Source: Pseudomonadota bacterium (GTDB lineage: Bacteria > Pseudomonadota > Alphaproteobacteria > Acetobacterales > Acetobacteraceae). Taken from it: DNA of 64,000 nucleotides. The stretch lies in the NCBI GenBank assembly GCA_021816925.1, contig JAKAWQ010000004.1:1-64000 (forward strand). The letters are read 5' to 3'. The number at the start of each line of letters is the position of its first letter. Position 1 is the stretch's first letter. Of the stretch, positions 1 through 64,000 are shown in pieces. Under the pieces are notes generated by a model. The model ran no database searches. It had not been told where the DNA came from and saw only the letters and a program-made list of their open reading frames with translations. Made by a program: the position numbers and the translations under genes.

Positions 1-138
1 AACAAGCTCTGTGCCCTGGTCTGGGACAGCTACGAGGCAATCGTCAACGCCTGCAAGAGCGCCTGGACTTCCCTCATCACAGACCCAAACCGCATCCGCT
101 CGATCGGCTCCCGCAAGTGGGCACGGGCCAGGCTTTAG
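1..138 (+). mobile_element. IS630-type transposase, C-terminal fragment
   Basis: The window opens inside a reading frame that ends with TAG at 136-138. The 45 residues end in a run with AWTSLI, DPNRIRSIGSR and a basic tail, which matches the extreme C-terminus of IS630-family DDE transposases. Only this tail is visible, so completeness of the element cannot be judged. The next gene (DUF2147) begins within a few bases and is frameshifted, so the element end lies very close to, or has disturbed, the start of that gene. No terminal inverted repeat could be identified with confidence. Confidence 0.75.
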
Positions 139-143
139 GCAGG

Positions 144-639
144 TTGGTATCAATCCGCGTACGCTCGCTGCCTCTACTGGTTCGAGCGGCGCTGCTGGTG
201 GCAGCGATCACTGTTCTTGTGGATCCGCGCACCGAGGCTTCGGCGACCGTTCCGCAGGGCGTGTGGCTCATGGAGAGAAGGGTGGCCGTGCAGATCTTCG
301 ACTGCGCCGGCCTGCTGTGCGGCCGGATCCTTTGGCTGCGGTTTCCGCGAGATCCCGAGGGCCCGTTGGTCCGTGACAAGGACAATCCCGATCCGGCGCT
401 GCGGCAGCGCCCGCTCTGTGGCCTGGCCATCATTTGGACCTGCACGCCAGCGGTCCGGAACGCTGGGGAGGCGCTGGTTCTACAGTCCGGACGATGGGAA
501 AACCTACCGTGCCTCGGCGCAGTTCAAGTCCGCCGACGTTTTCATTGCGCGCATTGATCTCGCAATCCCGCTTTTCGGCGGGACCGAAACCCTGATTCGG
601 GCCCCGCACGGCACAACCGCTGAGTGGTGCCGAATGTGA
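144..639 (+). pseudogene. DUF2147-family exported protein, two frameshifts
   Basis: The translation gives a hydrophobic leader (LLVRAALLVAAITVL), then family landmarks: IFDCAGLLCGRILWLR, DNPDPALRQRPLCGL, WFYSPDDGKTYRAS and IPLFGGTETLIR. These segments lie in three successive frames. The first shift is near 437 (after GLAIIW) and the second near 472 (after ERWGG); each is repaired by adding one base. DUF2147 proteins are small periplasmic proteins of unknown function about 130-150 residues long, and the repaired product has that size. The start is uncertain: TTG at 144 is the first possible start after the transposase stop, with no clear ribosome site. Disruption beside an IS remnant suggests real decay, but two homopolymer-like errors would look the same. 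Confidence 0.7.
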
Positions 640-1049
640 GCGTATGACCGCAGAGGTGCGACGTGCCACTTCGGCGGTCGACAATGCGGACGGTGATGTC
701 CGTGGACTGGGGGGTGTGCCGGAGGCGCCCAGGTCGGGCGAGGCGCGACGCAGGGGAACGATCGCCGCTGGGAGGGTGCTGCGGTCGCTCGCGGTGGAGC
801 GGCCGCGAGATAGAACGTGGTGGCGCGCAGCTCGGCGAGGGCGGCGAGGATGCCGAGAACGAGGAACACCCAGGGCATCGCGGCGGTTCCTGAACGCCCG
901 GTGATGGCCGGGACGGATGGCGGGTGGCGAGGATAACGGCAAGCGGTGGTTGTGGGCAGGCGGGCCCGCCTCCCGTATCATGCCGGGAATGACGGAGGGC
1001 GGGGCGCGGAGCTTTCTGATGTCGCTTCAGGGAATGTCGCGAGGGCGGC
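640..1049. other. Gap without a convincing intact gene
   Basis: About 400 bases lie between the DUF2147 remnant and the permease gene. On the minus strand a start at 878 gives a short hydrophobic segment (MPWVFLVLGILAALAEL, then FYLAAA) that resembles the first helix of a small NfeD-like membrane protein. The frame then turns into low-complexity Pro/Arg sequence typical of non-coding GC-rich DNA. At most it is a decayed remnant; I do not call a gene. Confidence 0.4.
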
Positions 1050-3011
1050 GTGGCTGAGCCGGATGCGACCGCGACGCCGGGCTCCGCGGCGGTCCAGGCT
1101 GTCCCGGCTCCGGCTCTACCCGCGCCGGCGCCGGCGGTTGCGCGCGGTGCGATCCCCGGCGGGGCCGCCGGGGTAGGCGCGCTTGCCGGCGTCGTGATCG
1201 GTGTGGCCGCAGTGGCGGCGCTCTCGATCGGGCGGGAGGTGCTGATCCCGATCACGCTCGCCGTGCTCCTGAGCTTTGTGCTGAGCCCCCTGGTCGCGCT
1301 CCTGCGCCGGCTCCGCTTCGGGCGCGTCGGGGCGGCGCTGATCGCAATGCTGCTGGCACTTGGCATCATCGTGGCGGGAAGCGCGGTGATCGGCACGCAG
1401 ATTGCGGCTTTGGTGGCGCGCGCGCCGCTCTATCAGACGACGATCAGCGGCAAGGTGGGTGCGTTGCAGCGTCTGCTGGGCGAGGTTCTGCCCGCGCGCA
1501 TCAGCGCGGTGGTGACGCGGATCGAAAGCCTCGGCACGCCGGAGGGACCGGTCGCACCCCTACCGGCAGCGGCGCAGGGCAGGGCAGCGGCGCTCGCCTC
1601 GGGGGGGCCGGCGCCGGTGCCGGTTATCATCACGCGTTCCGAAACCAACTCCGCGCTGGCGATCGGCCAGCGGATCTTGACCCCGGTGCTCGGGCCACTC
1701 GCCTCGCTTGGCATCGTGCTCCTGGTCGCAGCCTTCATCCTGCTGCAGAAGGACGATCTCCGGGACCGCATGATCCGCCTGCTCGCGGCGGGCGATCTTT
1801 TCCGCGCCACCGCGGCAATGGACGAGGCGGGAAAGCGGCTCAGCCGCTATTTCCTCGCCCAGCTCGGCGTGAACTGCACGTTCGGCGTGATCATCGGCGC
1901 CGGCCTCTTCGTGATCGGCGTGCCGAGCCCGTTGCTGTGGGGCTCGATGGCCGCGCTCCTGCGCTTCGTCCCTTATGTCGGCTCCTACATTGCGGCGGTG
2001 CTGCCGGTGCTGCTGGCCGCGGCGGTCGGGCACGGCTGGACGATGGCGTTCTGGACCGCGGGGCTGTTCATCGCCACCGAGGTCGTCATCGCCAACGTGG
2101 TAGAGCCGATGCTCTACAGCCGCTCGACGGGATTGTCGCCTCTTGGCGTGGTGGTGGCTGCGATCTTCTGGACCTGGCTCTGGGGGCCGATCGGGCTCGT
2201 GCTGTCGACTCCGATCACGCTCTGCCTCGTCGTGCTCAGCCGGCACGTGGAACCGCTCGGCTTTCTCGACGTGTTGCTCGGCGAAGGGCCGGCGCTGACG
2301 CCGATGGAGAGTTTCTATCAAAGACTATTGGCGGGCGACCCGGACGAGGCTGCTGACAGTGCCGAGCGGTTCCTCGAACATCACTCGCTGGCGGAATATT
2401 ACGACCAGGTGATGCGCGAGGGTCTCCGCATCGCCTCGCGCGATGCGGGGCGCGGTGTGCTGACGCAAGAGCAAACCCTGCGCATCCGGCAGGCGGCCAT
2501 GGACCTCGTCCATGTGTGCGGGGCCGCCGGCACGCCGCCCACTGCGCCGGGGGTCGCGGCGTCCGCGGGCGCCGTTCTCTGCGTGGCCGGACGGGGCGCT
2601 TTCGATGACGTGGCGGCGGCGATGTTCGCCGTGCTGCTCGCCAGACGGGGCATCGAGGCGCGCGTGGTGCCGAACGACGCCATCTCGCGCGCCCGCATCG
2701 CGGCGCTAGATGCGCACGGTATGGTGATGGCGGCCGTGCTTTCGTTCGATTTTGCCGGCAATCCGACGCACCTTCGCCTGCTCGTGCGCCGCCTGCGCGA
2801 GCGGTTCGGCGACGTGTCGGTGCTGCTCGGCCTCTGGCCGCCCGGAGACCCGTTCCTCGGCGATGGCGGTGCGCAGGAGGCGCTCGGGGCGGCTTGGTGC
2901 GTCGGCACGTTCGGCGAGGCGCGCGAAGCCGCGCTGGCCGCCGTGCGGGAGACCGCGGCGGAACCGACCGGTCAGGACGTGGGGAGCGGGGAGGCCGTCC
3001 AGCTCGTGTGA
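1050..3011 (+). CDS. AI-2E/PerM-family permease with a long cytoplasmic C-terminal domain
   Basis: 653-residue inner-membrane protein starting at GTG. After an Ala/Pro-rich N-terminus, residues about 45-400 show the AI-2E transporter (PerM/YdiK, UPF0118) pattern: paired N-terminal helices, a periplasmic stretch, then helices including PSPLLWGSMAALLRFVPYVG and IFWTWLWGPIGLVLSTPIT. Family members are usually about 350 residues. The remaining 230 residues (from about 420) are soluble: a helical part (ERFLEHHSLAEYY) and a Rossmann-like part (AVLCVAGRGAFDDVAAAMFAVLLARRG...) resembling response-type or B12-binding folds without identifiable ligand residues. Substrate is unknown; relatives have been linked to autoinducer-2 export or to Na+/H+ exchange. 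It stands alone as a transcription unit. Confidence 0.85.
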   Translation: MAEPDATATPGSAAVQAVPAPALPAPAPAVARGAIPGGAAGVGALAGVVIGVAAVAALSIGREVLIPITLAVLLSFVLSPLVALLRRLRFGRVGAALIAMLLALGIIVAGSAVIGTQIAALVARAPLYQTTISGKVGALQRLLGEVLPARISAVVTRIESLGTPEGPVAPLPAAAQGRAAALASGGPAPVPVIITRSETNSALAIGQRILTPVLGPLASLGIVLLVAAFILLQKDDLRDRMIRLLAAGDLFRATAAMDEAGKRLSRYFLAQLGVNCTFGVIIGAGLFVIGVPSPLLWGSMAALLRFVPYVGSYIAAVLPVLLAAAVGHGWTMAFWTAGLFIATEVVIANVVEPMLYSRSTGLSPLGVVVAAIFWTWLWGPIGLVLSTPITLCLVVLSRHVEPLGFLDVLLGEGPALTPMESFYQRLLAGDPDEAADSAERFLEHHSLAEYYDQVMREGLRIASRDAGRGVLTQEQTLRIRQAAMDLVHVCGAAGTPPTAPGVAASAGAVLCVAGRGAFDDVAAAMFAVLLARRGIEARVVPNDAISRARIAALDAHGMVMAAVLSFDFAGNPTHLRLLVRRLRERFGDVSVLLGLWPPGDPFLGDGGAQEALGAAWCVGTFGEAREAALAAVRETAAEPTGQDVGSGEAVQLV

Positions 3012-3096
3012 GGGCGTTGCCCGGCGTGGCCCGCACGGGCGAGGGCGCTGATGCTCTCGTGGTCGGCGGAGGACTTGGCGGACCGAATCCGTCGGG

Positions 3097-3309
3097 TCAG
3101 ATCTTGACCTGGATGGCTTGGGCGGGCACGCACAGCGTCCGTTTGAGCCGCTGGCCTGCGACCAGCTCCGGATTTTCCACGGCCCACTGCTCATAGAACG
3201 TGATCTGGCGCATATTGCAGGTGAGAGCCGACATCGCCTGGTAGAGCGGATCGACGCGGTGACACGTGGTGCCGTGCAGCGCGCAGAGAACGAAGAGCAA
3301 TCTGACCAT
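3097..3309 (-). CDS. Small exported protein of unknown function
   Basis: 70 residues. ATG at 3309 is preceded eight bases upstream by a strong GGAGG. The N-terminus MVRLLFVLCALHGTTC is a short hydrophobic leader, and the body has HRVDPLYQAMSALTCNMRQ and a terminal IQVKI. Three cysteines are present. An earlier in-frame TTG (3324) is less likely. The combination of leader, ribosome site and compact composition supports a real gene. I recognise a loose similarity to short secreted hypotheticals of alphaproteobacteria but can name no function. Confidence 0.6.
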   Translation of the reverse strand: MVRLLFVLCALHGTTCHRVDPLYQAMSALTCNMRQITFYEQWAVENPELVAGQRLKRTLCVPAQAIQVKI

Positions 3310-3644
3310 CGTGAAGACCTCCAATATTCATGTTCTCCCCTTTTCGTTTGTTTCGGAAGCGCTATGCCACAATGCCTGATCCGCTCCCTGCGCTGTCAAG
3401 CACGCACGCGAGAACGATCTGCGCCTTGCGGTCACTTGTGGGTGATGACAACGCGCGCCGGGCCGGGGGTCGTTGGTGTATTGTCGGCGAGGCGGCTGCT
3501 CGCGATCTCGTGAGCGTAGACATGCATTTTTTCGACGCAGCCGGTCGTGCTGCTTTGCGTGGGTGCCCGCGGTCTTTCACGTTCCGGTCGCAGCGCCGTG
3601 ACGGGGAGGGGGCGCGGGCGTGCGCGCCACGCCCGGCGTGCTGA
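3310..3644. other. Gap, nothing recognised
   Basis: About 335 bases without a supported gene. Several open frames exist but have Arg/Ala/Pro-rich translations typical of spurious frames in GC-rich DNA. I see no repeat or clear promoter other than what must drive the small exported gene on the minus strand. Confidence 0.4.
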
Positions 3645-3908
3645 TCCTGCCGCCTCGAGCACGAATTCGGCTGGACGGACGCGACGATCAGCGGTGCGGT
3701 CGGCGTGAACCTGCTGCTCTACGGCCTGATCGGTCCGTTTGCCGTTGCGGCCTGGGGCGCGGGATACGTGCGCACGCTGACCGGGAGCTATTTCGACGCC
3801 TTCGCCGTGGCGGGAACGATCTGCCTTCTCGACGCGGCGCTGACGCCGTTCATCGGCATGCGCGGAGAAAGAGCTGGCGTGCCGGTGATCGAGCCCGCGC
3901 TCGAGTGA
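3645..3908 (+). pseudogene. MFS transporter remnant joining N- and C-terminal pieces
   Basis: In one frame the translation runs EHEFGWTDATISGAVGVNLL, YGLIGPFAVA, then jumps to YVRTLTGSYFDAFAVAGTI and LTPFIGMRG before a stop at 3906-3908. The first part is the characteristic loop and helix 2 of OxlT-type major facilitator transporters. The second part is the end of helix 11 through helix 12. About 300 internal residues are missing, and a TGA at 3642-3644 closes the frame upstream, so the first helix is also lost. It is the scar of a large internal deletion, lying immediately before the symporter operon. Confidence 0.65.
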
Positions 3909-3927
3909 GGCTCGAGCGCCTGGGGGA

Positions 3928-3941
3928 TTGATCTAGATCAA
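3928..3941. promoter_or_regulatory. FNR-type box upstream of the symporter operon
   Basis: TTGATCTAGATCAA is a perfect TTGAT-N4-ATCAA palindrome, the FNR/FixK-type recognition sequence. Its centre is about 108 bases before the DUF3311 start at 4043, a position compatible with activation under low oxygen. Two further perfect copies lie in the respiratory cluster at 50442 and 53561. No Crp/Fnr-family gene is in the window. Confidence 0.7.
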
Positions 3942-4042
3942 AGACCTCGGCCGGCTAGCGTGGGATGCGTTTGCATGGTATCGGCGGCGGGCGAATCCGC
4001 AGCGTGCGGCGCGCGGGGATGCCGGTCCCGCGGGAGGGAGGA

Positions 4043-4276
4043 ATGCGAATTTCGATCGTCGCGTGGCTCACAGGCTTCGTGCTGGTGACGCTGCTCTACG
4101 TGGCCGGACCGGCGCTTTACTTCAACCGCGCGACGCCGTTCATCCTCGGCATGCCGCCGCTCTATTTCTGGTTCGTTCTCGTGCCGGTGCTGAGCCTCGT
4201 CATTCTCGGCATCGTCTATCTCGTCGATCGTGCAAGCGGGGGCGTGGGATCCGGGATCGAGGAGCCGCGGCAATGA
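4043..4276 (+). CDS. DUF3311 small membrane protein, symporter partner
   Basis: 77-residue two-helix membrane protein (helices about 5-25 and 36-60, with LGMPPLYFWFVLVPV). DUF3311 proteins are nearly always encoded directly before a sodium:solute symporter, as here, and probably form part of that transporter. ATG at 4043 is preferred over upstream in-frame starts because a GGGAGGGAGG ribosome site lies just before it. The stop overlaps the next gene start (ATGA), indicating translational coupling. Expression may be governed by the FNR-type box at 3928. Confidence 0.8.
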   Translation: MRISIVAWLTGFVLVTLLYVAGPALYFNRATPFILGMPPLYFWFVLVPVLSLVILGIVYLVDRASGGVGSGIEEPRQ

Positions 4277-5817
4277 GCATCGATGCAACCGGCGTGATCC
4301 TCCTCGTCGTTGCCCTGGGCGTGCTGCTGGTCACCTGGATAGGCATCCAGGGCGGTGCGGCGGCATCGAAGAGCTTCGAGGGCTGGGTGCTGAACAGCCG
4401 GCTGATGGGCCCTCTGCTGGTCTGGTTCCTGTTGGGGACGGAGATCTATACCGCCTTCACCTTCCTCGGCTTGGCGGGCTTCGCCTACGCGAAGGGCGGC
4501 GGGGTTTTCTACAATGTCGGCACGAACGACGTGGGGTACGCGCTCGGCTTCTTCGTGCTGCCGGCACTCTGGCTGCTCGGCAAGCGCTTCGACTACGTCA
4601 CCCAGGCGGATTTCCTTGCCGACCGCTACCAGAGCCGGAGCTTCGGCATCTTCGTCGCGATCGCGACCGCGCTGATCATGATCGCCTATATCGACCTCAA
4701 TATCGAAGGGCTGGGCGCGGTCCTCAACGTTGTCACCGGCGGGCGCATCAACCTGCCGGCATCGGAGATGATCGGGTTCGCGGTGCTGGCGCTTGCCGTC
4801 TTTTTCGGCGGCATCCGCGGGAACGCGCTGCAATCGGTGATAAAAGACGTGCTGATGTTCATCGCGATCGGCACGCTTTTCTTCGTCGTGCCGCTGCGCT
4901 TCTTCGGCGGCTTCGGGCCGATGTTCCACCGGTTGGCAACGGAGATTCCGGTGCGCATCACGATGCCCGGGCCCTCACACAAGCTCGGCAACCTCTGGTT
5001 CGCGACGACCGTGCTGCTGACGGGGCTTGGCATGTGGATGTGGCCGCAATGGTTCGGTGTCGCCTTCACGGCGAAGGGGCCGCGCACACTCAAGCTGCAA
5101 GCCGTCTTCATGCCGCTCTATCAGATCGTGAAGGTCGCAGTGATCACGATCGGCTTCGCGGCCATCCTGGTGTTCGCAGGGCAGAAGGTGGCCGGGAACA
5201 ACGTGGTGATGCTCCTCGCGTTGCGCGCCTTCCCGACCTGGTTCATGGCCCTCTTCGCGCTGGCCGCCGTGCTCTCCGCGCTGGTGCCGGCCGGGCCGAT
5301 CATCGTCACCTCCTGCACCCTCCTCGCGCGCAACTTCTATGCGAAGTTCCGCCCGGACGCCGGCGAGGGGGGGGTGTTCCGGCTTTCGCGTTGGCTCGTG
5401 TTTCCGCTTACCGCGGCGGCACTTTATCTCGCGCTTGCGGCGCCGAGCCTGATTGTCGTTGTTCTGCTCGTCGCCTACGACTTCATCGCCCAGCTCGTGC
5501 CGGCGGTTGTGGTGGGCGGCCTCTTCTGGCGCCGGGCGACGCTTGCCGGGGCGGTCTCCGGCCTCTTCGTCGGCTGGGCAATCTCAGCGGTGCTGCTCAT
5601 CACCAGGCACGATCCGCTGTTCGGCGTGAACGCGGGCTTCATCGCGCTTTGCGCTAATTTCGTCGTCTTCTTCGCGGTGAGCCTGGTGACGAAACCGGTG
5701 GACCGCGCCGCCGTTGAGCGGCTGTTCGCGACGGTGTATCGCGAGGCGGCGGGCACGGGCGGCGCCGGACTCGCCGCGGCCGGAGAGCGGGCGCGCGCGG
5801 CGCCGGCGCGGGATTGA
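4273..5817 (+). CDS. Sodium:solute symporter (SSS family), monocarboxylate type
   Basis: 514-residue protein with about 13 transmembrane segments across its length and the SSS architecture. Visible landmarks include the N-terminal helix MSIDATGVILLVVALGVLL, the ADFLADRYQSR loop and a long run of hydrophobic segments through KPVDRAAVERLF. It imports a small organic solute with sodium; DUF3311-linked members are often monocarboxylate (MctP-like) permeases, which is an inference here. The start overlaps the DUF3311 stop by four bases. The next gene is convergent. Confidence 0.88.
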   Translation: MSIDATGVILLVVALGVLLVTWIGIQGGAAASKSFEGWVLNSRLMGPLLVWFLLGTEIYTAFTFLGLAGFAYAKGGGVFYNVGTNDVGYALGFFVLPALWLLGKRFDYVTQADFLADRYQSRSFGIFVAIATALIMIAYIDLNIEGLGAVLNVVTGGRINLPASEMIGFAVLALAVFFGGIRGNALQSVIKDVLMFIAIGTLFFVVPLRFFGGFGPMFHRLATEIPVRITMPGPSHKLGNLWFATTVLLTGLGMWMWPQWFGVAFTAKGPRTLKLQAVFMPLYQIVKVAVITIGFAAILVFAGQKVAGNNVVMLLALRAFPTWFMALFALAAVLSALVPAGPIIVTSCTLLARNFYAKFRPDAGEGGVFRLSRWLVFPLTAAALYLALAAPSLIVVVLLVAYDFIAQLVPAVVVGGLFWRRATLAGAVSGLFVGWAISAVLLITRHDPLFGVNAGFIALCANFVVFFAVSLVTKPVDRAAVERLFATVYREAAGTGGAGLAAAGERARAAPARD

Positions 5818-5850
5818 CGGCGGTCGTTTCGGCGTGCGCCTGGCCTCGGG

Positions 5851-6876
5851 CTATGCCTTCACGCCGAGGATCGCCGAGGCATCGGTGCCGATGTGCGGGC
5901 CGATCGGGACTGTCTCCACCCGCGCGAAGCCAGCCTCGTGCAGCCAGGCGGTATATTCGGAGAGCGTGAAGGTATCGCCGCGTTCGGTGTTCACCAGCAT
6001 GTTGAGCGCGAACAGCAGGGCGGCCGGCGGGCCGGTGCGCTCCTCGTTCGGCACGAGGTCGGCGATCGCGAGCCGCCCGCCGGGCCGGAGCGCCCGGTGC
6101 AGGCGGGCAAACAGCGCGCGCGAGGACGCCTCGCCCTCGGAATGCACGATGTTGCCGAGGATCGCCACGTCGAAGCGATCGATGCCGAAATCCATCTCGT
6201 TGAGGTCGCCGGGCATATAGTCGAAGCGCCCGGCGAGCCCATGGCGGGCGATGTAGCTGCGCGTTTTTGCCAGCACGGCGGGGAAGTCGTGCGCGATGAC
6301 ACGGGCCGCCGGATCCGCCTCGGCGAGCGCGATGCCCCAGACCCCGGAGCCGCAGGCAACGTCCAGCACGGCACGGGGCGATGCGGCGCGATGGGCAGAG
6401 AGCGCGGCGGCGAGCCGCTCGGCCGGCGCACGGTTGGTCACGTGGAGGCTCCGGATCAACACCGGGAAGAACGTCTCCGCCCGCGCGCGCCGCTCAACCG
6501 CGTCCACCGGACGCCCGGTCTTCACTGCTTCGGTGAGGCGGCTCCAGGCGTTCCAGATGTCGTCGGTTTCCAGGATCGCTCCGACATAATCCGGGCTCGA
6601 ACGCACGAGATGGGCACGCGCGAGCGGGGTCAGCGCGTAGCGCCCGGCGGTCTTGGCGAGCAACCTGAGCGCCACGAGCGCATCGAGCAGCATCCGTAGC
6701 CCGCGCTCACTCGCGCCGACCGCCACGGCGAGGGCAGGCACCGTGTCGATGCCGTCGGCCAGGCGGGAGAACAGGTCCAACTGCACCCCGGCGGCCAGTA
6801 CCCGCGAGGGCATCATCGCGAACTGCATCTCTATCAGCGACTGCGGACCGGTGAGCGGCGAAGCGGGTTGCGACAT
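5851..6876 (-). CDS. SAM-dependent O-methyltransferase with dimerisation domain
   Basis: 341 residues. Residues about 15-95 form a winged-helix dimerisation domain (LIEMQFAMMPSRVLAAGVQ, RGLRMLLDALVALRLL). Residues about 165-320 are the Rossmann methyltransferase with the SAM motif VLDVACGSGVWGIALAEAD, an acidic loop (PGDLNEMDFG) and RPGGRLAIADLVPNEER. This is the Methyltransferase_2/acetylserotonin-O-methyltransferase fold shared with bacteriochlorophyll and carotenoid methyltransferases such as BchU and CrtF, but no photosynthesis genes are nearby, so the substrate stays unknown. The membrane-protein gene follows in the opposite direction of reading, on the same strand upstream. Confidence 0.8.
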   Translation of the reverse strand: MSQPASPLTGPQSLIEMQFAMMPSRVLAAGVQLDLFSRLADGIDTVPALAVAVGASERGLRMLLDALVALRLLAKTAGRYALTPLARAHLVRSSPDYVGAILETDDIWNAWSRLTEAVKTGRPVDAVERRARAETFFPVLIRSLHVTNRAPAERLAAALSAHRAASPRAVLDVACGSGVWGIALAEADPAARVIAHDFPAVLAKTRSYIARHGLAGRFDYMPGDLNEMDFGIDRFDVAILGNIVHSEGEASSRALFARLHRALRPGGRLAIADLVPNEERTGPPAALLFALNMLVNTERGDTFTLSEYTAWLHEAGFARVETVPIGPHIGTDASAILGVKA

Positions 6877-6907
6877 GACAAGTTCCCTTTTTCTGTGTCG
6901 CGCGTGG

Positions 6908-7549
6908 CTAGAGACCGGTGACGAACCTAGCCATCACCAGCAGGATGGCGATCTGCAACGCACCCTGCAGAGCGACCCCGCGGACATAGCGACGCATCAG
7001 GCGGCCGATGCGGGCGAGATCGGGGATCGGCTTGCGCAATTCGAAATAGACGATGAGGTTTGTCGGCAGCAGCAGTCCCAGGCCCTGGACCGTCAGCACG
7101 CCGATGATGACGAGCGCCGCCACCACCCACCAGAACGCGGGATAGGCGGCCTTGAGGAAGCCGAGCCGATCCGCCAATGCATAGCCGGCCGTGCCGGTAA
7201 TGATGGCGAGTGTCGGCATCAGGAAGAGCATCTTCGGCATCAGTCGGCAGATGATCGCCCGGCGCACCGGCAGCGGTACCGCACGCAGGATCGGCCCGAC
7301 CACGAAGCCCATGAAGAGATCGATGCCGGTCCACAGCACGCCGGCGAGGACGTGGGTGAAGTTCAGCAACCACAGATTGCCGCGCGCGATGACTGCGCCC
7401 ATCGCCGCCAGCGCCAGCGCGACCCAGAAGAGGTTCGCCATGCGGATCGGCCGCGCGATCGCCTCGTCTGCCGCGGTGCTCGTTTGCGAGATCACGCGCG
7501 CTCGCGACCTTTGCCGCCCCGCCGTCTCACCGCCGGCTTGCGGCGGCAT
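6908..7549 (-). CDS. Uncharacterised five-helix membrane protein
   Basis: Up to 213 residues; the hydrophobic body starts near residue 37 (MANLFWVALALAAMGAVIA), so a start at 7441 giving 177 residues is equally possible. No candidate start has a good ribosome site. Helices cover NLWLLNFTHVLAGVLWTGID, MLFLMPTLAIITGTAGYAL, AFWWVVAALVIIGVL and a C-terminal segment. The HVLAGVLWTG motif recalls CopD/DUF2269-like heme or copper membrane proteins, in which that His lies in the first helix. It lies 31 bases upstream of the methyltransferase on the same strand and may share its transcript. No function can be assigned. Confidence 0.65.
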   Translation of the reverse strand: MPPQAGGETAGRQRSRARVISQTSTAADEAIARPIRMANLFWVALALAAMGAVIARGNLWLLNFTHVLAGVLWTGIDLFMGFVVGPILRAVPLPVRRAIICRLMPKMLFLMPTLAIITGTAGYALADRLGFLKAAYPAFWWVVAALVIIGVLTVQGLGLLLPTNLIVYFELRKPIPDLARIGRLMRRYVRGVALQGALQIAILLVMARFVTGL

Positions 7550-7848
7550 TGCCTGCGTGGCGGCTCCCCCTGGCCGCTTTCAAGGATCGCAACCAGGAGC
7601 ACCGCTGCAGTCCTGTTCAAGCGGGCACACGACACCCTTGCCGCCTCACGGACATCACGATCCAAGGCATCCTCCGGAGATTCCGCGCCGGGGGCAACAG
7701 GGTGCGCGTTACGTTATCCCTATTTCATTATTCTGTTGTCGCGCGGACAGGTTTCACTTGGAGCGACGGAGTGGGTGCAGCCAGCCGCCGAGCCGGCGGG
7801 CGCGCGGCTATCCTGTCGGGCGCGGCGGCTGAGCGGGGGAGAACGCAG

Positions 7849-8457
7849 TCAGGGCGAGGGGCGGAAGGGCGGCGTCTCGATCGGCGCGATGTTGGCCGTT
7901 TCGGGCGGCGGGCGGGTGAAGAAGCCGTGCGCGTTGGGCATCTTCACGGCAGGCAGAGTGTGCGCGTCCATCGTCGCGTCTTCGACGATGATGCCGTTCT
8001 TCCAGAGGATGAAGGCGGTCAGCGCGTAGACCTGATCGGCGGTGAGAGATTGCGGATGGGTGAAGGGCATGGCGCGGCGGATGTAATCGAAGACGCCGGT
8101 GGCATAGGGCCAGAAGCTGCCGACGGTCTTGATCGGGAGGTTGTTCTTCAGCGTGCCGATGCCGCCGACAAGGCGCGGATAGACCCCGTGGCCGGGCACC
8201 GGGATGCCCTGACCTTCGGCGCCATGGCAGGTGGCGCAGTTTGCGGCGAAGAGTTTCGCTCCGACGGAAGCAGTGCCGCTGCCGGGCGGCAGGCCGGCGC
8301 CATTCGGGGTGACATCGATGTTCCAGCCGGCAATTTCCGCTGGCGTCGCGCTGGTTCCGAAGCGCGGGGCGGGCGGGCTTTGCGCAGCAACGTTGGTGAG
8401 GGGAAACGCTGCGAGAGCGAGCGCGACGGCGACAAACAATCCATTACGCGTGGACAT
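7849..8457 (-). CDS. soxD: SoxD-like monoheme cytochrome c
   Basis: 202-residue periplasmic cytochrome with a signal peptide (LFVAVALALAAFPLTNVAAQ). A single CATCHG heme site occurs near residue 78 and a likely Met ligand in AMPFTHPQ. It follows soxC with a 14-base overlap, the standard layout for SoxCD, where SoxD passes electrons from the molybdenum subunit. Classical SoxD is a longer diheme protein of about 380 residues, so this is the short monoheme form also seen in SorAB-like sulfite dehydrogenases. A GAGGTGA ribosome site precedes ATG at 8457. No soxXYZAB genes lie in the window, so the partner pathway could be sulfite rather than thiosulfate oxidation. Confidence 0.75.
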   Translation of the reverse strand: MSTRNGLFVAVALALAAFPLTNVAAQSPPAPRFGTSATPAEIAGWNIDVTPNGAGLPPGSGTASVGAKLFAANCATCHGAEGQGIPVPGHGVYPRLVGGIGTLKNNLPIKTVGSFWPYATGVFDYIRRAMPFTHPQSLTADQVYALTAFILWKNGIIVEDATMDAHTLPAVKMPNAHGFFTRPPPETANIAPIETPPFRPSP

Positions 8458-9760
8458 TGGTCACCTCGCCGCCGGCGGCGATCTGCCAGCTTTGGATTGC
8501 GTTCATGTGATAGACGGAGTTGAGGCCGCGCGCAGAGACGAGTTGCGGGAGGGTGGGCTGCACGTAACCGGTTTCGTCGAAGCAGCGGCTTTGCAACACG
8601 GCGGGCCGGCCGGTCCATTCCCAGTTGAAGCGAAAGCGCGTGAGGGCGCGGGAAAGCACCGGCTGTTGCAGCTCCGCACTTTGCCAATGCTGCCCGCGGG
8701 CGGTGGAGATATCGACGCGGCTGACGCGACCGTTGCCGGACCAAGCGAGGCCGGTGATCTGGCAGAATCCGGGCCTTCCTAGCTTTTGCCCGGCGGAAGG
8801 ATAGGTGATGACGGACTTCGCCTCCATGACGAAGTTGAACTGGCGTGCCAGGCCGCTCTTCATCAGCTCGGTGTAGTAGGCCGTCTCCTCATAGGTTTCG
8901 AAGGGTGCGGTGCCGAATTTCAGCCGTCGCAGCCATTTGATGTTGGTGTTGCCTTCGAAACCGGGGAGGAGAAGGCGAAGCGGATATCCCTGCGAGGGGC
9001 GCAGCATCTCGCCGTTCTGCGCAAAGGCGAGGATTGCATCATCCCAGAGTTTCGCAACCGGAATGCTGCGTGCCATGGCGGCGGCATCGGCGCCTTCGGC
9101 CAAGGCCCATTTCGCCTTGGGATCGACCCCGACCGCATCCAGCACCGCGGCGAGTGGGACGCCGGTCCATTCGGCGCAACTCAAGAGGCCGTGCGTGACC
9201 TGCACGGTCTTGCCGACAGGCGCGCGCCATTCAGTCAGCGTGTTGCCCGAACATTCGAGGAAGTGGATGCGCGACACCGAGGGATAGCGCATCAGATCGT
9301 CCATGCTCAGCACGAGCGGGCGCTTCACCATGCCGTGGATGAGCAGCCGGTGCTGTGCGGGATCGATGTCCGGCACGCCGGCATGCAGTCGCTCGAAGTG
9401 CAGGCCGTTCGGCGTGATCGTGCCGTGCAGGTGTTGCAGGGGCGTGAAGTTCCACGAGGCCAGCGCAGTCGGCGTCAGGTTCGTCGGCACGCGTACGACC
9501 GCGCTTTCGTGCGGTGAAGGTATCCCATAGGGCGAGAGCGGCCGTCCGGGCGTCTGCATCCAGGGTGGCACGTTCGGCGGAAGATCGGCGGCATCGGGCG
9601 CCTCGTCCGGCCAGCCGCCGCGATCGTTGAGGCGGGGCAGGGCAGGGGCGGTGGCGGCCCGAACGGATCTGCCGGCCAGGAGCGCGCCGGCGCCGAACGC
9701 GGCCGAACTCGCGCCGGCAAGTGCGCGCCTTCGTGAGAGTGGCTTCGGGGACTCTCGCAT
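8444..9760 (-). CDS. soxC: SoxC-like sulfane/sulfite dehydrogenase molybdenum subunit
   Basis: 438 residues. The TAT signal is SRRRALAGASSAAFGAGALL. The sulfite-oxidase fold follows, with HLHGTITPNGLHFERLHAG and the molybdenum-ligand cysteine in HFLECSGNT, then WTGVPLAAVLDAVGV and, in the C-terminal immunoglobulin-like domain, WSGNGRVSRVDISTARGQHW. The overall order matches SoxC, which removes electrons from sulfane sulfur on SoxY together with SoxD. A GGAGGAG site precedes the ATG. The gene overlaps soxD by 14 bases. Whether it acts within a Sox complex or as an independent sulfite dehydrogenase cannot be told from the window, because the other sox genes are absent. Confidence 0.85.
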   Translation of the reverse strand: MRESPKPLSRRRALAGASSAAFGAGALLAGRSVRAATAPALPRLNDRGGWPDEAPDAADLPPNVPPWMQTPGRPLSPYGIPSPHESAVVRVPTNLTPTALASWNFTPLQHLHGTITPNGLHFERLHAGVPDIDPAQHRLLIHGMVKRPLVLSMDDLMRYPSVSRIHFLECSGNTLTEWRAPVGKTVQVTHGLLSCAEWTGVPLAAVLDAVGVDPKAKWALAEGADAAAMARSIPVAKLWDDAILAFAQNGEMLRPSQGYPLRLLLPGFEGNTNIKWLRRLKFGTAPFETYEETAYYTELMKSGLARQFNFVMEAKSVITYPSAGQKLGRPGFCQITGLAWSGNGRVSRVDISTARGQHWQSAELQQPVLSRALTRFRFNWEWTGRPAVLQSRCFDETGYVQPTLPQLVSARGLNSVYHMNAIQSWQIAAGGEVTNVHA

Positions 9761-9939
9761 CGGCGTCTCCTCCCATCGATTCTCGTTCCGCTGGTGCGGA
9801 GCCCGTTCTTATCAGCGCCGGCTTGCGCCGCACCGGCACGCATAACTCCATCAGGTTATCAACGAATTCGGTCTTGGCCAAGTGGCTTGGACGGAGTCCG
9901 CGGGCGTCCGCCGGGCACCCCTTGAACGTTGACCCCTGC

Positions 9940-11016
9940 ATGAGCAAGAATCGCGAAGTGTCCGAGTCAGGGTTGGGAATGCGGAACCAAGGCGAACTGC
10001 CGCTCCGGGGGAGCGCGCGGAAGCCGGATCGGCGTGCGCGCGGCGGCGAGCCACCGAAAGAGGTTCAGTCGTTAGCGCCCCTCGCATTGCCGGTCACAGA
10101 CAATACTTCCGCTGGACTTGCTGCTCTTCGGGGTGCCAACAGGACATACCGAACGCGCCCATGGCCCGCTCCATTCGACATCACGACGCATCGGCTGCAT
10201 CTTGGCGATGCGCGCGACCTGCGCTGGGTACCGGATCGCTCCGTACATTTGGTCGTGACCTCCCCGCCATACTGGACGTTGAAGAAGTACGAAGATCGGA
10301 GCGGCCAGCTCGGCGACATCGCCGACTACGATGGGTTCCTCGATGAGCTCGACAAGGTGTGGCGCCACTGCGCGCGCGTTCTCGTCGAGGGCGGGCGCAT
10401 TTGCTGCATCGTCGGCGACGTGTGCATCCCGCGCAAGCGGGGCGGCAGGCACCGTATCATGCCCTTGCACGCCGACATCGAGGTGCGCGCGAGGCGCCTT
10501 GGGCTGGACTGCCTGACGCCGATCCTTTGGCACAAGATCGCCAATGGCGTTACAGAGGTCCAGGGGAACGGTGCAGGATTTTACGGAAAGCCATATCAAC
10601 CTGGGGCGGTCGTGAAAAACGATGTCGAGTATATAATTTTCATGCGCAAGCCAGGCACATACCGCACGACGAGCATGCTCCAAAAAGCCCTTTCGATGTT
10701 GACCAGGGAGGAAATGCAGGCTTGGTTCCGGTCCTTCTGGGTGGACCTGAGAGGTGCGTCAACCCGCGAAGGGCATCCGGCACCGTATCCGGTGGAGTTG
10801 GCGGAACGGTTGATTCGCATGTTTTCGTTCGCGGGCGACACGGTCCTCGATCCATTCGTCGGGATCGGCTCCACGAGTGTAGCCGCGATCCGGACGGGAC
10901 GAAGCTCAACCGGCAATGAAATCGAGCCCAGGTATCTCGATCTCGCGCGGGCCCGCATCGCCACGGAGGCCGGCCAGCCGCGTTTCTTCAGCTGCCAGTT
11001 GGCCACCCTCGTCTGA
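9940..11016 (+). CDS. DNA methyltransferase, N4-cytosine type (beta class)
   Basis: About 358 residues. The catalytic motif TSPPYW comes first (motif IV), and the SAM-binding motif DPFVGIGSTSVAA lies near the C-terminus (motif I); this order defines the beta class, and SPPY rather than DPPY favours N4-cytosine modification. The region between, with MPLHADIEVRARRLG and NGVTEVQGNG, presumably carries target recognition. The start is uncertain: ATG at 9940 and ATG at 9979 are both possible and neither has a strong ribosome site; the first 90 residues are poorly conserved-looking. The stop overlaps the following gene (TGATG), so the two are translationally coupled as a restriction-modification pair. 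Confidence 0.85.
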   Translation: MSKNREVSESGLGMRNQGELPLRGSARKPDRRARGGEPPKEVQSLAPLALPVTDNTSAGLAALRGANRTYRTRPWPAPFDITTHRLHLGDARDLRWVPDRSVHLVVTSPPYWTLKKYEDRSGQLGDIADYDGFLDELDKVWRHCARVLVEGGRICCIVGDVCIPRKRGGRHRIMPLHADIEVRARRLGLDCLTPILWHKIANGVTEVQGNGAGFYGKPYQPGAVVKNDVEYIIFMRKPGTYRTTSMLQKALSMLTREEMQAWFRSFWVDLRGASTREGHPAPYPVELAERLIRMFSFAGDTVLDPFVGIGSTSVAAIRTGRSSTGNEIEPRYLDLARARIATEAGQPRFFSCQLATLV

Positions 11017-11645
11017 TGGCGCTGACCCTCGCCGCGGCAGTGGATGACCTCCTCCGTCGCCCGACACAGGGTCCCGGCCGGCTCGATATGCTGGCGAGAT
11101 ACTGCATAGAGGCATTCGAGCGCGAGGGCCTCCCCGATGTGCGCGGCGGCAAGGCCAATGAGGTCGGAATTCGTGGGCGTGGCCGGCAAAAAGATTGGGA
11201 TCTCGCCTATGTGCTGGCCGGCAAACCCCGGCTGCTTGTGTCCCTCAAGTCAATTCTGAAGAACCTTGCCGGCGCGGTTCCAAATCGACTTGACGATCTC
11301 ATGGGGGAAACCGCCAACGTGCAGCAGCTCTCGCCGGAACTCGTGATCGGCTATGCCGTCGTTGTCGACGAGGCCCAGGACTCGTTACGCCACGACGGCA
11401 CCACATGGGCGGACCATTTTGAATCGAATCTTCGCAAGATCGCCATCCGCAGGGCGCCACTCTGGAACCAGGGCCTGATCGAAGCGGCTTGGCTCATCCG
11501 CATTGACAACCGCCGGCCTGAGGGGGCGCGCATATCGGCCGCGTTGGACGTGGACGCGATGGGGACGGCTTTCTTCAGGGCGTTGCTCGATGAGCTCCAC
11601 CTGCGGGAGCCCACCATCCGCTCCAATAACGCATCGTCTTCGTGA
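11016..11645 (+). CDS. Putative type II restriction endonuclease, partner of the methyltransferase
   Basis: 209 residues. The start ATG overlaps the methyltransferase stop by one base. The central segment has KDWDLAYVLAGKPRLLVSLKS, an acidic residue followed 14 residues later by a hydrophobic strand ending in S-x-K, consistent with a PD-(D/E)XK nuclease core with a substituted acidic position. It continues with NRLDDLMGE and a helical C-terminus (WADHFESNLRKIAIRRAP). Position beside an N4-cytosine methyltransferase is the main argument; I do not recognise a named enzyme family with certainty. It could also be a DNA-binding accessory protein. Confidence 0.55.
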   Translation: MALTLAAAVDDLLRRPTQGPGRLDMLARYCIEAFEREGLPDVRGGKANEVGIRGRGRQKDWDLAYVLAGKPRLLVSLKSILKNLAGAVPNRLDDLMGETANVQQLSPELVIGYAVVVDEAQDSLRHDGTTWADHFESNLRKIAIRRAPLWNQGLIEAAWLIRIDNRRPEGARISAALDVDAMGTAFFRALLDELHLREPTIRSNNASSS

Positions 11646-11667
11646 CCCGGGACCCGCCCCGACAGAG

Positions 11668-11682
11668 CGGCCGGATCGGCCG
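11668..11682. terminator. Possible bidirectional hairpin between convergent genes
   Basis: CGGCCG-GAT-CGGCCG forms a six-base all-GC stem with a three-base loop between the restriction gene and the convergent binding-protein gene. There is no T tract, so this is only a candidate transcription stop. Confidence 0.3.
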
Positions 11683-11705
11683 GTCCCCGTCCGCGCGCGG
11701 CGGGC

Positions 11706-13298
11706 TCAGGCCTTGCGGACGTTCCAGAAGATCGGGAACGGCGCGCGGATGATGCCGCTGATCGTATCGCGGAAGGCGATCGGCTGGAACCACTGGCCGA
11801 GCGGGATGTAGGGAACTTCCTCCCAGACGAGCTTCTGGATCGCGATTGCGACCTTCTTCTGCGCGGCGAGATCGGGTGCCGTGAACCAGGCATCGCGCAG
11901 CGATTCCATCTTCGCGCTCTTGTACCAGCCGAACCAGCCGGGATGCGTGCCGGTGCCGAAGATCGGGTAGAAGCTTCCCGGATCGGTGAAGGTGAGGCCC
12001 TCCCAGGTGGTGCAGAAGATGCTCCAGCCGCCCTGATCGAGCGGCTTCTTGATCGCCCGGCGCGCGACGAGCGTTCCCCAATCCATCGCCTGATACTCGA
12101 CGTTGAAGCCGAGCTCTTTCAAAAGCGAGTTCGTCACCTCGGCGAGCGCATTCAGAGTCGGGTAGTCGGTCGGCGCGAGGAGCACGATCTTCTGCCCGTC
12201 GTACCCGGCTTCCTTGACGAGCTTGCGGGCGAGGGAAACATCGCGCGGGCCGGTGAGCACGGAGAGGCCGGCGTCGTTGGCGAGCGGCGAGCCCGGCGTG
12301 AACACGCCGACCCCGACGCGGCCGAGCCCGTTGCCTGAGCCCACCGCCGCGGTGACGTATTCCTTCTGGTTGATCGCCGGCAGGAAGGCGCGGCGGAGCT
12401 TCATGTTGTCGAAGGGCGGGATCAGGCAGTTGAAGCGGATGATCGGGATCACGCCGAAGGGATCGAGCGTTTCGACCTTCACGCCTTTCGTCGCCTTAAG
12501 GACCGGCAGAAGCTGGACGAGCGGCGTCTGCCACCAATCCTCCGAGTTCTGCTCGAGGGCGGCCGCGGCGGTTGCGGGATCGGTGATGATGTTCCATTCG
12601 ACGCGGTCGAAATGCGCGATCTTGGCGCCCGCGGTGAAGCTCGGCGGCTCCTTGCGCGGCACGTAGCGATCGAACTTCGCGTACGCCGCGAGCGTGCCCG
12701 ACACCCACTCCTTGACGAGGAAGCGGTAGGGGCCGCTGCCGATGAACTCCTTGATCTGCTCGAAGGCGGAGGTCTTGGCGATCCGTTCCGGCATCACGAA
12801 GATCTGGTCCTTGCCGAAGGCGAAGGGCAGGATCGGGAACGGCTTGTTGAGTCGGATCTCGAAGGTGTCCTCGCCGGTCGGCTTCATGTCGACGAGCTGG
12901 GATTTCATCCTGAGCCCGTAGCCGTCGCGCTGCATCCAGCGGTTGATCGAGGTGACGGCGTCGATGGCCCGGACTTTCGTGCCGTCGTGGAAGAGGAGGC
13001 CAGGGCGGAGCTTGAACGTCCAGGTGAGGCCGTCGGGCGAAGCGCCGTAGCTTTCGAGCATCTGCGGCTTTGGAGCGAGCTTCCCGTCGAGCCCGAACAG
13101 CGTGTCCCACACCATGAGCGCGTGGTTGCGGGCGACCGTCGTCGTCGTCCACACCGGATCGGGGTTCTGCAGGTTCCCTTCGGGGATGAACTTCAGCACC
13201 TTGTTCGCGGGCAGAGCGGCCGCCTCGGCGGCTCCCGTTCCGAGCGGGCCCATTGCCGCCAGTGCTGCGGTGCCGGTCAACAGCGTGCGTCGCTTCAT
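11706..13298 (-). CDS. ABC-transporter substrate-binding protein, peptide/nickel family 5
   Basis: 530-residue periplasmic solute-binding protein. The leader MKRRTLLTGTAALAAMGPLG has a twin-arginine-like start and ends near AEAAA. Family-5 features follow: NPDPVWTTTTVARNHALMVWDTLF at the N-terminus in part, YGASPDGLTWTFKLRPGLLFHDG, and GSGPYRFLVKEWVSG. These proteins bind oligopeptides, nickel, opines or glutathione for an ABC importer; the ligand here is not identifiable. ATG at 13298 follows a GAGAAGGG ribosome site; longer in-frame starts lack a leader at the N-terminus. No permease or ATPase gene adjoins it, so it is an orphan binding protein. Confidence 0.85.
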   Translation of the reverse strand: MKRRTLLTGTAALAAMGPLGTGAAEAAALPANKVLKFIPEGNLQNPDPVWTTTTVARNHALMVWDTLFGLDGKLAPKPQMLESYGASPDGLTWTFKLRPGLLFHDGTKVRAIDAVTSINRWMQRDGYGLRMKSQLVDMKPTGEDTFEIRLNKPFPILPFAFGKDQIFVMPERIAKTSAFEQIKEFIGSGPYRFLVKEWVSGTLAAYAKFDRYVPRKEPPSFTAGAKIAHFDRVEWNIITDPATAAAALEQNSEDWWQTPLVQLLPVLKATKGVKVETLDPFGVIPIIRFNCLIPPFDNMKLRRAFLPAINQKEYVTAAVGSGNGLGRVGVGVFTPGSPLANDAGLSVLTGPRDVSLARKLVKEAGYDGQKIVLLAPTDYPTLNALAEVTNSLLKELGFNVEYQAMDWGTLVARRAIKKPLDQGGWSIFCTTWEGLTFTDPGSFYPIFGTGTHPGWFGWYKSAKMESLRDAWFTAPDLAAQKKVAIAIQKLVWEEVPYIPLGQWFQPIAFRDTISGIIRAPFPIFWNVRKA

Positions 13299-13555
13299 CA
13301 CCCTTCTCCCCCGCTTTGGACGATGGGACGAAGTCTGGAACGCTGCGGCAGCGCGCACAAGCGCGACGATCGGCGCCCGCGGGCGGCTGAGCGGCTGTTG
13401 ACGGCGCGGCAGCCGGACGAATAGGAAAGCGCAACGGAATTTGGCCTGCGTGGGCTGTGGATTCCTCTTCTGGGGGGCAGCTCCCGGGAAATGAGCCGCA
13501 CGCCTTTTCGTTCCACCCGACAAGCGTTCGGACGGGAGAGGCGAAGGAGGAGCGA

Positions 13556-13930
13556 ATGTACCAGGGCTTTGCGGCCGCCGTCAGCACGTGCTTCAGGAAA
13601 TACGCCGTATTCGGCGGCCGCGCGTCGCGCGCCGAATTTTGGTGGTTCGTGCTGTTCTCTCTTCTTTCCTACCTCGCGGTGGCGATTGTGGGCGGAATTC
13701 TGGCCGGCCTGCGAGGACGCCAGCTGCTCTCGTTGCTTTGGTGGCTCGTCCTCTTTTTGCCTTATATCTCGGTGGAGGTGCGGCGCCTGCACGACATCGG
13801 CCGCTCGGGCTGGTGGTGGTGGCTCGGTCTCGTGCCGCTCATCGGCGGGATCGTGCTCCTCGTATGGGCGTGCACGGCCGGAACGCCCGGACCCAATCGC
13901 TTCGGAGACCCCGAACCGCTCCCCGCCTGA
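13556..13930 (+). CDS. DUF805 membrane protein
   Basis: 124 residues with the DUF805 pattern: amphipathic start MYQGFAAAVSTCFRKYAVFG, GRASRAEFWWFVLF, then helices, and the signature VRRLHDIGRSGWWWWL. DUF805 proteins are small inner-membrane proteins of unknown function, sometimes fused to other modules. A GGAGGAG ribosome site lies directly before ATG at 13556. The gene is followed 72 bases later by a TauE/SafE exporter on the same strand; no functional link is known. Confidence 0.85.
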   Translation: MYQGFAAAVSTCFRKYAVFGGRASRAEFWWFVLFSLLSYLAVAIVGGILAGLRGRQLLSLLWWLVLFLPYISVEVRRLHDIGRSGWWWWLGLVPLIGGIVLLVWACTAGTPGPNRFGDPEPLPA

Positions 13931-14002
13931 GCGCCACTCGCTTCGCCATTTGCGTGCCTGCGGGAGTCGCGTGATCCTCCTCCGGCAGAAGGAAGTGCGG
14001 CG

Positions 14003-14809
14003 GTGGCATTCGACGTCCTGGTCTATCTCGCCGCCGGCACGGCGGCGGGGTTCCTCGGTGGCCTGCTCGGCATCGGCGGGGGACTGTTGATCGTGGCGGC
14101 CCTCAGCCTGACCCTGCCGGTCTCGGGCGTGCCGGCGCCGATCGTGATCCACGTTTCGGTTGCGACCGCGCTCGCGGGCATGGTGCTGACCTTCGCCTCC
14201 TCTACCGCCGCGCATCTCCGGAGGCGTGCCGTGCTGACACCGACTTGGCTCCGCCTCGCGCCGGCGATGGCGGCGGGAAGCCTCGCTGGTTCCTCCCTCG
14301 CGCAGTCGTTGAGCGGCGCCGCCGTGCGGTATGTGATTATGGTATTCTGCGTGCTCGTCGCCTGGCAGATGGCGTTCGGTCGCGGGCGCCCCGAACGAGG
14401 CCCCGAGCAGCCGCTGCCGCGTTCGCTCTGGCTGCTGCCCGCGGGTTTCGCCATCGCCCTCGTCTCTTCCGTAGTCGGCATCGGCGGCGGCTCGCTAACG
14501 GTCCCGCTCCTCATCGGGCTCGGTATCAAGCCGGTGCGGGCGGTGGCAACGAGCGCGGCATGCGGGCTCGTGATCGTGCTCGCGAGTGCCGCGAACGACA
14601 TGCTGAGCCTGCCCCCTCCGCGTGGGGCGCTGCCATGGGGCACGGTTGGTTATGTCTATCTGCCGGCCGCCGCCGCGACAGCGGTGGCGGCGCTCGCCAC
14701 GGCGCCGCAGGGTGTGCGGGTAGCGAACAGGATTTCGGGGCGGGCGCTGCGAAAGGTGTTCGCGCTCTTCCTGCTGAGCGTAGGGGGCGTGATCGCGGCA
14801 GGGGGGTGA
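14003..14809 (+). CDS. TauE/SafE-family anion exporter
   Basis: 268 residues starting at GTG. Two homologous halves each begin with the family motif: GFLGGLLGIGGGLLIVAAL near residue 15 and SSVVGIGGGSLTVPLL near residue 155, giving about eight helices. The family moves sulfite, sulfoacetate, taurine-derived or other organosulfur anions across the inner membrane. The soxCD-like pair lies 5 kb away, so a role in sulfite export is plausible but unproven. A GGAAG site precedes the start. Confidence 0.85.
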   Translation: MAFDVLVYLAAGTAAGFLGGLLGIGGGLLIVAALSLTLPVSGVPAPIVIHVSVATALAGMVLTFASSTAAHLRRRAVLTPTWLRLAPAMAAGSLAGSSLAQSLSGAAVRYVIMVFCVLVAWQMAFGRGRPERGPEQPLPRSLWLLPAGFAIALVSSVVGIGGGSLTVPLLIGLGIKPVRAVATSAACGLVIVLASAANDMLSLPPPRGALPWGTVGYVYLPAAAATAVAALATAPQGVRVANRISGRALRKVFALFLLSVGGVIAAGG

Positions 14810-15250
14810 GGGCTGGCGTTGCCGCCCGCGGCGGTTGCTTACGACGTTCGTCTCCGGGTGATGCGCGTTGCGGCGATGCCAGGCCGCGATTGTCTTGCTC
14901 CTGTCGTACGGAGTGGCCTGCGAAGGTGCCGACCTCGATGACGATCGGGCGGTGGGTGATTTGGGTTGCGAGGGCGGAGATGTGGACGCGCGGTTCTGCG
15001 GACTAGGCGCCGCCCGACCGCCGTGGTGGTCGGCGTAAGTGGGGCGGTACGTCCGCGCGTCCGAGCGCGATCGGCGCCGGGTGGAACGCCGGTTGTCTGC
15101 GACGCGCGGGGTCCCGTTGGCGAGTGCGGGGAGGACCGGCTCCGCCGCACCACTATGATTGCCCGGCGGCGCGGCTTCTCGATGTGCTATCGGCCCGGTT
15201 CTGGATGTCTCTTGAAGGGCCAAGCCGCGGGCGTCGTCGAGAGTGCTCGG
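14810..15250. other. Gap, nothing recognised
   Basis: About 440 bases between the exporter and the tandem repeat. Open frames exist on both strands but their translations are Arg/Pro/Ser-rich and match nothing I know. No hairpin or clear promoter stands out. The next recognised features are the 111-bp repeats from about 15251. Confidence 0.4.
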
Positions 15251-15515
15251 CGCGGCACGAAGACGTCGGGAAATCTTACACATTTTGGTGATGCCATCTG
15301 GCCATGTGAAGTTCGCAACCGTGTGAAAAATCGACCCTTCCTCCTGGAAAGTGGTTGTGCACGGCATGGAACCATGTCTGGAAATCTTACACATTTTGGC
15401 GATGTCCATTGGTTACGTTCAATTCGCAACCGTATGAAAAATCGATCCTTTCTCCTGGAAAACGGCAGTGGGCGGCACGGAACGATGTCGGGAAATTTTA
15501 CACAACCTGGCAATG
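15251..15515 (+). repeat. 111-bp direct tandem repeat, about 2.3 copies
   Basis: The sequence around GTCGGGAAATCTTACACA recurs at 15265, 15376 and 15487, exactly 111 bases apart each time. The stretch between also repeats (TTCGCAACCGT.TGAAAAATCGA, then CTCCTGGAAA), so the whole unit is duplicated rather than only a short motif. The third copy is partial and its tail diverges after about 20 bases. The array ends 50 bases before a sigma-54 promoter. Because 111 is a multiple of three, the repeat yields a false 37-residue repeat protein in two frames; I regard it as regulatory DNA. Confidence 0.85.
15265..15504 (+). promoter_or_regulatory. Three candidate enhancer sites for a sigma-54 activator
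   Basis: Sites at 15265-15282, 15376-15393 and 15487-15504 read GTCGGGAAATCTTACACA, GTCTGGAAATCTTACACA and GTCGGGAAATTTTACACA. Copies two and three are preceded by T, giving a TGT-N11-ACA imperfect palindrome. From memory, elements of this TGTCGG...TTACA type sit upstream of PEP-CTERM genes controlled by the PrsK/PrsR two-component system and sigma-54. Relative to the inferred start site near 15592 the centres lie at roughly -97, -208 and -319, suitable for an enhancer-binding protein. No prsK/prsR gene is in the window. Confidence 0.6.
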
Positions 15516-15564
15516 CCCGTTGCGCGGGATGATCAAGCGACTGATTTTGTTGTCTGTGTGCTTT

Positions 15565-15580
15565 TGGCACGAAATTTGCT
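15565..15580 (+). promoter_or_regulatory. Sigma-54 promoter of the PEP-CTERM gene
   Basis: TGGCACGAAATTTGCT matches the -24/-12 sigma-54 consensus TGGCACG-N4-TTGCW at every fixed position. Transcription should start near 15592, leaving a leader of about 280 bases before the PEP-CTERM start at 15871. The enhancer-like repeats lie directly upstream, as expected for an activator-dependent promoter. Confidence 0.85.
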
Positions 15581-15619
15581 TCGTGCTGCTACAACAACGC
15601 ATTCACGAGGTATCCCGGC

Positions 15620-15656
15620 CATCGGCAGAGCATCGGCAGAGAGAGCATCGGCAGAG
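15620..15656 (+). repeat. Three short direct repeats in the leader
   Basis: CATCGGCAGAG occurs at 15620-15630, 15631-15641 and 15646-15656. The copies lie within the predicted untranslated leader, just before the ribosome site of a 26-codon frame. Function is unknown; slippage or a binding site for an RNA or protein are possibilities. Confidence 0.75.
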
Positions 15657-15667
15657 GGAGAAAAGTC

Positions 15668-15748
15668 ATGTCTAGCAGTTTGCTGAAAAATGGTTTTCGA
15701 GCACCGGCGCACGCAAGACACGCAAGATCGGCTCTTGTTCTTGGGTAG
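15668..15748 (+). CDS. Short leader open frame, 26 codons
   Basis: ATG at 15668 follows GGGAGAAAAG at a good distance and encodes MSSSLLKNGFRAPAHARHAR plus six residues before TAG at 15746. The first ten residues look like the signal-peptide start of PEP-CTERM proteins, but no hydrophobic core follows. It may be a regulatory upstream frame or the broken start of a lost paralogue. It is out of frame with the gene at 15871. Evidence is only the ribosome site and position. Confidence 0.35.
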   Translation: MSSSLLKNGFRAPAHARHARSALVLG

Positions 15749-15870
15749 GAGCGCACGAAAGATTCAAGGTGGGTTCCATCCTGATTCTTTTCGGTCATTC
15801 GTTCCGCTGGCGTTGGACCTTTTCGGCAGATTGCTAGGTTTGCACTCGTTAATGTGAGCAGGAGGGTGGG

Positions 15871-16896
15871 ATGCGCGCTCGCCAGGGGATGTTTGCCGCG
15901 GGTTTTGTCATCGGGGCGGTCGGCTTCGCGCCCGGTCACGCGCTGGGCGGACAGGCTACTGTTGGGTCTACCGGAACGTCCGCAACCGAGTGGGACTCGT
16001 CAAACTTTGTGTTTGCGCGTGGTGGCGGCACCAACTGCGTGCATGTCGACGCACGCGGAACGGCGGCGGCCTCGCTGATTGACCCGGGGAGCGCCGGAAA
16101 GTGCACGTTTACCGCGGGGCTCCTCACAATCACCGGTAAAGGTGCCACCGCCACCAAGCCCACAGGCGTGCCGGCGCCGAGCTTCATCAACACTGCCACA
16201 CGCGGCGGCACCACCGCCGCGGGAGCGGCCACCTTCTCCTACGTCCCTGGAGTGATCCTCGACACCGCGACCTATACCGCGACCGCCAAAGTCACCGCCC
16301 CGGTAGCGGTAGGGGCCCGCTTTGCCGGGCCGGATGTCGCCTGGGGCAACGCCGAGGACCCGACCCTTTTCACGTCCAGCAGTTCAACCCTGCCGTTCGG
16401 TGCCACCCTGACCAGCCTTAACCTTACCGAGAAGGACGGGTCGTCGGTCTTCTCCGGGAACTACAGCCTCGACAGCAAGCAAATCTTCGCGTTCAGCGTG
16501 CTTGCGCCGTCGGATTTCGTGAGCCCGTCGCAGATCGCGGTCACCTACACTTCGATGCTCGGCCCGTCGTTCGACGCGTCCCAGTTAGCGGGCTTGCTTG
16601 CCGACTTGTCGATCGATCCGTCCTCCGGGACCGTCGGCCTCCTGTCGCCGTTCGTGCTGTTCCCGATGACGTCGTTGGCGCTCGGTCCGCCCGGGACGAT
16701 GCAAGTGCTCGCCGGAGGCGATGTAGCGGGGGCGACGGCAGGCGTGCCGGAACCTTCTTCACTGCTGCTGCTGCTCTCGGCGGTCGGGGCCCTGGGCGTG
16801 CTGCGTCGCGTGAGGGGATTGCCGGGCCGGCGCCGCCGTACATGGATGGGCGCCGGTAGATGTGCTGCACCGGCAGGAGCAGAACATAGCCGGTAA
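15871..16896 (+). CDS. PEP-CTERM sorting-domain exported protein
   Basis: 341 residues. A signal peptide (residues 1-29, FAAGFVIGAVGFAPGHALG) precedes a Thr/Ser/Gly-rich beta-type body with two cysteines. Near residue 292 the tripartite PEP-CTERM signal appears: VPEPSS, a hydrophobic helix (LLLLLSAVGALGV) and LRRVR. Exosortase normally cleaves here and the protein is sorted to the surface or exopolysaccharide matrix. Unusually, about 30 residues follow the arginine cluster, including GRRRRTWMGAG. AGGAGGGTGGG precedes the ATG. It is preceded by a sigma-54 promoter and repeated enhancer sites, so it is probably induced by a bEBP. No exosortase is present in the window. Confidence 0.85.
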   Translation: MRARQGMFAAGFVIGAVGFAPGHALGGQATVGSTGTSATEWDSSNFVFARGGGTNCVHVDARGTAAASLIDPGSAGKCTFTAGLLTITGKGATATKPTGVPAPSFINTATRGGTTAAGAATFSYVPGVILDTATYTATAKVTAPVAVGARFAGPDVAWGNAEDPTLFTSSSSTLPFGATLTSLNLTEKDGSSVFSGNYSLDSKQIFAFSVLAPSDFVSPSQIAVTYTSMLGPSFDASQLAGLLADLSIDPSSGTVGLLSPFVLFPMTSLALGPPGTMQVLAGGDVAGATAGVPEPSSLLLLLSAVGALGVLRRVRGLPGRRRRTWMGAGRCAAPAGAEHSR

Positions 16897-16959
16897 CGAG
16901 CGCTCAGGCGGCTCCGCGGAGCGGGCGGCAAAGTCCATGGAGACATCCTGGCTGTAGCT

Positions 16960-16979
16960 GGCCGGCACGCGTGCCGGCC
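16960..16979. promoter_or_regulatory. Perfect 20-base palindrome before the vapBC remnant
   Basis: GGCCGGCACG followed directly by its reverse complement CGTGCCGGCC. It lies 63 bases after the PEP-CTERM stop and 22 bases before the vapB start. It could be the autoregulatory operator of the toxin-antitoxin pair or a terminator hairpin (no T tract follows). Confidence 0.55.
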
Positions 16980-17001
16980 CTGGCGGCAGGAGGACCGCAC
17001 G

Positions 17002-17291
17002 GTGGCGGCTGGAAGAAGCGTTACTCGCGTCTCCACCAAAGGGCAGGTGGTCCTGCCCGCCGAGATCAGGCGGCGCCGGCACTGGGACCCCGGCACGTAC
17101 CTCACGGTGGAGGAAACGCCGGAGGGGTGCCGCTCAGGGTTGCGCCCGTCTTTGTACCAACGCGACCGTAGGAGGTCTTTGGCATGCTCAGGCGCAAAGG
17201 GGCGCGGGCTCCTCGCGCGAGGACGTTACGGGAAATGGAGGCCGGGATCGCAGCCGAGGCACGACGGCGGCATGATCGCGGTCGATACTAA
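17002..17291 (+). pseudogene. AbrB/VapB-type antitoxin, frameshift and stop
   Basis: GTG at 17002 follows AGGAGG by eight bases. The N-terminus carries the SpoVT-AbrB fold: VTRVSTKGQVVLPAEIRRR and WDPGTYLTVEE. After PEG at about 17125 the frame breaks inside a GGGG run; one base earlier the sense continues VPLRVAPVFVPTRP, hits TAG at 17169, then carries on EVFGMLRRKG...EMEAGIAAEARRRHDRG to TAA at 17289. The repaired product is a typical antitoxin whose C-terminus would overlap the PIN toxin start. Both the shift and the stop must be corrected, so the gene appears dead. Confidence 0.75.
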
Positions 17292-17660
17292 CGTCGTCGT
17301 CCGCTACCTCGTGAACGACCACCCGGCGCAGTTGGCATGGGCACGGCGCCTGCTCGACGAGAGTGACGTGTGGGTGCCGCTGACCGTTCTTCTGGAAACG
17401 GAATGGGTGCTGCGCAGCGCCTATCGGCACGCGTCGGTGGAGGCTACCGCTGCGCTCAGGGCTTTCGTGGGTTTGCCACGCGTCGCGCTTGAGCACGCTG
17501 CTCGAGTGGCGGCAGCGCTCGGGTTGACCGAGCGCGGGATGGATTTTGCCGACGCGCCGCATCTTGCGGCTTCAGAGCAATGCGAAGCTTTCCCACGTTC
17601 GACGCTGCGTTTGTCAGGACGGCGCGCAAGTGGGGCAGCGGGGTAGTCCGGCGGGCGTAG
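17272..17660 (+). pseudogene. VapC-type PIN-domain toxin, frameshifted near the end
   Basis: The frame from ATG 17272 shows the PIN ribonuclease core: VDTNVVVRYL with the first acidic residue, LLETEWVLRSAY with the second and MDFADAPHLAAS with the third. After CEA at about 17589 the frame breaks in a CTTTCCC run; adding one T gives FPTFDAAFVRTARKWGSG, the normal C-terminus with the fourth acidic residue, ending at TAG 17658. Without repair the tail is SerArg-rich nonsense lacking that residue. It overlaps the antitoxin remnant by 20 bases. VapC toxins cleave tRNA or rRNA; this copy is probably inactive. Confidence 0.75.
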
Positions 17661-17933
17661 CGGGTGGGGCGCCAGATCCGCAGTCACACCGCTTGTCGCG
17701 TTGCAGGCCGATAATGCTTTCCTCCAATTTCATTGGTTCCTCCAACGCGTTGATTGACTGCTCAACTTTTCGATAGATGTCGTGCTCGAGCAACGGGATC
17801 GCACGCGCCGCGGTCTAATCCAGGCATGCTGCTGCAATCAAGATCTCGTGCCCCCCATCCGCAAACGTGCCGTTCGGGACAGAGGCAACTCTGCCCAATT
17901 GCGCGGCAGCGGCCCGGCGGATAATTTGCCCAA

Positions 17934-18992
17934 ATGATAGGCAGTTTGCCCGAACCGCGATTCGGCCCGATCCGCGTCGAAGGCCGCGGCCGGCGGGTCC
18001 TGATCGACCCGCCCGTCATCCTCGCCCCGATGTCCGGGGTAAGCGACCTGCCGTTCCGCAGGCTTGCGCACGAACAGGGCGCGGGGCTCGTGGTTTCGGA
18101 AATGATCGCCTCCTGGGCGATGATTCGCGAGAACCGCCGCACGCTCTCTATGGCGGAAATCGCGGCCGGTGGGCCGAACGCGATCCAGCTTGCCGGCTGC
18201 GAACCCGCCGCCATGGCCGAGGCGGCCCGCGTGGCCGAGGGCCTCGGCGCCGATCTGATCGACATCAACTTCGGCTGCCCTGTGAAGAAGGTGGCGGTGG
18301 GACAGCAAGCGGGATCGGCGCTGATGCGCGACGAGAAGGCGGCCGGCGACATTCTCGAGGCCGTGGCCGGCGCGGTCTCCGTGCCGGTGACGCTCAAGAT
18401 GCGCATGGGCTGGGACCAGGCGAGCCTGAACGCGCCGGCAATCGCGCGGATCGCGGAGAGCGCTGGGATCCGCATGCTGAGCGTGCACGGGAGGACGCGC
18501 CAGCAGTTCTACGAAGGGCGCGCCGACTGGGGGTTCATCCGCCGTGTCAAGGAGGCGGTCCGGATTCCGGTCATCGTCAACGGCGACGTGCTGGATGAGG
18601 TGGACGCGGCGGCGGCGCTCCTCAATTCGGGTGCGGACGGGGTGATGATCGGGCGCGGCGCCTGCGGCCGGCCGTGGCTCTTGGGCCAAGTCGCGGAGTT
18701 CCTGAGGGACGGGGCGCGGGCAGAGGAGCCGCCGCTTTGGCAGCAATTGGGGATCGTGCTCGCGCATTTCCGCGCCATCCTTACGCATTACGGAGTGGCG
18801 GCGGGCGTGCGCATGGCGCGCAAGCACCTCGGCTGGTACGCGCGCGGACTGCCTGGCGCGGCCGCGTTCCGCGGCCTCGTCAACCGGATCGAGGATGCCG
18901 TGGAGGTGGAGCGGGAGGTCGAGAAATTCTTCGCCCCGCTGATCGCAGCCGCCATAAGCCACGTCGCGCAAACGATTGATCTTGCGGCATGA
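17934..18992 (+). CDS. dusB: tRNA-dihydrouridine synthase B
   Basis: 352-residue flavoenzyme reducing uridine in the tRNA D-loop. Landmarks: the FMN-barrel start [34 protein letters not shown] containing the catalytic cysteine, [34 protein letters not shown] and [13 protein letters not shown]. The C-terminal helical tRNA-binding part follows. In alphaproteobacteria this gene (nifR3) heads the ntrBC operon, exactly as here: its stop overlaps ntrB by four bases. No good ribosome site precedes ATG 17934, so the start is a little uncertain. Confidence 0.95.
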
Positions 18993-20115
18993 GGCGGGCG
19001 ACACTCCAGTCGGTACTCGGGCGGCGACGGAGCCTCGTTTCGCTCGATCCGGCAAGCATTCTCGGTGCGCTCCCCGTCGCGGTCGTGGCACTCGACGCGG
19101 CGGACCGGTTCGTCTTTGCCAACCACGCCGCCGAACAGTTCTTCGTTGCGTCCGCCGCCCAGCTTGCCGGGATGGGCCTCGCTCACTTCGTGCCGGCGGA
19201 TAATCCGCTTTTTCAGATGATCGTGCAGGTCCGCCGCGAGGGCGTAACGATCGCCGCGCATGATGTGGCGCTGGCGAGCCCGAAGCTCGCCCGGCGCGGC
19301 GTGCACGTGCAAGTCGCGCCTTTGCCGGAAGTTGAAGGGGCGGTGGTGCTCGGCCTCGAGGACGCCTCGGTGGCACGCGCGCTCGACCAGGGGATGAGCT
19401 TTTCGCCGGGCGCGCGCGGCGTGGCGGGCATGGCGGCGGTGCTCGCGCACGAGGTGAAGAACCCGCTTTCGGGCATCCGCGGCGCCGCCCAGCTTCTCGA
19501 AGCGACGCTGGCGGAGGGCGATCGCGAGCTTGCCGTTCTGATCCGCGATGAGGCGGACCGGATCGGCGCCCTCATCGAGCGGGTGGAGATGCTGGGCCGC
19601 CAGCCGGTGGAGCGGGGCGCGGTGAACATCCACCGCGTGCTCGAGCACGTGCGGCGGCTGGCGAAGAGCGGGTTCGCACAGCACATCCGGCTGGCGGAAG
19701 CCTATGACCCCTCGCTGCCGCCGGCCTTCGGCAATCGCGACCAGCTCGTGCAGGTGATGCTGAACCTGGTGAAGAACGCAGCCGAGGCGATCACGACGAG
19801 CGGCGCCGGCGGTGGGGAGATCGTCCTTTCGACCGCCTTCCAGCAGGGCGTGTGGCTGGGAACCGACGGCGGCAAGGAGCGGCGGCACGTGCCGCTGGTG
19901 GTCAGCGTGCGCGACAACGGGCCGGGGATTCCCGCCGCGCTCCGGGCGCATCTCTTCGAGCCGTTCGTGTCGGGCAAGGAGGGCGGCGGCGGGCTCGGGT
20001 TGGCACTCGTCGCGAAGATCGTGGGGGAGCACGGTGGACTGATCGACGTGGAGAGCCGGCCGGGCCGCACCGAGTTCCGCCTGCATCTGCCGGTGCTCGA
20101 GGAAGGAGATCCGGC

Positions 20116-20119
<4 letters not shown>
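18989..20119 (+). CDS. ntrB: Nitrogen-regulation sensor kinase NtrB
   Basis: 376-residue cytoplasmic histidine kinase. A PAS domain occupies about residues 20-125 ([22 protein letters not shown]). The H box is [20 protein letters not shown] with the phosphorylated histidine, and the ATPase domain shows [22 protein letters not shown] and [14 protein letters not shown]. NtrB phosphorylates or dephosphorylates NtrC according to nitrogen status signalled by PII. ATG overlaps the dusB stop; its own stop overlaps ntrC (GTGA), giving a tightly coupled operon. Confidence 0.95.
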
Positions 20120-21570
<1,451 letters not shown>

Positions 21571-21607
21571 GGACGGCGGGCAAGGCTCCCGGCCGCGCGC
21601 CGGGCCA

Positions 21608-23857
21608 ATGAACCACGCGCCTTCCCGGCCGTTGCTCGCGCCCGCGACGGGGGAGCGGGCACCCGCCTCATGGCTAGGGCGCGTGCTCGCTGTCGTGCTC
21701 GGGCGCGTGGTGACGCTCGTGCTCGCGGTGAGCGCGCTTGCGCTCGGCATCGCCACCTTCGCGGTGCTGGCCGGCGGGGTGAAGTTCGGCGTCTCGCCCG
21801 GCTGGGTGGTCGGCATGGTGCTCGCCAACCTGATCGTGCTGCTGCTGCTCGGCCTCCTGCTTGCGGTTCGGCTGACGCGGGTGTGGGTGGAACGCCGGCG
21901 CGGCTCGGCGGGTTCGCGCCTGCACGTACGGCTCGTGCTGCTCTTCAGCGTGGTAGCGGTGGTGCCGGCGATCATGGTCGCGGTGTTCGCAACTGCCTTC
22001 TTTCATTACGGCATCCAGGGCTGGTTCAACGATCGCGTGCGCACCGCGCTCGAGCAGAGCCTGCAGGTTTCTCGCGGCTATCTCGAGGAACATCGCAACA
22101 CCATCCGCGCCGATGCGTTGGCGATGGCGAACGATCTCACGCAGGCGGGGCAGGTGTTCGCCAACGCGCCCGGCCAGTTCGCGCAGGTGCTGGCGGCGCA
22201 GACGGCGCTGCGCGGGCTGACTGAGTCGGTGATCTTCGAGCCGATCACCGATCAGGTGATCGCGTCCTCCGGGCTGATGGCAGGCTTCGGCACGACGCTG
22301 CCGCCGGCCTGGGCGGTGCAAGAGGCGCAAGCGGGGCGTGCCGTGGTGCTGAGCACCGATCATGGCACGTCCGTCGAGGCGCTGGCGCGGCTCGATTCGA
22401 TTCCGCCGCTCGTGCTGATGATCAGCCGGCCGGTCGATCCGACGATTCTCCAGCATATGGTCGAGGTCGAGCGGGCGGTGGCCGAATACAAGCAGCTCGA
22501 TGCCAATCGGTACGGCTTGCAGATCACCTTTGCGCTCATTTTCGCGATGGTGGCAATGCTGGTGCTGGTGGCGGCGGTGCTGATCGGGCTCGTCATGGCG
22601 AACCAGATCGCGCGCCCCGTGGGGCGACTGATCGTCGCCGCGGAGCGCGTGCGCGCCGGCGATCTTGCGGTGCGCGTGCTCGAGGCGCCGACCGGCGATG
22701 AGATTGCCGGACTCTCGCGCGCCTTCAACCGCATGACTGGCCAGCTTGCCGCGCAGCGCGCCGAGCTGATGGACGCCTACAGCCAGATCGACGAGCGGCG
22801 GCGCTTCACCGAGGGCGTGCTCTCGGGCGTGTCGGCCGGGGTGATCGGGCTCGACGCGGAGGGGCGGATCGAGCTTCCGAACCGCGCCGCGGAGGAGCTG
22901 CTCGGGCTCGACCTGATGGGCGGGGTCGGACGGGACCTGGGCGCTCTCGAGCCGGCCTTCGCTTCCCTTCTCGCAGCCGCGCGCGCAGCACCCGAGCGGG
23001 CCTTGACCGAGGAGATCGAGATCGCCAGGCCCGCCGGGCGCCGCCACCTCCTGGTGCGCATCGCGGCCGAGCTCAAGGGCGGGCGGCCGGACGGCTTCGT
23101 CGTTACCTTCGACGACATCACCGAACTCAAGGCGGCGGAACGCAAGGCGGCCTGGGCCGACGTGGCGCGGCGCATCGCGCACGAGATCAAGAATCCGCTG
23201 ACGCCGATCCAGCTCGCGGCGGAGCGCCTGAAGCGGCGCTTCCTGAAGGAAATCGCTTCGGACCCCGAGACCTTCGCGCAGTGTGCCGATACGATCGTGC
23301 GCCATGTCGGCGATATCGGGCGCATGGTGGACGAATTCTCGGCCTTCGCACGCATGCCGCAACCGGTGTTCCAGGAGGAGGACCTGGGGCGGCTGGCGCG
23401 CGAGGCGCTGGTGTTGCAGCAGAACGCACACCAGGAAATCCGCTTCACCACGCGCATCCCCGAGCGCGGGCCGGTCGCGCTGTGCGACCGGCCGCTCGTC
23501 GGCCAGGCGCTGACGAACCTTCTGCAGAACGCCGCCGATGCGGTCGCGATGCGGCCGGGCGCCGGACGGGTCGAGCTTGCGGTGGACGAAGTGGCGGGAT
23601 GGGTCAGGATCGAAGTTGCCGACGACGGCGTCGGTCTGCCGAACGAGGACCGCGGCCGGCTGGCCGAGCCCTACGTGACGCTCAAGCCCAAGGGGACAGG
23701 GCTCGGGCTCGCGATCGTCAAGAAGATCATGGAGGATCACGGCGGGTCACTCGCGCTCGAGGACCGGCCGGATCAGCCGGGGGCGGTTGCGATCCTTTGC
23801 CTGCCGACTTGCCCGCCTCTGCGGACACCCGGGACCGGACGCGGCGATGGCACATGA
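21608..23857 (+). CDS. ntrY: Nitrogen-regulation transmembrane sensor kinase NtrY
   Basis: 749 residues. Three N-terminal helices (about 25-50, 60-85, 102-125), a periplasmic or extracytoplasmic region, another helix near 310-330, then HAMP (ANQIARPVGRLIVAAERV), PAS (RRRFTEGVLSGVSAGVIGLD), the H box (RRIAHEIKNPLTPIQLAAER) and an ATPase domain with NLLQNAADAV, VADDGVGLPN and GTGLGLAIVKKIM. NtrY pairs with NtrX and in alphaproteobacteria contributes to nitrogen, redox and envelope responses. It overlaps ntrX by 11 bases. Confidence 0.95.
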   Translation: MNHAPSRPLLAPATGERAPASWLGRVLAVVLGRVVTLVLAVSALALGIATFAVLAGGVKFGVSPGWVVGMVLANLIVLLLLGLLLAVRLTRVWVERRRGSAGSRLHVRLVLLFSVVAVVPAIMVAVFATAFFHYGIQGWFNDRVRTALEQSLQVSRGYLEEHRNTIRADALAMANDLTQAGQVFANAPGQFAQVLAAQTALRGLTESVIFEPITDQVIASSGLMAGFGTTLPPAWAVQEAQAGRAVVLSTDHGTSVEALARLDSIPPLVLMISRPVDPTILQHMVEVERAVAEYKQLDANRYGLQITFALIFAMVAMLVLVAAVLIGLVMANQIARPVGRLIVAAERVRAGDLAVRVLEAPTGDEIAGLSRAFNRMTGQLAAQRAELMDAYSQIDERRRFTEGVLSGVSAGVIGLDAEGRIELPNRAAEELLGLDLMGGVGRDLGALEPAFASLLAAARAAPERALTEEIEIARPAGRRHLLVRIAAELKGGRPDGFVVTFDDITELKAAERKAAWADVARRIAHEIKNPLTPIQLAAERLKRRFLKEIASDPETFAQCADTIVRHVGDIGRMVDEFSAFARMPQPVFQEEDLGRLAREALVLQQNAHQEIRFTTRIPERGPVALCDRPLVGQALTNLLQNAADAVAMRPGAGRVELAVDEVAGWVRIEVADDGVGLPNEDRGRLAEPYVTLKPKGTGLGLAIVKKIMEDHGGSLALEDRPDQPGAVAILCLPTCPPLRTPGTGRGDGT

Positions 23858-25244
23858 AATCCTGATCGTTGATGACGAGCCGGACATCCGGCTCCTGATC
23901 GAGGGAATCCTGCGCGACGAAGGCTACGAGACGCGCCAGGCGCGCGACGCGGCGAGCGCACTCGCCGCCTTCCGCGCACGCCGGCCCGCGCTCGTCATCC
24001 TCGACGTGTGGCTGCAGGGCTCGGACCGCGACGGGCTCCAAATCCTCGAGATACTGCGCTCGGAGCATCCGCAGGTACCGGTGGTGATGATCTCCGGCCA
24101 CGGCACGATCGAGATGGCGGTGGCGGCGATCCAGCAGGGTGCCTACGATTTCATCGAGAAGCCGTTCAAGGCGGATCGGCTGCTGCACGTGCTGCGCCGG
24201 GCGCTCGAGGCGGCGCGGCTCGCGCTCGAAAACGCCGAACTGCGTTTGCGCGCAGGGCCGGAAACGGAGCTCACCGGAACCTCGGCGGCGATCGCGGCGG
24301 TGCGCGCGACGGCGCTCAAGGTGGCGCCGACCGGTTCGCGCGTCCTGATCCGTGGACCCGCCGGATCGGGCAAGGGCGTCGCGGCGCATATGATCCACGC
24401 GCATTCCAGGCGCGCGGGCGGCCCATTCGTCGTGCTGACCTGCGCCACATTGAGCCCGGCGCGCTTCGAACCGGAGCTGTTCGGCACCGAGGCGGGAGCG
24501 GACGCGGCGCAGGCGCCCCGGCGCGCCGGCGTGCTCGAACGCGCGCACGGCGGCACGCTCGTGCTCGATGAGGTGGCGGACATGCCGCTCGAAACCCAGG
24601 GAAAGATCGTGCGCGTGCTGCAGGACCAGGCCTTCGAGCGGATCGGCGGCGCGGTGCCGGTGAAGGTGGACGTGCGCGTGCTGGCAACGACGAACCGGGA
24701 TCTCGGCGCGGAGATCGCGGCCGGGCGGTTCCGCGAGGACCTCTATTACCGGCTTGCCGTGGTGCCGCTCGACCTGCCGAGCCTCAAGGAGCGGCGCGAG
24801 GACATACCGCTCCTGGCGAACGAATTCCTGGCCCGCTCGGCGGAAACCGCAGGCATGCCTGCACGCGAGCTAACCGTCGATGCGCTGACCGCGCTCCAGG
24901 CCCACGAATGGCCGGGCAACGTGCGCCAGCTCCGTAACCTGATGGACTGGCTCTTGATCATGGCGCCTGCCGGCTCAGCCGAACCCTTGGGGCGCGACAT
25001 GCTGCCGCCCGACATCGCTTCCGTCGCGCCGGCGCTGCCGATCGCCGATCCGCGGGCGGACGTGATGGCGCTGCCGCTGCGCGAGGCGCGGGACCTGTTC
25101 GAGGTGCAGTATCTGCAGGCGCAATTGTTGCGCTTCGGAGGCAATATCAGCCGCACCGCGCAGTTCGTGGGCATGGAGCGGAGCGCCTTGCATCGCAAGC
25201 TGAAGCAGCTCGGCATCAGCGCCGAGGATCGCGCGGCGTCATAA
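23847..25244 (+). CDS. ntrX: NtrX response regulator lacking the sigma-54 contact loop
   Basis: 465 residues. Receiver: ILIVDDEPDIRLLIEGIL with the phosphoacceptor in VILDVWLQGSDRDGL. AAA+ domain: Walker A GPAGSGKGVAAHMI and Walker B GGTLVLDEVADM. The loop that in NtrC carries GAFTGA reads FGTEAGADAAQAPRRAG, so the residues that remodel sigma-54 holoenzyme are absent. A Fis-type DNA-binding helix pair ends the protein (GGNISRTAQFVGMERSALHRKLKQLG). This loss is known in some alphaproteobacterial NtrX proteins, which then act as sigma-70-type regulators. ATG 23847 lies inside the end of ntrY. Confidence 0.95.
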   Translation: MAHEILIVDDEPDIRLLIEGILRDEGYETRQARDAASALAAFRARRPALVILDVWLQGSDRDGLQILEILRSEHPQVPVVMISGHGTIEMAVAAIQQGAYDFIEKPFKADRLLHVLRRALEAARLALENAELRLRAGPETELTGTSAAIAAVRATALKVAPTGSRVLIRGPAGSGKGVAAHMIHAHSRRAGGPFVVLTCATLSPARFEPELFGTEAGADAAQAPRRAGVLERAHGGTLVLDEVADMPLETQGKIVRVLQDQAFERIGGAVPVKVDVRVLATTNRDLGAEIAAGRFREDLYYRLAVVPLDLPSLKERREDIPLLANEFLARSAETAGMPARELTVDALTALQAHEWPGNVRQLRNLMDWLLIMAPAGSAEPLGRDMLPPDIASVAPALPIADPRADVMALPLREARDLFEVQYLQAQLLRFGGNISRTAQFVGMERSALHRKLKQLGISAEDRAAS

Positions 25245-25272
25245 AGAAGCGAAGACGAAAGGAAGCGGGGGC

Positions 25273-26154
25273 ATGAGCCGGGTCGCCTACGTAAACGGGC
25301 GCTACGTACCGCAACGCGTTGCAGCGGTGAACATCGAGGACCGTGGCTACCAGTTCGGCGACGGCGTCTATGAGGTGGTGCACGTCCACGGCGGGTGCCT
25401 GATCGACGCCGACCTCCACCTCGCGCGCCTTGAGCGCTCGCTCGGCGAGATCGAAATCCCCGTGCCGCTCGGCCCTCGCGCCCTCCGCCAGGTGTTCGCG
25501 GAAATGATGCGGCGCAATCGCGTGAGCGAGGGGTTGATCTACATGCAGGTGACACGCGGCGTGGCACGGCGGGAACACGCCTTTCCGAAGCCTCTGCCTA
25601 AACCCGCGGTGGTCGTGACGATCCGCCGCCTGCCACCCTTTCCGCGCGACGTGGAGGCCTGGACCGCGGCGGCCATCACGCGCCCGGACGAGCGCTGGCA
25701 AAGATGCGATATCAAGAGCGTGAACCTGCTTGCAAACGTGCTGGCGAAAGAGGCGGCCCACGCGGCGGGCGCGGCGGAAGCAATTTTCGTCGATGCGGCT
25801 GGCATGGTGACGGAAGGGGCTTCGAGCAGCGTCTGGATGGTCGATCGCGAGGGGTGCCTTTGCACGCGCAAGCTTGATCACGCGGTGCTGCCGGGCTGCA
25901 CGCGCGCAGCCTTGATCGGACTGATGGAGGAGGCCGGAATAGCGTGGCGGGAAAGCGGGTTCGCGAAGGCGGAGCTTGCGGCGGCGCGCGAGATCTTCAT
26001 CACCAGCGCCTCGAGCTTCGTGAAGCCGGTGGTGCGGCTCGACGGTCGCTCCGTCGGCGAGGGTCGCGTCGGGCCGGTGACGCGGCGGCTGTTCGCGCTC
26101 TTCGCGCACCATGTGCAGGGCGCGGTGCGCAACGCGCCGGCAGCGGCGAGCTGA
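25273..26154 (+). CDS. dat: D-amino-acid transaminase
   Basis: 293-residue fold-type IV PLP enzyme. Features include [20 protein letters not shown] at the N-terminus, [10 protein letters not shown], the PLP lysine in [32 protein letters not shown] and CTRAALIGL. It interconverts D-alanine or D-glutamate with 2-oxo acids for peptidoglycan, or works on related amino donors. A GGAAGCGGGGG site precedes ATG 25273. Its place between ntrX and hfq is the usual alphaproteobacterial order. Branched-chain or ADC-lyase activity are less likely given the lysine context. Confidence 0.88.
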
Positions 26155-26317
26155 GGTTCGAGCCTCGAAACTTGCAGATCGGCGACCGGCTGCTACATTG
26201 TCGGGTGTCGGGACCGAAAACCGGCAAATGAGAGGAGGTGGACCCGACCGTTTGCGCCTTACCTCACCTGTCAACACGGGTGCGCAACGCCACGGAACAA
26301 AAAGAAGGATCCTTGCG

Positions 26318-26605
26318 GTGGCCAATGAAAAGTCGCAGAACGTTCAGGACGTGTTCCTGAACCATGTGCGGAAGAACAAGACCCCGGTGACGATCTTCCT
26401 CGTCAACGGGGTGAAACTTCAGGGGATTATCACCTGGTTCGACAATTTCTCGCTCCTGCTGCGGCGGGACGGGCACACCCAGCTCGTTTACAAGCACGCG
26501 ATCAGCACCGTGATGCCGGGTGCACCGATCCAGCTCTTCGATACAACCCGGAACGAGCCGGCGGTGGCAGGGATGCGGGAGGCGGTCGCTGCGGCCACGG
26601 AATGA
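26318..26605 (+). CDS. hfq: RNA chaperone Hfq
   Basis: 95 residues from GTG 26318, which follows AGAAGGAT. Sm1 and Sm2 motifs are complete: [40 protein letters not shown] and [13 protein letters not shown], with the distal-face and proximal-face residues intact. Hfq assembles as a hexameric ring that helps small RNAs pair with mRNAs. A longer in-frame extension upstream has Arg-rich content and no ribosome site, so I reject it. hflX follows 16 bases later. Confidence 0.95.
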
Positions 26606-26621
26606 GGTGCCGCGCGCGGGC

Positions 26622-27950
26622 ATGACGGCCGCGCCCGTGGGGCCGGAGCGCGGGCCGCGCGGCGGGCCGGGGCCGGTGCGGGCTGCGGTCGTTCTGCCAT
26701 GGGAACGCGAGGGGCGGACGGAGGCTGGCCGCGCCGCCGCCGGTCTGGCTGAGGCCGTCGGGCTCGCCGCCGGGATCGGCTTGGTCGTCGTTCACCAAGC
26801 GGTGGTGCCGTTGCGCGGTCGGCGGCCGGCGACGTTGTTCGGCGAGGGCCAGGTCGAGGGGCTCGGCGCGATGGTGGCGGAGGAGGGGGTCGCGGTCGCG
26901 GTGATCGACGGGCCGCTCTCGCCGGTGCAGCAGCGCAATCTCGAGCGGGCCTGGAAATGCAAGGTGATCGACCGCACCGGCCTTATCCTCGACATCTTCG
27001 GCGAACGCGCGCGCACCCGCGAGGGCGCGCTGCAGGTGGAGCTCGCGCATCTCGAATACCAGCGCTCGCGCCTTGTCCGCTCCTGGACGCACCTCGAACG
27101 CCAGCGCGGCGGCTTCGGCTTCCTCGGCGGGCCGGGCGAAACGCAGATCGAAGCCGACCGGCGGCTGATCGGCGGGCGTATCGCGCGGCTGCGCCAGGCG
27201 CTCGGCGAGGTGCGGCGGACGCGCGCGCTGCACCGCGAGGCACGCCGGCGGGTGCCGTATCCGGTGGTCGCCCTGGTGGGCTACACCAACGCCGGCAAAT
27301 CGACGCTCTTCAACGCGCTGACGGGCGCGGGCGTGCTTGCCGGGGATCAGCTCTTCGCCACCCTCGATCCGACCATGCGCGGCCTCGTGTTGCCATCGGG
27401 GCGGCGGACCATCCTCTCCGACACGGTGGGTTTCATCAGCGAACTCCCGACCGAGCTCGTGGCGGCGTTCCGGGCCACGCTGGAGGAGGTTGCGGAAGCG
27501 GACGTGATCCTGCACGTGGCGGACGCGGCGCATCCGGACACCCTGGTCCAGCGCGCCGATGTCGAGCGGGTGCTGGACGGGATGGTGGAGCAGCGGATGC
27601 TCGATACCGGCTGGCGCGGGCGGACGCTGCTTGTGCTGAACAAGGCCGATCTTTTGGGCGGAATTGTCGAGGTTGCGGCGGGGCAAGGGTTGGCCTCGGG
27701 CGCGATTGCTGTCTCGGCGCTGACCGGTGAAGGCCTGCTGGCGCTCAAGGCGGCGATCGACGCGCGGCTGGCAGCGGGCATGGAAGAGGCGGATTATGCG
27801 CTCAAGCCGGAGGACGGGGCGGGACTGGCCTGGCTTTACCGGCACGGCGAGGTGATCGCACGCGACGACGCTGCGGATGCGATCCATGTGCGCGTCCGGC
27901 TCTCGCCGGCCGAGCGCGCGCGCTTCGAGGAGAGGGACGTCTCGGCATGA
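26622..27950 (+). CDS. hflX: Ribosome-associated GTPase HflX
   Basis: 442 residues. The N-terminal HflX domain contains [28 protein letters not shown] and the family hallmark [13 protein letters not shown]. The G domain shows G1 [14 protein letters not shown]3 [10 protein letters not shown] and G4 LNKADLL. HflX splits stalled ribosomes under stress. ATG 26622 is chosen as it follows the hfq stop and begins a sensible N-terminus; the ribosome site is weak. The stop overlaps the next start (ATGA). Confidence 0.93.
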
Positions 27951-29035
27951 TGGAAGGGCTTCAGGGACTGGCAGTCCGGCGCGCCACCGAGCCGCGGGAG
28001 GTGCCTGCGGATGCGACGGCGAATTTCGGCACCGTCTTCACGGACCACATGTTTCTTATGCGATATGAATCCGGGCAGGGCTGGCACGGTCCGAAGATCG
28101 AGCCCTTGCACGCGCTCGGTCTCGTGCCTGGTACTTCGGTGCTGCACTACGGCCAGGCGGTGTTCGACGGGCTCAAGGGATTCCGCGGCAAGGACGGCGA
28201 GATCCGGCTCTTCCGTCCGGAGGCGCACGCGCGGCGGCTGCGCCGCTCCGCCGAGCGGCTGGCGATCCCGCCGCTTGCCGAGGAATGGGTGGTGGAGTCG
28301 TTCCTCCGCCTCGTCGATATCGACCGCGGCTGGGTACCGGGCGAGCGCGGCACGGCTATCTATCTCCGGCCGGCGATCATCGCCTCGGAGCCGGCGATCG
28401 GGCTGCATCCCTCGCACTCCTATCTTTACTTCCTGATCCTTTCGCCGGTCGGCGCCTATTACGCCGAAGGCGCAGCACCGGTCTCCATCGTTGCGACCGA
28501 GGAGTTCGTGCGCGCCGCACCGGGCGGGCTCGGCGAAGCGAAGACACCGGCCAATTATGCGGCAAGCCTGCTCGCAGCGGAGCGCGCCAAGGAGGCGGGC
28601 TTCACGCAAGTGCTCTGGCTCGACGCGGTCGAGCGGCGCTGGATCGAGGAGGTGGGCACCATGAACATCATGGTCCGGCTCGGCGAGGAGGTGGTCACGC
28701 CGCCTCTTTCCGGCACGATCCTGCCCGGCGTCACGCGCGATTCGGCGCTGGCGCTGATGCGTTCGTGGGGCCTCAAGGTTTCCGAGCGGCCGCTGGCGAT
28801 CGATGCGTTGATCGCGGCGGCAAAGGACGGAGCGCTCGCCGAGGTTTGGGGCACGGGAACGGCGGCAGTGGTTTCGCCGGTGGGGGAGATCGGGTGGCGG
28901 GGCGAGCGCGTGCGCGTGGCCGACGGCAAGGCGGGCGCGCTCACGCGCCGGCTCAATGATGCGCTCACGGCGATCCAGTACGCCGAGGCGCCCGACCCGT
29001 ACGGCTGGACGGTGCCGGTTCCGGTATTCAACTGA
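27947..29035 (+). CDS. ilvE: Branched-chain amino acid aminotransferase
   Basis: 362-residue fold-type IV PLP aminotransferase of the long BCAT2-type. Landmarks: [71 protein letters not shown], the PLP lysine in [13 protein letters not shown] and [14 protein letters not shown]. It performs the last step of valine, leucine and isoleucine synthesis and the first of their breakdown. It overlaps the hflX stop by four bases, so it is probably cotranscribed with hfq-hflX. Confidence 0.92.
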
Positions 29036-29057
29036 CGCTCCGGCGGCGCGGCGCAGG

Positions 29058-29873
29058 ATGGCGGGAAGGGGTGGACTCGGGGCGCGGCTGCGCGCCGGCT
29101 CGGTTGCGGATTTCCTGGCTTTCTGGCTGGAGGAATGCCCGCTCGATGGCGCCGAGCAGGCCGCGTTCGAGCATTACTACCGGAGCTATCGGCGGCACTT
29201 CGGTCCCTATCTCCGGCACTGGTACGCGCGGCAGACCGAGGAGCTGATGCGCCTGATCCGCTCAGGCGAGGCACGGACCCTGCTCGAGGTGGGCGCGGGG
29301 TGCGGGACGGAAGCGCTCTGGGCGGCGCTGCACGGTGCTTCGGTCAAGGGGATCGACATCTCCCGTGAGCTTCTGGCAGCGGCCGAGCGGCGGCAACGCC
29401 TGCTCGAAGCGGCCATCGGGGAAAAGCTCGATTGCCGTTTCGAATATCGCTCCTTGCTGGCGATGGATGAGGCGCAGTTCGACGCCGTCTATCTCGAGCA
29501 GGCGCTCCACCATCTCGAGCCGCGCGCGTCGGTGATCGGCCGGCTTGCGGCGCTCGTGCGGCCGGGCGGGCGTCTTGTCATCTCCGAGACGAACGGGTGG
29601 AATCCGCTGGTTCAGCTTCAGCTTTTCCACCGCCGTGGCTTTCGCACCATCTCGACGCACGAGGGGCACGCGTGGGGCCACGAGCGGATCACGGTGCCGG
29701 CGGCGCTGCTGCGCCAGTTCGCCCGCCACGGCTTCGAAAAGGAGAGCCTCGCTTATTACCGTACGCTCCCGAACATTGCCGCGGCGGATCGGATGCTGCG
29801 GCTGGAGCGGCTGGTGCCGGGATTCGCCAAGCCGTTCTTCACCCATTACAATCTCGTGCTGCGCAAGGGCTGA
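29058..29873 (+). CDS. Class I SAM-dependent methyltransferase
   Basis: 271 residues. SAM-binding motif I is LLEVGAGCGTEALWAALHGA with the acidic ribose-contact residue in VKGIDISRELLA. Further motifs are FDAVYLEQALHHLEPR and LVRPGGRLVISETNGWNPL. The N-terminus is helical with WLEECPLDGAEQAAFEHYYR. Methyltransf_11/25-type enzymes modify many small molecules, and nothing nearby fixes the substrate. Start at ATG 29058 is preferred over the upstream in-frame region, which is the tail of ilvE read in another frame. Confidence 0.75.
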   Translation: MAGRGGLGARLRAGSVADFLAFWLEECPLDGAEQAAFEHYYRSYRRHFGPYLRHWYARQTEELMRLIRSGEARTLLEVGAGCGTEALWAALHGASVKGIDISRELLAAAERRQRLLEAAIGEKLDCRFEYRSLLAMDEAQFDAVYLEQALHHLEPRASVIGRLAALVRPGGRLVISETNGWNPLVQLQLFHRRGFRTISTHEGHAWGHERITVPAALLRQFARHGFEKESLAYYRTLPNIAAADRMLRLERLVPGFAKPFFTHYNLVLRKG

Positions 29874-29950
29874 GCGGAGTCGGGCCGGCATGGGCGGCCA
29901 ATGGTTCCGGGATAGGAGCGCATTACTCGGCGGGGGCAGGAGGAGGTTCC

Positions 29951-30833
29951 GTGGCAGGCAATACGGTCCGCATCGGCATTTTGGGCGCGGATGCGATGGG
30001 AGCCGAGCACGCGGGCGCGTACGCCGGCATCTCGGGCGTGGAAGTTGCCGGCGTGGTCGCGCGTGACACCGAGCGGGCGCGTCCAGTGGCCGAAATTTGC
30101 GGTGCGCAGCCATTCGCCGACGCGACGGCATTGATGGAGAGCGAAACGGTGGATGCCATCGACATCTGCGTGCCGACTGCTGCAGGTCGGGCTGCTCATG
30201 AGATCGGCGGCTCCGTTTGAGCACCTCAAAGCTGCCGCGATTTCCGGCGAATACGGGAGCCTGCTCAGTCTCGTGACCTAGCGGCTGGGGTCTTATCTCC
30301 GGCCGGGCGCGCCGGATCATAAACCGCACTATGGCGATCCTTCCACCGAGCTGATGACCTTTGATTTCGACTTCGCGAACTGGCTGCTGGGGCTGCTCGC
30401 TCGGCTTTCAGCCAGCGCTGCGAAATTCGCGGGCGGCGGGCCGGGCGAGATCTCGGCGCTCCTCGGTTACGGCGACGGCCGGCATGCAACGATTCTTGCG
30501 AGCGGGATGATGCCCCGTGCCCATCCTTTTACGACAGGCTTCCGCGCGCTGTTCGAGGGGGCACTGTTCGAGCTTCACAACGTCTTCGCTGACGGCGCGC
30601 CGCAAAGCAAATTCATGATCTCGAACAACAAGAGCGGGCCTCGCAATGTCGCGGTGCGAGGCCGGAATCCCCATCAGGTGGAGCTGCAACGATTTGTCGA
30701 TTGCATCCGCGGCGAAGCCGATCCCGATTTTCTCGATGTGGAGCGTGCGATCGAAGCGCTGGCGGTCTCGATTGCAACGCGGCGTTCGCTTGAAGAAGCA
30801 CGCTCGGTCGAGATCCGCACGGTTTTGATCTAA
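29951..30833 (+). pseudogene. Gfo/Idh/MocA oxidoreductase with internal deletion and stop
   Basis: GTG 29951 follows AGGAGG and opens a proper NAD(P)-binding half: VRIGILGADAMGAEHAGAYA, VEVAGVVARDTERARPVAE, DAIDICVPT. The frame then ends at TGA 30218. Homology resumes in another frame with PFEHLKAAAISGEYGSLLSLVT, reaches TAG at 30279 where an ordinary residue is expected, and continues RLGSYLRPGAPDHKPHYGD through ELMTFDFDFANWLLG to a stop at 30831. About 70 residues are missing, including the EKP motif with the catalytic lysine. The two halves clearly derive from one gene of about 340 residues. Confidence 0.75.
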
Positions 30834-30863
30834 GTTTGCGCGGAGAGAGAAGGGGGGACGGAG

Positions 30864-32045
30864 ATGAGCGCGCTCGGGGGTGCCCTGAAGGAGACGATGC
30901 CGGCAGATGCGGCGTGGGCCGCGCTTGCCGGGCGCGTCTGGCTGCCGGCCGCAGGCGGACCGGCGGTGGCCGCACTGCAGAGCGGCGTGCTCGTCGATCT
31001 CACGCCGGCGTTCCCGACCATGCGGGACTTATGCGAGGCCGAAGAACCGGCGCACGTGGTGCGCACGGCGAGGGGTGAGGCGATCGGGCCGGTCGAGGAG
31101 GTTCTTGCCAACACGCCGCGCGAGACGCGGGAGCCGGGAAAACCGTGGCTGCTGGCGCCGATCGATCTGCAAGCGATCAAGGCCGCAGGCGTTACCTTCA
31201 TCGTTTCGCTGCTGGAGCGCGTGATCGAGGAACGCGCACGCGGCGACGTTGCCGCCGCCGCCGCAATCCGCGAGCAGGTCACGCGGCTCGTGGGCGCGGA
31301 CCTCGCACGCCTCAAACCCGGATCGGCCGAGGCCGCGTCACTCAAGGAGGCACTGATCAAGGCGGGGGCCTGGAGCCAGTATCTCGAAGTCGCGATCGGG
31401 CCTGACGCGGAGATCTTCACCAAGGCGCAGCCGCTCTCCGCCGTCGGCACCGGCATGGAGGCGGGCATCCACCCCAAATCCTCCTGGAACAACCCAGAGC
31501 CCGAGGTGGTGCTGGCGATCGCCTCGGGCGGGCGCATCGTCGGCGCCACGCTTGGAAACGATGTCAATCTGCGCGACTTCGAGGGCCGCTCGGCACTGCT
31601 TTTGAGCAAGGCCAAGGACAACAATGCTTCCACCGCCATCGGTCCCTTCCTCCGCTTCTTCGACGCCTCCTTCACCCTCGACGACGTGCGGCGCGCGACG
31701 GTCTCGCTCCGCGTCGAAGGCGAGGACGGCTTCGTCCTCGAAGGCTCATCATCGATTGCACGCATCAGTCGCGATCCCGAGGATCTCGTCCGCCAGCTCT
31801 TCTGCCCGGAGCATCAATATCCCGACGGCGCGGTGCTCTTTCTCGGCACCATGTTCGCTCCCGTCGCCGATCGCGGCGAACAGGGCAAGGGCTTCACGCA
31901 CAAGAGCGGTGATCTGGTGCGCATCGAGGCACCCGCTCTCGGCCGGCTCGTCAACCGCATGCGGCCGGCCGACGCCTGTGAGCCCTGGACCTTCGGCGCG
32001 TCCGCGCTGATGCGCAACTTGGCGCGGCGGGGGCTGCTTGCCTGA
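30864..32045 (+). CDS. Fumarylacetoacetate-hydrolase family protein
   Basis: 393 residues. The FAH fold in the C-terminal two thirds shows IHPKSSWNNPEPEVVLAIAS with metal-binding acidic residues, GATLGNDVNLRDFEGRSALL with the metal aspartate, and the lysine in SKAKDNNASTAIGPFL. The family hydrolyses or decarboxylates 2-oxo or beta-diketo acids in aromatic and sugar-acid catabolism. An ACGGAG site precedes ATG 30864. Together with the broken upstream oxidoreductase it looks like a sugar-acid or lactone pathway; the long form with VFLGTMFAPVADR-like tail resembles 2-keto-3-deoxy acid dehydratases/hydratases acting on sugar acids. Confidence 0.8.
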   Translation: MSALGGALKETMPADAAWAALAGRVWLPAAGGPAVAALQSGVLVDLTPAFPTMRDLCEAEEPAHVVRTARGEAIGPVEEVLANTPRETREPGKPWLLAPIDLQAIKAAGVTFIVSLLERVIEERARGDVAAAAAIREQVTRLVGADLARLKPGSAEAASLKEALIKAGAWSQYLEVAIGPDAEIFTKAQPLSAVGTGMEAGIHPKSSWNNPEPEVVLAIASGGRIVGATLGNDVNLRDFEGRSALLLSKAKDNNASTAIGPFLRFFDASFTLDDVRRATVSLRVEGEDGFVLEGSSSIARISRDPEDLVRQLFCPEHQYPDGAVLFLGTMFAPVADRGEQGKGFTHKSGDLVRIEAPALGRLVNRMRPADACEPWTFGASALMRNLARRGLLA

Positions 32046-32061
32046 GGGGAGGGAGTGAATC

Positions 32062-32661
32062 ATGGTGGAACTCGTGCGCAAGACCATCGAGGCCGGAGGG
32101 CGCTTTTCGCAGCGGCTCGAGGCGGGCGATCTCTTTCGGATCGTCGATCTCGAAGGCCGGCAGGCGGTGGATTTCCTCGTATTTGCGGCCGAGCTGCCGG
32201 CGGATCGCTACAACGCGGCCAACACCGTGAAGATCAACGCCAACGTCTATCTCGGCAAGGGCACGAAGCTCTATTCCGACCGCGCCCGGGTGCTGATGAC
32301 GATCACCGACGACACGGTCGGCCGGCATGACACGATCGGCGGCTGTTGCAGCGCGTGGAGCAATTTCGTCCGCTACGGCGTCAAGGACACGCCCGGCTGC
32401 TTCGAGAACTTCGTGGCCGAGTTGGCCCGCTGGTCCATGGGGCCGGAGGACGTCGTCACCAACGTCAATTTCTTCATGAACGTGCCGGTGCGGCAGGACG
32501 GCGGCATGGCGATCGAGGCCGGGCGTTCAAAGCCCGGCGACTTCGTGGAGTTGCGCGCCGAGACGCCGGTGATCGTGGTGCTCTCGAACTGCCCGCAACG
32601 AAACAACCCGGCAGCGGGGTTCGGACCAACCCCGGTCGAGGTGATCGTCGCGCGGCCATAA
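32062..32661 (+). CDS. Urea-carboxylase-associated family protein (DUF1989)
   Basis: 199 residues. Family motifs: LFRIVDLEGRQAVDFLVFAA at the N-terminus, RARVLMTITDDTVGRHDTIGG with GCCSAWSN, NVNFFMNVPV and FVELRAETPVIVVLSNCPQ. DUF1989 proteins are encoded with urea or guanidine carboxylase and with aminomethyl-transfer enzymes; one branch has carboxyguanidine deiminase activity. No urea carboxylase gene is nearby, so the role is open. GGGAGGGAGTGA lies before ATG 32062, 16 bases after the FAH gene. Confidence 0.85.
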   Translation: MVELVRKTIEAGGRFSQRLEAGDLFRIVDLEGRQAVDFLVFAAELPADRYNAANTVKINANVYLGKGTKLYSDRARVLMTITDDTVGRHDTIGGCCSAWSNFVRYGVKDTPGCFENFVAELARWSMGPEDVVTNVNFFMNVPVRQDGGMAIEAGRSKPGDFVELRAETPVIVVLSNCPQRNNPAAGFGPTPVEVIVARP

Positions 32662-32679
32662 GCGGCGGCGTGCTCCCGT

Positions 32680-33537
32680 TCAGGCTGCTCCGGTGAGCCC
32701 GAGCGCCTTGGCGTGGTAGCGGAGATGATCCGCCATGAATGTTGCGATAAAGAAATAGGAGTGGTCGTAACCCTCCTGCCGCCGGAGCGTGAGCGGGATG
32801 CCCGCCGCTTTGCACGCCTCTTCGAGAAACTCGGGATGAAGTTGCTTTTGAAGGAAATTATCGGCCATGCCTTGGTCCACGAAGAGCCGCGGGAGCCGCG
32901 CCCCTTCCTCGATCAGGGCGCAAGAATCGTAGGCACGCCAGCGAGCGCGATCCGCCCCGAGATAGCCCGTGAGCGCCTTGAGGCCCCAGGGACAGCGCAT
33001 CGGCGAGGCGATGGGTGCGAAGGCGGAGACGGAGGCGAAGCGGCCGGGATTCCGGAGCGCGATGGTGATCGCGCCGTGCCCGCCCATCGAGTGGCCCATG
33101 ATGCCCTGGCGGGAGAGATCGGCGGGGAGGACGTCAACGATCAGCGCCGGCAGTTCGGATTCGATGTAGGAGCGCATGCGGTAGTGGCGCGAGAAAGGGG
33201 CCACGGTGGCGTCGAGATAGAAGCCGGCACCGAGGCCGAAATCATAGGCGCCGGCCGGATCGCCCGGGACGCCTTCGCCGCGCGGGCTGGTGTCGGGGGC
33301 GATGACGAGGAGGCCAAGTTCGGCGGCGGTGCGCTGGGCGCCGGCCTTCACCGTGAAGTTCTCCTCGGTGCAGGTAAGCCCGGAGAGAAACCAGACGACC
33401 GGGACCTTGGCCTGTTCGGCCGCCGGAGGGACGAAGGCGGAGAAGCGCATCGGCGTGCCGGTGGAGGAAGAGGCGTGGCGATAGACGAACTGCGTACCGC
33501 CGAACGAGCGCGAGCGACTGACGATCTCGAGTGACAT
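32680..33537 (-). CDS. fghA: S-formylglutathione hydrolase
   Basis: 285-residue alpha/beta hydrolase of the esterase-D family. The oxyanion region is FLSGLTCTEENFTVKAGAQR, the nucleophile elbow GHSMGGHGA, and the histidine GYDHSYFFIATF. DTSPRGEGVPGD is also diagnostic. It hydrolyses S-formylglutathione to formate and glutathione in formaldehyde detoxification. ATG 33537 with a nearby GGAG is preferred over TTG 33555. The partner S-hydroxymethylglutathione dehydrogenase is not in the window. Confidence 0.93.
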   Translation of the reverse strand: MSLEIVSRSRSFGGTQFVYRHASSSTGTPMRFSAFVPPAAEQAKVPVVWFLSGLTCTEENFTVKAGAQRTAAELGLLVIAPDTSPRGEGVPGDPAGAYDFGLGAGFYLDATVAPFSRHYRMRSYIESELPALIVDVLPADLSRQGIMGHSMGGHGAITIALRNPGRFASVSAFAPIASPMRCPWGLKALTGYLGADRARWRAYDSCALIEEGARLPRLFVDQGMADNFLQKQLHPEFLEEACKAAGIPLTLRRQEGYDHSYFFIATFMADHLRYHAKALGLTGAA

Positions 33538-33830
33538 GCGCGGCTCCGTGGCCAAGGACGCCCAAACCTGGGACGCACACTCTGTATCGTGCGGGCGGCG
33601 AAGTCACGGCGGGGCGGACGCCGCCGGGCACGAGCCACCCTGAATATCCCGGTCAAGCCTGCTGGCTTCTCGGACGCGCCGGAATTGACCGCAACTCCGT
33701 CGGCCTGCTCTCCACCTTGATATCTATGACCGAGACGCTGCGCTCTGGCCGCACGTCGCCGCACGGCGCTGCCACCCCTATCACCGGCTCGGGCGTTTCT
33801 CCTCCGGTCGCGAGCGCTGATGGCTCGAGA

Positions 33831-34427
33831 TCATTCCGCCCCGCCCGGCACCCGCAGTGCCGAAGCCGGTTGTCGCCCGGACACGGCCGCCTCGCTGCGC
33901 CGGATGTGCCAGAGCACCGCGGCGATCACCACCGTGTCGCCAGCGATGGTGCTCCATCGGGGCGTCTCGGCGAAAGCGAGCCAGACCCAGAGCGCCGCGA
34001 GTGGCACTTCGAGGGTGCCGATCAGCGCCGCGCAGGTCGCGGACACCAGCCGTGTCCCGAGCGTCAGCAGCAGCAGGCCGAGGCCGAACTGAGTGGTGCC
34101 GAACAAAGCGAGCTCGCCCATCTCCCGCGCATCGACCCTGCCGGGCGCGGCCAGCGGCCAAGCCAGCAGCGCGGCCAGCAGCGCCGAGACCGCGGCGGCC
34201 GGCAGCATCGGCGTGTCGCGGTGCCGCCGCACGGTCAGCATCATAACCGCCATCAGTATCGTCGTCCCGAACGCGAGCGCTTCGCCGGCGAGCCGCCCTT
34301 GCGCCAGCCGCTGCGCGTACGCCCCGCCCACCATCAGGCCAACGCCGAGCAACGCTGCCGTGCTCGCCAAGCTGGGGTCGGTCTTGCCGGAAAGACTGCG
34401 CGCGCACCTGGCCGCCGCGCCGTTCCA
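33831..34427 (-). pseudogene. DMT/EamA transporter, C-terminal half cut by an IS4-type element
   Basis: From about 34427 leftward the frame reads SGKTDPSLASTAALLGVGL then five helices: EALAFGTTILMAVMMLTV, VSALLAALLAWPLAAPG, ELALFGTTQFGLGLLLLTLG, SATCAALIGTLEVPLAALWV and WSTIAGDTVVIAAVLWHIRR. This is the second EamA repeat of a roughly 300-residue drug/metabolite transporter. The first repeat is missing, and transposase sequence on the opposite strand begins at the junction. The product cannot be a complete transporter. Confidence 0.75.
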
Positions 34428-34436
34428 CGTCGCCGG

Positions 34437-35226
34437 TGCGCGGCGCGCCGCTGTCGGGCGAGGTTCGGATCGGCGAGCGCAATTACGCCCGCGCGCCGGC
34501 TCTGAAGCGGTTCCTGGCCGAAAGGGGCGGCACGGCGGACTTCATCGTGCGGGCCGGCTGGGCTGCGCTGCAACCGAGTACGCCAAAAAGCAGGGCCTTC
34601 GCTCTGATCGGATACTTGCGACGTCTCCCAACCGGCATGTTGGCGCATGAGGTGAGCCTGTGCGCGGCGGTCGGAGCGCCTTGCCACTGCGGGTGCTCGT
34701 TCAGCGCAAGACGCCCGAGGCAGCACAAGCCACCCGGCAGAGCCTGCGCCGCACGGCGATCCGGAAAGGCAAGCAGCTCGATCCGCGCAGCCTGGTGACG
34801 GCGGGATTCATGATCCTGGCGATGTCACTGCCAAGAAAAGGATACACGGGGCAGACGATCCTCGCGGCCTACCGGCTGCGCTGGGGCATCGAACTCGCGT
34901 TCAAACGCCTGAAATCTCTGCTGCATATCAACCGGCTGCCAACGCGAACCGAGCGAGAATCGCGAAGTTGCCTTTACGCCCACCTCATTCTTGCTCTCTT
35001 GTGCGACGACCTCAGCCAGGATTTCCTGGAGTCTTCCCCCTGAGAGGGGGCTCGATGCCGCCTACATCGCGTCACTCTGGGCGGTGCAAAAGACCGTGCT
35101 GATGATCCTGCTCACCAGCATCCTCGGGCCGCTCTCCCAGCGCGATCTTCTCGCAGCAGGGCCGATCGTTCACCACCGCCTCGCCAACTCACCCCGCAAC
35201 CGAATACCCCAAGTCAGATATCCAGC
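34437..35226 (+). mobile_element. IS4-family transposase remnant, truncated and frameshifted
   Basis: Three frames carry consecutive pieces of one IS4-type transposase: GEVRIGERNYARAPALKRFL and LIGYLRRLPTGMLAHEVSLC; then LVQRKTPEAAQATRQSLRR, KQLDPRSLVTAGFMILAMSL and YRLRWGIELAFKRLKSLLHI (the Y-R-E-K signature with the catalytic glutamate) to DDLSQDFLESSP; then AVQKTVLMILLTSILGPLSQ. Breaks fall near 34665 and 35040. The N-terminal third with the first two catalytic aspartates is missing. Inverted repeats could not be defined. The element separates mazG from the truncated transporter. Confidence 0.75.
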
Positions 35227-35238
35227 CCGGGGCTTATT

Positions 35239-36024
35239 TCAGCGCTCATGGAACTTCACGGCCTGCCAGTGTGCCTCCATCTCCGTGAGACTGGCTTCGG
35301 AAGGCATCTTTCCTTCTGAAGCAAGACTCTTTTCAACGGCGTTGAACCGCTTCACGAACTTCTCGTTCGCCTGCCGGAGGCAGATCTCCGGGTCGAGTTC
35401 GAGCTTGCGCGCCAGATTGGCAAGCACGAACAGCATATCGCCTACTTCATCCGCGAGCCGCGCCGCATCGCGCCTCTCGGCCGCCAGTTCTGCCTCAAGT
35501 TCCGCCGTTTCTTCGGCGAGCTTGGCGAGCACCGCCGGGGCATCCGGCCAGTCGAACCCGACACGTGCCGCCCGCGCCGTAAGCTTGAGCGCCCGCGTGA
35601 GCGCCGGCAGCGCCCGCGGAACACCCGCAAGCGTCGCCGCGTTCACCACCGCCGCGATCGCCGCCGCGCTACGCTCGGCCGCCTTGCCGGCCTCCCAGGC
35701 GCCCGGCTCCGGCTGCTTGCCCGCGAACACGTGCGGGTGGCGCCGGATCATCTTCTCGGCAATGCCGCGCGCGACGGCCGCGAAATCGAACCAGCCGCGC
35801 TCCTCGGCCAGCCGCGCGTGATAGACGACCTGGAACAGGAGATCCCCGAGCTCGTCGAAGAGCCCCGCGCGGTCCTCCCGCGCGATCACATCGGCTACTT
35901 CGTAGGCCTCCTCGATCGTGTAGGGGGCGATGGTCGCGAAATCCTGGTTGCGGTCCCAAGGGCAGCCGGTTTCCGGGTCGCGCAAGGCGGCCATCACAGC
36001 AAGAAGGCGAGCAATGTCGGACAT
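35239..36024 (-). CDS. mazG: Nucleoside triphosphate pyrophosphohydrolase MazG
   Basis: 261 residues with two MazG domains. The first has CPWDRNQDF, IEEAYEVADVIAREDRAGLF and DELGDLLFQVVYHARL; the second has EETAELEAELA and DEVGDMLFVLANLARKL, the E-E-x2-E...E-x2-D metal motifs being complete. It hydrolyses (d)NTPs to monophosphates, removing aberrant nucleotides and lowering ppGpp in some bacteria. ATG 36024 is favoured; a start seven codons earlier is possible. Confidence 0.92.
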   Translation of the reverse strand: MSDIARLLAVMAALRDPETGCPWDRNQDFATIAPYTIEEAYEVADVIAREDRAGLFDELGDLLFQVVYHARLAEERGWFDFAAVARGIAEKMIRRHPHVFAGKQPEPGAWEAGKAAERSAAAIAAVVNAATLAGVPRALPALTRALKLTARAARVGFDWPDAPAVLAKLAEETAELEAELAAERRDAARLADEVGDMLFVLANLARKLELDPEICLRQANEKFVKRFNAVEKSLASEGKMPSEASLTEMEAHWQAVKFHER

Positions 36025-36173
36025 GGCCTCCAGTCGCAGAATCAATATTATGGAAACTCAAGGCTGGGTGAGGGAGGCTAGACCCAACCGGCCGCGCGGC
36101 CAACCCGCGGGCTCGCGTCGCCGGCAAAAAAAGTGCAGATACCGCACACAGCACAGGCCGATGGAGATACCGC

Positions 36174-37832
36174 ATGAACGAGGGAACGACTGCACGTGAG
36201 GCCTATCTCGCGCCGAACCAAGCCAACTACGCGCCGCTTTCCCCGCTTTCCTTCCTGGCCCGCACGGAAGCGGTCTTCCCCGATCGCCTCGCGGCCATCG
36301 ACGGCATGCGCCGCTTCACTTGGCGCGAGACCGCCGCGCGCTGCCGAAGGCTTGCTTCGGCGCTCGGCGGGCTCGGGGTTCGGCCCGGTGAGACGGTGGC
36401 GCTGCTCGCGCCCAATACGGCCGCGGCGCTGGAGGCGCATTTCGGCGTGCCGATGGCCGGTGCGGTTCTGAACGCGATCAACGTCCGGCTCGACGCGCCA
36501 ACGATCACCTACATCCTCGAACACGGCGAGGCCAAAGCGCTGCTGGCGGACCGCGAATTCGGCCCGCTCGCCGCTCAGGCCCTGGCGGCCCTGCCCGCCG
36601 GGCGGCGTCCGATGCTGGTCGATCTCGACGATCCGGCGCACCCCGCGGAACCCTTGCCCGGCGCCCTCGCATACGAAGCACTACTCGCCCGCGGCGATCC
36701 GGCGTTTCCGATCTGCCTGCCCAAGGACGAATGGGGCTCCATCAGCCTCAACTACACCTCGGGCACGACGGCCAAGCCTAAGGGCGTGCTCTACCATCAT
36801 CGCGGCGCCTATCTGAACGCGATCGGCAACGCACTGGTCTGGGGCCTGAGCGCGGGGTCCGTCTATCTCTGGACGCTGCCGATGTTCCATTGCAACGGCT
36901 GGTGTTTTCCCTGGACGGTGACGGCCTTCGCCGGCACGCATGTCTGCCTGCGCCGGGTCGACGCGGCGGCCATCTACGAGGCGATCGCGGCACACGGGGT
37001 GACGCATCTCTGCGGCGCCCCCGTCGTGATGAACATGCTGTTGAACGCGCCCGCGGAGAGCATGCGCGATCTCGGCGGGCGGCGCGTCGCGATGATGACG
37101 GCGGGCGCCGCACCGCCGGCCGCGGTGATCGAGGGAATGGAGCGCCTCGGCTTCGATATCACCCACGTCTATGGGCTGACCGAGACCTACGGCCCGGCCA
37201 TGGTGTGCGATTGGCATCCGGAGTGGAACGCCCTTCCCGCTCCCGAACAGGCCCGCCTCAAGGCGCGCCAGGGCGTGCCCTATCACGTGCAGGAAGGCAT
37301 GATCGTCGCCGACTCCGCCACACTTGCCCCCGTGCCGTGCGACGGCGCGACCATGGGCGAGGTCTTCATGCGCGGCAATATCGTCATGCGTGGTTACCTC
37401 AAGGATCCCGAAGCGACGGAGAAAGCTTTCGCCGGCGGCTGGTTCCACACCGGCGATCTCGGCGTCTGCCACCCGGACGGCTATGTGGAGCTCAAGGACC
37501 GGGCGAAGGACATCATCATCTCGGGCGGCGAGAACATCTCGACGATCGAGGTGGAGGGCGTTCTCTACCGTCACCCCGCCGTGCTCGAGGCCGCCGTGGT
37601 GGCCAGGCCCGATCCGCAATGGGGCGAGACCCCGTGCGCGTTCGTCACGCTGAAGGAGGGTCAGAGTGCCACCGAGGGCGACATCATTTCGTTTTGCCGT
37701 GATAACATGGCGCACTTCAAGGCGCCGAAGAGCGTGATCTTCGGCCCGCTGCCGAAGACCTCGACCGGGAAGATCCAGAAATTCGTGCTGCGGGCACGGC
37801 TGAAGAAGGCGTCAGCCGGCGTGGTCGGGTGA
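36174..37832 (+). CDS. Acyl-CoA synthetase (AMP-forming), medium/short-chain type
   Basis: 552 residues. Adenylation motifs: the P-loop LNYTSGTTAKPKGVLYHHRG, HVYGLTETYGPAMVC, the FHTGDLG motif and KDIIISGGENISTIEVEGV, with the C-terminal lysine in KTSTGKIQKFVLR. It activates a carboxylic acid to the CoA thioester via an acyl-AMP. Similarity is closest, by eye, to the DmdB/FadD3-like group with the PMFHCNGW motif that use methylmercaptopropionate, medium or short acids. GGAGAT precedes ATG 36174. It is divergent from mazG. Confidence 0.88.
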   Translation: MNEGTTAREAYLAPNQANYAPLSPLSFLARTEAVFPDRLAAIDGMRRFTWRETAARCRRLASALGGLGVRPGETVALLAPNTAAALEAHFGVPMAGAVLNAINVRLDAPTITYILEHGEAKALLADREFGPLAAQALAALPAGRRPMLVDLDDPAHPAEPLPGALAYEALLARGDPAFPICLPKDEWGSISLNYTSGTTAKPKGVLYHHRGAYLNAIGNALVWGLSAGSVYLWTLPMFHCNGWCFPWTVTAFAGTHVCLRRVDAAAIYEAIAAHGVTHLCGAPVVMNMLLNAPAESMRDLGGRRVAMMTAGAAPPAAVIEGMERLGFDITHVYGLTETYGPAMVCDWHPEWNALPAPEQARLKARQGVPYHVQEGMIVADSATLAPVPCDGATMGEVFMRGNIVMRGYLKDPEATEKAFAGGWFHTGDLGVCHPDGYVELKDRAKDIIISGGENISTIEVEGVLYRHPAVLEAAVVARPDPQWGETPCAFVTLKEGQSATEGDIISFCRDNMAHFKAPKSVIFGPLPKTSTGKIQKFVLRARLKKASAGVVG

Positions 37833-38017
37833 CTCCCCTGTCCTGCCCGGGCGCGGTCGGTTTGCCCGAAGGGCTGATGCCGGCGGCGTGCCCGCGGATT
37901 GACCGGCGGCTTCCCCACGGCATAACCTCGGCATGGATCTGCGCATTGGCCGGAGGTTCTCTGCCGGGCTCGCAGTAGCGTGGCTGCCGCAGGCTGGGGC
38001 AAGCGCGGGAGAGTGCG

Positions 38018-39376
38018 ATGGACCAGCAACCCGACACGGCTCTGATGGACCGGGCGGTCCGCCACCTCGTCAACACCTACAGCCCGAGCGGCAACCGGCT
38101 CGGCTGGCTGATGATCGGCTCGATCTTCGTCGAGGCGTGGGATCTCTACGCGATTTCGTTCATTTTGATTTTCCTGCAAAGGATCTTTCACCCCTCGCCG
38201 CTTCTGCTCGGCCTCGCTGCGGCGGGTACCCAGGGTGGTGCGGTTATCGGGGCCTTGATCGGCGGCTGGCTTTCGGACCTGATCGGGCGGCGCGCCATCT
38301 TCCTCACGACGATGGTGATGTTCGTGGTCTTCGCGCTGGCGCAGGCGTTTGCGCCAAGCATGGAGGCGCTCGCGTTGATCCGCCTCATTCTCGGCATTCC
38401 GCTCGGCAGCGACATCGCCAACGGCTACACCTACATCATGGACTCGATGCGCCGTGGCGACCGGGAGGTGATGGGCAACCGCTGGCAGTTCATGTTCGCC
38501 GTCGGCGAGATCGCCTCGATCGCTGTCGTCACGTTGCTCATCGCGCTCGGGGTCGCTCCGGACCTGCTCTGGCGGGTGGCTCTCGGCCTCGGCGCGGTTC
38601 CCGCGGTCGTCATCTTCGTGATGCGCTACAACCTGCCCGAAACGGCAATCTGGCTGGTTCGCCGCGGCCGCTTCGGGGAAGCGAAGCGCGTGACGCAGGA
38701 GATGTACGGCGATCCGCTGGACTTCCTGCCCGACACCGACCTCGTCCTGCCGCACCCGGGACCGGCTGCGTTCCTTGCCGATCTCCGCCGGGATTCCGCG
38801 CGCTGGCGAGCGACGATCTTCGGCTGGATCGCCTGTTTTGCTCAGAGCAGCGAATTCTCGACCTTCGCCTTCTATATTCCGGTGCTGTTCGTTCTGGTCG
38901 GCGTCTCCGGGGTCGTCGGCACCAACCTCATCACGCTCGGGCTCTACTGTGTCGCGGCGATCTCGGGTCTGGTGGGGCCGATGATCACGCCGCGCATCGG
39001 CCAGCGCGCGCTCAGCATCGCGGGCTTCGCGGTCGTCTTCGTCGCCCTGATCGTGGCCGCGGTCGCGATCTACACCGACACGACGGCGATCCTTCCCTTC
39101 GCCGCCGCCGTGATGCTGTGGGGCCATTACTGGGACGCTGAAAATGTCGTCACCATCCCCTCGCTCGTGGCGCGGCCGCAGTACCGCGGCACCGCCAGCG
39201 GCTTCGCCTACATCTTCGTCAAGCTGCCGGCGTTTCTTGCCATCTTTCTCTTCCCCGCCTTCTTCGGAGCAATCGGCAAGGGCAACGCGACATTGTTCAC
39301 CGCGATCTTTCCGCTGATCGGCCTGCTGGCGGCCATCTTCATCCTGCCGGAAATCTACGGCTACGCGGAGGACTGA
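38018..39376 (+). CDS. MFS transporter, sugar/organic-acid proton symporter type
   Basis: 452 residues, 12 predicted helices. The A-like motif GGWLSDLIGRRAIFL follows helix 2, and RLILGIPLGSDIANGYTYI is the sugar-porter helix 4 to 5 region. FVEAWDLYAISFILIFL starts helix 1. A GGGAGAG ribosome site precedes ATG 38018. It heads a run with an enolase-superfamily dehydratase and a gluconokinase, so it probably imports an aldonic or uronic acid; substrate is inferred from context only. Confidence 0.82.
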   Translation: MDQQPDTALMDRAVRHLVNTYSPSGNRLGWLMIGSIFVEAWDLYAISFILIFLQRIFHPSPLLLGLAAAGTQGGAVIGALIGGWLSDLIGRRAIFLTTMVMFVVFALAQAFAPSMEALALIRLILGIPLGSDIANGYTYIMDSMRRGDREVMGNRWQFMFAVGEIASIAVVTLLIALGVAPDLLWRVALGLGAVPAVVIFVMRYNLPETAIWLVRRGRFGEAKRVTQEMYGDPLDFLPDTDLVLPHPGPAAFLADLRRDSARWRATIFGWIACFAQSSEFSTFAFYIPVLFVLVGVSGVVGTNLITLGLYCVAAISGLVGPMITPRIGQRALSIAGFAVVFVALIVAAVAIYTDTTAILPFAAAVMLWGHYWDAENVVTIPSLVARPQYRGTASGFAYIFVKLPAFLAIFLFPAFFGAIGKGNATLFTAIFPLIGLLAAIFILPEIYGYAED

Positions 39377-39439
39377 GCAGCCCTGTCATTGCTGCCCGCG
39401 GCGGTTGGGAGGCCGCTTCGCAGTTTCGAGGATCCCGTC

Positions 39440-40651
39440 ATGAAGATCACCGCGATCGAAACCGTTCGGGTGGCCGGATTTGCCAACAGCATCTGGGTTG
39501 AGCTGCACACCGACGCCGGCATCGTCGGTCTCGGGGAGACGCATTTTGCGGTGGCGCCGGTTGAGACCTGGATCCACGAGTGGGCGGCGCCCTACCTGCT
39601 TGGCAAGGACCCGCTGCAGATCGAGCGGCACAGCCGGCATTTCCTGAACTTCTACCTCGGTTTTGCTTCGACCGGAGTTGAACTGCGCGGCGCCTCGGCG
39701 ATCGACATCGCACTCTGGGATATTCTTGGCCAGGACACCGGCAAGTCGATCTGCCAGTTGCTCGGCGGGGCCAGCCGCAACCGCGTGCGCACCTACAACA
39801 CCTGTGCGGGATACGGTTACATGCGCAAGGACCCGGAACAGGCGGTGAGCAATTGGGGGATCGGCACGGGCCGCGATCCGAAGCGGCCCTACGAGGACCT
39901 CGAGGGGTTCCTGCACCGCCCGGAGGAGCTGGCGCAAAGCCTGATCGCGGAGGGATACCAGGGAATGAAAATCTGGCCCTTCGATCCCTATGCCGAAGCC
40001 TCCAACGGCACGCATATCACGGCCGCTGAGCTCCGGACGGCGCTCGCTCCGTTCGAAAAAATCAGGCAGGCGGTTGGCGATGCGATCGAGATCCACGTCG
40101 AGTTCCATTCGCTGTGGAATCTGCCGATGGCAACGAAGCTCGCCGGGGCGCTCGCACCCTACCGGCCCTACTGGTTCGAGGATCCGCTCAAGATGAACAA
40201 CCTCGATGCCCTGGCCGAATACGCCCGGCGCACCAACGTTTGGGTCACCGCGAGCGAGACGCTGGCGACGCGCTACGCCTTCCGTGAGCTCTTCGAGAAG
40301 CACGCCGTCAGCGTCTGCATGTTCGATATTGGCTGGACCGGGGGCTTCACGGAGGCCAAAAAGATCGCCGCCATGGCCGAAGCCTATCACCTTCCCGTCG
40401 CCCCACACGACTGCACCGGTCCGGTCCTGCTGACCGCCGCGGTGCATCTTTCGCAAAGCGCGAGCAACACACTCGTGCAGGAAGTCGTGCGCGCCTATTA
40501 TCACGACTGGTACCGTGACATCGTTACGGATTTACCGCCCCTTGAGAAGGGCTTCATCCGTATTCCCGAGGGGCCTGGCCTCGGGACGCGCCTTCTGCCC
40601 GATCTGAAGCGTCGACCGGATGCCGTCGTCCGGCGAAGTGCGCTCTCCTGA
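39440..40651 (+). CDS. Mandelate racemase/enolase-superfamily sugar-acid dehydratase
   Basis: 403 residues. The capping domain is MKITAIETVRVAGFANSIWV with GLGETHFAVAP. The barrel has GMKIWPFDPYAEASNG with the K-x-K-type base, metal ligands in IEIHVEFHSLWN, YWFEDPLKM and VTASETLATR, and the acid-base histidine in VAPHDCTGPVLLTA. Enzymes of this layout dehydrate galactonate, mannonate or related aldonates, or cycloisomerise lactones. GAGG lies before ATG 39440, 63 bases after the transporter gene, and the kinase follows 44 bases later. Confidence 0.85.
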   Translation: MKITAIETVRVAGFANSIWVELHTDAGIVGLGETHFAVAPVETWIHEWAAPYLLGKDPLQIERHSRHFLNFYLGFASTGVELRGASAIDIALWDILGQDTGKSICQLLGGASRNRVRTYNTCAGYGYMRKDPEQAVSNWGIGTGRDPKRPYEDLEGFLHRPEELAQSLIAEGYQGMKIWPFDPYAEASNGTHITAAELRTALAPFEKIRQAVGDAIEIHVEFHSLWNLPMATKLAGALAPYRPYWFEDPLKMNNLDALAEYARRTNVWVTASETLATRYAFRELFEKHAVSVCMFDIGWTGGFTEAKKIAAMAEAYHLPVAPHDCTGPVLLTAAVHLSQSASNTLVQEVVRAYYHDWYRDIVTDLPPLEKGFIRIPEGPGLGTRLLPDLKRRPDAVVRRSALS

Positions 40652-40695
40652 GGGTAGCGGGGGGAAGCGAGAGTGGACTCCGGCCGTGCGTCGTC

Positions 40696-41223
40696 GTGAT
40701 GGGTGTTTCGGGATCCGGCAAGACCACGATCGCGACTTTGCTTTCGGCCCGTACCGGCTGGCGCTTCCAGGAGGGGGACGAGCTACATCCGCCGGCCAAT
40801 GTCGAAAAGATGCGCCTCGGAATCCCGCTCGACGATCAGGATCGGTTGCCGTGGCTGGAGGCGATCGCCGCCGTGATCGATCGTTGGCGGGCGGATCGAA
40901 CCCAGGGGGTCATCACTTGCTCAGCGCTCAAACGGCAGTACCGGGAGATCATCATCGGTCGGCGACCGAATGTCGCATTGGTCTATCTGCGAGGCTCGAA
41001 GGAACTGATCGCCAAGCGGATGGCCACCCGCCACGGGCATTTCATGCCTCTTGCTCTGCTCGACAGCCAGTTCGCCACGCTCGAGGAGCCGGGACCGGAC
41101 GAACGGCCGATCGTTGTTGATGTGCGCGGGGACCCGGAGCGGATCGCGGCCGAAATCCTCTCCGGCCTGGCTCTGTGGGGGCGCGTTCGGGAGCCGCCGG
41201 CGACGCCCGATCCGCACGCCTGA
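40696..41223 (+). CDS. gntK: Gluconokinase, GntK type
   Basis: 175 residues. The P-loop is MGVSGSGKTTIATLLSARTG, followed by the substrate loop FQEGDELHPPANVEKMRLGIPLDDQDRLPW and TCSALKRQYREI, all characteristic of GntK. It phosphorylates gluconate to 6-phosphogluconate. Starts at GTG 40696 or ATG 40699; the usual few residues before the P-loop are short, so the true start may use an unrecognised upstream codon. With the dehydratase and transporter it makes a compact sugar-acid operon. Confidence 0.88.
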   Translation: MMGVSGSGKTTIATLLSARTGWRFQEGDELHPPANVEKMRLGIPLDDQDRLPWLEAIAAVIDRWRADRTQGVITCSALKRQYREIIIGRRPNVALVYLRGSKELIAKRMATRHGHFMPLALLDSQFATLEEPGPDERPIVVDVRGDPERIAAEILSGLALWGRVREPPATPDPHA

Positions 41224-41238
41224 CCTCGCCGCAAGGGT

Positions 41239-42081
41239 ATGAGTGGAACCGCGCGGGATGGCGGGCTGAAAGAGGCGGGATTGTCGCAGTCGATGATCGA
41301 GGTGAGTGGTCTGGTGAAGACCTTCGGAAGCTTCACCGCGGTCGATCATGTGTCGTTCAGCGTGCCCGAGGGCCAGATCCGAGCCTTTCTCGGACCGAAC
41401 GGTGCGGGCAAGACGACAACGATCAAGATCTTGACGACGGTGCTCGCGCCAAGTGCGGGCTCGGCGCGTGTGGCCGGGCATGATGTCATCCGCGAGCGCG
41501 CTGCCGTCAGGCGGGCCTTCGGCATCGTCTTCCAGGACCCGAGCCTCGATGAGGAACTCACCGCCTACGAGAACATGGAGTTACACGGGGTCCTCTACGG
41601 CGTGCCGCGCGCGGGACGCCGCGAGCGGATCGCCGCCCTGCTCGGTTTCGTCGGGCTCTCCGGGCGGGCGGACGATTACGTGAAGGAATTCTCGGGCGGC
41701 ATGAAGCGAAGGCTCGAGATCGCGCGCGCGCTCCTGCACCGGCCGCGGCTCCTCTTCCTCGACGAGCCGACGCTCGGGCTCGATCCGCAGACGCGCAACC
41801 GGATCTGGGAGTTTGTGAAGGAGCTTGCGGCGCGGGAGAAAGTGACGGTCTTCTTCACGACGCACGCGATGGAGGAGGCCGAACGGGTGGCCGGGGAGAT
41901 CACGGTGATCGATCACGGGCGGATCGTCGCAGAAGGAACCGCGGCTCTGCTCAAGGAACAAACCGCGAGCGCAACCCTCGAGGAAGCGTTCATCGCGCTC
42001 ACCGGGCGGGACATCCGCGCCGAGGACGCGGAGCCGGCGGACCGGATGCGCATGATGCGCCGCATCTGGCGGGGGCGTTGA
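41239..42081 (+). CDS. ABC-2 transporter ATP-binding protein, DrrA-like
   Basis: 280 residues. Walker A GPNGAGKTTTIKIL, Q loop VFQDPSLDEELTAYENM, signature FSGGMKRRLEIARALLHRP, Walker B LLFLDEPTLGLDPQTR and the switch histidine in FFTTHAMEEAERV. The DrrA-type family exports drugs, lipids or polysaccharides with an ABC-2 permease, encoded next. ATG 41239 or ATG 41293 (MIEVSGLVKTFG) may be the start; I keep the longer frame because the site AAGGG precedes it. The stop overlaps the permease start by one base. Confidence 0.9.
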   Translation: MSGTARDGGLKEAGLSQSMIEVSGLVKTFGSFTAVDHVSFSVPEGQIRAFLGPNGAGKTTTIKILTTVLAPSAGSARVAGHDVIRERAAVRRAFGIVFQDPSLDEELTAYENMELHGVLYGVPRAGRRERIAALLGFVGLSGRADDYVKEFSGGMKRRLEIARALLHRPRLLFLDEPTLGLDPQTRNRIWEFVKELAAREKVTVFFTTHAMEEAERVAGEITVIDHGRIVAEGTAALLKEQTASATLEEAFIALTGRDIRAEDAEPADRMRMMRRIWRGR

Positions 42082-42827
42082 TGGGCGCGATCGGAATCCT
42101 GTGGCTGCGGCAGATCAGGCGCTACCTCCGCTCGCGGGCGCGCATGGTGGGCTCGCTCGGCCAGCCCGTGCTCTTTCTGCTCGCGTTCGGCTTCGGCTTC
42201 GGGCCGGTGTTCGCGCGCGCCGGCGAGGGTGATTATCTCGCCTTCGTCGCCCCCGGCATCATTGCGATGGGCATCCTCTTCACGGCGACCTTCAGCGGCA
42301 TCGAGATCATCTGGGACCGGCAGTTCGGTTTCCTGCGCGAGACGCTGGTCGCACCCGTCCCACGCCTTACGATCGTGCTCGGACGTACGCTCGGAGCTGC
42401 CACGGTCGCGTTGATCCAGGGCTGCATCGTGTTCGCGATCACGCTGATCGCGGGGTTCCGTGTTCGCGAGCTGACGCTGCTGCCGGTGGCGCTTCTTTTC
42501 ATGTTCCTGATCGCGCTCCTCTTCACCGCGATCGGTACCGCTGTCGGGTCGGTCCTGCGGGACATGCAGGGCTTTCAGCTCATCATGAATTTTCTCGTGC
42601 TGCCGCTTTTCTTCTTTTCCAATGCCCTCTTTCCCGAAGCGGGGCTCCCGGCACCGCTCCGCCTCGTCGTCCGGCTGAACCCCCTCACCTACGGCATCGC
42701 CGGCGTGCGCGGCGCGCTCGGCGCGGCGCATGGCCTCGCCCTGCTCGCGGATTTCGCCGTGTTGGGCACGCTCGCTCTTCTGGTGCTCGGGATTGCCGCG
42801 TTCCTCTTCTCGCGGATCGAGGTGTGA
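42081..42827 (+). CDS. ABC-2 transporter permease
   Basis: 248 residues with six helices, including VGSLGQPVLFLLAFGFGFGP, FVAPGIIAMGILFTATFSGI, VALIQGCIVFAITLIAGF, LPVALLFMFLIALLFTAIGT and FLVLPLFFFSNALFPEAGLP, and the ABC-2 motif in the last loop (LNPLTYGIAGVRGAL). It partners the upstream ATPase, start and stop overlapping (TGATG). Likely an efflux system; substrate unknown. Confidence 0.9.
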   Translation: MGAIGILWLRQIRRYLRSRARMVGSLGQPVLFLLAFGFGFGPVFARAGEGDYLAFVAPGIIAMGILFTATFSGIEIIWDRQFGFLRETLVAPVPRLTIVLGRTLGAATVALIQGCIVFAITLIAGFRVRELTLLPVALLFMFLIALLFTAIGTAVGSVLRDMQGFQLIMNFLVLPLFFFSNALFPEAGLPAPLRLVVRLNPLTYGIAGVRGALGAAHGLALLADFAVLGTLALLVLGIAAFLFSRIEV

Positions 42828-42829
42828 TA

Positions 42830-42853
42830 CCGATGAGCACCTCCGCTCATCGG
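42830..42853. terminator. Hairpin between convergent genes
   Basis: CCGATGAGC-ACCTCC-GCTCATCGG forms a perfect nine-base stem with a six-base loop three bases after the permease stop. The facing gene ends at 42959. No T tract follows, but location suggests a shared transcription stop. A second inverted repeat (CATACCGCC at 42901 and GGCGGTATG at 42946) brackets the rest of the gap. Confidence 0.5.
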
Positions 42854-42958
42854 CATCTGCGCGCGGGGGCGGTGGGGCGGCCGCGCGCGGAACGAAGACT
42901 CATACCGCCCTGCCTGATCGCGTGAACGAGCGAAGCCAAAGGCGCGGCGGTATGGAAC

Positions 42959-44161
42959 TCAGCAGCCGCGGACGAGCGCCGCGAGGCGGGACTGCACCCC
43001 CGGCGGGATCGAAAGCGCGCCACCGCCGACCTGATCGGAGATCGGAACCTGGCCGATGCTGAGCCCCGGCCCCACCGCCGTGATGACGATGCCGGCGGCA
43101 TCCTGCACCGCCCGGAAGATCGGCCCCGGCGGAATATAGACATCGATCGGCAGACGTCCACCTGCGAGCGCACCGACGTTGTAGCTCCCCGGCGGAACGC
43201 TGGCCTCGAGCGGCTGCCCGCCGGCCGCGGGGATGATCTTGAGCGTGACCGCCGGCGCGGCCGGCACCGAGCTCACCGCGCCGAAATAGGCGCGGTCCAG
43301 AAGCTGATGGTGGAAGGTGCAGAAGAGGTCCATGCGCCCGTACTGGATGCCGCCGTTCTCGTCCCGGATCACGAGAATCGGCAATCCGTTCGGCGGATAG
43401 AGCATGTGCGCGGAAACGACCTCGTGCGTCGTGACGCGAAGCGTGGCCATCTCAGCCTGCGTCAGATCAACCGTCTTGTTGCGATTGCCCTCGGTCATCA
43501 GCTTGTAAAGCTCCGGCGAGACGCCCATCGCGTGGATATAGGCGACAAGATCGCCGGCAGTGATCTGGCCCTGCCGGAGGATTGCGGTCGGATCGGTGAG
43601 CGTGATCGTTCCGGGCTTGACGTGCGCGAGGAAGAACCGGTGTACGGCGTAGATCGAGCCCGGTGCCGCGCTGCGGGCGATGCCGCCGAGGAACGCGAAG
43701 GTGCAAGCGCTCGCGCAGTAGCTCCTGGTGTCGGGACCAAGGATCGGGATCGAGGCGTTACCGCCCGGCTGGCCGAAGAGGCTCGAGGGAATGTTTCCCT
43801 CGGGCTGGCCGGGAAGCCCGACCTCGGTGGCCAGGCCCGCCGCGCGAATGGCCCGCCCGAGTGCCATGCCGGCCTGGAGATCGCCGCCGGGGGAAAGGAG
43901 AAAAACCTTGCTGCCGCGGATCACCGGCGGAAGCCCGGCGGCGAGGAACTGCTTGAAGATCGCGGGCGTGTCGGATTCGATCACGCCCTCGGCGAGGATG
44001 CCGGAGAAGAGGCCGCCTGGCCCGGTGGCCACCAAGGTGAAGCTCATCGGGCTCGACTGCCCGTCTGCGCGCGCGGGCGTGGTCCAGGCTGCGAGGAGAA
44101 GGGCCGCAAGGGCGGCGATGACCAGGTGCGGGCGGCGGGAGGCTGGGCAGAGGCCGGGCAT
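42959..44161 (-). CDS. Exported ClpP/crotonase-fold protein (COG3904-like)
   Basis: 400 residues. A signal peptide (LVIAALAALLLAAWTTPARA) precedes a ClpP-like segment: VIRGSKVFLLSPGGDLQAGM, ALGRAIRAAGLATEVG, and SYCASACTFAFLGGIARSA followed by IYAVHRFF. This SPGG...CASAC...H pattern is typical of predicted periplasmic ClpP-like proteins of unknown substrate. The C-terminal 120 residues are a separate beta-rich domain. ATG 44161 with GGAG upstream is preferred over 44167. It could be a protease relative or a binding protein; the Ser/Cys in CASAC is the candidate active site. Confidence 0.65.
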   Translation of the reverse strand: MPGLCPASRRPHLVIAALAALLLAAWTTPARADGQSSPMSFTLVATGPGGLFSGILAEGVIESDTPAIFKQFLAAGLPPVIRGSKVFLLSPGGDLQAGMALGRAIRAAGLATEVGLPGQPEGNIPSSLFGQPGGNASIPILGPDTRSYCASACTFAFLGGIARSAAPGSIYAVHRFFLAHVKPGTITLTDPTAILRQGQITAGDLVAYIHAMGVSPELYKLMTEGNRNKTVDLTQAEMATLRVTTHEVVSAHMLYPPNGLPILVIRDENGGIQYGRMDLFCTFHHQLLDRAYFGAVSSVPAAPAVTLKIIPAAGGQPLEASVPPGSYNVGALAGGRLPIDVYIPPGPIFRAVQDAAGIVITAVGPGLSIGQVPISDQVGGGALSIPPGVQSRLAALVRGC

Positions 44162-44299
44162 CGGCATTCTCCGGGCGTTGCGGCGGAACGCTAATACACT
44201 GCCCGCGCCGGCGCGGCGCACGGTTGCGCGGTCAAGAAAACGCGATTGGCGCCCGCGCCTCAAACGGCTTTCCGCTTGTCTCGCAGCCGGGGCCCGCGC

Positions 44300-44842
44300 T
44301 CACTTCTGCTCGACTTCGTTCCTTAAGCGGATCGGGTGGCGCGTGAGGGCACGCCGGCAATGCGCAACAATGAAATCGGCGACGGCGTCGATGTCGCCCA
44401 GATCCACCACGGGCAAGGAGCAATCCGGCAGAGGCTCGCCGCTCAGCACGGCCACCACGTGGCGGTCGTGGGGATGGATCAGGGGTTGACCCGCGTCGCG
44501 GCGATGGAGTTCGAGCTTGTCGTGGCTCCCGCGCCCGAAGCCTTCGATAATCAGGAGATCGACCGGCGCCATTTGCCGCGTCAACTCTGCAACGTCCGGC
44601 TCGGGTTCGCCGCGCCTCTCATGCATGAGCGCCCAGCGCCGAGCGGAGGCAATGAGGACTTCCGTCGCTCCGGCCTGCCGGTGGCGGAAGGTATCCTTGC
44701 CCGGCTGGTCGATGTCAAAGTCACGACGCGCGTGCTTCATCGTCGAAACGCGATAGCCGCGGTGCACGAGTTCCGGGATCAGGCGGACGAGCAGCGTCGT
44801 CTTGCCGCTGCCACTCGGCCCCGCCACGCCGATCACCTGCAT
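44300..44842 (-). CDS. mobB: Molybdopterin-guanine dinucleotide biosynthesis adaptor MobB
   Basis: 180 residues. The P-loop is VIGVAGPSGSGKTTLLVRLI, followed by VSTMKHARRDFDIDQPGKDT with the conserved KHA and D motifs, and LLIIEGFGRGSHDKLELHR. MobB is a GTPase that assists MobA in attaching GMP to molybdopterin. ATG 44842 follows GGAGA. Its position at the downstream end of a cluster with two bis-MGD-type molybdoenzymes is fitting. A 78-base gap separates it from the preceding membrane-protein gene. Confidence 0.9.
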   Translation of the reverse strand: MQVIGVAGPSGSGKTTLLVRLIPELVHRGYRVSTMKHARRDFDIDQPGKDTFRHRQAGATEVLIASARRWALMHERRGEPEPDVAELTRQMAPVDLLIIEGFGRGSHDKLELHRRDAGQPLIHPHDRHVVAVLSGEPLPDCSLPVVDLGDIDAVADFIVAHCRRALTRHPIRLRNEVEQK

Positions 44843-44920
44843 CGGCGATATCTCCCGTTCGCTTGCCGCGCTCCCTGGGTTGGCCGGCGGCACGCGCGTC
44901 GCCTCACGGGAGGGGGATCT

Positions 44921-45421
44921 CTATGTGCGCGCAGAGACCGCCTTCGGCACCTTTTTCGCCGGCGTGAGCCACATGTCGTAGAGGCTGAGGAGGATCATGA
45001 CGGCAAGCCCGAGCGCGAACAGGCCGCCTCCGACGATCACAACATAGACGTAGACGACCGCTATTTTCGTCAGAAACCATCCGCTGACGTCAACCAGGAA
45101 TGCCCCGAAAGGAAGCACCGACCAGAAGATCTTCCAGCCCGGTGGAAAGCTCGAGTGGACAAAGATGAACCCGATCACCCAGAACACGGAAAACAAACCC
45201 AGCATATGAATGTGTGCCAGGGAGACCAGGGTGACCACGCTGACCCCTGGGCCGTAATAGGTGGCGGCGATATCGTGCGGCGTGATCACGTAGCTGCCGC
45301 CCACGCCGACATGGCTGACGTCAAGATAGAAAAGGCCCATCAGCACCGCCAAGCCGGCAAAGATTAGAGCGGCGGTTGTGAAGGCCTTCATTTCTACGGA
45401 CAGTTCCGTCAGTGGTTTCAT
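44921..45421 (-). CDS. Four-helix membrane protein of the respiratory cluster
   Basis: 166 residues with helices at about 14-33, 62-86, 93-114 and 118-145. Histidines occur in DVSHVG, ITPHDIAATYY and SLAHIHMLG, the last pair inside helix 2, so heme b or quinone binding is conceivable. The N-terminus (MKPLTELSVEMKAFTTAA) is nearly the same as that of the cytochrome at 48848, also at DNA level. It is the last gene of the minus-strand cluster before mobB and follows the TorA-like gene by 196 bases. I do not recognise a named family; it may anchor or oxidise/reduce the soluble cytochromes. Confidence 0.65.
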   Translation of the reverse strand: MKPLTELSVEMKAFTTAALIFAGLAVLMGLFYLDVSHVGVGGSYVITPHDIAATYYGPGVSVVTLVSLAHIHMLGLFSVFWVIGFIFVHSSFPPGWKIFWSVLPFGAFLVDVSGWFLTKIAVVYVYVVIVGGGLFALGLAVMILLSLYDMWLTPAKKVPKAVSART

Positions 45422-45617
45422 GATCCTGCCTCCGTCATTTTTCTACCCCCGCAAGCATTTGCGTTTCGGAGCCGATTCTTACCGGAATTGGCCCCCGAGA
45501 TTTCCCCGCGTGGTTGCGACCGTCTGAGGATGGATGCTGTTCCTGCTCGGCTCGGCCCTGCGACCGCGGCGGAACGAGGCCGTGCGGCCGCGGTCGACCG
45601 CATCGCGCGGGCGCGGC

Positions 45618-48146
45618 CTATTTCTTTGCCAGGGGGCGAATGGACGGAGGTGAAAACGCCGTTATCGCCGGAGGCTCGCCGGCAAACTTTTCCACGTCGG
45701 CCAGCACGGTGTTCGCGATGTTTCCTTGGGCCAGACGCGAGGTTCCTTTGTCAAGCGTGAGAACATTGATCAGGCCGTGTTTGCAGAGCGGCCTGTCGGC
45801 CGGTGCGCGCGCCGGGTCGTACCACGCACCCTCGTGCAGGATCAGCACCCCGCGGCGGACCCGCGCAGTCAGAAGCGCGCCGGCAAGGACCTCTCCTCGG
45901 TCGTTGAAAACGCGTACGATGTCGCCGTTCCCGATGCCCCGGGCTTGCGCATCATCGGGGTTGATCCATAACGGCTCACGGGCGTTGACCTCGTACCAGG
46001 CGCGTATCCATGTGTTGTCGAGCTGCGAATGCAGCCGGTAGCGTGGGTGCGGCGAAAGGACATGGAACGGATAGCGTTTCGCCAACGGACTGCCGAGCCA
46101 CTCGACGGGCGCCAGCCAAGTGGGATGCGGTGGGCAATCGTCATAGTGGTAACCCGCGATGGCCTGCGAGTAGATTTCGATCTTGCCAGAGGGGGTTCCG
46201 AGTGGATTGAGCGCCGGATTCGCGCGGAACGCCGCATGGCGGACGTACATGCGGGCGCTTTCGGGAATCGGAAACTCGGCGTATCCGGATGCCCAGAAGG
46301 TATCAAAATCCGGCATCGTAATCTTGGCAGTTGCGGCCTCTTTCTGGGTGGCTTCATAGAAGGAACGCAGCCATTTCATTTCACCCTTGCCCCCGGTGAA
46401 TGCAGGCGCGAAGCCTAGGCGTTCCGCGATGGCAGAAAGGATGTCGAAATCGCTCTTTGCTTCGAACACAGGCTCGACGACCTTTTTCATTGCGACCAAG
46501 TACTGTCTGGAATAGGCGCCGGAAAATTCGAGATCGTTACGTTCGAAGGTGGTCGTCACCGGCAAGACGATATCGGCGAACTTGGCGGTTGCCGTCCAGA
46601 ACGGATCCTGGACGATGACGACTTCCGGACGGCGCCATGCCTCGACGACCTTATTGGTCTGCCAGAGGTGCGTCAGGGGATTGCCGCCGGCATAGTAGAT
46701 AAGGCGAATATCCGGGTAGGTGATGGTGGTGCCGTTGTAGGGCACCTGCTTGCCGGGATTGAGAAGCATGTCGGCGAAGCGCTCAAAGGGGAGCGAGCTT
46801 TTAACCGGATTGGGGACGCCCGAAATGCCCGTGACGCTCGGCGCGCGCGCGACGAGATCTCCGCCGTTGTCGTAATGGTAACTGACGCCGTAGCCGCCGC
46901 CGGGAAGGCCGATCTGGCCGATCATCGCGGCGAGCGTGATGAGCATCCAATAGGCCTGTTCGCCGTGATCGGCCCGCTGGATCGCATAGCCGGAGATGAT
47001 CATGGTACGATGGCGGGCCATCTGTCGGGCCAGACCCTCGATCGTCCCGGCATCGATGTCCGTGATTGCCGCTGCCCAGGCAGGAGTTTTCGGCTGCCCG
47101 TCGCTCCGCCCTGAGAGATAGTCAAGGAACTTGTCGAATCCGACCGTGTAGTTTGCGATGAACTTGCGGTCAGCGAGGTTTTCCTTGTGCAGGATGTAAG
47201 CGAGGCCGAGCATGAGCGCGGTGTCGGTATTGGGTCGTGGCGCGATCCAAGTGGCATCCAGATAGCGCGCCGTAGCCGTGAGCCGGGGATCAAGACTCAC
47301 AACCTGCGTCCGTTTCGCTGCAACCTTGCTGCGGAAGCGCTCGAGCGCGCCATATGCATAATGATCCGGCGGATGGGTTCCGATCTGGTTGTTCTTCAGG
47401 AGATCCGCGCCCAGTAGTACGAGAAGTTCGGTATGCTGCTCGATCATGGGCCAAGCTGTCTGTTCGTCATAGACTTCCGATCCGCCGACCACATGCGGAA
47501 GGATGACCATGGCCGCAGCAACGCTCGGATCACCGGTGCAGTCCGTGAAGCCCCCATACAGGCCGAGCATGCGGCGGACGAGCCCGGAGGCGTTGTGCAG
47601 GAGGCCGACCGACTGCCAATCGGCCGTGCCGGGGAAAATACTCGCGTTGCCATGACTCGTGCGCACGCGTTTGAGCTCGCCCGCGACCAGATCGACCGCT
47701 TCCTGCCAGCTGACCCGAACGAAGTCCTCCTGGCCCCGCCCTTTCCCGCCGGCTTTGTAGCCTTTCTCGAGGAAGCTTCGGCGCACGGCCGGATAGCGCA
47801 CACGGCTCGGCGCGTAGACGCGGTCGGCACAGGCCTGGATCATCGGCGTCGGGTGACGATCCTTGGCGAAGGCCGTGGCCCGCGTGAACCGCCCGCCCTC
47901 CACGTGGGCGTTGATCATGCCCCAGTGGCTGGCAGTCGGCACCACTTTCTGTTCGAGCAGATTACCGCCCACCGGCGGGGTCCACCCCGAGGTTCCGGCC
48001 GCCGCCCGCGCCACTCCGGGCGCGAGGAGCAGCCCGCCGCCCAGGGTTCCGGCCCCTTTGAGCAGAGTGCGGCGGGATGAGCTTACGGGCGTCCCTTTGG
48101 GCGTGTCGCTGCCGACATCTTGCAGCTTTTTCTCATTACCGGGCAT
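45618..48146 (-). CDS. TorA/DMSO-reductase-like molybdopterin oxidoreductase
   Basis: 842 residues. TAT signal SSRRTLLKGAGTLGGGLLL. There is no N-terminal iron-sulfur cysteine motif, as in DMSO/TMAO reductases. SHWGMINAHVEGGRFTRATA opens the enzyme, LHNASGLVRRMLGLYGGFTD precedes CTGDPSVAAAM with the serine aligned to the molybdenum ligand of the TorA/DorA group. Later come GYAIQRADHGEQAYWMLITL, IYYAGGNPLTHLWQTNKVV and HVLSPHPRYRLHSQLDNTW. It should reduce (or oxidise) an S- or N-oxide-like substrate in the periplasm, receiving electrons from the neighbouring cytochromes. True substrate is unknown. Confidence 0.85.
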   Translation of the reverse strand: MPGNEKKLQDVGSDTPKGTPVSSSRRTLLKGAGTLGGGLLLAPGVARAAAGTSGWTPPVGGNLLEQKVVPTASHWGMINAHVEGGRFTRATAFAKDRHPTPMIQACADRVYAPSRVRYPAVRRSFLEKGYKAGGKGRGQEDFVRVSWQEAVDLVAGELKRVRTSHGNASIFPGTADWQSVGLLHNASGLVRRMLGLYGGFTDCTGDPSVAAAMVILPHVVGGSEVYDEQTAWPMIEQHTELLVLLGADLLKNNQIGTHPPDHYAYGALERFRSKVAAKRTQVVSLDPRLTATARYLDATWIAPRPNTDTALMLGLAYILHKENLADRKFIANYTVGFDKFLDYLSGRSDGQPKTPAWAAAITDIDAGTIEGLARQMARHRTMIISGYAIQRADHGEQAYWMLITLAAMIGQIGLPGGGYGVSYHYDNGGDLVARAPSVTGISGVPNPVKSSLPFERFADMLLNPGKQVPYNGTTITYPDIRLIYYAGGNPLTHLWQTNKVVEAWRRPEVVIVQDPFWTATAKFADIVLPVTTTFERNDLEFSGAYSRQYLVAMKKVVEPVFEAKSDFDILSAIAERLGFAPAFTGGKGEMKWLRSFYEATQKEAATAKITMPDFDTFWASGYAEFPIPESARMYVRHAAFRANPALNPLGTPSGKIEIYSQAIAGYHYDDCPPHPTWLAPVEWLGSPLAKRYPFHVLSPHPRYRLHSQLDNTWIRAWYEVNAREPLWINPDDAQARGIGNGDIVRVFNDRGEVLAGALLTARVRRGVLILHEGAWYDPARAPADRPLCKHGLINVLTLDKGTSRLAQGNIANTVLADVEKFAGEPPAITAFSPPSIRPLAKK

Positions 48147-48380
48147 CGATTGTCTCCATCGCTTGCGGTTCCGGGCGTTTCGTCCGGGGCCTGTCTGTCA
48201 GGCGAGTTTCGCGCCCATGGAAGGTTGGCGCGGCGGTTTTCGACCAGCCGCCTGATCCGCATGACATCCCACCGTCGCCGCGCGGCCAAGGCGCCTCGCG
48301 CGATCGAACGCGCGCACGCCGAGCATCTTTACCTTGGATGGGCAATGATCCCTGCCCTCTCCAGCGTTCTTGCTGGTTCA

Positions 48381-48707
48381 TCATTTCGTTGCGACCGGGC
48401 CGCCCCTGATCGGGATACTTGCGAAACAGGCAGAAAGATCCTGCATCTGCCGCCGGGAAATCGGCTTGGCCATCTCGTTCATGAGGGGGTTGGTCCGCGT
48501 CCCTTTCTTGTATGCCTCGAGCTGGGTCAGAAGGTACTGGTAATTCTGGCCCGCCAGGTTTGGCATATTGGTAGCGGTCGCGATGCCATTGTTGGCGTGG
48601 CGGGCCGCGCATTGGGCGCGGATCGCGGCGCTCGCTTTTGCGCCGGGTGCAGCGGACGCCGGAAGGACGGCCAGACCCAGTCGTGCAATAGAGGTCTCTA
48701 AACGCAT
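48381..48707 (-). CDS. Degenerate cytochrome c paralogue lacking the second heme cysteine
   Basis: 108 residues from ATG 48707 (AAAGGA upstream). It is a close copy of the cytochrome at 49500: both share NGIA.ATNMPNLAGQNY, QLEAYK.GTR and NPLMNEMAKP. Where the paralogue has the heme site CAACHG, this one has CAARHA, a TGC/TGT to CGC change, so covalent heme attachment by both vinyl groups is lost. Its leader is also shorter (SIARLGLAVLPASA). The frame is otherwise intact and keeps the Met ligand region. It is either a dying duplicate or a protein that binds heme through one cysteine or not at all. Confidence 0.7.
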   Translation of the reverse strand: MRLETSIARLGLAVLPASAAPGAKASAAIRAQCAARHANNGIATATNMPNLAGQNYQYLLTQLEAYKKGTRTNPLMNEMAKPISRRQMQDLSACFASIPIRGGPVATK

Positions 48708-48847
48708 GTAGGCGATCCTTTCATCGCTTGCCCGGATCGCGCGTTGCGGCACCATCGGGGGCGCGTGAACGCGCTGATCGGAAGTAATGGGGCGGTGTCT
48801 GCTTCATTGCTCCATGCCTTCCGTCATGAGAGGCGAGCTCCGCCGCG

Positions 48848-49486
48848 TCATTGCGCCCGCGCGTGGGCCTGGAGGTATTTCGTGACGAGAGCCACCTGCG
48901 CGGCGTCGAGGCCAGCGTTCTTCACCATGGCCCGGAGGATGCTCGGCCATTGATTTGCCGTGAACTCGGCGGGGTTACGGAGAGCGTGGCAAACGCTGCA
49001 GCGTGTCGCGAAGAGTTTGCCGGCCGTCGCCCAGACGGTGGCAACACTGGGCACGACGGAACTCACGGCCACCCATCCGGAAAGTTCCACATGTCGCCAG
49101 ACCGTTCCGTAGCTGTCCCGTTGCTGGCCGAGGACAGTCCGGTGCGATAGGCCGGCTTGCCCGAGAGTGGCGAGAATGATGCGGAGATCCGGAGCCTGAT
49201 AGACAACCGCGCCTCCGCCCTGTTCGGACCACCCCTCGATGGTGATTTCTTCCCGTGCAGCGCCGTTCGCCGGAGGGGTGGCGACGGAGAGTGGGGTTCC
49301 GGGCGTGAGCGAAGCAATCTGGGCGGGCCCGGCGGCAGTCTGGTAGAGCGGGGCGATGGCGGAGGGATAGACCGTCGCGGCGGGTGACGCATGGCTGGTC
49401 ACGGCCGAGGCGAGCAGGGTTGAGGTCAAGGCTGCGGCGGTTGTGAAAGCCTTTATTTCTACGGACAATTTCCTCGGAGGTTTCAT
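48848..49486 (-). CDS. Monoheme cytochrome resembling the C-terminal domain of TorC/DorC
   Basis: 212 residues. A leader (KAFTTAAALTSTLLASAVTSHA) precedes a beta-rich domain with ITIEGWSEQGGGAVVYQAP and TVWRHVELSGWVAV. The C-terminal heme domain is KLFATRCSVCHALRNPAEFT, then ANQWPSILRAMVKNAGL and VTKYLQAHARAQ. This arrangement matches the monoheme C-terminal part of TorC/DorC pentaheme cytochromes, but the tetraheme NapC-like part is absent. It probably hands electrons to the TorA-like enzyme encoded downstream. GGAAATT-like context before ATG; 13 bases separate it from the preceding cytochrome gene. Confidence 0.75.
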   Translation of the reverse strand: MKPPRKLSVEIKAFTTAAALTSTLLASAVTSHASPAATVYPSAIAPLYQTAAGPAQIASLTPGTPLSVATPPANGAAREEITIEGWSEQGGGAVVYQAPDLRIILATLGQAGLSHRTVLGQQRDSYGTVWRHVELSGWVAVSSVVPSVATVWATAGKLFATRCSVCHALRNPAEFTANQWPSILRAMVKNAGLDAAQVALVTKYLQAHARAQ

Positions 49487-49499
49487 CGCTCGACCTTCG

Positions 49500-49862
49500 T
49501 TATCTTCCCGTCCGCGGGTGCATTCGGCCAGGCGGACCGACCCTGATCGGGATGCTCGCGAAATAGGCTGCCAGATCCTGCATCTGCTGCTGGGAAAGCG
49601 GCTTGGCCATCTCGTTCATGAGCGGATTTTTCCGGGTTCCGTTTTTGTACGCCTCAAGCTGGCTCAGAAGATAGGCGTAATTCTGCCCTGCCAGGTTCGG
49701 CATGTTGGTGGCGACAGCGATCCCATTGTTGCCGTGACAGGCGGCGCATTGCGCCGAAATCGCCGCGCCGGCCTTGGCGCTCGGCGCGGCGTAGGCCGGC
49801 GCAACCGCCCCCAGCGCGCCGCAGACAAGCAATCCGAATGTCCCGGCAAAGGAAGTACGCAA
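49500..49862 (-). CDS. Small class I cytochrome c
   Basis: 120 residues, best read from TTG 49862, which follows AAGGAG at eight bases and gives a proper signal peptide (TSFAGTFGLLVCGALGAVAPAYA). The heme site CAACHGNNG is intact and the Met ligand probably lies in NEMAKPLS. Size and motifs (MPNLAGQNYAYLLSQLEAYK) match cytochrome c553/c4-half type soluble carriers. It lies directly before the TorC-like cytochrome gene (13-base gap), and a decayed copy follows at 48381. Likely a periplasmic electron shuttle of the cluster. Confidence 0.85.
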   Translation of the reverse strand: MRTSFAGTFGLLVCGALGAVAPAYAAPSAKAGAAISAQCAACHGNNGIAVATNMPNLAGQNYAYLLSQLEAYKNGTRKNPLMNEMAKPLSQQQMQDLAAYFASIPIRVGPPGRMHPRTGR

Positions 49863-49911
49863 TGCAAGTTCTCCTTCATGGCTTGCCCAGAGCATCAAGG
49901 CTGATGCCCGC

Positions 49912-50337
49912 TCAGTTGTCGGGCGCCCCTTCCTCGATCCATCTGCGAATGGTCTCGACGTCGGCGGACGAGAGCGGTTTGCCGACCGGCGGCATCACAA
50001 GGTTCTTGAAGGCGTGCTTGCCGTTTCCGAGGACCGAGATCAGCGGGCTGAGTTCCGGACGTCGGGGGATGACGGCAACGCCAAAGAAGGAGCCGGCCAT
50101 GACGCCCTGGTAGCTCCGCAAGTCGAGGCCGATGGCCTTGTAGCCGACGCCGCTCGGGCTGTGACAGACGACGCAGTGCCGCTCGAAGATCGGCAGGACT
50201 TGCTTCTTGAAACTTGTCGATGCTGGGGCTGCCTCTACCGCGGGCGTGGCAAGCGCGGATGCCAAAGTCATGCCTCCCAAGACTGCGGCGACAATTGCGA
50301 TGGCCTGAAAGTTGCTTGTTCGCAAGAAGCCGACCAT
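49912..50337 (-). CDS. Membrane-anchored or exported cytochrome c
   Basis: 141 residues from ATG 50337, preceded by GAGGGAGAG. The N-terminus (FQAIAIVAAVLGGMTLASAL) is a leader or anchor. The heme site is FERHCVVCHSPSG, followed by LDLRSYQGVMAGSFFGV, and the tail MPPVGKPLSSADVETIRRWI has the Met ligand context. The spacing and SYQGVMAG motif match single-heme domains often annotated as c-type cytochromes near membrane-bound oxidoreductases. A perfect FNR-type box lies 111 bases upstream of the start, so this gene probably opens a transcript separate from aioA. Confidence 0.8.
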   Translation of the reverse strand: MVGFLRTSNFQAIAIVAAVLGGMTLASALATPAVEAAPASTSFKKQVLPIFERHCVVCHSPSGVGYKAIGLDLRSYQGVMAGSFFGVAVIPRRPELSPLISVLGNGKHAFKNLVMPPVGKPLSSADVETIRRWIEEGAPDN

Positions 50338-50441
50338 CTCATCTCTCCCTCGCCTCGGAACCAACAAATTGTCGCCCCATACTGACTCTGATCTTTTTTA
50401 TTCAACCGCCTGTCGTCAAGCTCATGGCGGCCGCTCGCGCC

Positions 50442-50455
50442 TTGATCGGCATCAA
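50442..50455. promoter_or_regulatory. FNR-type box before the cytochrome gene
   Basis: TTGATCGGCATCAA is a perfect TTGAT-N4-ATCAA palindrome between the aioA-like stop and the cytochrome start at 50337. It suggests low-oxygen induction of the downstream cytochrome and TorA-like genes. Confidence 0.7.
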
Positions 50456-50508
50456 GATTGCACGCGTGCCTGATCATATCTCCGCGGCCTGCCCGCCCGG
50501 CCCGACCC

Positions 50509-50524
50509 CCGGGGTGTACCCCGG
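50509..50524. terminator. Strong GC hairpin after the aioA-like gene
   Basis: CCGGGGT-GT-ACCCCGG forms a seven-base stem 31 bases beyond the stop of the minus-strand molybdoenzyme gene. No T tract is present, but it could end or attenuate that transcript before the FNR-controlled promoter. Confidence 0.4.
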
Positions 50525-50554
50525 CGATCGGGCCTGAACAGGATGGGCGGCGCG

Positions 50555-52897
50555 TCAGCTCTTGCGGACATTCACGGCCACCATCGTGTCAACGTCGCCG
50601 ACAATGGGAACCATCCGCAGTGCCATGACGCGATTGACGAGCTGGCCGGCCTTGGGGAACATGCCGCCGCCGGATGCTGCAACGACGCCGCTCAGCACGC
50701 CGTCGGTGACGCGCGCAACGCCGGCGCACGACCCGTACCGCGACTCGACCGTGATGGGATCGCCGTCGGCGATGTGGCGCCCGGCTGCGTCGGCAGGATG
50801 GATCCAGACCACCGCGTCGGGCTGGCGTTCGTTCACCATCGGCTTGTCCCAATAGGTGTAGCCGGTGTTCCATAGCTCGTTCAGCCGGAAGTCGATCATC
50901 ATGAGGGGATGTCGGTTGTCGATCTCGGCCCATTCGTTCGCGGCGGGATTGAAGCTCTTGAGATGCGCGAAGCTCTCGAGGTGGATCTTGCCGTCCTTGG
51001 TGGGGAAGCGTTTGCCCATCAGCTTCTCCCACTCGTTCGTATACATCCGGTCTGTCGAGCGGCCGTTGACGGAGGGCCAGAGGAGGCCGTCTGTGCCGGC
51101 CTTGAGCAGTGCTTCCCAGGTCAGATCCCGCACCCTGGCGTCGCGCATGCGGATCTCGTCCCAGACCTCCACGGGCGTGCTCCAGTCGTAGCCCTTCAGC
51201 CCCATGCGCCTGGCCACCTGCGCCGGGATCCACCAGTCAGGCTGTGCGCTTCCCGGCGGGTCCATGAACTTCTGATTGACCGCCAGTCGCCGTGTGTCGC
51301 TCGACTGCAGGAGATCGGCCTCTCCCCACGTTGCCGCCGGGAAGATGACGTCGGCGGCGGCGTCCATTTCGGTGTGGATGCGGTCCTGCACGATGAGGAA
51401 GCCGGCAGCGATCAGGGACCGCAGCTTGGACTGACCGGGATATTGCCGGAAGACGTTGGTACCCAAGGCCCACGTTGCCTTGACCTGGCCTTTCTCCAGC
51501 CCGTCCCAGTAGTTGAGCTGCTTGCGGCCTGGTGGCAGATCGGGCGTGTAGACCGAGCCGTCCGGGTGCCCGCCGCCGCGCGCGGTGCAGGAACCAGGCT
51601 TGCCGAGGTTGCCGAGCAGGCTGCCGAGTACGGCCATGGCGACTTGGCTGTCGAAAGAGGACATCTGATGCATGACGCCCTTCTCCAGCAGCATCATGGT
51701 GTGGCCGCGGCGCTCGACGAGAAGGTCCACAGCGCGGCGAATCTTTTCGGCTGGCACGCGGGTCTCCTTGGCGGCACTTGCGATCGTGAAACGATCGTTC
51801 TGCACCACCCCGCGAACGGTCTCGAGACCGACAGCGTACTTCGCCACGAAGGCCTTGTCGTAGCTGCCGCGGCTCAGGACCTCCCGCACCATGGCGCCGA
51901 GCAGGATCGGGTCGGTGCCGGGTTTGACTTGAAGGTGCAGGCCGCCGTGCTCCTCGGCGAGCTGGGATTGCTGACTGCGGCGCGGGTCAATGTCGATGTG
52001 GGCGGCATTACCGCTCGCGAGGTTACTGAAGAACCGGTAGTACCAGATACTGGACGTCGAGTTGAGGTCCTTGCCGACGGTCACCAGCAGCTTGGTCAGG
52101 TCGAAGTCACCCTCGGTGAAGGAGTGCTTGCCGGCGCCGAGCACGGACTTCATGCCGCCGCTTTCGTTGTCGATGACCCAGCCGTTGCCGGCGAACATCG
52201 TCGAGCCCAGACCCTCGACCCAGAATTTGCGGATGGCATAGGTGGGCAGCTCGTAGAGCCAGTCGCCATAGCAGAGCGCGAGGGAGTTGGGGCCGTACTT
52301 GGCCTTGAGGCTCGCAAGCTTCTCTGCCGTGAACGAGACGGCTTCATCCCAGCTCACCGCCTGCAGCGGCGAGCCCTTGCCTCCCTTGCGGATCATCGGC
52401 TCGGTGAGACGCTTGCTGTACGAGGGCAGGTTCTTCGAAAAGAGCGTCAGCGCATTGGTCCCGCCGCGCACCGAGAAGTCGCCCTTGTTGATCACGCAGT
52501 CCTTGTCAGGAATGACCGCGATATACACGGGCTTGCCGCCCTTTTCCGCCGGGACGACGAAGCTCGAGGAATACCACTCGCCCGAAAGCGGCGGCGCGTA
52601 CGCTCCTTTCGGCCTGATTCCCGTGCCCTGTGACCAGACGCGGACCTTATAGCCGCAGTTGACGTTGCAATACTGGCAGCGGATGTTGAAGGTTTCCGCG
52701 TGGGGAGGCGGGAGCTCGAGGCAAGGCTCCTGCACCGCGGAGTTTGCACGTGCAGTCCCGCCCGGAATGAGTGCCGCTCCGGCCGCCGCCGCAGCCGGCA
52801 GTGCCGCGAGCCGGAGCATGTTGCGCCGATCCGTGGGCTCGGACGGCGCGATGTTCCTATCGGCTTCGCGGTCCTGGCTTCTGTCGATTCCTGCCAT
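50555..52897 (-). CDS. AioA-like molybdopterin oxidoreductase large subunit
   Basis: 780 residues. The [3Fe-4S] motif of the arsenite-oxidase group, C-x2-C-x3-C, is seen in RCQYCNVNCGYKVRVW. Other AioA-like stretches: FSVRGGTNALTLFS, AAHIDIDPRRSQQSQLAEEH, FLIVQDRIHTEMDAAADVIF, ATWGEADLLQSSDTRRL and NQKFMDPPGSAQPDW. The region equivalent to the molybdenum-ligand segment has no Ser, Cys or SeCys in an obvious ligand position, as in AioA. A weak twin-arginine stretch (DRRNMLRLAALP) begins the protein. AioA oxidises arsenite; related enzymes (Arx, Idr) act on other oxyanions, so substrate is not settled. It lies 12 bases after the Rieske gene. Confidence 0.8.
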   Translation of the reverse strand: MAGIDRSQDREADRNIAPSEPTDRRNMLRLAALPAAAAAGAALIPGGTARANSAVQEPCLELPPPHAETFNIRCQYCNVNCGYKVRVWSQGTGIRPKGAYAPPLSGEWYSSSFVVPAEKGGKPVYIAVIPDKDCVINKGDFSVRGGTNALTLFSKNLPSYSKRLTEPMIRKGGKGSPLQAVSWDEAVSFTAEKLASLKAKYGPNSLALCYGDWLYELPTYAIRKFWVEGLGSTMFAGNGWVIDNESGGMKSVLGAGKHSFTEGDFDLTKLLVTVGKDLNSTSSIWYYRFFSNLASGNAAHIDIDPRRSQQSQLAEEHGGLHLQVKPGTDPILLGAMVREVLSRGSYDKAFVAKYAVGLETVRGVVQNDRFTIASAAKETRVPAEKIRRAVDLLVERRGHTMMLLEKGVMHQMSSFDSQVAMAVLGSLLGNLGKPGSCTARGGGHPDGSVYTPDLPPGRKQLNYWDGLEKGQVKATWALGTNVFRQYPGQSKLRSLIAAGFLIVQDRIHTEMDAAADVIFPAATWGEADLLQSSDTRRLAVNQKFMDPPGSAQPDWWIPAQVARRMGLKGYDWSTPVEVWDEIRMRDARVRDLTWEALLKAGTDGLLWPSVNGRSTDRMYTNEWEKLMGKRFPTKDGKIHLESFAHLKSFNPAANEWAEIDNRHPLMMIDFRLNELWNTGYTYWDKPMVNERQPDAVVWIHPADAAGRHIADGDPITVESRYGSCAGVARVTDGVLSGVVAASGGGMFPKAGQLVNRVMALRMVPIVGDVDTMVAVNVRKS

Positions 52898-52909
52898 TTT
52901 TCCCTCCCC

Positions 52910-53413
52910 TCACTTGTCGTCGCACGCGAGGCCATAGACGAGGCCCGAACTCACCCCCTGCACCGGAGCAACGCCGACCGCATAGACGGCCCCGTTCTCG
53001 ACCTTGAGTGTGATCATCGGCAGGCCCTCGATCGCCGGCCCGGCGAGTGCGCGTCCCTGCCGCGCGGGATCGTAGGTGCTGTTGTGGCAAGGGCAGACGA
53101 GAAGCTTGCTGGCCTGATCCAGCACAACCGGGCAGCCCATGTGCTGGCAGAGCGTGCTGTAGGCGACGATGGAACGCCCAGGCCCCACGCCACCGGGTGC
53201 CGCCTTGCCGAGCTCGAGGAGCATCGCGGCCTGCGAGTCCGGGTAGAGGAAGGAAATGCCGGCCCACGGCTTGATCGCGGCGAGGCTCGCGACCTTTGTC
53301 GCTGGAGCAGCCGCGCTGGCAAACCGACTGTCGACCGCAGCCACGCCGAGGACCCCGGCCGTCGCGGTGGCTCCGGTCCGAATGAATCTGCGCCTTGTTG
53401 TCTTTCCATCCAT
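52910..53413 (-). CDS. AioB-like Rieske small subunit
   Basis: 167 residues. TAT leader TTRRRFIRTGATATAGVLG. The Rieske [2Fe-2S] ligands are in CQHMGCP and CPCHNSTYD, with the disulfide cysteines of the AioB type also present. It ends with GLVYGLACDDK, similar to the YG-terminus of AioB proteins. The Rieske subunit carries electrons from the molybdenum subunit to a cytochrome c. GGAGGGAC lies before ATG. An FNR-type box at 53561 lies about 154 bases upstream. Gene order (small then large subunit) is as in aioBA operons. Confidence 0.85.
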   Translation of the reverse strand: MDGKTTRRRFIRTGATATAGVLGVAAVDSRFASAAAPATKVASLAAIKPWAGISFLYPDSQAAMLLELGKAAPGGVGPGRSIVAYSTLCQHMGCPVVLDQASKLLVCPCHNSTYDPARQGRALAGPAIEGLPMITLKVENGAVYAVGVAPVQGVSSGLVYGLACDDK

Positions 53414-53878
53414 GATAGTCCCTCCGTCCTTGACCCGGAGACCCCGCGAGCATCGCCGGTCGGGAGTGCCGAATCGCCTGCCTCGGCGACCACCGGAGCT
53501 CTTCCGAGCCGCGCTCGCGGCGCCTTTTTATTTTTCTACGAGCATCGCCCGGACATTTCCTTGATCCAGATCAAGGCGGAATTGCCATCTTGAACCGCAT
53601 AAGGAAACTTTTTAATGAGGAATGGCGTGCCGGGAGCGGGGTGGCGACGGGCAGGATGCCGGCATGCGGGAAAAAGGGGAACATGAGCGCGCTTCGCCCC
53701 GTGCTCGGCAGTCAGGCCTTGGCGGGGATTGCGGCGCTCGATCTCGAAGCGGGCAACCCGGTGCCGATGGCGCAGATGATGGATGCGTGCACCCAAGTGC
53801 CGCACCACCTGCGGAAGTTCGCGCTCGTCCTCTCGGCAATGAGGTGCTTCTCGGCCCCACGTGCCATCGGGCGAGGGT
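53414..53878. other. Control region and gap before the aioB-like gene
   Basis: About 460 bases with no supported gene. The AT-richer stretch near 53520-53620 contains the FNR-type box and probably the promoter. The remaining open frames are Arg/Pro-rich and unconvincing. Confidence 0.5.
53561..53574. promoter_or_regulatory. FNR-type box before the aioBA-like operon
   Basis: TTGATCCAGATCAA is a perfect TTGAT-N4-ATCAA palindrome about 154 bases upstream of the Rieske gene. It implies control by an FNR/FixK-type regulator responding to oxygen limitation, unusual for classical arsenite oxidase operons that use AioSR and sigma-54. Confidence 0.75.
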
Positions 53879-54487
53879 TCAGTGCGGCGGCGGAGGCGGC
53901 GGCGCGTTCGGCACGTTGAAGGCAAGAAAGCGGAACACGCGCCAGCTTCCGTCCGGATCGTGGCGCATCACGAACATCGCCGGCTCCGTGATGACGGTCT
54001 TCGCGGCTTTGCCCTTGCCCGTGACGGTGAGAGTCCAGACGATGCGAACCACCGCGAGATCCCCCGAAATGAGAATCTCGCGGATGTTCGGGGAGTAGCT
54101 GTAGCGCACAGCGGAATCGGCGAGCGCGCTCCTGAGATGGCCGCAAAGCGCACTATAGGTGCCGGGTTCAGTGCCGAAATCGTAATGGAGGTCCTTGGCG
54201 AAGAGATTGCACACCGTTTCGGACTGCCGCGCGTTGAAGGCATCGGCCCAGCCCGCGATGGCATTGCGGATGGCGGTGTCGTCATTCTCGCGTGCCGCGG
54301 GCGCGGCGGGCGCGGAGCCGAGCGGGGGTGCCAGCGGCACCGGTTGGCCGGGCGCCGCATTGGCCGGCGGCTGATAAGGCGGCGGCGGTGCATAGGCAGG
54401 CGGCGCCGGCTGCCCCGCCGCAAGGCCGAACGGGGCGAGAGCGAGCACGGGCGCGAGTGCAAAGGCCCAGACGAGCCGGCGGGACAT
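53879..54487 (-). CDS. Exported SnoaL/NTF2-like protein with proline-rich linker
   Basis: 202 residues. Signal peptide LVWAFALAPVLALAPFGLAAG, a Pro/Ala-rich linker to about residue 65, then an NTF2-like domain: AIRNAIAGWADAFNARQSETV, DLHYDFGTEPGTYSALC, REILISGDLAVVRIVWTLTV and WRVFRFLAFNVP. The fold serves as an enzyme or ligand-binding domain; no catalytic residues can be assigned. The protein ends in a run of prolines. It is transcribed away from the aioB promoter region and ends before it. Confidence 0.72.
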   Translation of the reverse strand: MSRRLVWAFALAPVLALAPFGLAAGQPAPPAYAPPPPYQPPANAAPGQPVPLAPPLGSAPAAPAARENDDTAIRNAIAGWADAFNARQSETVCNLFAKDLHYDFGTEPGTYSALCGHLRSALADSAVRYSYSPNIREILISGDLAVVRIVWTLTVTGKGKAAKTVITEPAMFVMRHDPDGSWRVFRFLAFNVPNAPPPPPPH

Positions 54488-54515
54488 GCGGGGTCTCCGG
54501 AAGGTTTTCCCGCCT

Positions 54516-55721
54516 TCAGTGAAGCGCCGGGGCGCGGGCCAAGGGAAGAGTGGGCGGTGCGGTCACGGGGGCGGTGCATTTCGGGCAGGCCGCTTCGTGG
54601 CAGGCGCGACAGAAGGGCCGGCCGCAGGCGGCGCAAGGCGCGAGCCCCGCGGGGCAAAGGAGGTGCAGCGCCTCGTCGCACACGAGCCGCGGCGGCGCAC
54701 GGGCGCGGCTCCATTCGCAAGGCGGGGGATCGAGGCGGCGGGTGAGCGGATTCCAGTCGAGCCGCAGCATGCGGTCGGCCTTGCGGCGGCGGAGCTGCAC
54801 GGTGAGGCGGTGCACCGGGAGGACGACTTCCAGCGTCTGCGTCCAGGCGAGTGCCACGTTGAGCGCATATTGGCGCGCAAGGTCCTCGAGCCTCGCCTGG
54901 TATTCGCGGACGATCGCGGCGATGCGGGCTTCCTCCCGCCTGCGCGCGGGATCGGCTTCCGGGAGCGCGCCGAGGCGGCGTGCCGCCTCGCGATGGAGAT
55001 CGTTGTGAAAGCCGTGCAGGCGATCCTGGTCGCGGCCGAGACGGCGGTTGAGGCCTTCGAGGAAGGGCGCGAGCGCCGCATCGAGCCGCGGCGGCAGGGC
55101 GCGAGAGAGAAGTGCCAGCAGGCGCGCGCGGTCTTCCACGGCGGGAAGATCGCGCGACGGGTCGAGCGGCGGCCCGGGCGGCGGATCGGGCGAGACGGGT
55201 TCGAGCGCGGGCGGATCATCGATCAGCGCGCCGGTGGCTGAATTGAGAGCGAGACGGAGCAGGCCCTCCCGCTTCTCGTCGGCGATCGCGGTGAAGCGGA
55301 ACTCGAAGAAAAGAAGGTACGTCCAGGCCGAAGCGGCCTCGAGCAGGCGGTAGGTTGCGTTTTCGAGCGGGAGCGCGTGCGCGAGCGCGCGTTCGGGGTC
55401 GGCGGGCGGGCGGAAGGAGGGGGTGAGGACGCATCGGGCGGCGCGGCCACGCCCGCCGAGCAGCCGGGCGAACCGCTCGAGCCAGTCCGCCTCGAGCCCC
55501 ACGCGGTGCGCCCCCGACGCCACGCGGACGCCGAACCCGAGGCGGGAGAGTTCGGGCACGCCGAGAGCCTCCTGCACCGGCGGCGGTGCCAGCACGTCGA
55601 GCGTTTCGGGTCCCGACGCTTCGACCAGCGCGCCGGCGGCACCGAGCAGGTCGGCCGCGAAGCGCTGCATGCGGCCGGCGGCGAGCGCCGCAGCCGCGGG
55701 CCCGTCCACCTCAGGCGGCAT
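54516..55721 (-). CDS. Uncharacterised protein with C-terminal zinc ribbon, partner of the SNF2 helicase
   Basis: 401 residues from ATG 55721, overlapping the helicase stop by 11 bases. The first 150 residues include an alpha/beta domain with ERFARLLGGRGRAARCVLTP. The middle is helical (RLEDLARQYALNVALAWTQT). The end is a zinc ribbon with CPAGLAPCAACGRPFCRACH and ACPKC. Translational coupling to the helicase suggests one complex. I know no named family; a role in transcription recycling or in DNA protection is conceivable. Confidence 0.65.
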   Translation of the reverse strand: MPPEVDGPAAAALAAGRMQRFAADLLGAAGALVEASGPETLDVLAPPPVQEALGVPELSRLGFGVRVASGAHRVGLEADWLERFARLLGGRGRAARCVLTPSFRPPADPERALAHALPLENATYRLLEAASAWTYLLFFEFRFTAIADEKREGLLRLALNSATGALIDDPPALEPVSPDPPPGPPLDPSRDLPAVEDRARLLALLSRALPPRLDAALAPFLEGLNRRLGRDQDRLHGFHNDLHREAARRLGALPEADPARRREEARIAAIVREYQARLEDLARQYALNVALAWTQTLEVVLPVHRLTVQLRRRKADRMLRLDWNPLTRRLDPPPCEWSRARAPPRLVCDEALHLLCPAGLAPCAACGRPFCRACHEAACPKCTAPVTAPPTLPLARAPALH

Positions 55722-58062
55722 CGAGGTCTGTTCCGAAGAGAGTCTCGTCGAGTGCCTTGGCGTCTTCGTAATCGCGGCGCGCGGCAAGCAGATCCGACTC
55801 GATGCCGGCGAAGGCGGTGGCGCGGTCCGCTTCGGTCTCGGCAAGCCAGGCTTCGAGCACGAGGGTGGAGAATTCTCCCCGCTCCTCGAGCTCGCCCAGG
55901 ATCGCGCCGACCTCGCCCACCACCAGCTCGAACATGTGGAGCTTCTCGTCGAGAATGCGCAGCACCTCGTCCTCGACGGTGCCGGCGGCAACGAGGTTGA
56001 AGACGAACACTTCGCGCACCTGGCCGATGCGGTCGATGCGGCCGATCCGCTGCTCGATCGCCATCGGGTTCCAGGGAATGTCGTAGTTGATGAGCGTGTT
56101 GCAGAATTGCAGGTTCCGCCCCTCCCCGCCCGATTCGGTTGTCAGCAGCACGGGTGCGGAGTCGCGGAAGAAAGTGATCGCCGTGTCCTTCTCGGGGCCG
56201 TTGAGGCTGCCGTGGAACTGCGCCGCCCCGATGCCGCTCTGCCCGAGCAGCGCGGCAAGATGGGCGAGGCTCTCGCGACGATGGACGAAGACGATCTTCT
56301 TCTCGCCGGGATTGCGGGCCAGGAGCGCCAGCAGGGCGGCATCCTTGGCGCCGGCCGGGATCGCGCGGTAGCGGGCGGCGAGTGCCGCGAAGAGCGGCTC
56401 TTCGGGGTGGCGCCCGGCAGCGCGCGCGAGTGCCGCGGCCGCGGCGGGGGGCGATGAGCCGGCGGCGGCGAGGAGGTGGGCAAGCGCCAGGCGATCGGAT
56501 GCCGCGGCGGCGCGGGCACGCACAAGGCGCGTGAGCTCGGCATAGCAGGCGGCCTCGGCCGGACCGGGCTGGGCGCGCTCGGTCGCGGCGTGGCGGCGCG
56601 GCAGATGGACCGCGGCGAGGGCGCGGGTGTTGCGCACCATCACTCCGCGCATGAGGTCGCGCAGCCGGTCGCGGTTGACGGGCTCGCGCGGTTTGCCGGG
56701 CAGCATGTAGGCGGCGCGGAACTCCTTCACCGTCTTGAAGATGCCGGGCTTGAGCAAGGTGAGCAGGTTGTAGAGCTCGATCAGGTTGTTCTGCACCGGC
56801 GTCGCCGAGAGCAGCAGGAGGAAGCGCTTGCGGAGACTGTTGACGAGCCGCCAGGAGGCGCTCGCCTGATCGCGTAGGTGATGCGCCTCGTCGACGACGA
56901 CGATGTCCCAGGACTGCGCCGCAAGCAGCTCGGCATGCTCGCTCCGCCGGGCCGTGGCGAGGGAGGCAATGATGCGGGGCCCGGCCCAGAATGACCCGGG
57001 GTCGGCGCGCAGCGCCGGGTCGTAGGTGGTGGCGCAGGAGATCACGAATTTCTCTGCAAGCTCCTCCCGCCATTGGCCGACCAACGAAGCCGGAGCGAGG
57101 ATCAGCATCCGCTCGGCCATGCCGCGCAGGGCATATTCCTTGAGCACCATCCCGGCCTCGATCGTCTTGCCGAGGCCGACCTCGTCGGCCAGCAGGACGC
57201 GGCCGCGATACTGGCGCAGCACCTTGCGCACCGTTTCGATCTGGTACCAATGCAGGACGACGCCGCTCAGAGTGGGAAGGCAAAGCAGTTCGTCGAAACC
57301 TTCGACGAGGCCGAGCCGGGCCAGCTCGGCGCGGAGCGCAAACCACACCGGATCGCCGTCTGCGGCTTTGAACAAAATCTCGTCGGGATTGACGAACTCG
57401 CGGGTGATGGTGAGCGGCGCGGCAAGGCAGGGCAGATCGGGAAGTGCGGGTCGGGAGGGTGCCGGTGCGTTCGCCGCTGCCGGCTTGGCCCGCGGCGGCG
57501 TGGCGGAGCGCGGCTGCGGCAGCGTGGCAGGGCGCAGCTTGGGACGCGGCGGGGAGGCGAGACGGATGCGGCGATGGGCGATCTCGGTGAGCTGCCGGCG
57601 AAGCCAGGGCCACAGCGGCGGATCGCCGACGAACACGCGAGAGGCGGGGGCGAAGCCGGCGAGGCCCTCGCTCTGCAACATGGCGGCGGCGCGGGTGAAT
57701 TGGCCGTGGCCAGCGGCGGCGAGAGCGGAGAGCAGGGCGTGGGGTTTCCCCGGCACGTAGCGCTTGGTGTAGTGCCGGAGCAGAACGAGCGCGCGCGGCG
57801 CATCGCGCGCGGAAAGCGCGGCGAGCGCGCCGAGCAGCAGAAGCTCGGGATCGGCCGGGCAGACCTGGAGCGCCGTCGCGGCCACGCGTGGCGCGCCGGC
57901 ATCACCGAGGGCGAGCGCCTGACGCACTCGGGCAATCCAGAGCTCGGCCTCTTCCGGCGCGCCGCCGGGTGCATCGTCGTCCGCCGCACGATCAAAACCC
58001 GGCAACCGGGCCTGCCCCAGGGGCTGCCCAGCCAAGTCACGCCACCGTCGGTCGTGGTTCAC
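55711..58062 (-). CDS. SNF2-family DEAD/DEAH helicase, RapA-like
   Basis: 783 residues from GTG 58062, which has GGGGGA upstream. A TPR-like helical N-terminus (residues 20-150) precedes the helicase core: VLHWYQIETVRKVLRQYRGR, motif I LLADEVGLGKTIEAGMVLKE, motif II IVVVDEAHHLRD, motif III LLLSATPVQNN, KKIVFVHRRESLAHLAALLG, and motif VI QRIGRIDRIGQ. Such SNF2 ATPases move along double-stranded DNA or recycle RNA polymerase (RapA). The following gene overlaps it. The longer frame to 58209 would run into the phd operator and lacks a ribosome site. Confidence 0.85.
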   Translation of the reverse strand: MNHDRRWRDLAGQPLGQARLPGFDRAADDDAPGGAPEEAELWIARVRQALALGDAGAPRVAATALQVCPADPELLLLGALAALSARDAPRALVLLRHYTKRYVPGKPHALLSALAAAGHGQFTRAAAMLQSEGLAGFAPASRVFVGDPPLWPWLRRQLTEIAHRRIRLASPPRPKLRPATLPQPRSATPPRAKPAAANAPAPSRPALPDLPCLAAPLTITREFVNPDEILFKAADGDPVWFALRAELARLGLVEGFDELLCLPTLSGVVLHWYQIETVRKVLRQYRGRVLLADEVGLGKTIEAGMVLKEYALRGMAERMLILAPASLVGQWREELAEKFVISCATTYDPALRADPGSFWAGPRIIASLATARRSEHAELLAAQSWDIVVVDEAHHLRDQASASWRLVNSLRKRFLLLLSATPVQNNLIELYNLLTLLKPGIFKTVKEFRAAYMLPGKPREPVNRDRLRDLMRGVMVRNTRALAAVHLPRRHAATERAQPGPAEAACYAELTRLVRARAAAASDRLALAHLLAAAGSSPPAAAAALARAAGRHPEEPLFAALAARYRAIPAGAKDAALLALLARNPGEKKIVFVHRRESLAHLAALLGQSGIGAAQFHGSLNGPEKDTAITFFRDSAPVLLTTESGGEGRNLQFCNTLINYDIPWNPMAIEQRIGRIDRIGQVREVFVFNLVAAGTVEDEVLRILDEKLHMFELVVGEVGAILGELEERGEFSTLVLEAWLAETEADRATAFAGIESDLLAARRDYEDAKALDETLFGTDLDAA

Positions 58063-58188
58063 TCCGATCCCCCGACTCTGCCCGATCGGGATTGGACCGC
58101 GATTCGCCCTGCCCCGACAATGGGCTTTCGCACTGCCCGCCGCCCCCGGGGGATGCGGCCCGGGGGATTGCGGGGTTGTGTCGATGAT

Positions 58189-58209
58189 ATGGACTATTAT
58201 ATGGTCCAT
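58189..58209. promoter_or_regulatory. Inverted repeat, likely phd-vapC operator
   Basis: ATGGAC-N9-GTCCAT in an AT-rich stretch 39 bases before the antitoxin start. Position and symmetry suit the autoregulatory site of a Phd-type antitoxin, and the AT-rich centre may contain the -10 region. Confidence 0.55.
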
Positions 58210-58247
58210 TACCGTGGGGCGTGGGTTCTACGGGCTGGAGGGTTCGG

Positions 58248-58505
58248 ATGAAGATTTCCGTGACCGAGGCCAAAGCTCAGCTGACCGAACTTGTCCGGCG
58301 GGCCGAAGCGGGAGAGGAGGTTTTGTTGACGCGGTTCGGACAGGGCGTCGTCCGCTTGGTTGCGGTTGCGGCGCGGCCCTCCGCGGCCGAGCGCCGCGCG
58401 CTGATGGAAGAGGTCCGCCGAGTGGGCCGTGCCAAGGCGAAGCCCGGGCCTCCTGCGGCACGCAGCCAGGATTTTCTTTACGACCGAGCGGGGCTGTCGA
58501 AATGA
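58248..58505 (+). CDS. Phd/YefM-family antitoxin
   Basis: 85 residues. The N-terminus ISVTEAKAQLTELVRRAEAG and EEVLLTRFGQGVVRLV are the classic Phd/YefM DNA-binding domain. The C-terminal half, disordered and basic, would wrap the toxin. It neutralises the PIN toxin encoded next, with a four-base ATGA overlap. Unlike the vapBC pair at 17 kb this one is intact. Confidence 0.88.
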   Translation: MKISVTEAKAQLTELVRRAEAGEEVLLTRFGQGVVRLVAVAARPSAAERRALMEEVRRVGRAKAKPGPPAARSQDFLYDRAGLSK

Positions 58506-58882
58506 TCGCACTCGACACGTCCGCGCTGATTGCGATCGTGCTCGACGAGCCGGAAGCGGAGCGCTGCGTGGCGGCGATCGAGCGGGACCGGCGGTTGGCG
58601 ATCTCCGCGGGGACGGTTGCTGAGGCCTTGATCGTCGCGGCGCGGCGTGGTGTCGGCCAAGAGATGTCGCGGTTGATCGGAGGGATTCGCCCTGAGATTG
58701 TCGCGATCGAGGCAGCCGGGGCTCGCCGCATTGCCGGCGCGTACGAACGATGGGGACGGGGCTATCACAGGTCCGCACTCAATTTCGGCGACTGCTTCGC
58801 CTACGCACTGGCGGAGGAGCGCGCTTGTCCGCTGCTGTTCGTCGGCGACGATTTCTCCAAAACGGATGTTACGGGAGCGTAG
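58502..58882 (+). CDS. vapC: VapC-type PIN-domain toxin
   Basis: 126 residues. PIN acidic residues are in MIALDTSALIAIVLDEPEAE, AGTVAEALIVAAR, NFGDCFAYALAEE and LFVGDDFSKTD, so the metal-dependent ribonuclease centre is complete. VapC toxins cut specific tRNAs or rRNA. It overlaps the antitoxin stop. A short GGCGCC inverted repeat just after the stop may terminate transcription. Confidence 0.9.
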   Translation: MIALDTSALIAIVLDEPEAERCVAAIERDRRLAISAGTVAEALIVAARRGVGQEMSRLIGGIRPEIVAIEAAGARRIAGAYERWGRGYHRSALNFGDCFAYALAEERACPLLFVGDDFSKTDVTGA

Positions 58883-58903
58883 GCGCCGCGCGAACCGGGC
58901 GCC
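58882..58903. terminator. Weak hairpin after vapC
   Basis: GGCGCC repeated ten bases apart; since GGCGCC is self-complementary the two copies can pair as a six-base stem. It lies between the convergent vapC and amidase genes. No T tract. Confidence 0.3.
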
Positions 58904-58930
58904 AGGAGAAGGATCGAGCGCAGGGCGTGG

Positions 58931-59803
58931 TCAGCCGGCGACGCGGGTGGGGTGGGCGCGCGCGAAATAGCGCCCTGCCGCAGCGGTAATGCGGGCGGCG
59001 ATCAGCGCGCGATACGCCGGCGTCGTCAGTATCCGCACGTCCTCGGCATTGCTGAGGCAGCCCATCTCGATCAGCGTCGAGGGCACGATCGGGTCTCGCA
59101 GCACGGCAAAATTCGCGCTGCGCTCGGGATCGGGAATGAGCGCCACATAGCCGCGGAAACTCGCCGTGATCTCCGCGGCAATCCGTTCCGAGGCAAGATC
59201 GGTCGCCTGCATCTCGAGCCCGCCGAGGATCACCGCGACATCGCGGCTGAGCCCCCGGAAGGCCGGATCGACGGGGCCGCGATCGAAACTGTTCTCGGTG
59301 CTCGCGATCTCCCCGGCAAGGCCGTCGGAGGCGGTGCGCGAGAGGGTGAAGATCATCGCTCCGCGCACGCCGGGGTTAGCGAAATGGTTGCAATGGAGCG
59401 AGATGAAAAGATCGGCATGCGCGTGCATGGCGAGCACAACCCGTTCCGAAAGCGTGACGAAAACGTCGGCCGTGCGCGTCATGCCGACGCGATAGCGGCC
59501 CGTGGCGAGGAGTTCCTGGTGCAAGGCAAAACCCGTCTCGAGCGTGATCGTTTTTTCCATCACCCCGCCCGGCCCGATCGTGCCCGGATCACTGCCGCCA
59601 TGGCCGGGATCGATCATCACGTAAGGCAGGACGGGATCCGGCGGGCGTGGGCCGGCGGGTGGGGTCGGCGGCAGCGGATAGCCGAGGGTCGGCGGCGTGG
59701 GCGGGAGCGGCAGCGGCGGCGCGGCGCGCGCGAAACGGGTTCCGGGCGCGGCGAGGCCCGCGGAGAGTCCGAGGCGGATGATGTTGCGGCGCAACATGCT
59801 CAT
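58931..59803 (-). CDS. N-acetylmuramoyl-L-alanine amidase, Amidase_3 type
   Basis: 290 residues. TAT-like or Sec leader (MSMLRRNIIRLGLSAGLAAP), a proline-rich linker, then the zinc amidase: VMIDPGHGGSDPGTIGP with the first ligand histidine, KTITLETGFALHQELL with the glutamate, LFISLHCNHFAN with the second histidine and STLIEMGCLSNAEDVRILTT with the catalytic glutamate. It cleaves the bond between muramic acid and L-Ala in peptidoglycan during cell separation or recycling. The AmiC-like AMIN domain is missing, and the linker takes its place. Confidence 0.9.
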   Translation of the reverse strand: MSMLRRNIIRLGLSAGLAAPGTRFARAAPPLPLPPTPPTLGYPLPPTPPAGPRPPDPVLPYVMIDPGHGGSDPGTIGPGGVMEKTITLETGFALHQELLATGRYRVGMTRTADVFVTLSERVVLAMHAHADLFISLHCNHFANPGVRGAMIFTLSRTASDGLAGEIASTENSFDRGPVDPAFRGLSRDVAVILGGLEMQATDLASERIAAEITASFRGYVALIPDPERSANFAVLRDPIVPSTLIEMGCLSNAEDVRILTTPAYRALIAARITAAAGRYFARAHPTRVAG

Positions 59804-60025
59804 GCAACAATCTTAACATGTAGGATGCGAAATTGCATCTCCGGCGTTGATTCGGGTCGGAGCGTCCGCCGAAAGGCCAAGGACGGGCCGCGCGGCAGGC
59901 GCCCCGGCCAGGGCGGAGGATTGACGCGGCTGGCTCCCCGGCCTAGGGTCCGCGCAATTGTTTGCGCTAACAATGATCCGGCACGCCTACATTGGCGCGC
60001 CCGACCCGCCATCGAGGGGACGCCC

Positions 60026-60544
60026 TTGCCGAACGAAGCAGCGCAACCGGGTGTGCGCCAGCGAATCTGCCTCGAAGATCTCGAGGTGGGTACCGAGCTG
60101 CCTCGCCTCGTCAGGGGGCCGATGACCACGCTGCACATCATGCGCTGGTCGGCCGCGATGGAGAACTGGCACCGCATCCATTACGACCAGCGCTTCGCCC
60201 GCGAGGTGGATGGGCTGCCTGATGTGCTCGTCAACGGCTCTTGGAAGCAGCAGGTGCTCTGTCAGCTCGTGAAGGACTTCGCCGGCCGCGACGGCTGGCT
60301 CTGGCGCATTCGCTTCGAGTTCCGGGACATGGATCCGGCTGGCAACACCATCATCGCCGGCGGACGCGTGGAGGAGCTTGCCGAACACGCAGGCCTCGGC
60401 TACGCGCGGCTTTCGATCACTCTCAGCAACCAGCTCGGCCGCGTTACCACGCGCGGCGCCGCGATTGCCGTGCTGCCCACGCGCGGCGGGCCGGCGGTGC
60501 CCTATCCGTTCCGCCCGCCGCCGGCATGCCCGGTGACCTGGTAG
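60026..60544 (+). CDS. MaoC-like (hotdog) dehydratase family protein
   Basis: 172 residues from TTG 60026, six bases after GAGGGGA. EDLEVGTELPRLVRGPMTT is the usual MaoC start, and MENWHRIHYDQRFARE has the catalytic-type histidine and aspartate. The domain ends with LSNQLGRVTTRGAAIAVLP. MaoC proteins hydrate enoyl-CoA or related esters. It is encoded with an HMG-CoA-lyase-like enzyme and an acyl-CoA ligase, suggesting a CoA-ester degradation pathway. Confidence 0.75.
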   Translation: MPNEAAQPGVRQRICLEDLEVGTELPRLVRGPMTTLHIMRWSAAMENWHRIHYDQRFAREVDGLPDVLVNGSWKQQVLCQLVKDFAGRDGWLWRIRFEFRDMDPAGNTIIAGGRVEELAEHAGLGYARLSITLSNQLGRVTTRGAAIAVLPTRGGPAVPYPFRPPPACPVTW

Positions 60545-60596
60545 CAGTGGGCCCACGGCCGGGCGCGCGAAGCACAATCCGCAAGGGAGAAACGCC

Positions 60597-61571
60597 ATGT
60601 CTCCATCTCTGCCGCGATCCGTCCGCCTGCTGGAAGTAGGCCCGCGCGAGGGTTTCCAGTTCGAAGGGATCGGCAAGCCGGACAAGATCCGCCTCGAGGA
60701 CAAGGCGAGGCTGATCGAGATGCTCTCGCGCGTCGGCCTCAAGGCGTTGCAGATCGTCTCGTTCGTCAATCCGCGCCAAGTGCCGCAGATGGCCGACGCC
60801 GAGGAGATTTGCCGCCGCCTCTCGCCCGTTCCCGGAGTTACGTATTCCGGAATCTATCTCAACGATACCGGACTCAGGCGCGCGCTTGCTGCGGGCAACC
60901 TCAAGATCACCGGCAAGGTGACCCTCACTGCCTCGGAAAGCTTCGCGCTCCGCAACCAGCGGCGGATGCTCGCCCAGGATTTCGAGATGCAGCGCAAAAT
61001 GGCGGCGCTCTATCGTGAGCACGGTTACGCAGTGGAAACGGGGAGCGTGATGGCGGCCTTCGGCTGCAATTACGAGGGCAAGGTGCCGCTCGCGCGCCTG
61101 CTCGAGCTCGTGGCAAGGTTGCAGGAAGTCGCCGCCGAGGTCGACAGCACGCTCCGCACCGTCACGCTCGCCGACACGATGGGTTGGGCCAACCCCGAGC
61201 AGATCCGCCGCAGCGTGGTTGCGATTCGCGAGCGCTGGCCGGAGCTTGCCATCAATCTCCATCTGCACGATACGCGCGGGCTCGGCATCGCCAATGTATA
61301 CGCGGCACTCATCGAGGGGGTAGATCGGTTCGACACCGCGGTGGCCGGCCTCGGCGGCTGCCCCTTCGCGGGGCATCGCGGCGCGGCGGGTAATGTCTGT
61401 ACCGAGGAGGTCGTGTTCCTTTGCCGCGAGCTCGGCATCGCGACCGGCATCGATCTCGAGGCGCTGATCGAGTGTGCGCGTTTTGCCGAAACGATCGTGG
61501 GGCATCCGTTGCCGAGCAGCCTGCTGCATGCGCGCGTAACACCTGTCCCGGCGGAACCCGTCGCCGCGTGA
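60597..61571 (+). CDS. Hydroxymethylglutaryl-CoA lyase-like enzyme
   Basis: 324-residue TIM-barrel lyase. LLEVGPREGFQFEGIGKPD contains the metal aspartate-equivalent region, VSFVNPRQVPQMADAEEI and VTLTASESFALRN follow, then LADTMGWANPEQIRR and INLHLHDTRGLGIANVYAAL with the HxH metal site, and GLGGCPFAGHRGAAGNVCTE with the catalytic cysteine loop. It cleaves HMG-CoA or a related 3-hydroxy-3-methyl acyl-CoA to acetyl-CoA and a keto acid. The REGFQ variant differs from the more common RDGLQ. AAGGGAGAA precedes the ATG. Confidence 0.85.
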   Translation: MSPSLPRSVRLLEVGPREGFQFEGIGKPDKIRLEDKARLIEMLSRVGLKALQIVSFVNPRQVPQMADAEEICRRLSPVPGVTYSGIYLNDTGLRRALAAGNLKITGKVTLTASESFALRNQRRMLAQDFEMQRKMAALYREHGYAVETGSVMAAFGCNYEGKVPLARLLELVARLQEVAAEVDSTLRTVTLADTMGWANPEQIRRSVVAIRERWPELAINLHLHDTRGLGIANVYAALIEGVDRFDTAVAGLGGCPFAGHRGAAGNVCTEEVVFLCRELGIATGIDLEALIECARFAETIVGHPLPSSLLHARVTPVPAEPVAA

Positions 61572-63226
61572 GCGGTTCGGTCGTGGCACCCGCCGCCGAG
61601 AATCTGTTCGACGCGCTCGCTCTTGCGGCCGAGCGCTTCGGCGAGGCGGAGTTCCTCGTCGTCGGAAGACGAAAGGAAGTCCTTGGCTTCCGCGCGCTTG
61701 CCACCGCCGCCGATGCGTTCGGCCGCGCGCTCGCCGGCCTCGGCGTAGCGCCGGGGGAGCGCGTGGCGCTCTCGATGACGAACCAGGCGCGCTGGGCAGT
61801 GGCTGCCTTCGCCATCGCGCGCGCCGGCGGCGTGCTGGTGGGCGTCAACACACGGCTCACGCCGCGCGAGGTTGCGCACATGATCGTGCTGACGCGCCCG
61901 AAAATCTGGCTCCTGGAGGAGACGTTCCTCGGCAAGGCCGATGCGGCGGCAGCAATCCCGACCGTGCTTGGTGCGTGCGCTGAAAATGGCATCCCCCCGC
62001 CCCGCGTCGTACTGCGGCGGACGAGTGACGCGCGGCACGGCGGCCTGCTTGACTGGGACGAGATCGCGGCAAGCGGCGCAAGGCTACCCGCGCTGGCCCC
62101 TGCGGCAGACCTCGCCGCGCGCGCCGCCGAGAGCGGCTTCCCGGAGCTCGCCGGTGTCGCGGCGATTCTCTCGACCTCCGGCACTACCGCCGCACCGAAG
62201 GGCGTGATGCTGACGCACACGGGCCTGCTCCGACTTTCCCGCGCCTGCGCGGAACGCCAGGAGCTGAGGCCGGGAGAGCGGTTCTACAGTGTCGGGCCGT
62301 TCTTCCATTGCAGCGGGTACATGCACGGTCTGCTCGCCAATCTCCAGGCCGGCTCGACCTTTTTCACGACCCAGAAATTCGGGCCCGAAGAGGCCTGCGC
62401 GGTGATCGCCGGGGAGGGCATCACCTGCTATCACGGTTCGATCGTGCCGCTGCAGGAGATCGCGCGCCTTCCCGGCTTCGACCGCGCGCGCATCCCGCGC
62501 TTCGACCGCGCTTGGTACAGCGCGCCAGCCGTCGAGATGGCCCGCCTCGAAGCGCTGTTCGGCACGCGGATGTGCGAGGTGTACGGCCTCACCGAGACGG
62601 GCGGCAACATCGCGATCTGCCGCGCCTCGGATGCGGTCGCGATGCGCCATGATTCCGACGGCCGGCCGCACGCCGGCGTGGAGGTCCGGATCGTCGATCC
62701 GGCAACCGGCCGGCCGCTCACCGATGGTACGGCGGGAGAGATTTGCGCGCGCGGCTGGAACGTGATGCGCGGATATTTCCGCGACCCGGCGGGGACGGCA
62801 CGCGCGATCGACGCAGAGGGATGGCTGCACACCGGCGACCAGGGCGTGCGGCTTGCCGACGGCTTCATCAAGTTCCTGAGCCGCCTCAAAGACGTGATCC
62901 GCGTGGGGGGCGAGAATCTCTCGCCGCTCGAGGTCGAGGAGGTGCTGATGGCGCATCCCGGCGTGCGTGAGGCAGCCGTGGTTGCCGAGCCGCACACGCG
63001 GCTTGGCGAAGTGCCGGTGGCGTTCGTGGTGCCGGCCGGCCCGGGGGCGGCGAGCGAGGCAGATCTCGCGGCGCATTGCCGGGGGCTGCTTGCCAATTTC
63101 AAGGTGCCGGCGCGCTTCATCCTGGTCGAGGACCTGCCGCGATCTTCCGCGGTCGCAGGCCGGGTTGCCAAGGTCCGACTGCGCGAGATGCTGGCGGCTG
63201 GCGCCGGCGAACGGGCGAGCGCGTGA
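61568..63226 (+). CDS. Acyl-CoA synthetase/AMP-dependent ligase
   Basis: 552 residues from GTG 61568, overlapping the lyase stop by four bases. Motifs: AAILSTSGTTAAPKGVMLTH, CEVYGLTETGGNIAICR, LHTGDQGVRLADGF and KDVIRVGGENLSPLEVEEV. The C-terminal lysine region (AGRVAKVRLREML) is present but the usual TxTGK reads AVAGRVAK. It makes the CoA thioester that the MaoC and lyase proteins may then process. The stop overlaps the ABC ATPase start (GTGA). Confidence 0.88.
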   Translation: MSGSVVAPAAENLFDALALAAERFGEAEFLVVGRRKEVLGFRALATAADAFGRALAGLGVAPGERVALSMTNQARWAVAAFAIARAGGVLVGVNTRLTPREVAHMIVLTRPKIWLLEETFLGKADAAAAIPTVLGACAENGIPPPRVVLRRTSDARHGGLLDWDEIAASGARLPALAPAADLAARAAESGFPELAGVAAILSTSGTTAAPKGVMLTHTGLLRLSRACAERQELRPGERFYSVGPFFHCSGYMHGLLANLQAGSTFFTTQKFGPEEACAVIAGEGITCYHGSIVPLQEIARLPGFDRARIPRFDRAWYSAPAVEMARLEALFGTRMCEVYGLTETGGNIAICRASDAVAMRHDSDGRPHAGVEVRIVDPATGRPLTDGTAGEICARGWNVMRGYFRDPAGTARAIDAEGWLHTGDQGVRLADGFIKFLSRLKDVIRVGGENLSPLEVEEVLMAHPGVREAAVVAEPHTRLGEVPVAFVVPAGPGAASEADLAAHCRGLLANFKVPARFILVEDLPRSSAVAGRVAKVRLREMLAAGAGERASA

Positions 63227-64000
63227 GCACCACTGCCATGCGCCGGCCTGTGGAGGCGGGCACCGCCCCGGCGGTTCCGATCCTGGCGCTTCGCGATGTC
63301 AGCAAGACCTATCGCACCGTGCGCGGCGAAAACATCGTGGCGCTAAGCCAGACTTCGCTCGCCTTCGAGGCCGGCGAGTTCGTTGCCATCGTCGGCCCGA
63401 GCGGTTGCGGCAAGACGACGCTTCTCAACATCACGGCCGGGCTGCTCCGGCCCTCAGGCGGCACGATCCTCTTCCGCAACGCCGCGATCGACGGCCCGAC
63501 GCCGGAGGTCGGCATGGTGTTCCAAGGGCCGGTGCTTCTGCCCTGGCGCAAGGTGATCGAGAACGTGCTGCTGCCGATTGAGGTGCTGGGCCTCAGGCCG
63601 GCATCGCGTTACCGCCAGAGGGCCGCCGACCTCATCGGCATGCTCGGACTTGCGGGTTTCGCTGAAAGGTACCCGCGCGAGCTTTCGGGCGGCATGCAGC
63701 AACGGGTCTCGATCGCCCGCGCGCTGATCTACGATTCGAGCGTGCTGCTGATGGACGAGCCGTTCGCCGCGCTGGATGCGATGACGCGCGAGGAGCTCAA
63801 TCTCGAGCTGTTGCGGATCTGGAAGATGACCGGCCGCACAATCCTCTTCGTCACTCACAACATCCCGGAGGCCGTGCTGCTCAGCGACCGCGTGGTAGTG
63901 ATGACGCCGCGCCCGGGCAAGGTGAGTGCCGTCGTCCCCGTCCCCTTGCCCCGCCCGCGCTCCCTCGCGCTCCTCGGGGATCCCGCGTTCGGCGCCATCG
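63223..64000 (+). CDS. ABC transporter ATP-binding protein, nitrate/sulfonate/taurine type, partial
   Basis: Starts at GTG 63223 and runs off the window after 259 codons. Walker A IVGPSGCGKTTLLNIT, VFQGPVLLPWRKVIENVLLP as the Q-loop region typical of SsuB/TauB/NrtD-like ATPases, signature YPRELSGGMQQRVSIARALI, Walker B SVLLMDEPFAALDAMT and the switch VTHNIPEAVLLSD. Normally it pairs with a membrane permease and a binding protein further downstream. Overlap with the ligase gene (GTGA) indicates coexpression, so the imported substrate may be the acid activated by the ligase. Confidence 0.88.
   Translation, partial: MSTTAMRRPVEAGTAPAVPILALRDVSKTYRTVRGENIVALSQTSLAFEAGEFVAIVGPSGCGKTTLLNITAGLLRPSGGTILFRNAAIDGPTPEVGMVFQGPVLLPWRKVIENVLLPIEVLGLRPASRYRQRAADLIGMLGLAGFAERYPRELSGGMQQRVSIARALIYDSSVLLMDEPFAALDAMTREELNLELLRIWKMTGRTILFVTHNIPEAVLLSDRVVVMTPRPGKVSAVVPVPLPRPRSLALLGDPAFGAI

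Follow-up and report, generated by a model that had tools for sequence, protein, structure and literature searches.

We found in the window, that is, the whole stretch of 64,000 nucleotides analysed here, a real gene cluster that is an uncommon combination of two variants of known enzyme kinds. Every gene of the cluster, as identified from the ORF list with Pfam and NCBIfam models, lies on the minus strand, and two separable modules are joined here: module A, consisting of a Rieske protein and an AioA-like molybdenum subunit, and module B, which contains a TorA-like enzyme. The cluster suggests a respiration without oxygen of an undescribed kind, and we infer that both enzymes use small c-type cytochromes in an anaerobic periplasmic respiration. 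In the excerpts of open-access full text that were searched, PMC4643136 included, the combination of the two modules was found described nowhere, which agrees with the statement of the initial annotation that no operon with this content had been described.

Organization of the cluster

The sites and genes are listed below in the order of transcription, beginning with module A.

53561-53574, minus strand: perfect FNR-type palindrome, 147 nt 5' of the Rieske start codon
52910-53413, minus strand: Rieske [2Fe-2S] small subunit of module A (PF00355; TIGR02694 113.3 bits, cut-off 95.65)
50555-52897, minus strand: AioA-like bis-MGD catalytic subunit of module A (TIGR02693 261.2 bits, under the cut-off of 359.05)
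50442-50455, minus strand: perfect FNR-type palindrome, 74 nt 5' of the TTG start of the first cytochrome gene
49912-50367, minus strand: PSCyt1-like monohaem c-type cytochrome (21.4 bits, just below the Pfam cut-off of 22)
49500-49898, minus strand: monohaem cytochrome c553-like protein, CAACH (PF00034 41.5 bits, cut-off 21.3)
48848-49486, minus strand: stand-alone TorC C-terminal-domain cytochrome (TorC-C), CSVCH (TIGR02162 108.7 bits, E 4e-31, full-length cut-off 478)
48381-48755, minus strand: decayed c553 copy with the haem motif lost (CAARH), from DNA comparison with the c553 gene
45618-48146, minus strand: TorA/DorA/BisC-type enzyme (TIGR00509 1045.7 bits, above the cut-off of 1017.55)
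44921-45421, minus strand: predicted membrane protein of 166 aa with about four helices, without family match
44300-44893, minus strand: mobB, MGD cofactor adaptor (PF03205 157.2 bits)
45369-45459, no strand: duplicated 91-nt segment (74%), second copy at 49434-49524

The initial annotation had described the AioA-like subunit with its Rieske partner, the TorA-like enzyme, cytochromes, a membrane protein and mobB as one composite cluster, and all of these were confirmed at the above coordinates. They lie on one strand as claimed, but the cluster, counted between the first box and the far end of mobB, measures about 9.3 kb and not ten kilobases. Similarly, of the four proteins that had been called cytochrome-like, three carry a CxxCH motif, but the one at 48381-48755 has CAARH in its place. 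Tat-like signals were seen by eye in the Rieske protein, the AioA-like subunit and the TorA-like enzyme. The G+C content is 0.60-0.66 over 45-54 kb and about 0.71 at 54000-58000, so that it is lower in the cluster than on its right side.

FNR-type boxes

Exact copies of TTGATNNNNATCAA were found at three sites of the window (3928, 50442 and 53561), whereas 0.00 were expected from 100 shuffles. When one mismatch to the FNR-type consensus was allowed, four sites were found against 0.50 expected. The genome to which the window belongs is a draft of 4.3 Mb in 170 contigs that is 98.4% complete, and it holds 22 exact sites against 0 for the reversed pattern. By these counts the boxes reported at the cluster are real. 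Seven of the 22 lie on the contig of the window (C30, 136 kb), at 3928, 50442, 53561, 89989, 96269, 118032 and 131749, for which the binomial tail under a uniform model is 3.6e-6. One site (C163:2163) stands, by eye, directly before narGHJI-like genes and has a narK-like gene on its other side; several others precede genes without an evident anaerobic link, or no called gene. Because two starts within the cluster carry an FNR-type box, the cluster probably forms two transcription units.

At another locus (L085:5989-6481) we observed a box touching the called start of a 159-aa frame, which consists of a repeated 16-residue unit (AQSGGEGGTTNGHPAY).

The catalytic subunit of module A

In a 24-row tree, the AioA-like subunit of the window formed one clade (100/100) with its relatives from a plasmid of Bosea sp. 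AS-1 and from two MAGs. The 11 AioA rows, which include the copy on contig C84 of the same genome and five other relatives matching at 1e-30, formed a separate group without the window subunit (100/99). AioA and two IdrA-type rows were also grouped (97/98), again with the window subunit outside; these two rows were those of Azonexus hydrophilus NCP973, where two peroxidase genes adjoin, and of a Vibrio of similar sequence. That is, the phylogeny proposed in the initial annotation put the large subunit outside the characterised AioA and outside AioA plus IdrA. In this tree, which holds only two IdrA-type rows, leaves out ArxA and includes two long-branched rows, the exact placement of the clade relative to AioA/IdrA, Cytobacillus firmus and the formate/nitrate enzymes was weak (68/50). 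By sequence, the subunit is a member of a rare clade near AioA and IdrA.

The alignment showed that the cluster motif CxxCxxxC, with Ser in place of the fourth Cys (3Fe-4S type), is kept. The Mo-ligand position is occupied by Val in the window and by Phe in Bosea and both MAG relatives, and a Cys, Ser or Asp ligand is therefore lacking. The AioA motif IHNRPxYxSE is replaced by GNGW[VF]xDxES in all four rows of the clade (GNGWVIDNES in the window). The His of the AioA pocket has become Gly, and the Glu and the R..GGH motif are kept; the roles of these pocket residues are those which we take to hold for AioA from the structure literature. By eye, Tat-like signals start three of the four catalytic subunits of the clade, and none was seen in the AioA and IdrA N-termini inspected. 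On the Bosea plasmid, at L016:11873-14629, the annotated start of the AioA-like protein is closely preceded by a Tat-like motif in a different reading frame. Structure prediction of the window subunit with three rows gave a pLDDT of 31.8.

Module A thus resembles AioBA in its Rieske protein, which is over the AioB cut-off, in the CxxCxxxC plus Ser motif, in the lack of a Cys, Ser or Asp ligand to Mo, and in keeping the pocket Arg and His of the second motif. In contrast, the catalytic subunit scores below the AioA cut-off, falls outside the AioA clade, has GNGW[VF]xDxES for IHNRPxYxSE and carries a Tat-like signal itself, and an FNR-type box is present. The name 'AioBA-like' in the initial annotation therefore holds as a distant similarity only, and not as AioA. 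With IdrABP1P2, module A shares a Rieske protein and a Mo subunit without ligand, so that it may be a reductase, but it differs in having no P1/P2 peroxidases among the scanned genes, in its separate clade and in its other pocket. As candidate identities, the canonical arsenite oxidase AioA was rejected by the TIGR02693 score (261.2 against 359.05), the tree position and the pocket motif; IdrA by the tree position, with two IdrA-type rows only, and by the lack of idrP1/P2 among the ten genes scanned; and ArrA by a model score of 37.6 bits, far below the cut-off of 1600.

In the excerpts available, a superfamily study describes AioA as lacking an amino-acid ligand and the placement of IdrA and AioA as uncertain (PMC10100899), and a paper on iodate reductase shows an 'unknown clade' near AioA (PMC8692401). 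Our search of open-access full text found nothing on AioA pocket residue numbers or on AioA-like clades. Among the Rieske-linked molybdoenzymes, module A would represent a branch next to AioA and IdrA that is rare and uncharacterised.

Relatives and neighbourhoods of module A

AioA-like relatives at 1e-30 were found in 6 of 60 relatives, the own genome included. At 1e-50, the only match among 385 genomes of the class was the own genome, and a two-row profile at 1e-80 matched three of 397 family genomes (the own one, G688 and G736) and one of 398 phylum genomes (the own one). These class, family and phylum scans scored at most two candidates per genome, and misses are therefore possible. A first scan of genome contigs with the single AioA-like protein as query found nothing, and a second with query A2 gave two loci. 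These were the MAG relatives, at locus L020 of a Rhodobacteraceae bacterium (55%) and at locus L021 of Hyphomicrobiales bacterium OFTM307 (50%). In named collections, a relative at 57-58% was found on a conjugative plasmid of Bosea sp. AS-1; the next plasmid match was only 31%, in Cytobacillus firmus M7, where pst and ars genes adjoin.

The Bosea locus comprises a LuxR-type regulator, the Rieske and catalytic subunits, a 102-aa frame, a MoeA-type gene and two MFS transporters. The 102-aa frame, which follows the catalytic gene, is unannotated and has one CxxCH. In the OFTM307 locus, copper genes (by eye), an outer-membrane-like protein and an NHL propeller lie upstream, and a LuxR-type regulator followed by an aquaporin lies downstream. 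The Rhodobacteraceae contig is 3 kb long and holds the Rieske and catalytic genes only.

According to excerpts of PMC8453088, Bosea sp. AS-1 oxidises Sb(III) and As(III), aioA and aioB but not anoA were detected in it, and those who described it suspected that it has additional oxidation genes. A relative of module A is thus carried by a conjugative plasmid in an organism that oxidises antimonite and in which the genes for this oxidation are incompletely known. We regard this phenotype as a lead, not as proof, for a metalloid substrate of module A. Induction of aioB by Sb(III) is described in an excerpt on Bacillus sp. S3 (PMC7193398).

The own genome also possesses a canonical arsenite oxidase pair on a contig of 4.1 kb (C84; L015, L051), which scores 981 bits with TIGR02693 and adjoins the Acidiphilium enzyme in the tree. 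In G736 (L022:6369-8959) and G688 (L019:1013-3118) we observed a 701-aa catalytic subunit whose N-terminus is of the 3Fe-4S type and whose Mo-ligand position is occupied by Cys (NGRLCAAS). These subunits fall outside both AioA and the window clade and are on contigs other than those of module B. A Rieske gene stands beside the subunit in G736; the contig of G688 is too short to show the neighbour. No ars gene and no cytochrome c peroxidase was found among the ten genes of the window locus scanned by Pfam.

The TorA-like enzyme of module B

The TorA-like enzyme passes the TIGR00509 model of the S/N-oxide reductase subfamily (1045.7 against 1017.55) and scores below the TorA models (TIGR02164, 857.9 against 1465; PRK15102, 906.1 against 909). 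The closest solved structures are Rhodobacter DMSO reductases. Module B was also found, on contigs of their own, in G688 and G736, two genomes of another genus of the same family. The TorA-like enzymes of these genomes are 70% (G688) and 69% (G736) identical to that of the window, the membrane proteins 54 and 57%, and the TorC-C proteins 43 and 43%; the c553 of G688 is 43% identical. The contig of G736 starts inside the membrane protein and so ends before c553. In these genomes, c553 and the membrane protein face the TorC-C/TorA pair, and an exact FNR-type box is present (L056:8330 in G688, L057:4459 in G736). On L056, a 188-aa frame without Pfam match lies before TorC-C. A TorA/BisC-type match at 1e-150 occurs in 90 of 200 family genomes, the own one included; the 70% form must be rare, because the best match outside the own genome in that sample is 51-53% identical.

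With E. coli BisC as the root, a tree of 22 rows placed the three TorA-like enzymes in one clade (100/100). It was separate from the group of E. coli TorA and the TorA/DorA rows of Alphaproteobacteria (97/96) and stood beside cytoplasmic-looking rows of the family, the latter placement being weak (88/86); E. coli TorZ was the neighbour of E. coli BisC. The rows of module B, three in number, have TADW where 17 of 19 others have SYGW (the exceptions are E. coli TorA and one G525 copy), and GDPS where the E. coli and TorA/DorA rows mostly have GDYS; the Mo-ligand Ser is kept. The changed residues lie beside the molybdenum ligand, Tyr114 and Trp116 being the active-site residues considered in DorA, and a different substrate may follow from these changes.

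Compared with TorCAD/DorCDA, module B has the TorA-type enzyme with a Tat-like signal and the Mo-ligand Ser, and the C-terminal domain of TorC. It differs in that neither a NapC-type part nor an adjacent TorD was found, in that three cytochromes are separate proteins, and in the changes from SYGW to TADW and from GDYS to GDPS. Membership of TorCAD was rejected by the TorA cut-offs, by the lack of a PF03264 match and by the lack of an adjacent TorD.

A TorA-type gene follows a tri-haem protein in Cereibacter, Neorhizobium, Rhodovulum, Azospirillum and one of four G525 copies. These systems resemble module B in having ordinary cytochrome c domains and no NapC match, and in three of them (Cereibacter, Azospirillum and G525) the tri-haem protein contains the TorC-C match. 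On the other hand, their domains are fused (533-599 aa), and their TorA rows group with DorA/TorA and show the common SYGW. The ordinary five-haem form occurs in other relatives (PF03264 217 bits in G571). The novelty of a TorA-like system lacking NapC is tempered by this alphaproteobacterial precedent. Module B of the window is a split version of this tri-haem arrangement, with other cytochromes.

Cytochromes, membrane protein and electron donor

The TorC-C protein covers only the C-terminal part of the TorC model, from position 188 to 380 out of 387. No NapC/NirT-type protein (PF03264) was matched in the 98.4% complete draft genome, in a scan of which the E. coli control was positive, and the sole TorD-family hit (PF02613) is at the narJ position of the nitrate reductase locus. 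This TorA-type system is of interest in that no NapC-like donor was found and its place is taken by separate monohaem cytochromes, together with a membrane protein that is uncharacterised.

In the excerpts of PMC11727998, E. coli TorC is described as a NapC-like four-haem part plus a monohaem C-terminal part, and the latter segment as reported only from DMSO/TMAO systems and proposed as the direct donor to TorA. In the binding studies cited there, TorC and its N-terminal part bound TorA strongly, but the C-terminal part alone did not, and the model of that paper places the C-terminal haem about 35 A from Mo. These two points, as given in the excerpts, disfavour a free TorC C-terminal domain as the sole donor.

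In G018, a haem-c form of the membrane protein is accompanied by a cytochrome that shares 44% identity with the PSCyt1-like one of the cluster, and a plasmid search with the latter gave two weak partial records. Going by general redox potentials, transfer of electrons from cytochrome c to an N-oxide is unfavourable unless the cytochromes of the cluster are of low potential. Searches of solved-structure sequences with TorC-C and with the membrane protein gave nothing useful.

The four-helix membrane protein with histidines of the initial annotation was upheld in that about four helices are predicted and an H-I-H and a further His are invariant in four sequences, but the structure prediction was poor and of low confidence (pLDDT 66.9, pTM 0.33). 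Among 13 genomes and records, three gave a match to the protein, namely the own genome, G688 and G736. At 1e-6 it matched two of 299 family genomes, the own one and G018; G688 and G736 were evidently outside this sample, because their proteins match far better than 1e-6. The G018 form is 262 aa long with an inserted haem c and adjoins c553-like genes and the PSCyt1-like cytochrome; the molybdoenzymes of the cluster were not found in the 10.4 kb around it, up to the contig end. Plasmid searches with the membrane protein and with the G018 form gave no match. At 1e-5, 43 of 200 phylum genomes matched (the own one, 38 of f188, three of f207 and one of f187), and a haem-c motif was present in all 19 best-scoring loci examined among these 43. 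These results indicate a widespread family without Pfam name, of which the window form lacks the haem insert. In at least four of the loci L090-L108 (L093, L095, L097 and L102), neighbours resemble, by eye, hydrogenase maturation genes.

Relation between the two modules

The initial annotation had treated the cluster as one joint system and had proposed a search for the same combination elsewhere. No other genome was found with the two modules adjacent, and each module occurs without the other alongside, so the view of one joint system was not borne out. No gene of module B was detected within the 20-22 kb that surround the relatives in Bosea and OFTM307, and the membrane protein of module B was not found in the Bosea plasmid or in the two MAG genomes.

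We tentatively favour, while giving it somewhat less than an even chance, a locus under an FNR-type switch that serves anaerobic or microaerobic respiration in the periplasm and combines two molybdenum modules with common periplasmic cytochromes. At low oxygen, a putative FNR/FixK-type regulator would switch on both units. Electrons would leave the quinone pool via the membrane protein or a putative bc1 complex for the small c-type cytochromes, and would pass through the stand-alone TorC C-terminal domain to the Mo(Ser) centre of the TorA-like enzyme, which may reduce an N- or S-oxide-like substrate. Module A, with its Rieske, 3Fe-4S and Mo centres, would convert a metalloid or oxyanion and exchange electrons with the same cytochromes; oxidation of a reduced metalloid that feeds the pool seems slightly more likely than reduction. 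This reading is favoured by the perfect box before each half and the genomic box at narGHJI-like genes, by the conservation of module B genes and box in G688 and G736, and by the literature on the TorC C-terminal segment together with the lack of a PF03264 match and the position of the only TorD hit at narJ. The support of the module A clade, the oxidation of Sb(III) and As(III) by Bosea sp. AS-1 and the aquaporin near the OFTM307 relative also speak for it. It is weakened by the lack of another genome with both modules adjacent, by the canonical AioBA elsewhere in the genome, which already covers arsenite, by the TorC binding result, by the poor membrane-protein model, by a possible misfit of the redox potentials and by the active-site changes of the TorA-like enzyme.

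Two independent anaerobic units that stand adjacent under one regulator, without common electron carriers, are a plausible alternative. Module A occurs without module B beside it in the Bosea and OFTM307 loci, and the reverse holds for G688 and G736; a separate box precedes each half, and the Bosea locus has a small c-type cytochrome frame of its own. Nevertheless, the halves of the cluster share strand and box type, and another kind of AioA-like subunit is encoded on other contigs of G688 and G736, although the number of genomes concerned is only three. The Rieske protein and the ligand-free Mo architecture shared with IdrA, together with FNR-type control, would fit a reductase of a high-potential oxyanion like iodate reductase IdrAB, but we think this rather unlikely, considering that no cytochrome c peroxidase was found among the ten genes scanned, unlike the Azonexus idr genes, and that tree position and pocket motif both separate module A from IdrA.

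It is improbable that module A is a second oxidase of antimonite or arsenite for detoxification, standing by chance beside a TMAO/DMSO-type reductase. The Bosea phenotype in the excerpts of PMC8453088, the aquaporin near the OFTM307 relative and the ars and pst genes beside the distant C. firmus relative (31%) point in that direction, but an FNR-type box precedes module A and no ars gene was found among the ten locus genes scanned by Pfam. The change of the pocket His to Gly, with residue roles as we presume them, also speaks against detoxification. A two-enzyme redox loop, as raised initially, is possible; in its full, self-contained form the AioA-like enzyme would oxidise a metalloid (e.g. 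antimonite), c553, the PSCyt1-like cytochrome and free TorC-C would carry the electrons on to the TorA-like enzyme for the reduction of an N- or S-oxide, and the membrane protein would be a side link to the quinone pool, and we consider this full form improbable. That the locus is decaying and has lost its function is very improbable: one cytochrome copy lacks its haem motif, but the other frames are open over their full length, the cluster-motif and Mo-ligand residues are kept and the boxes are perfect.

Duplications within the cluster

The two copies of the c553 gene, at 49500-49898 and 48381-48755, are 79% identical in DNA over 267 nt. In addition, the membrane-protein gene begins within a 91-nt segment that recurs (74%) where the TorC-C gene begins. 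Since c553 adjoins the membrane protein in G688, and in view of both repeats, the simplest account is that a partial duplication of the c553-membrane-protein pair gave TorC-C its new 5' end.
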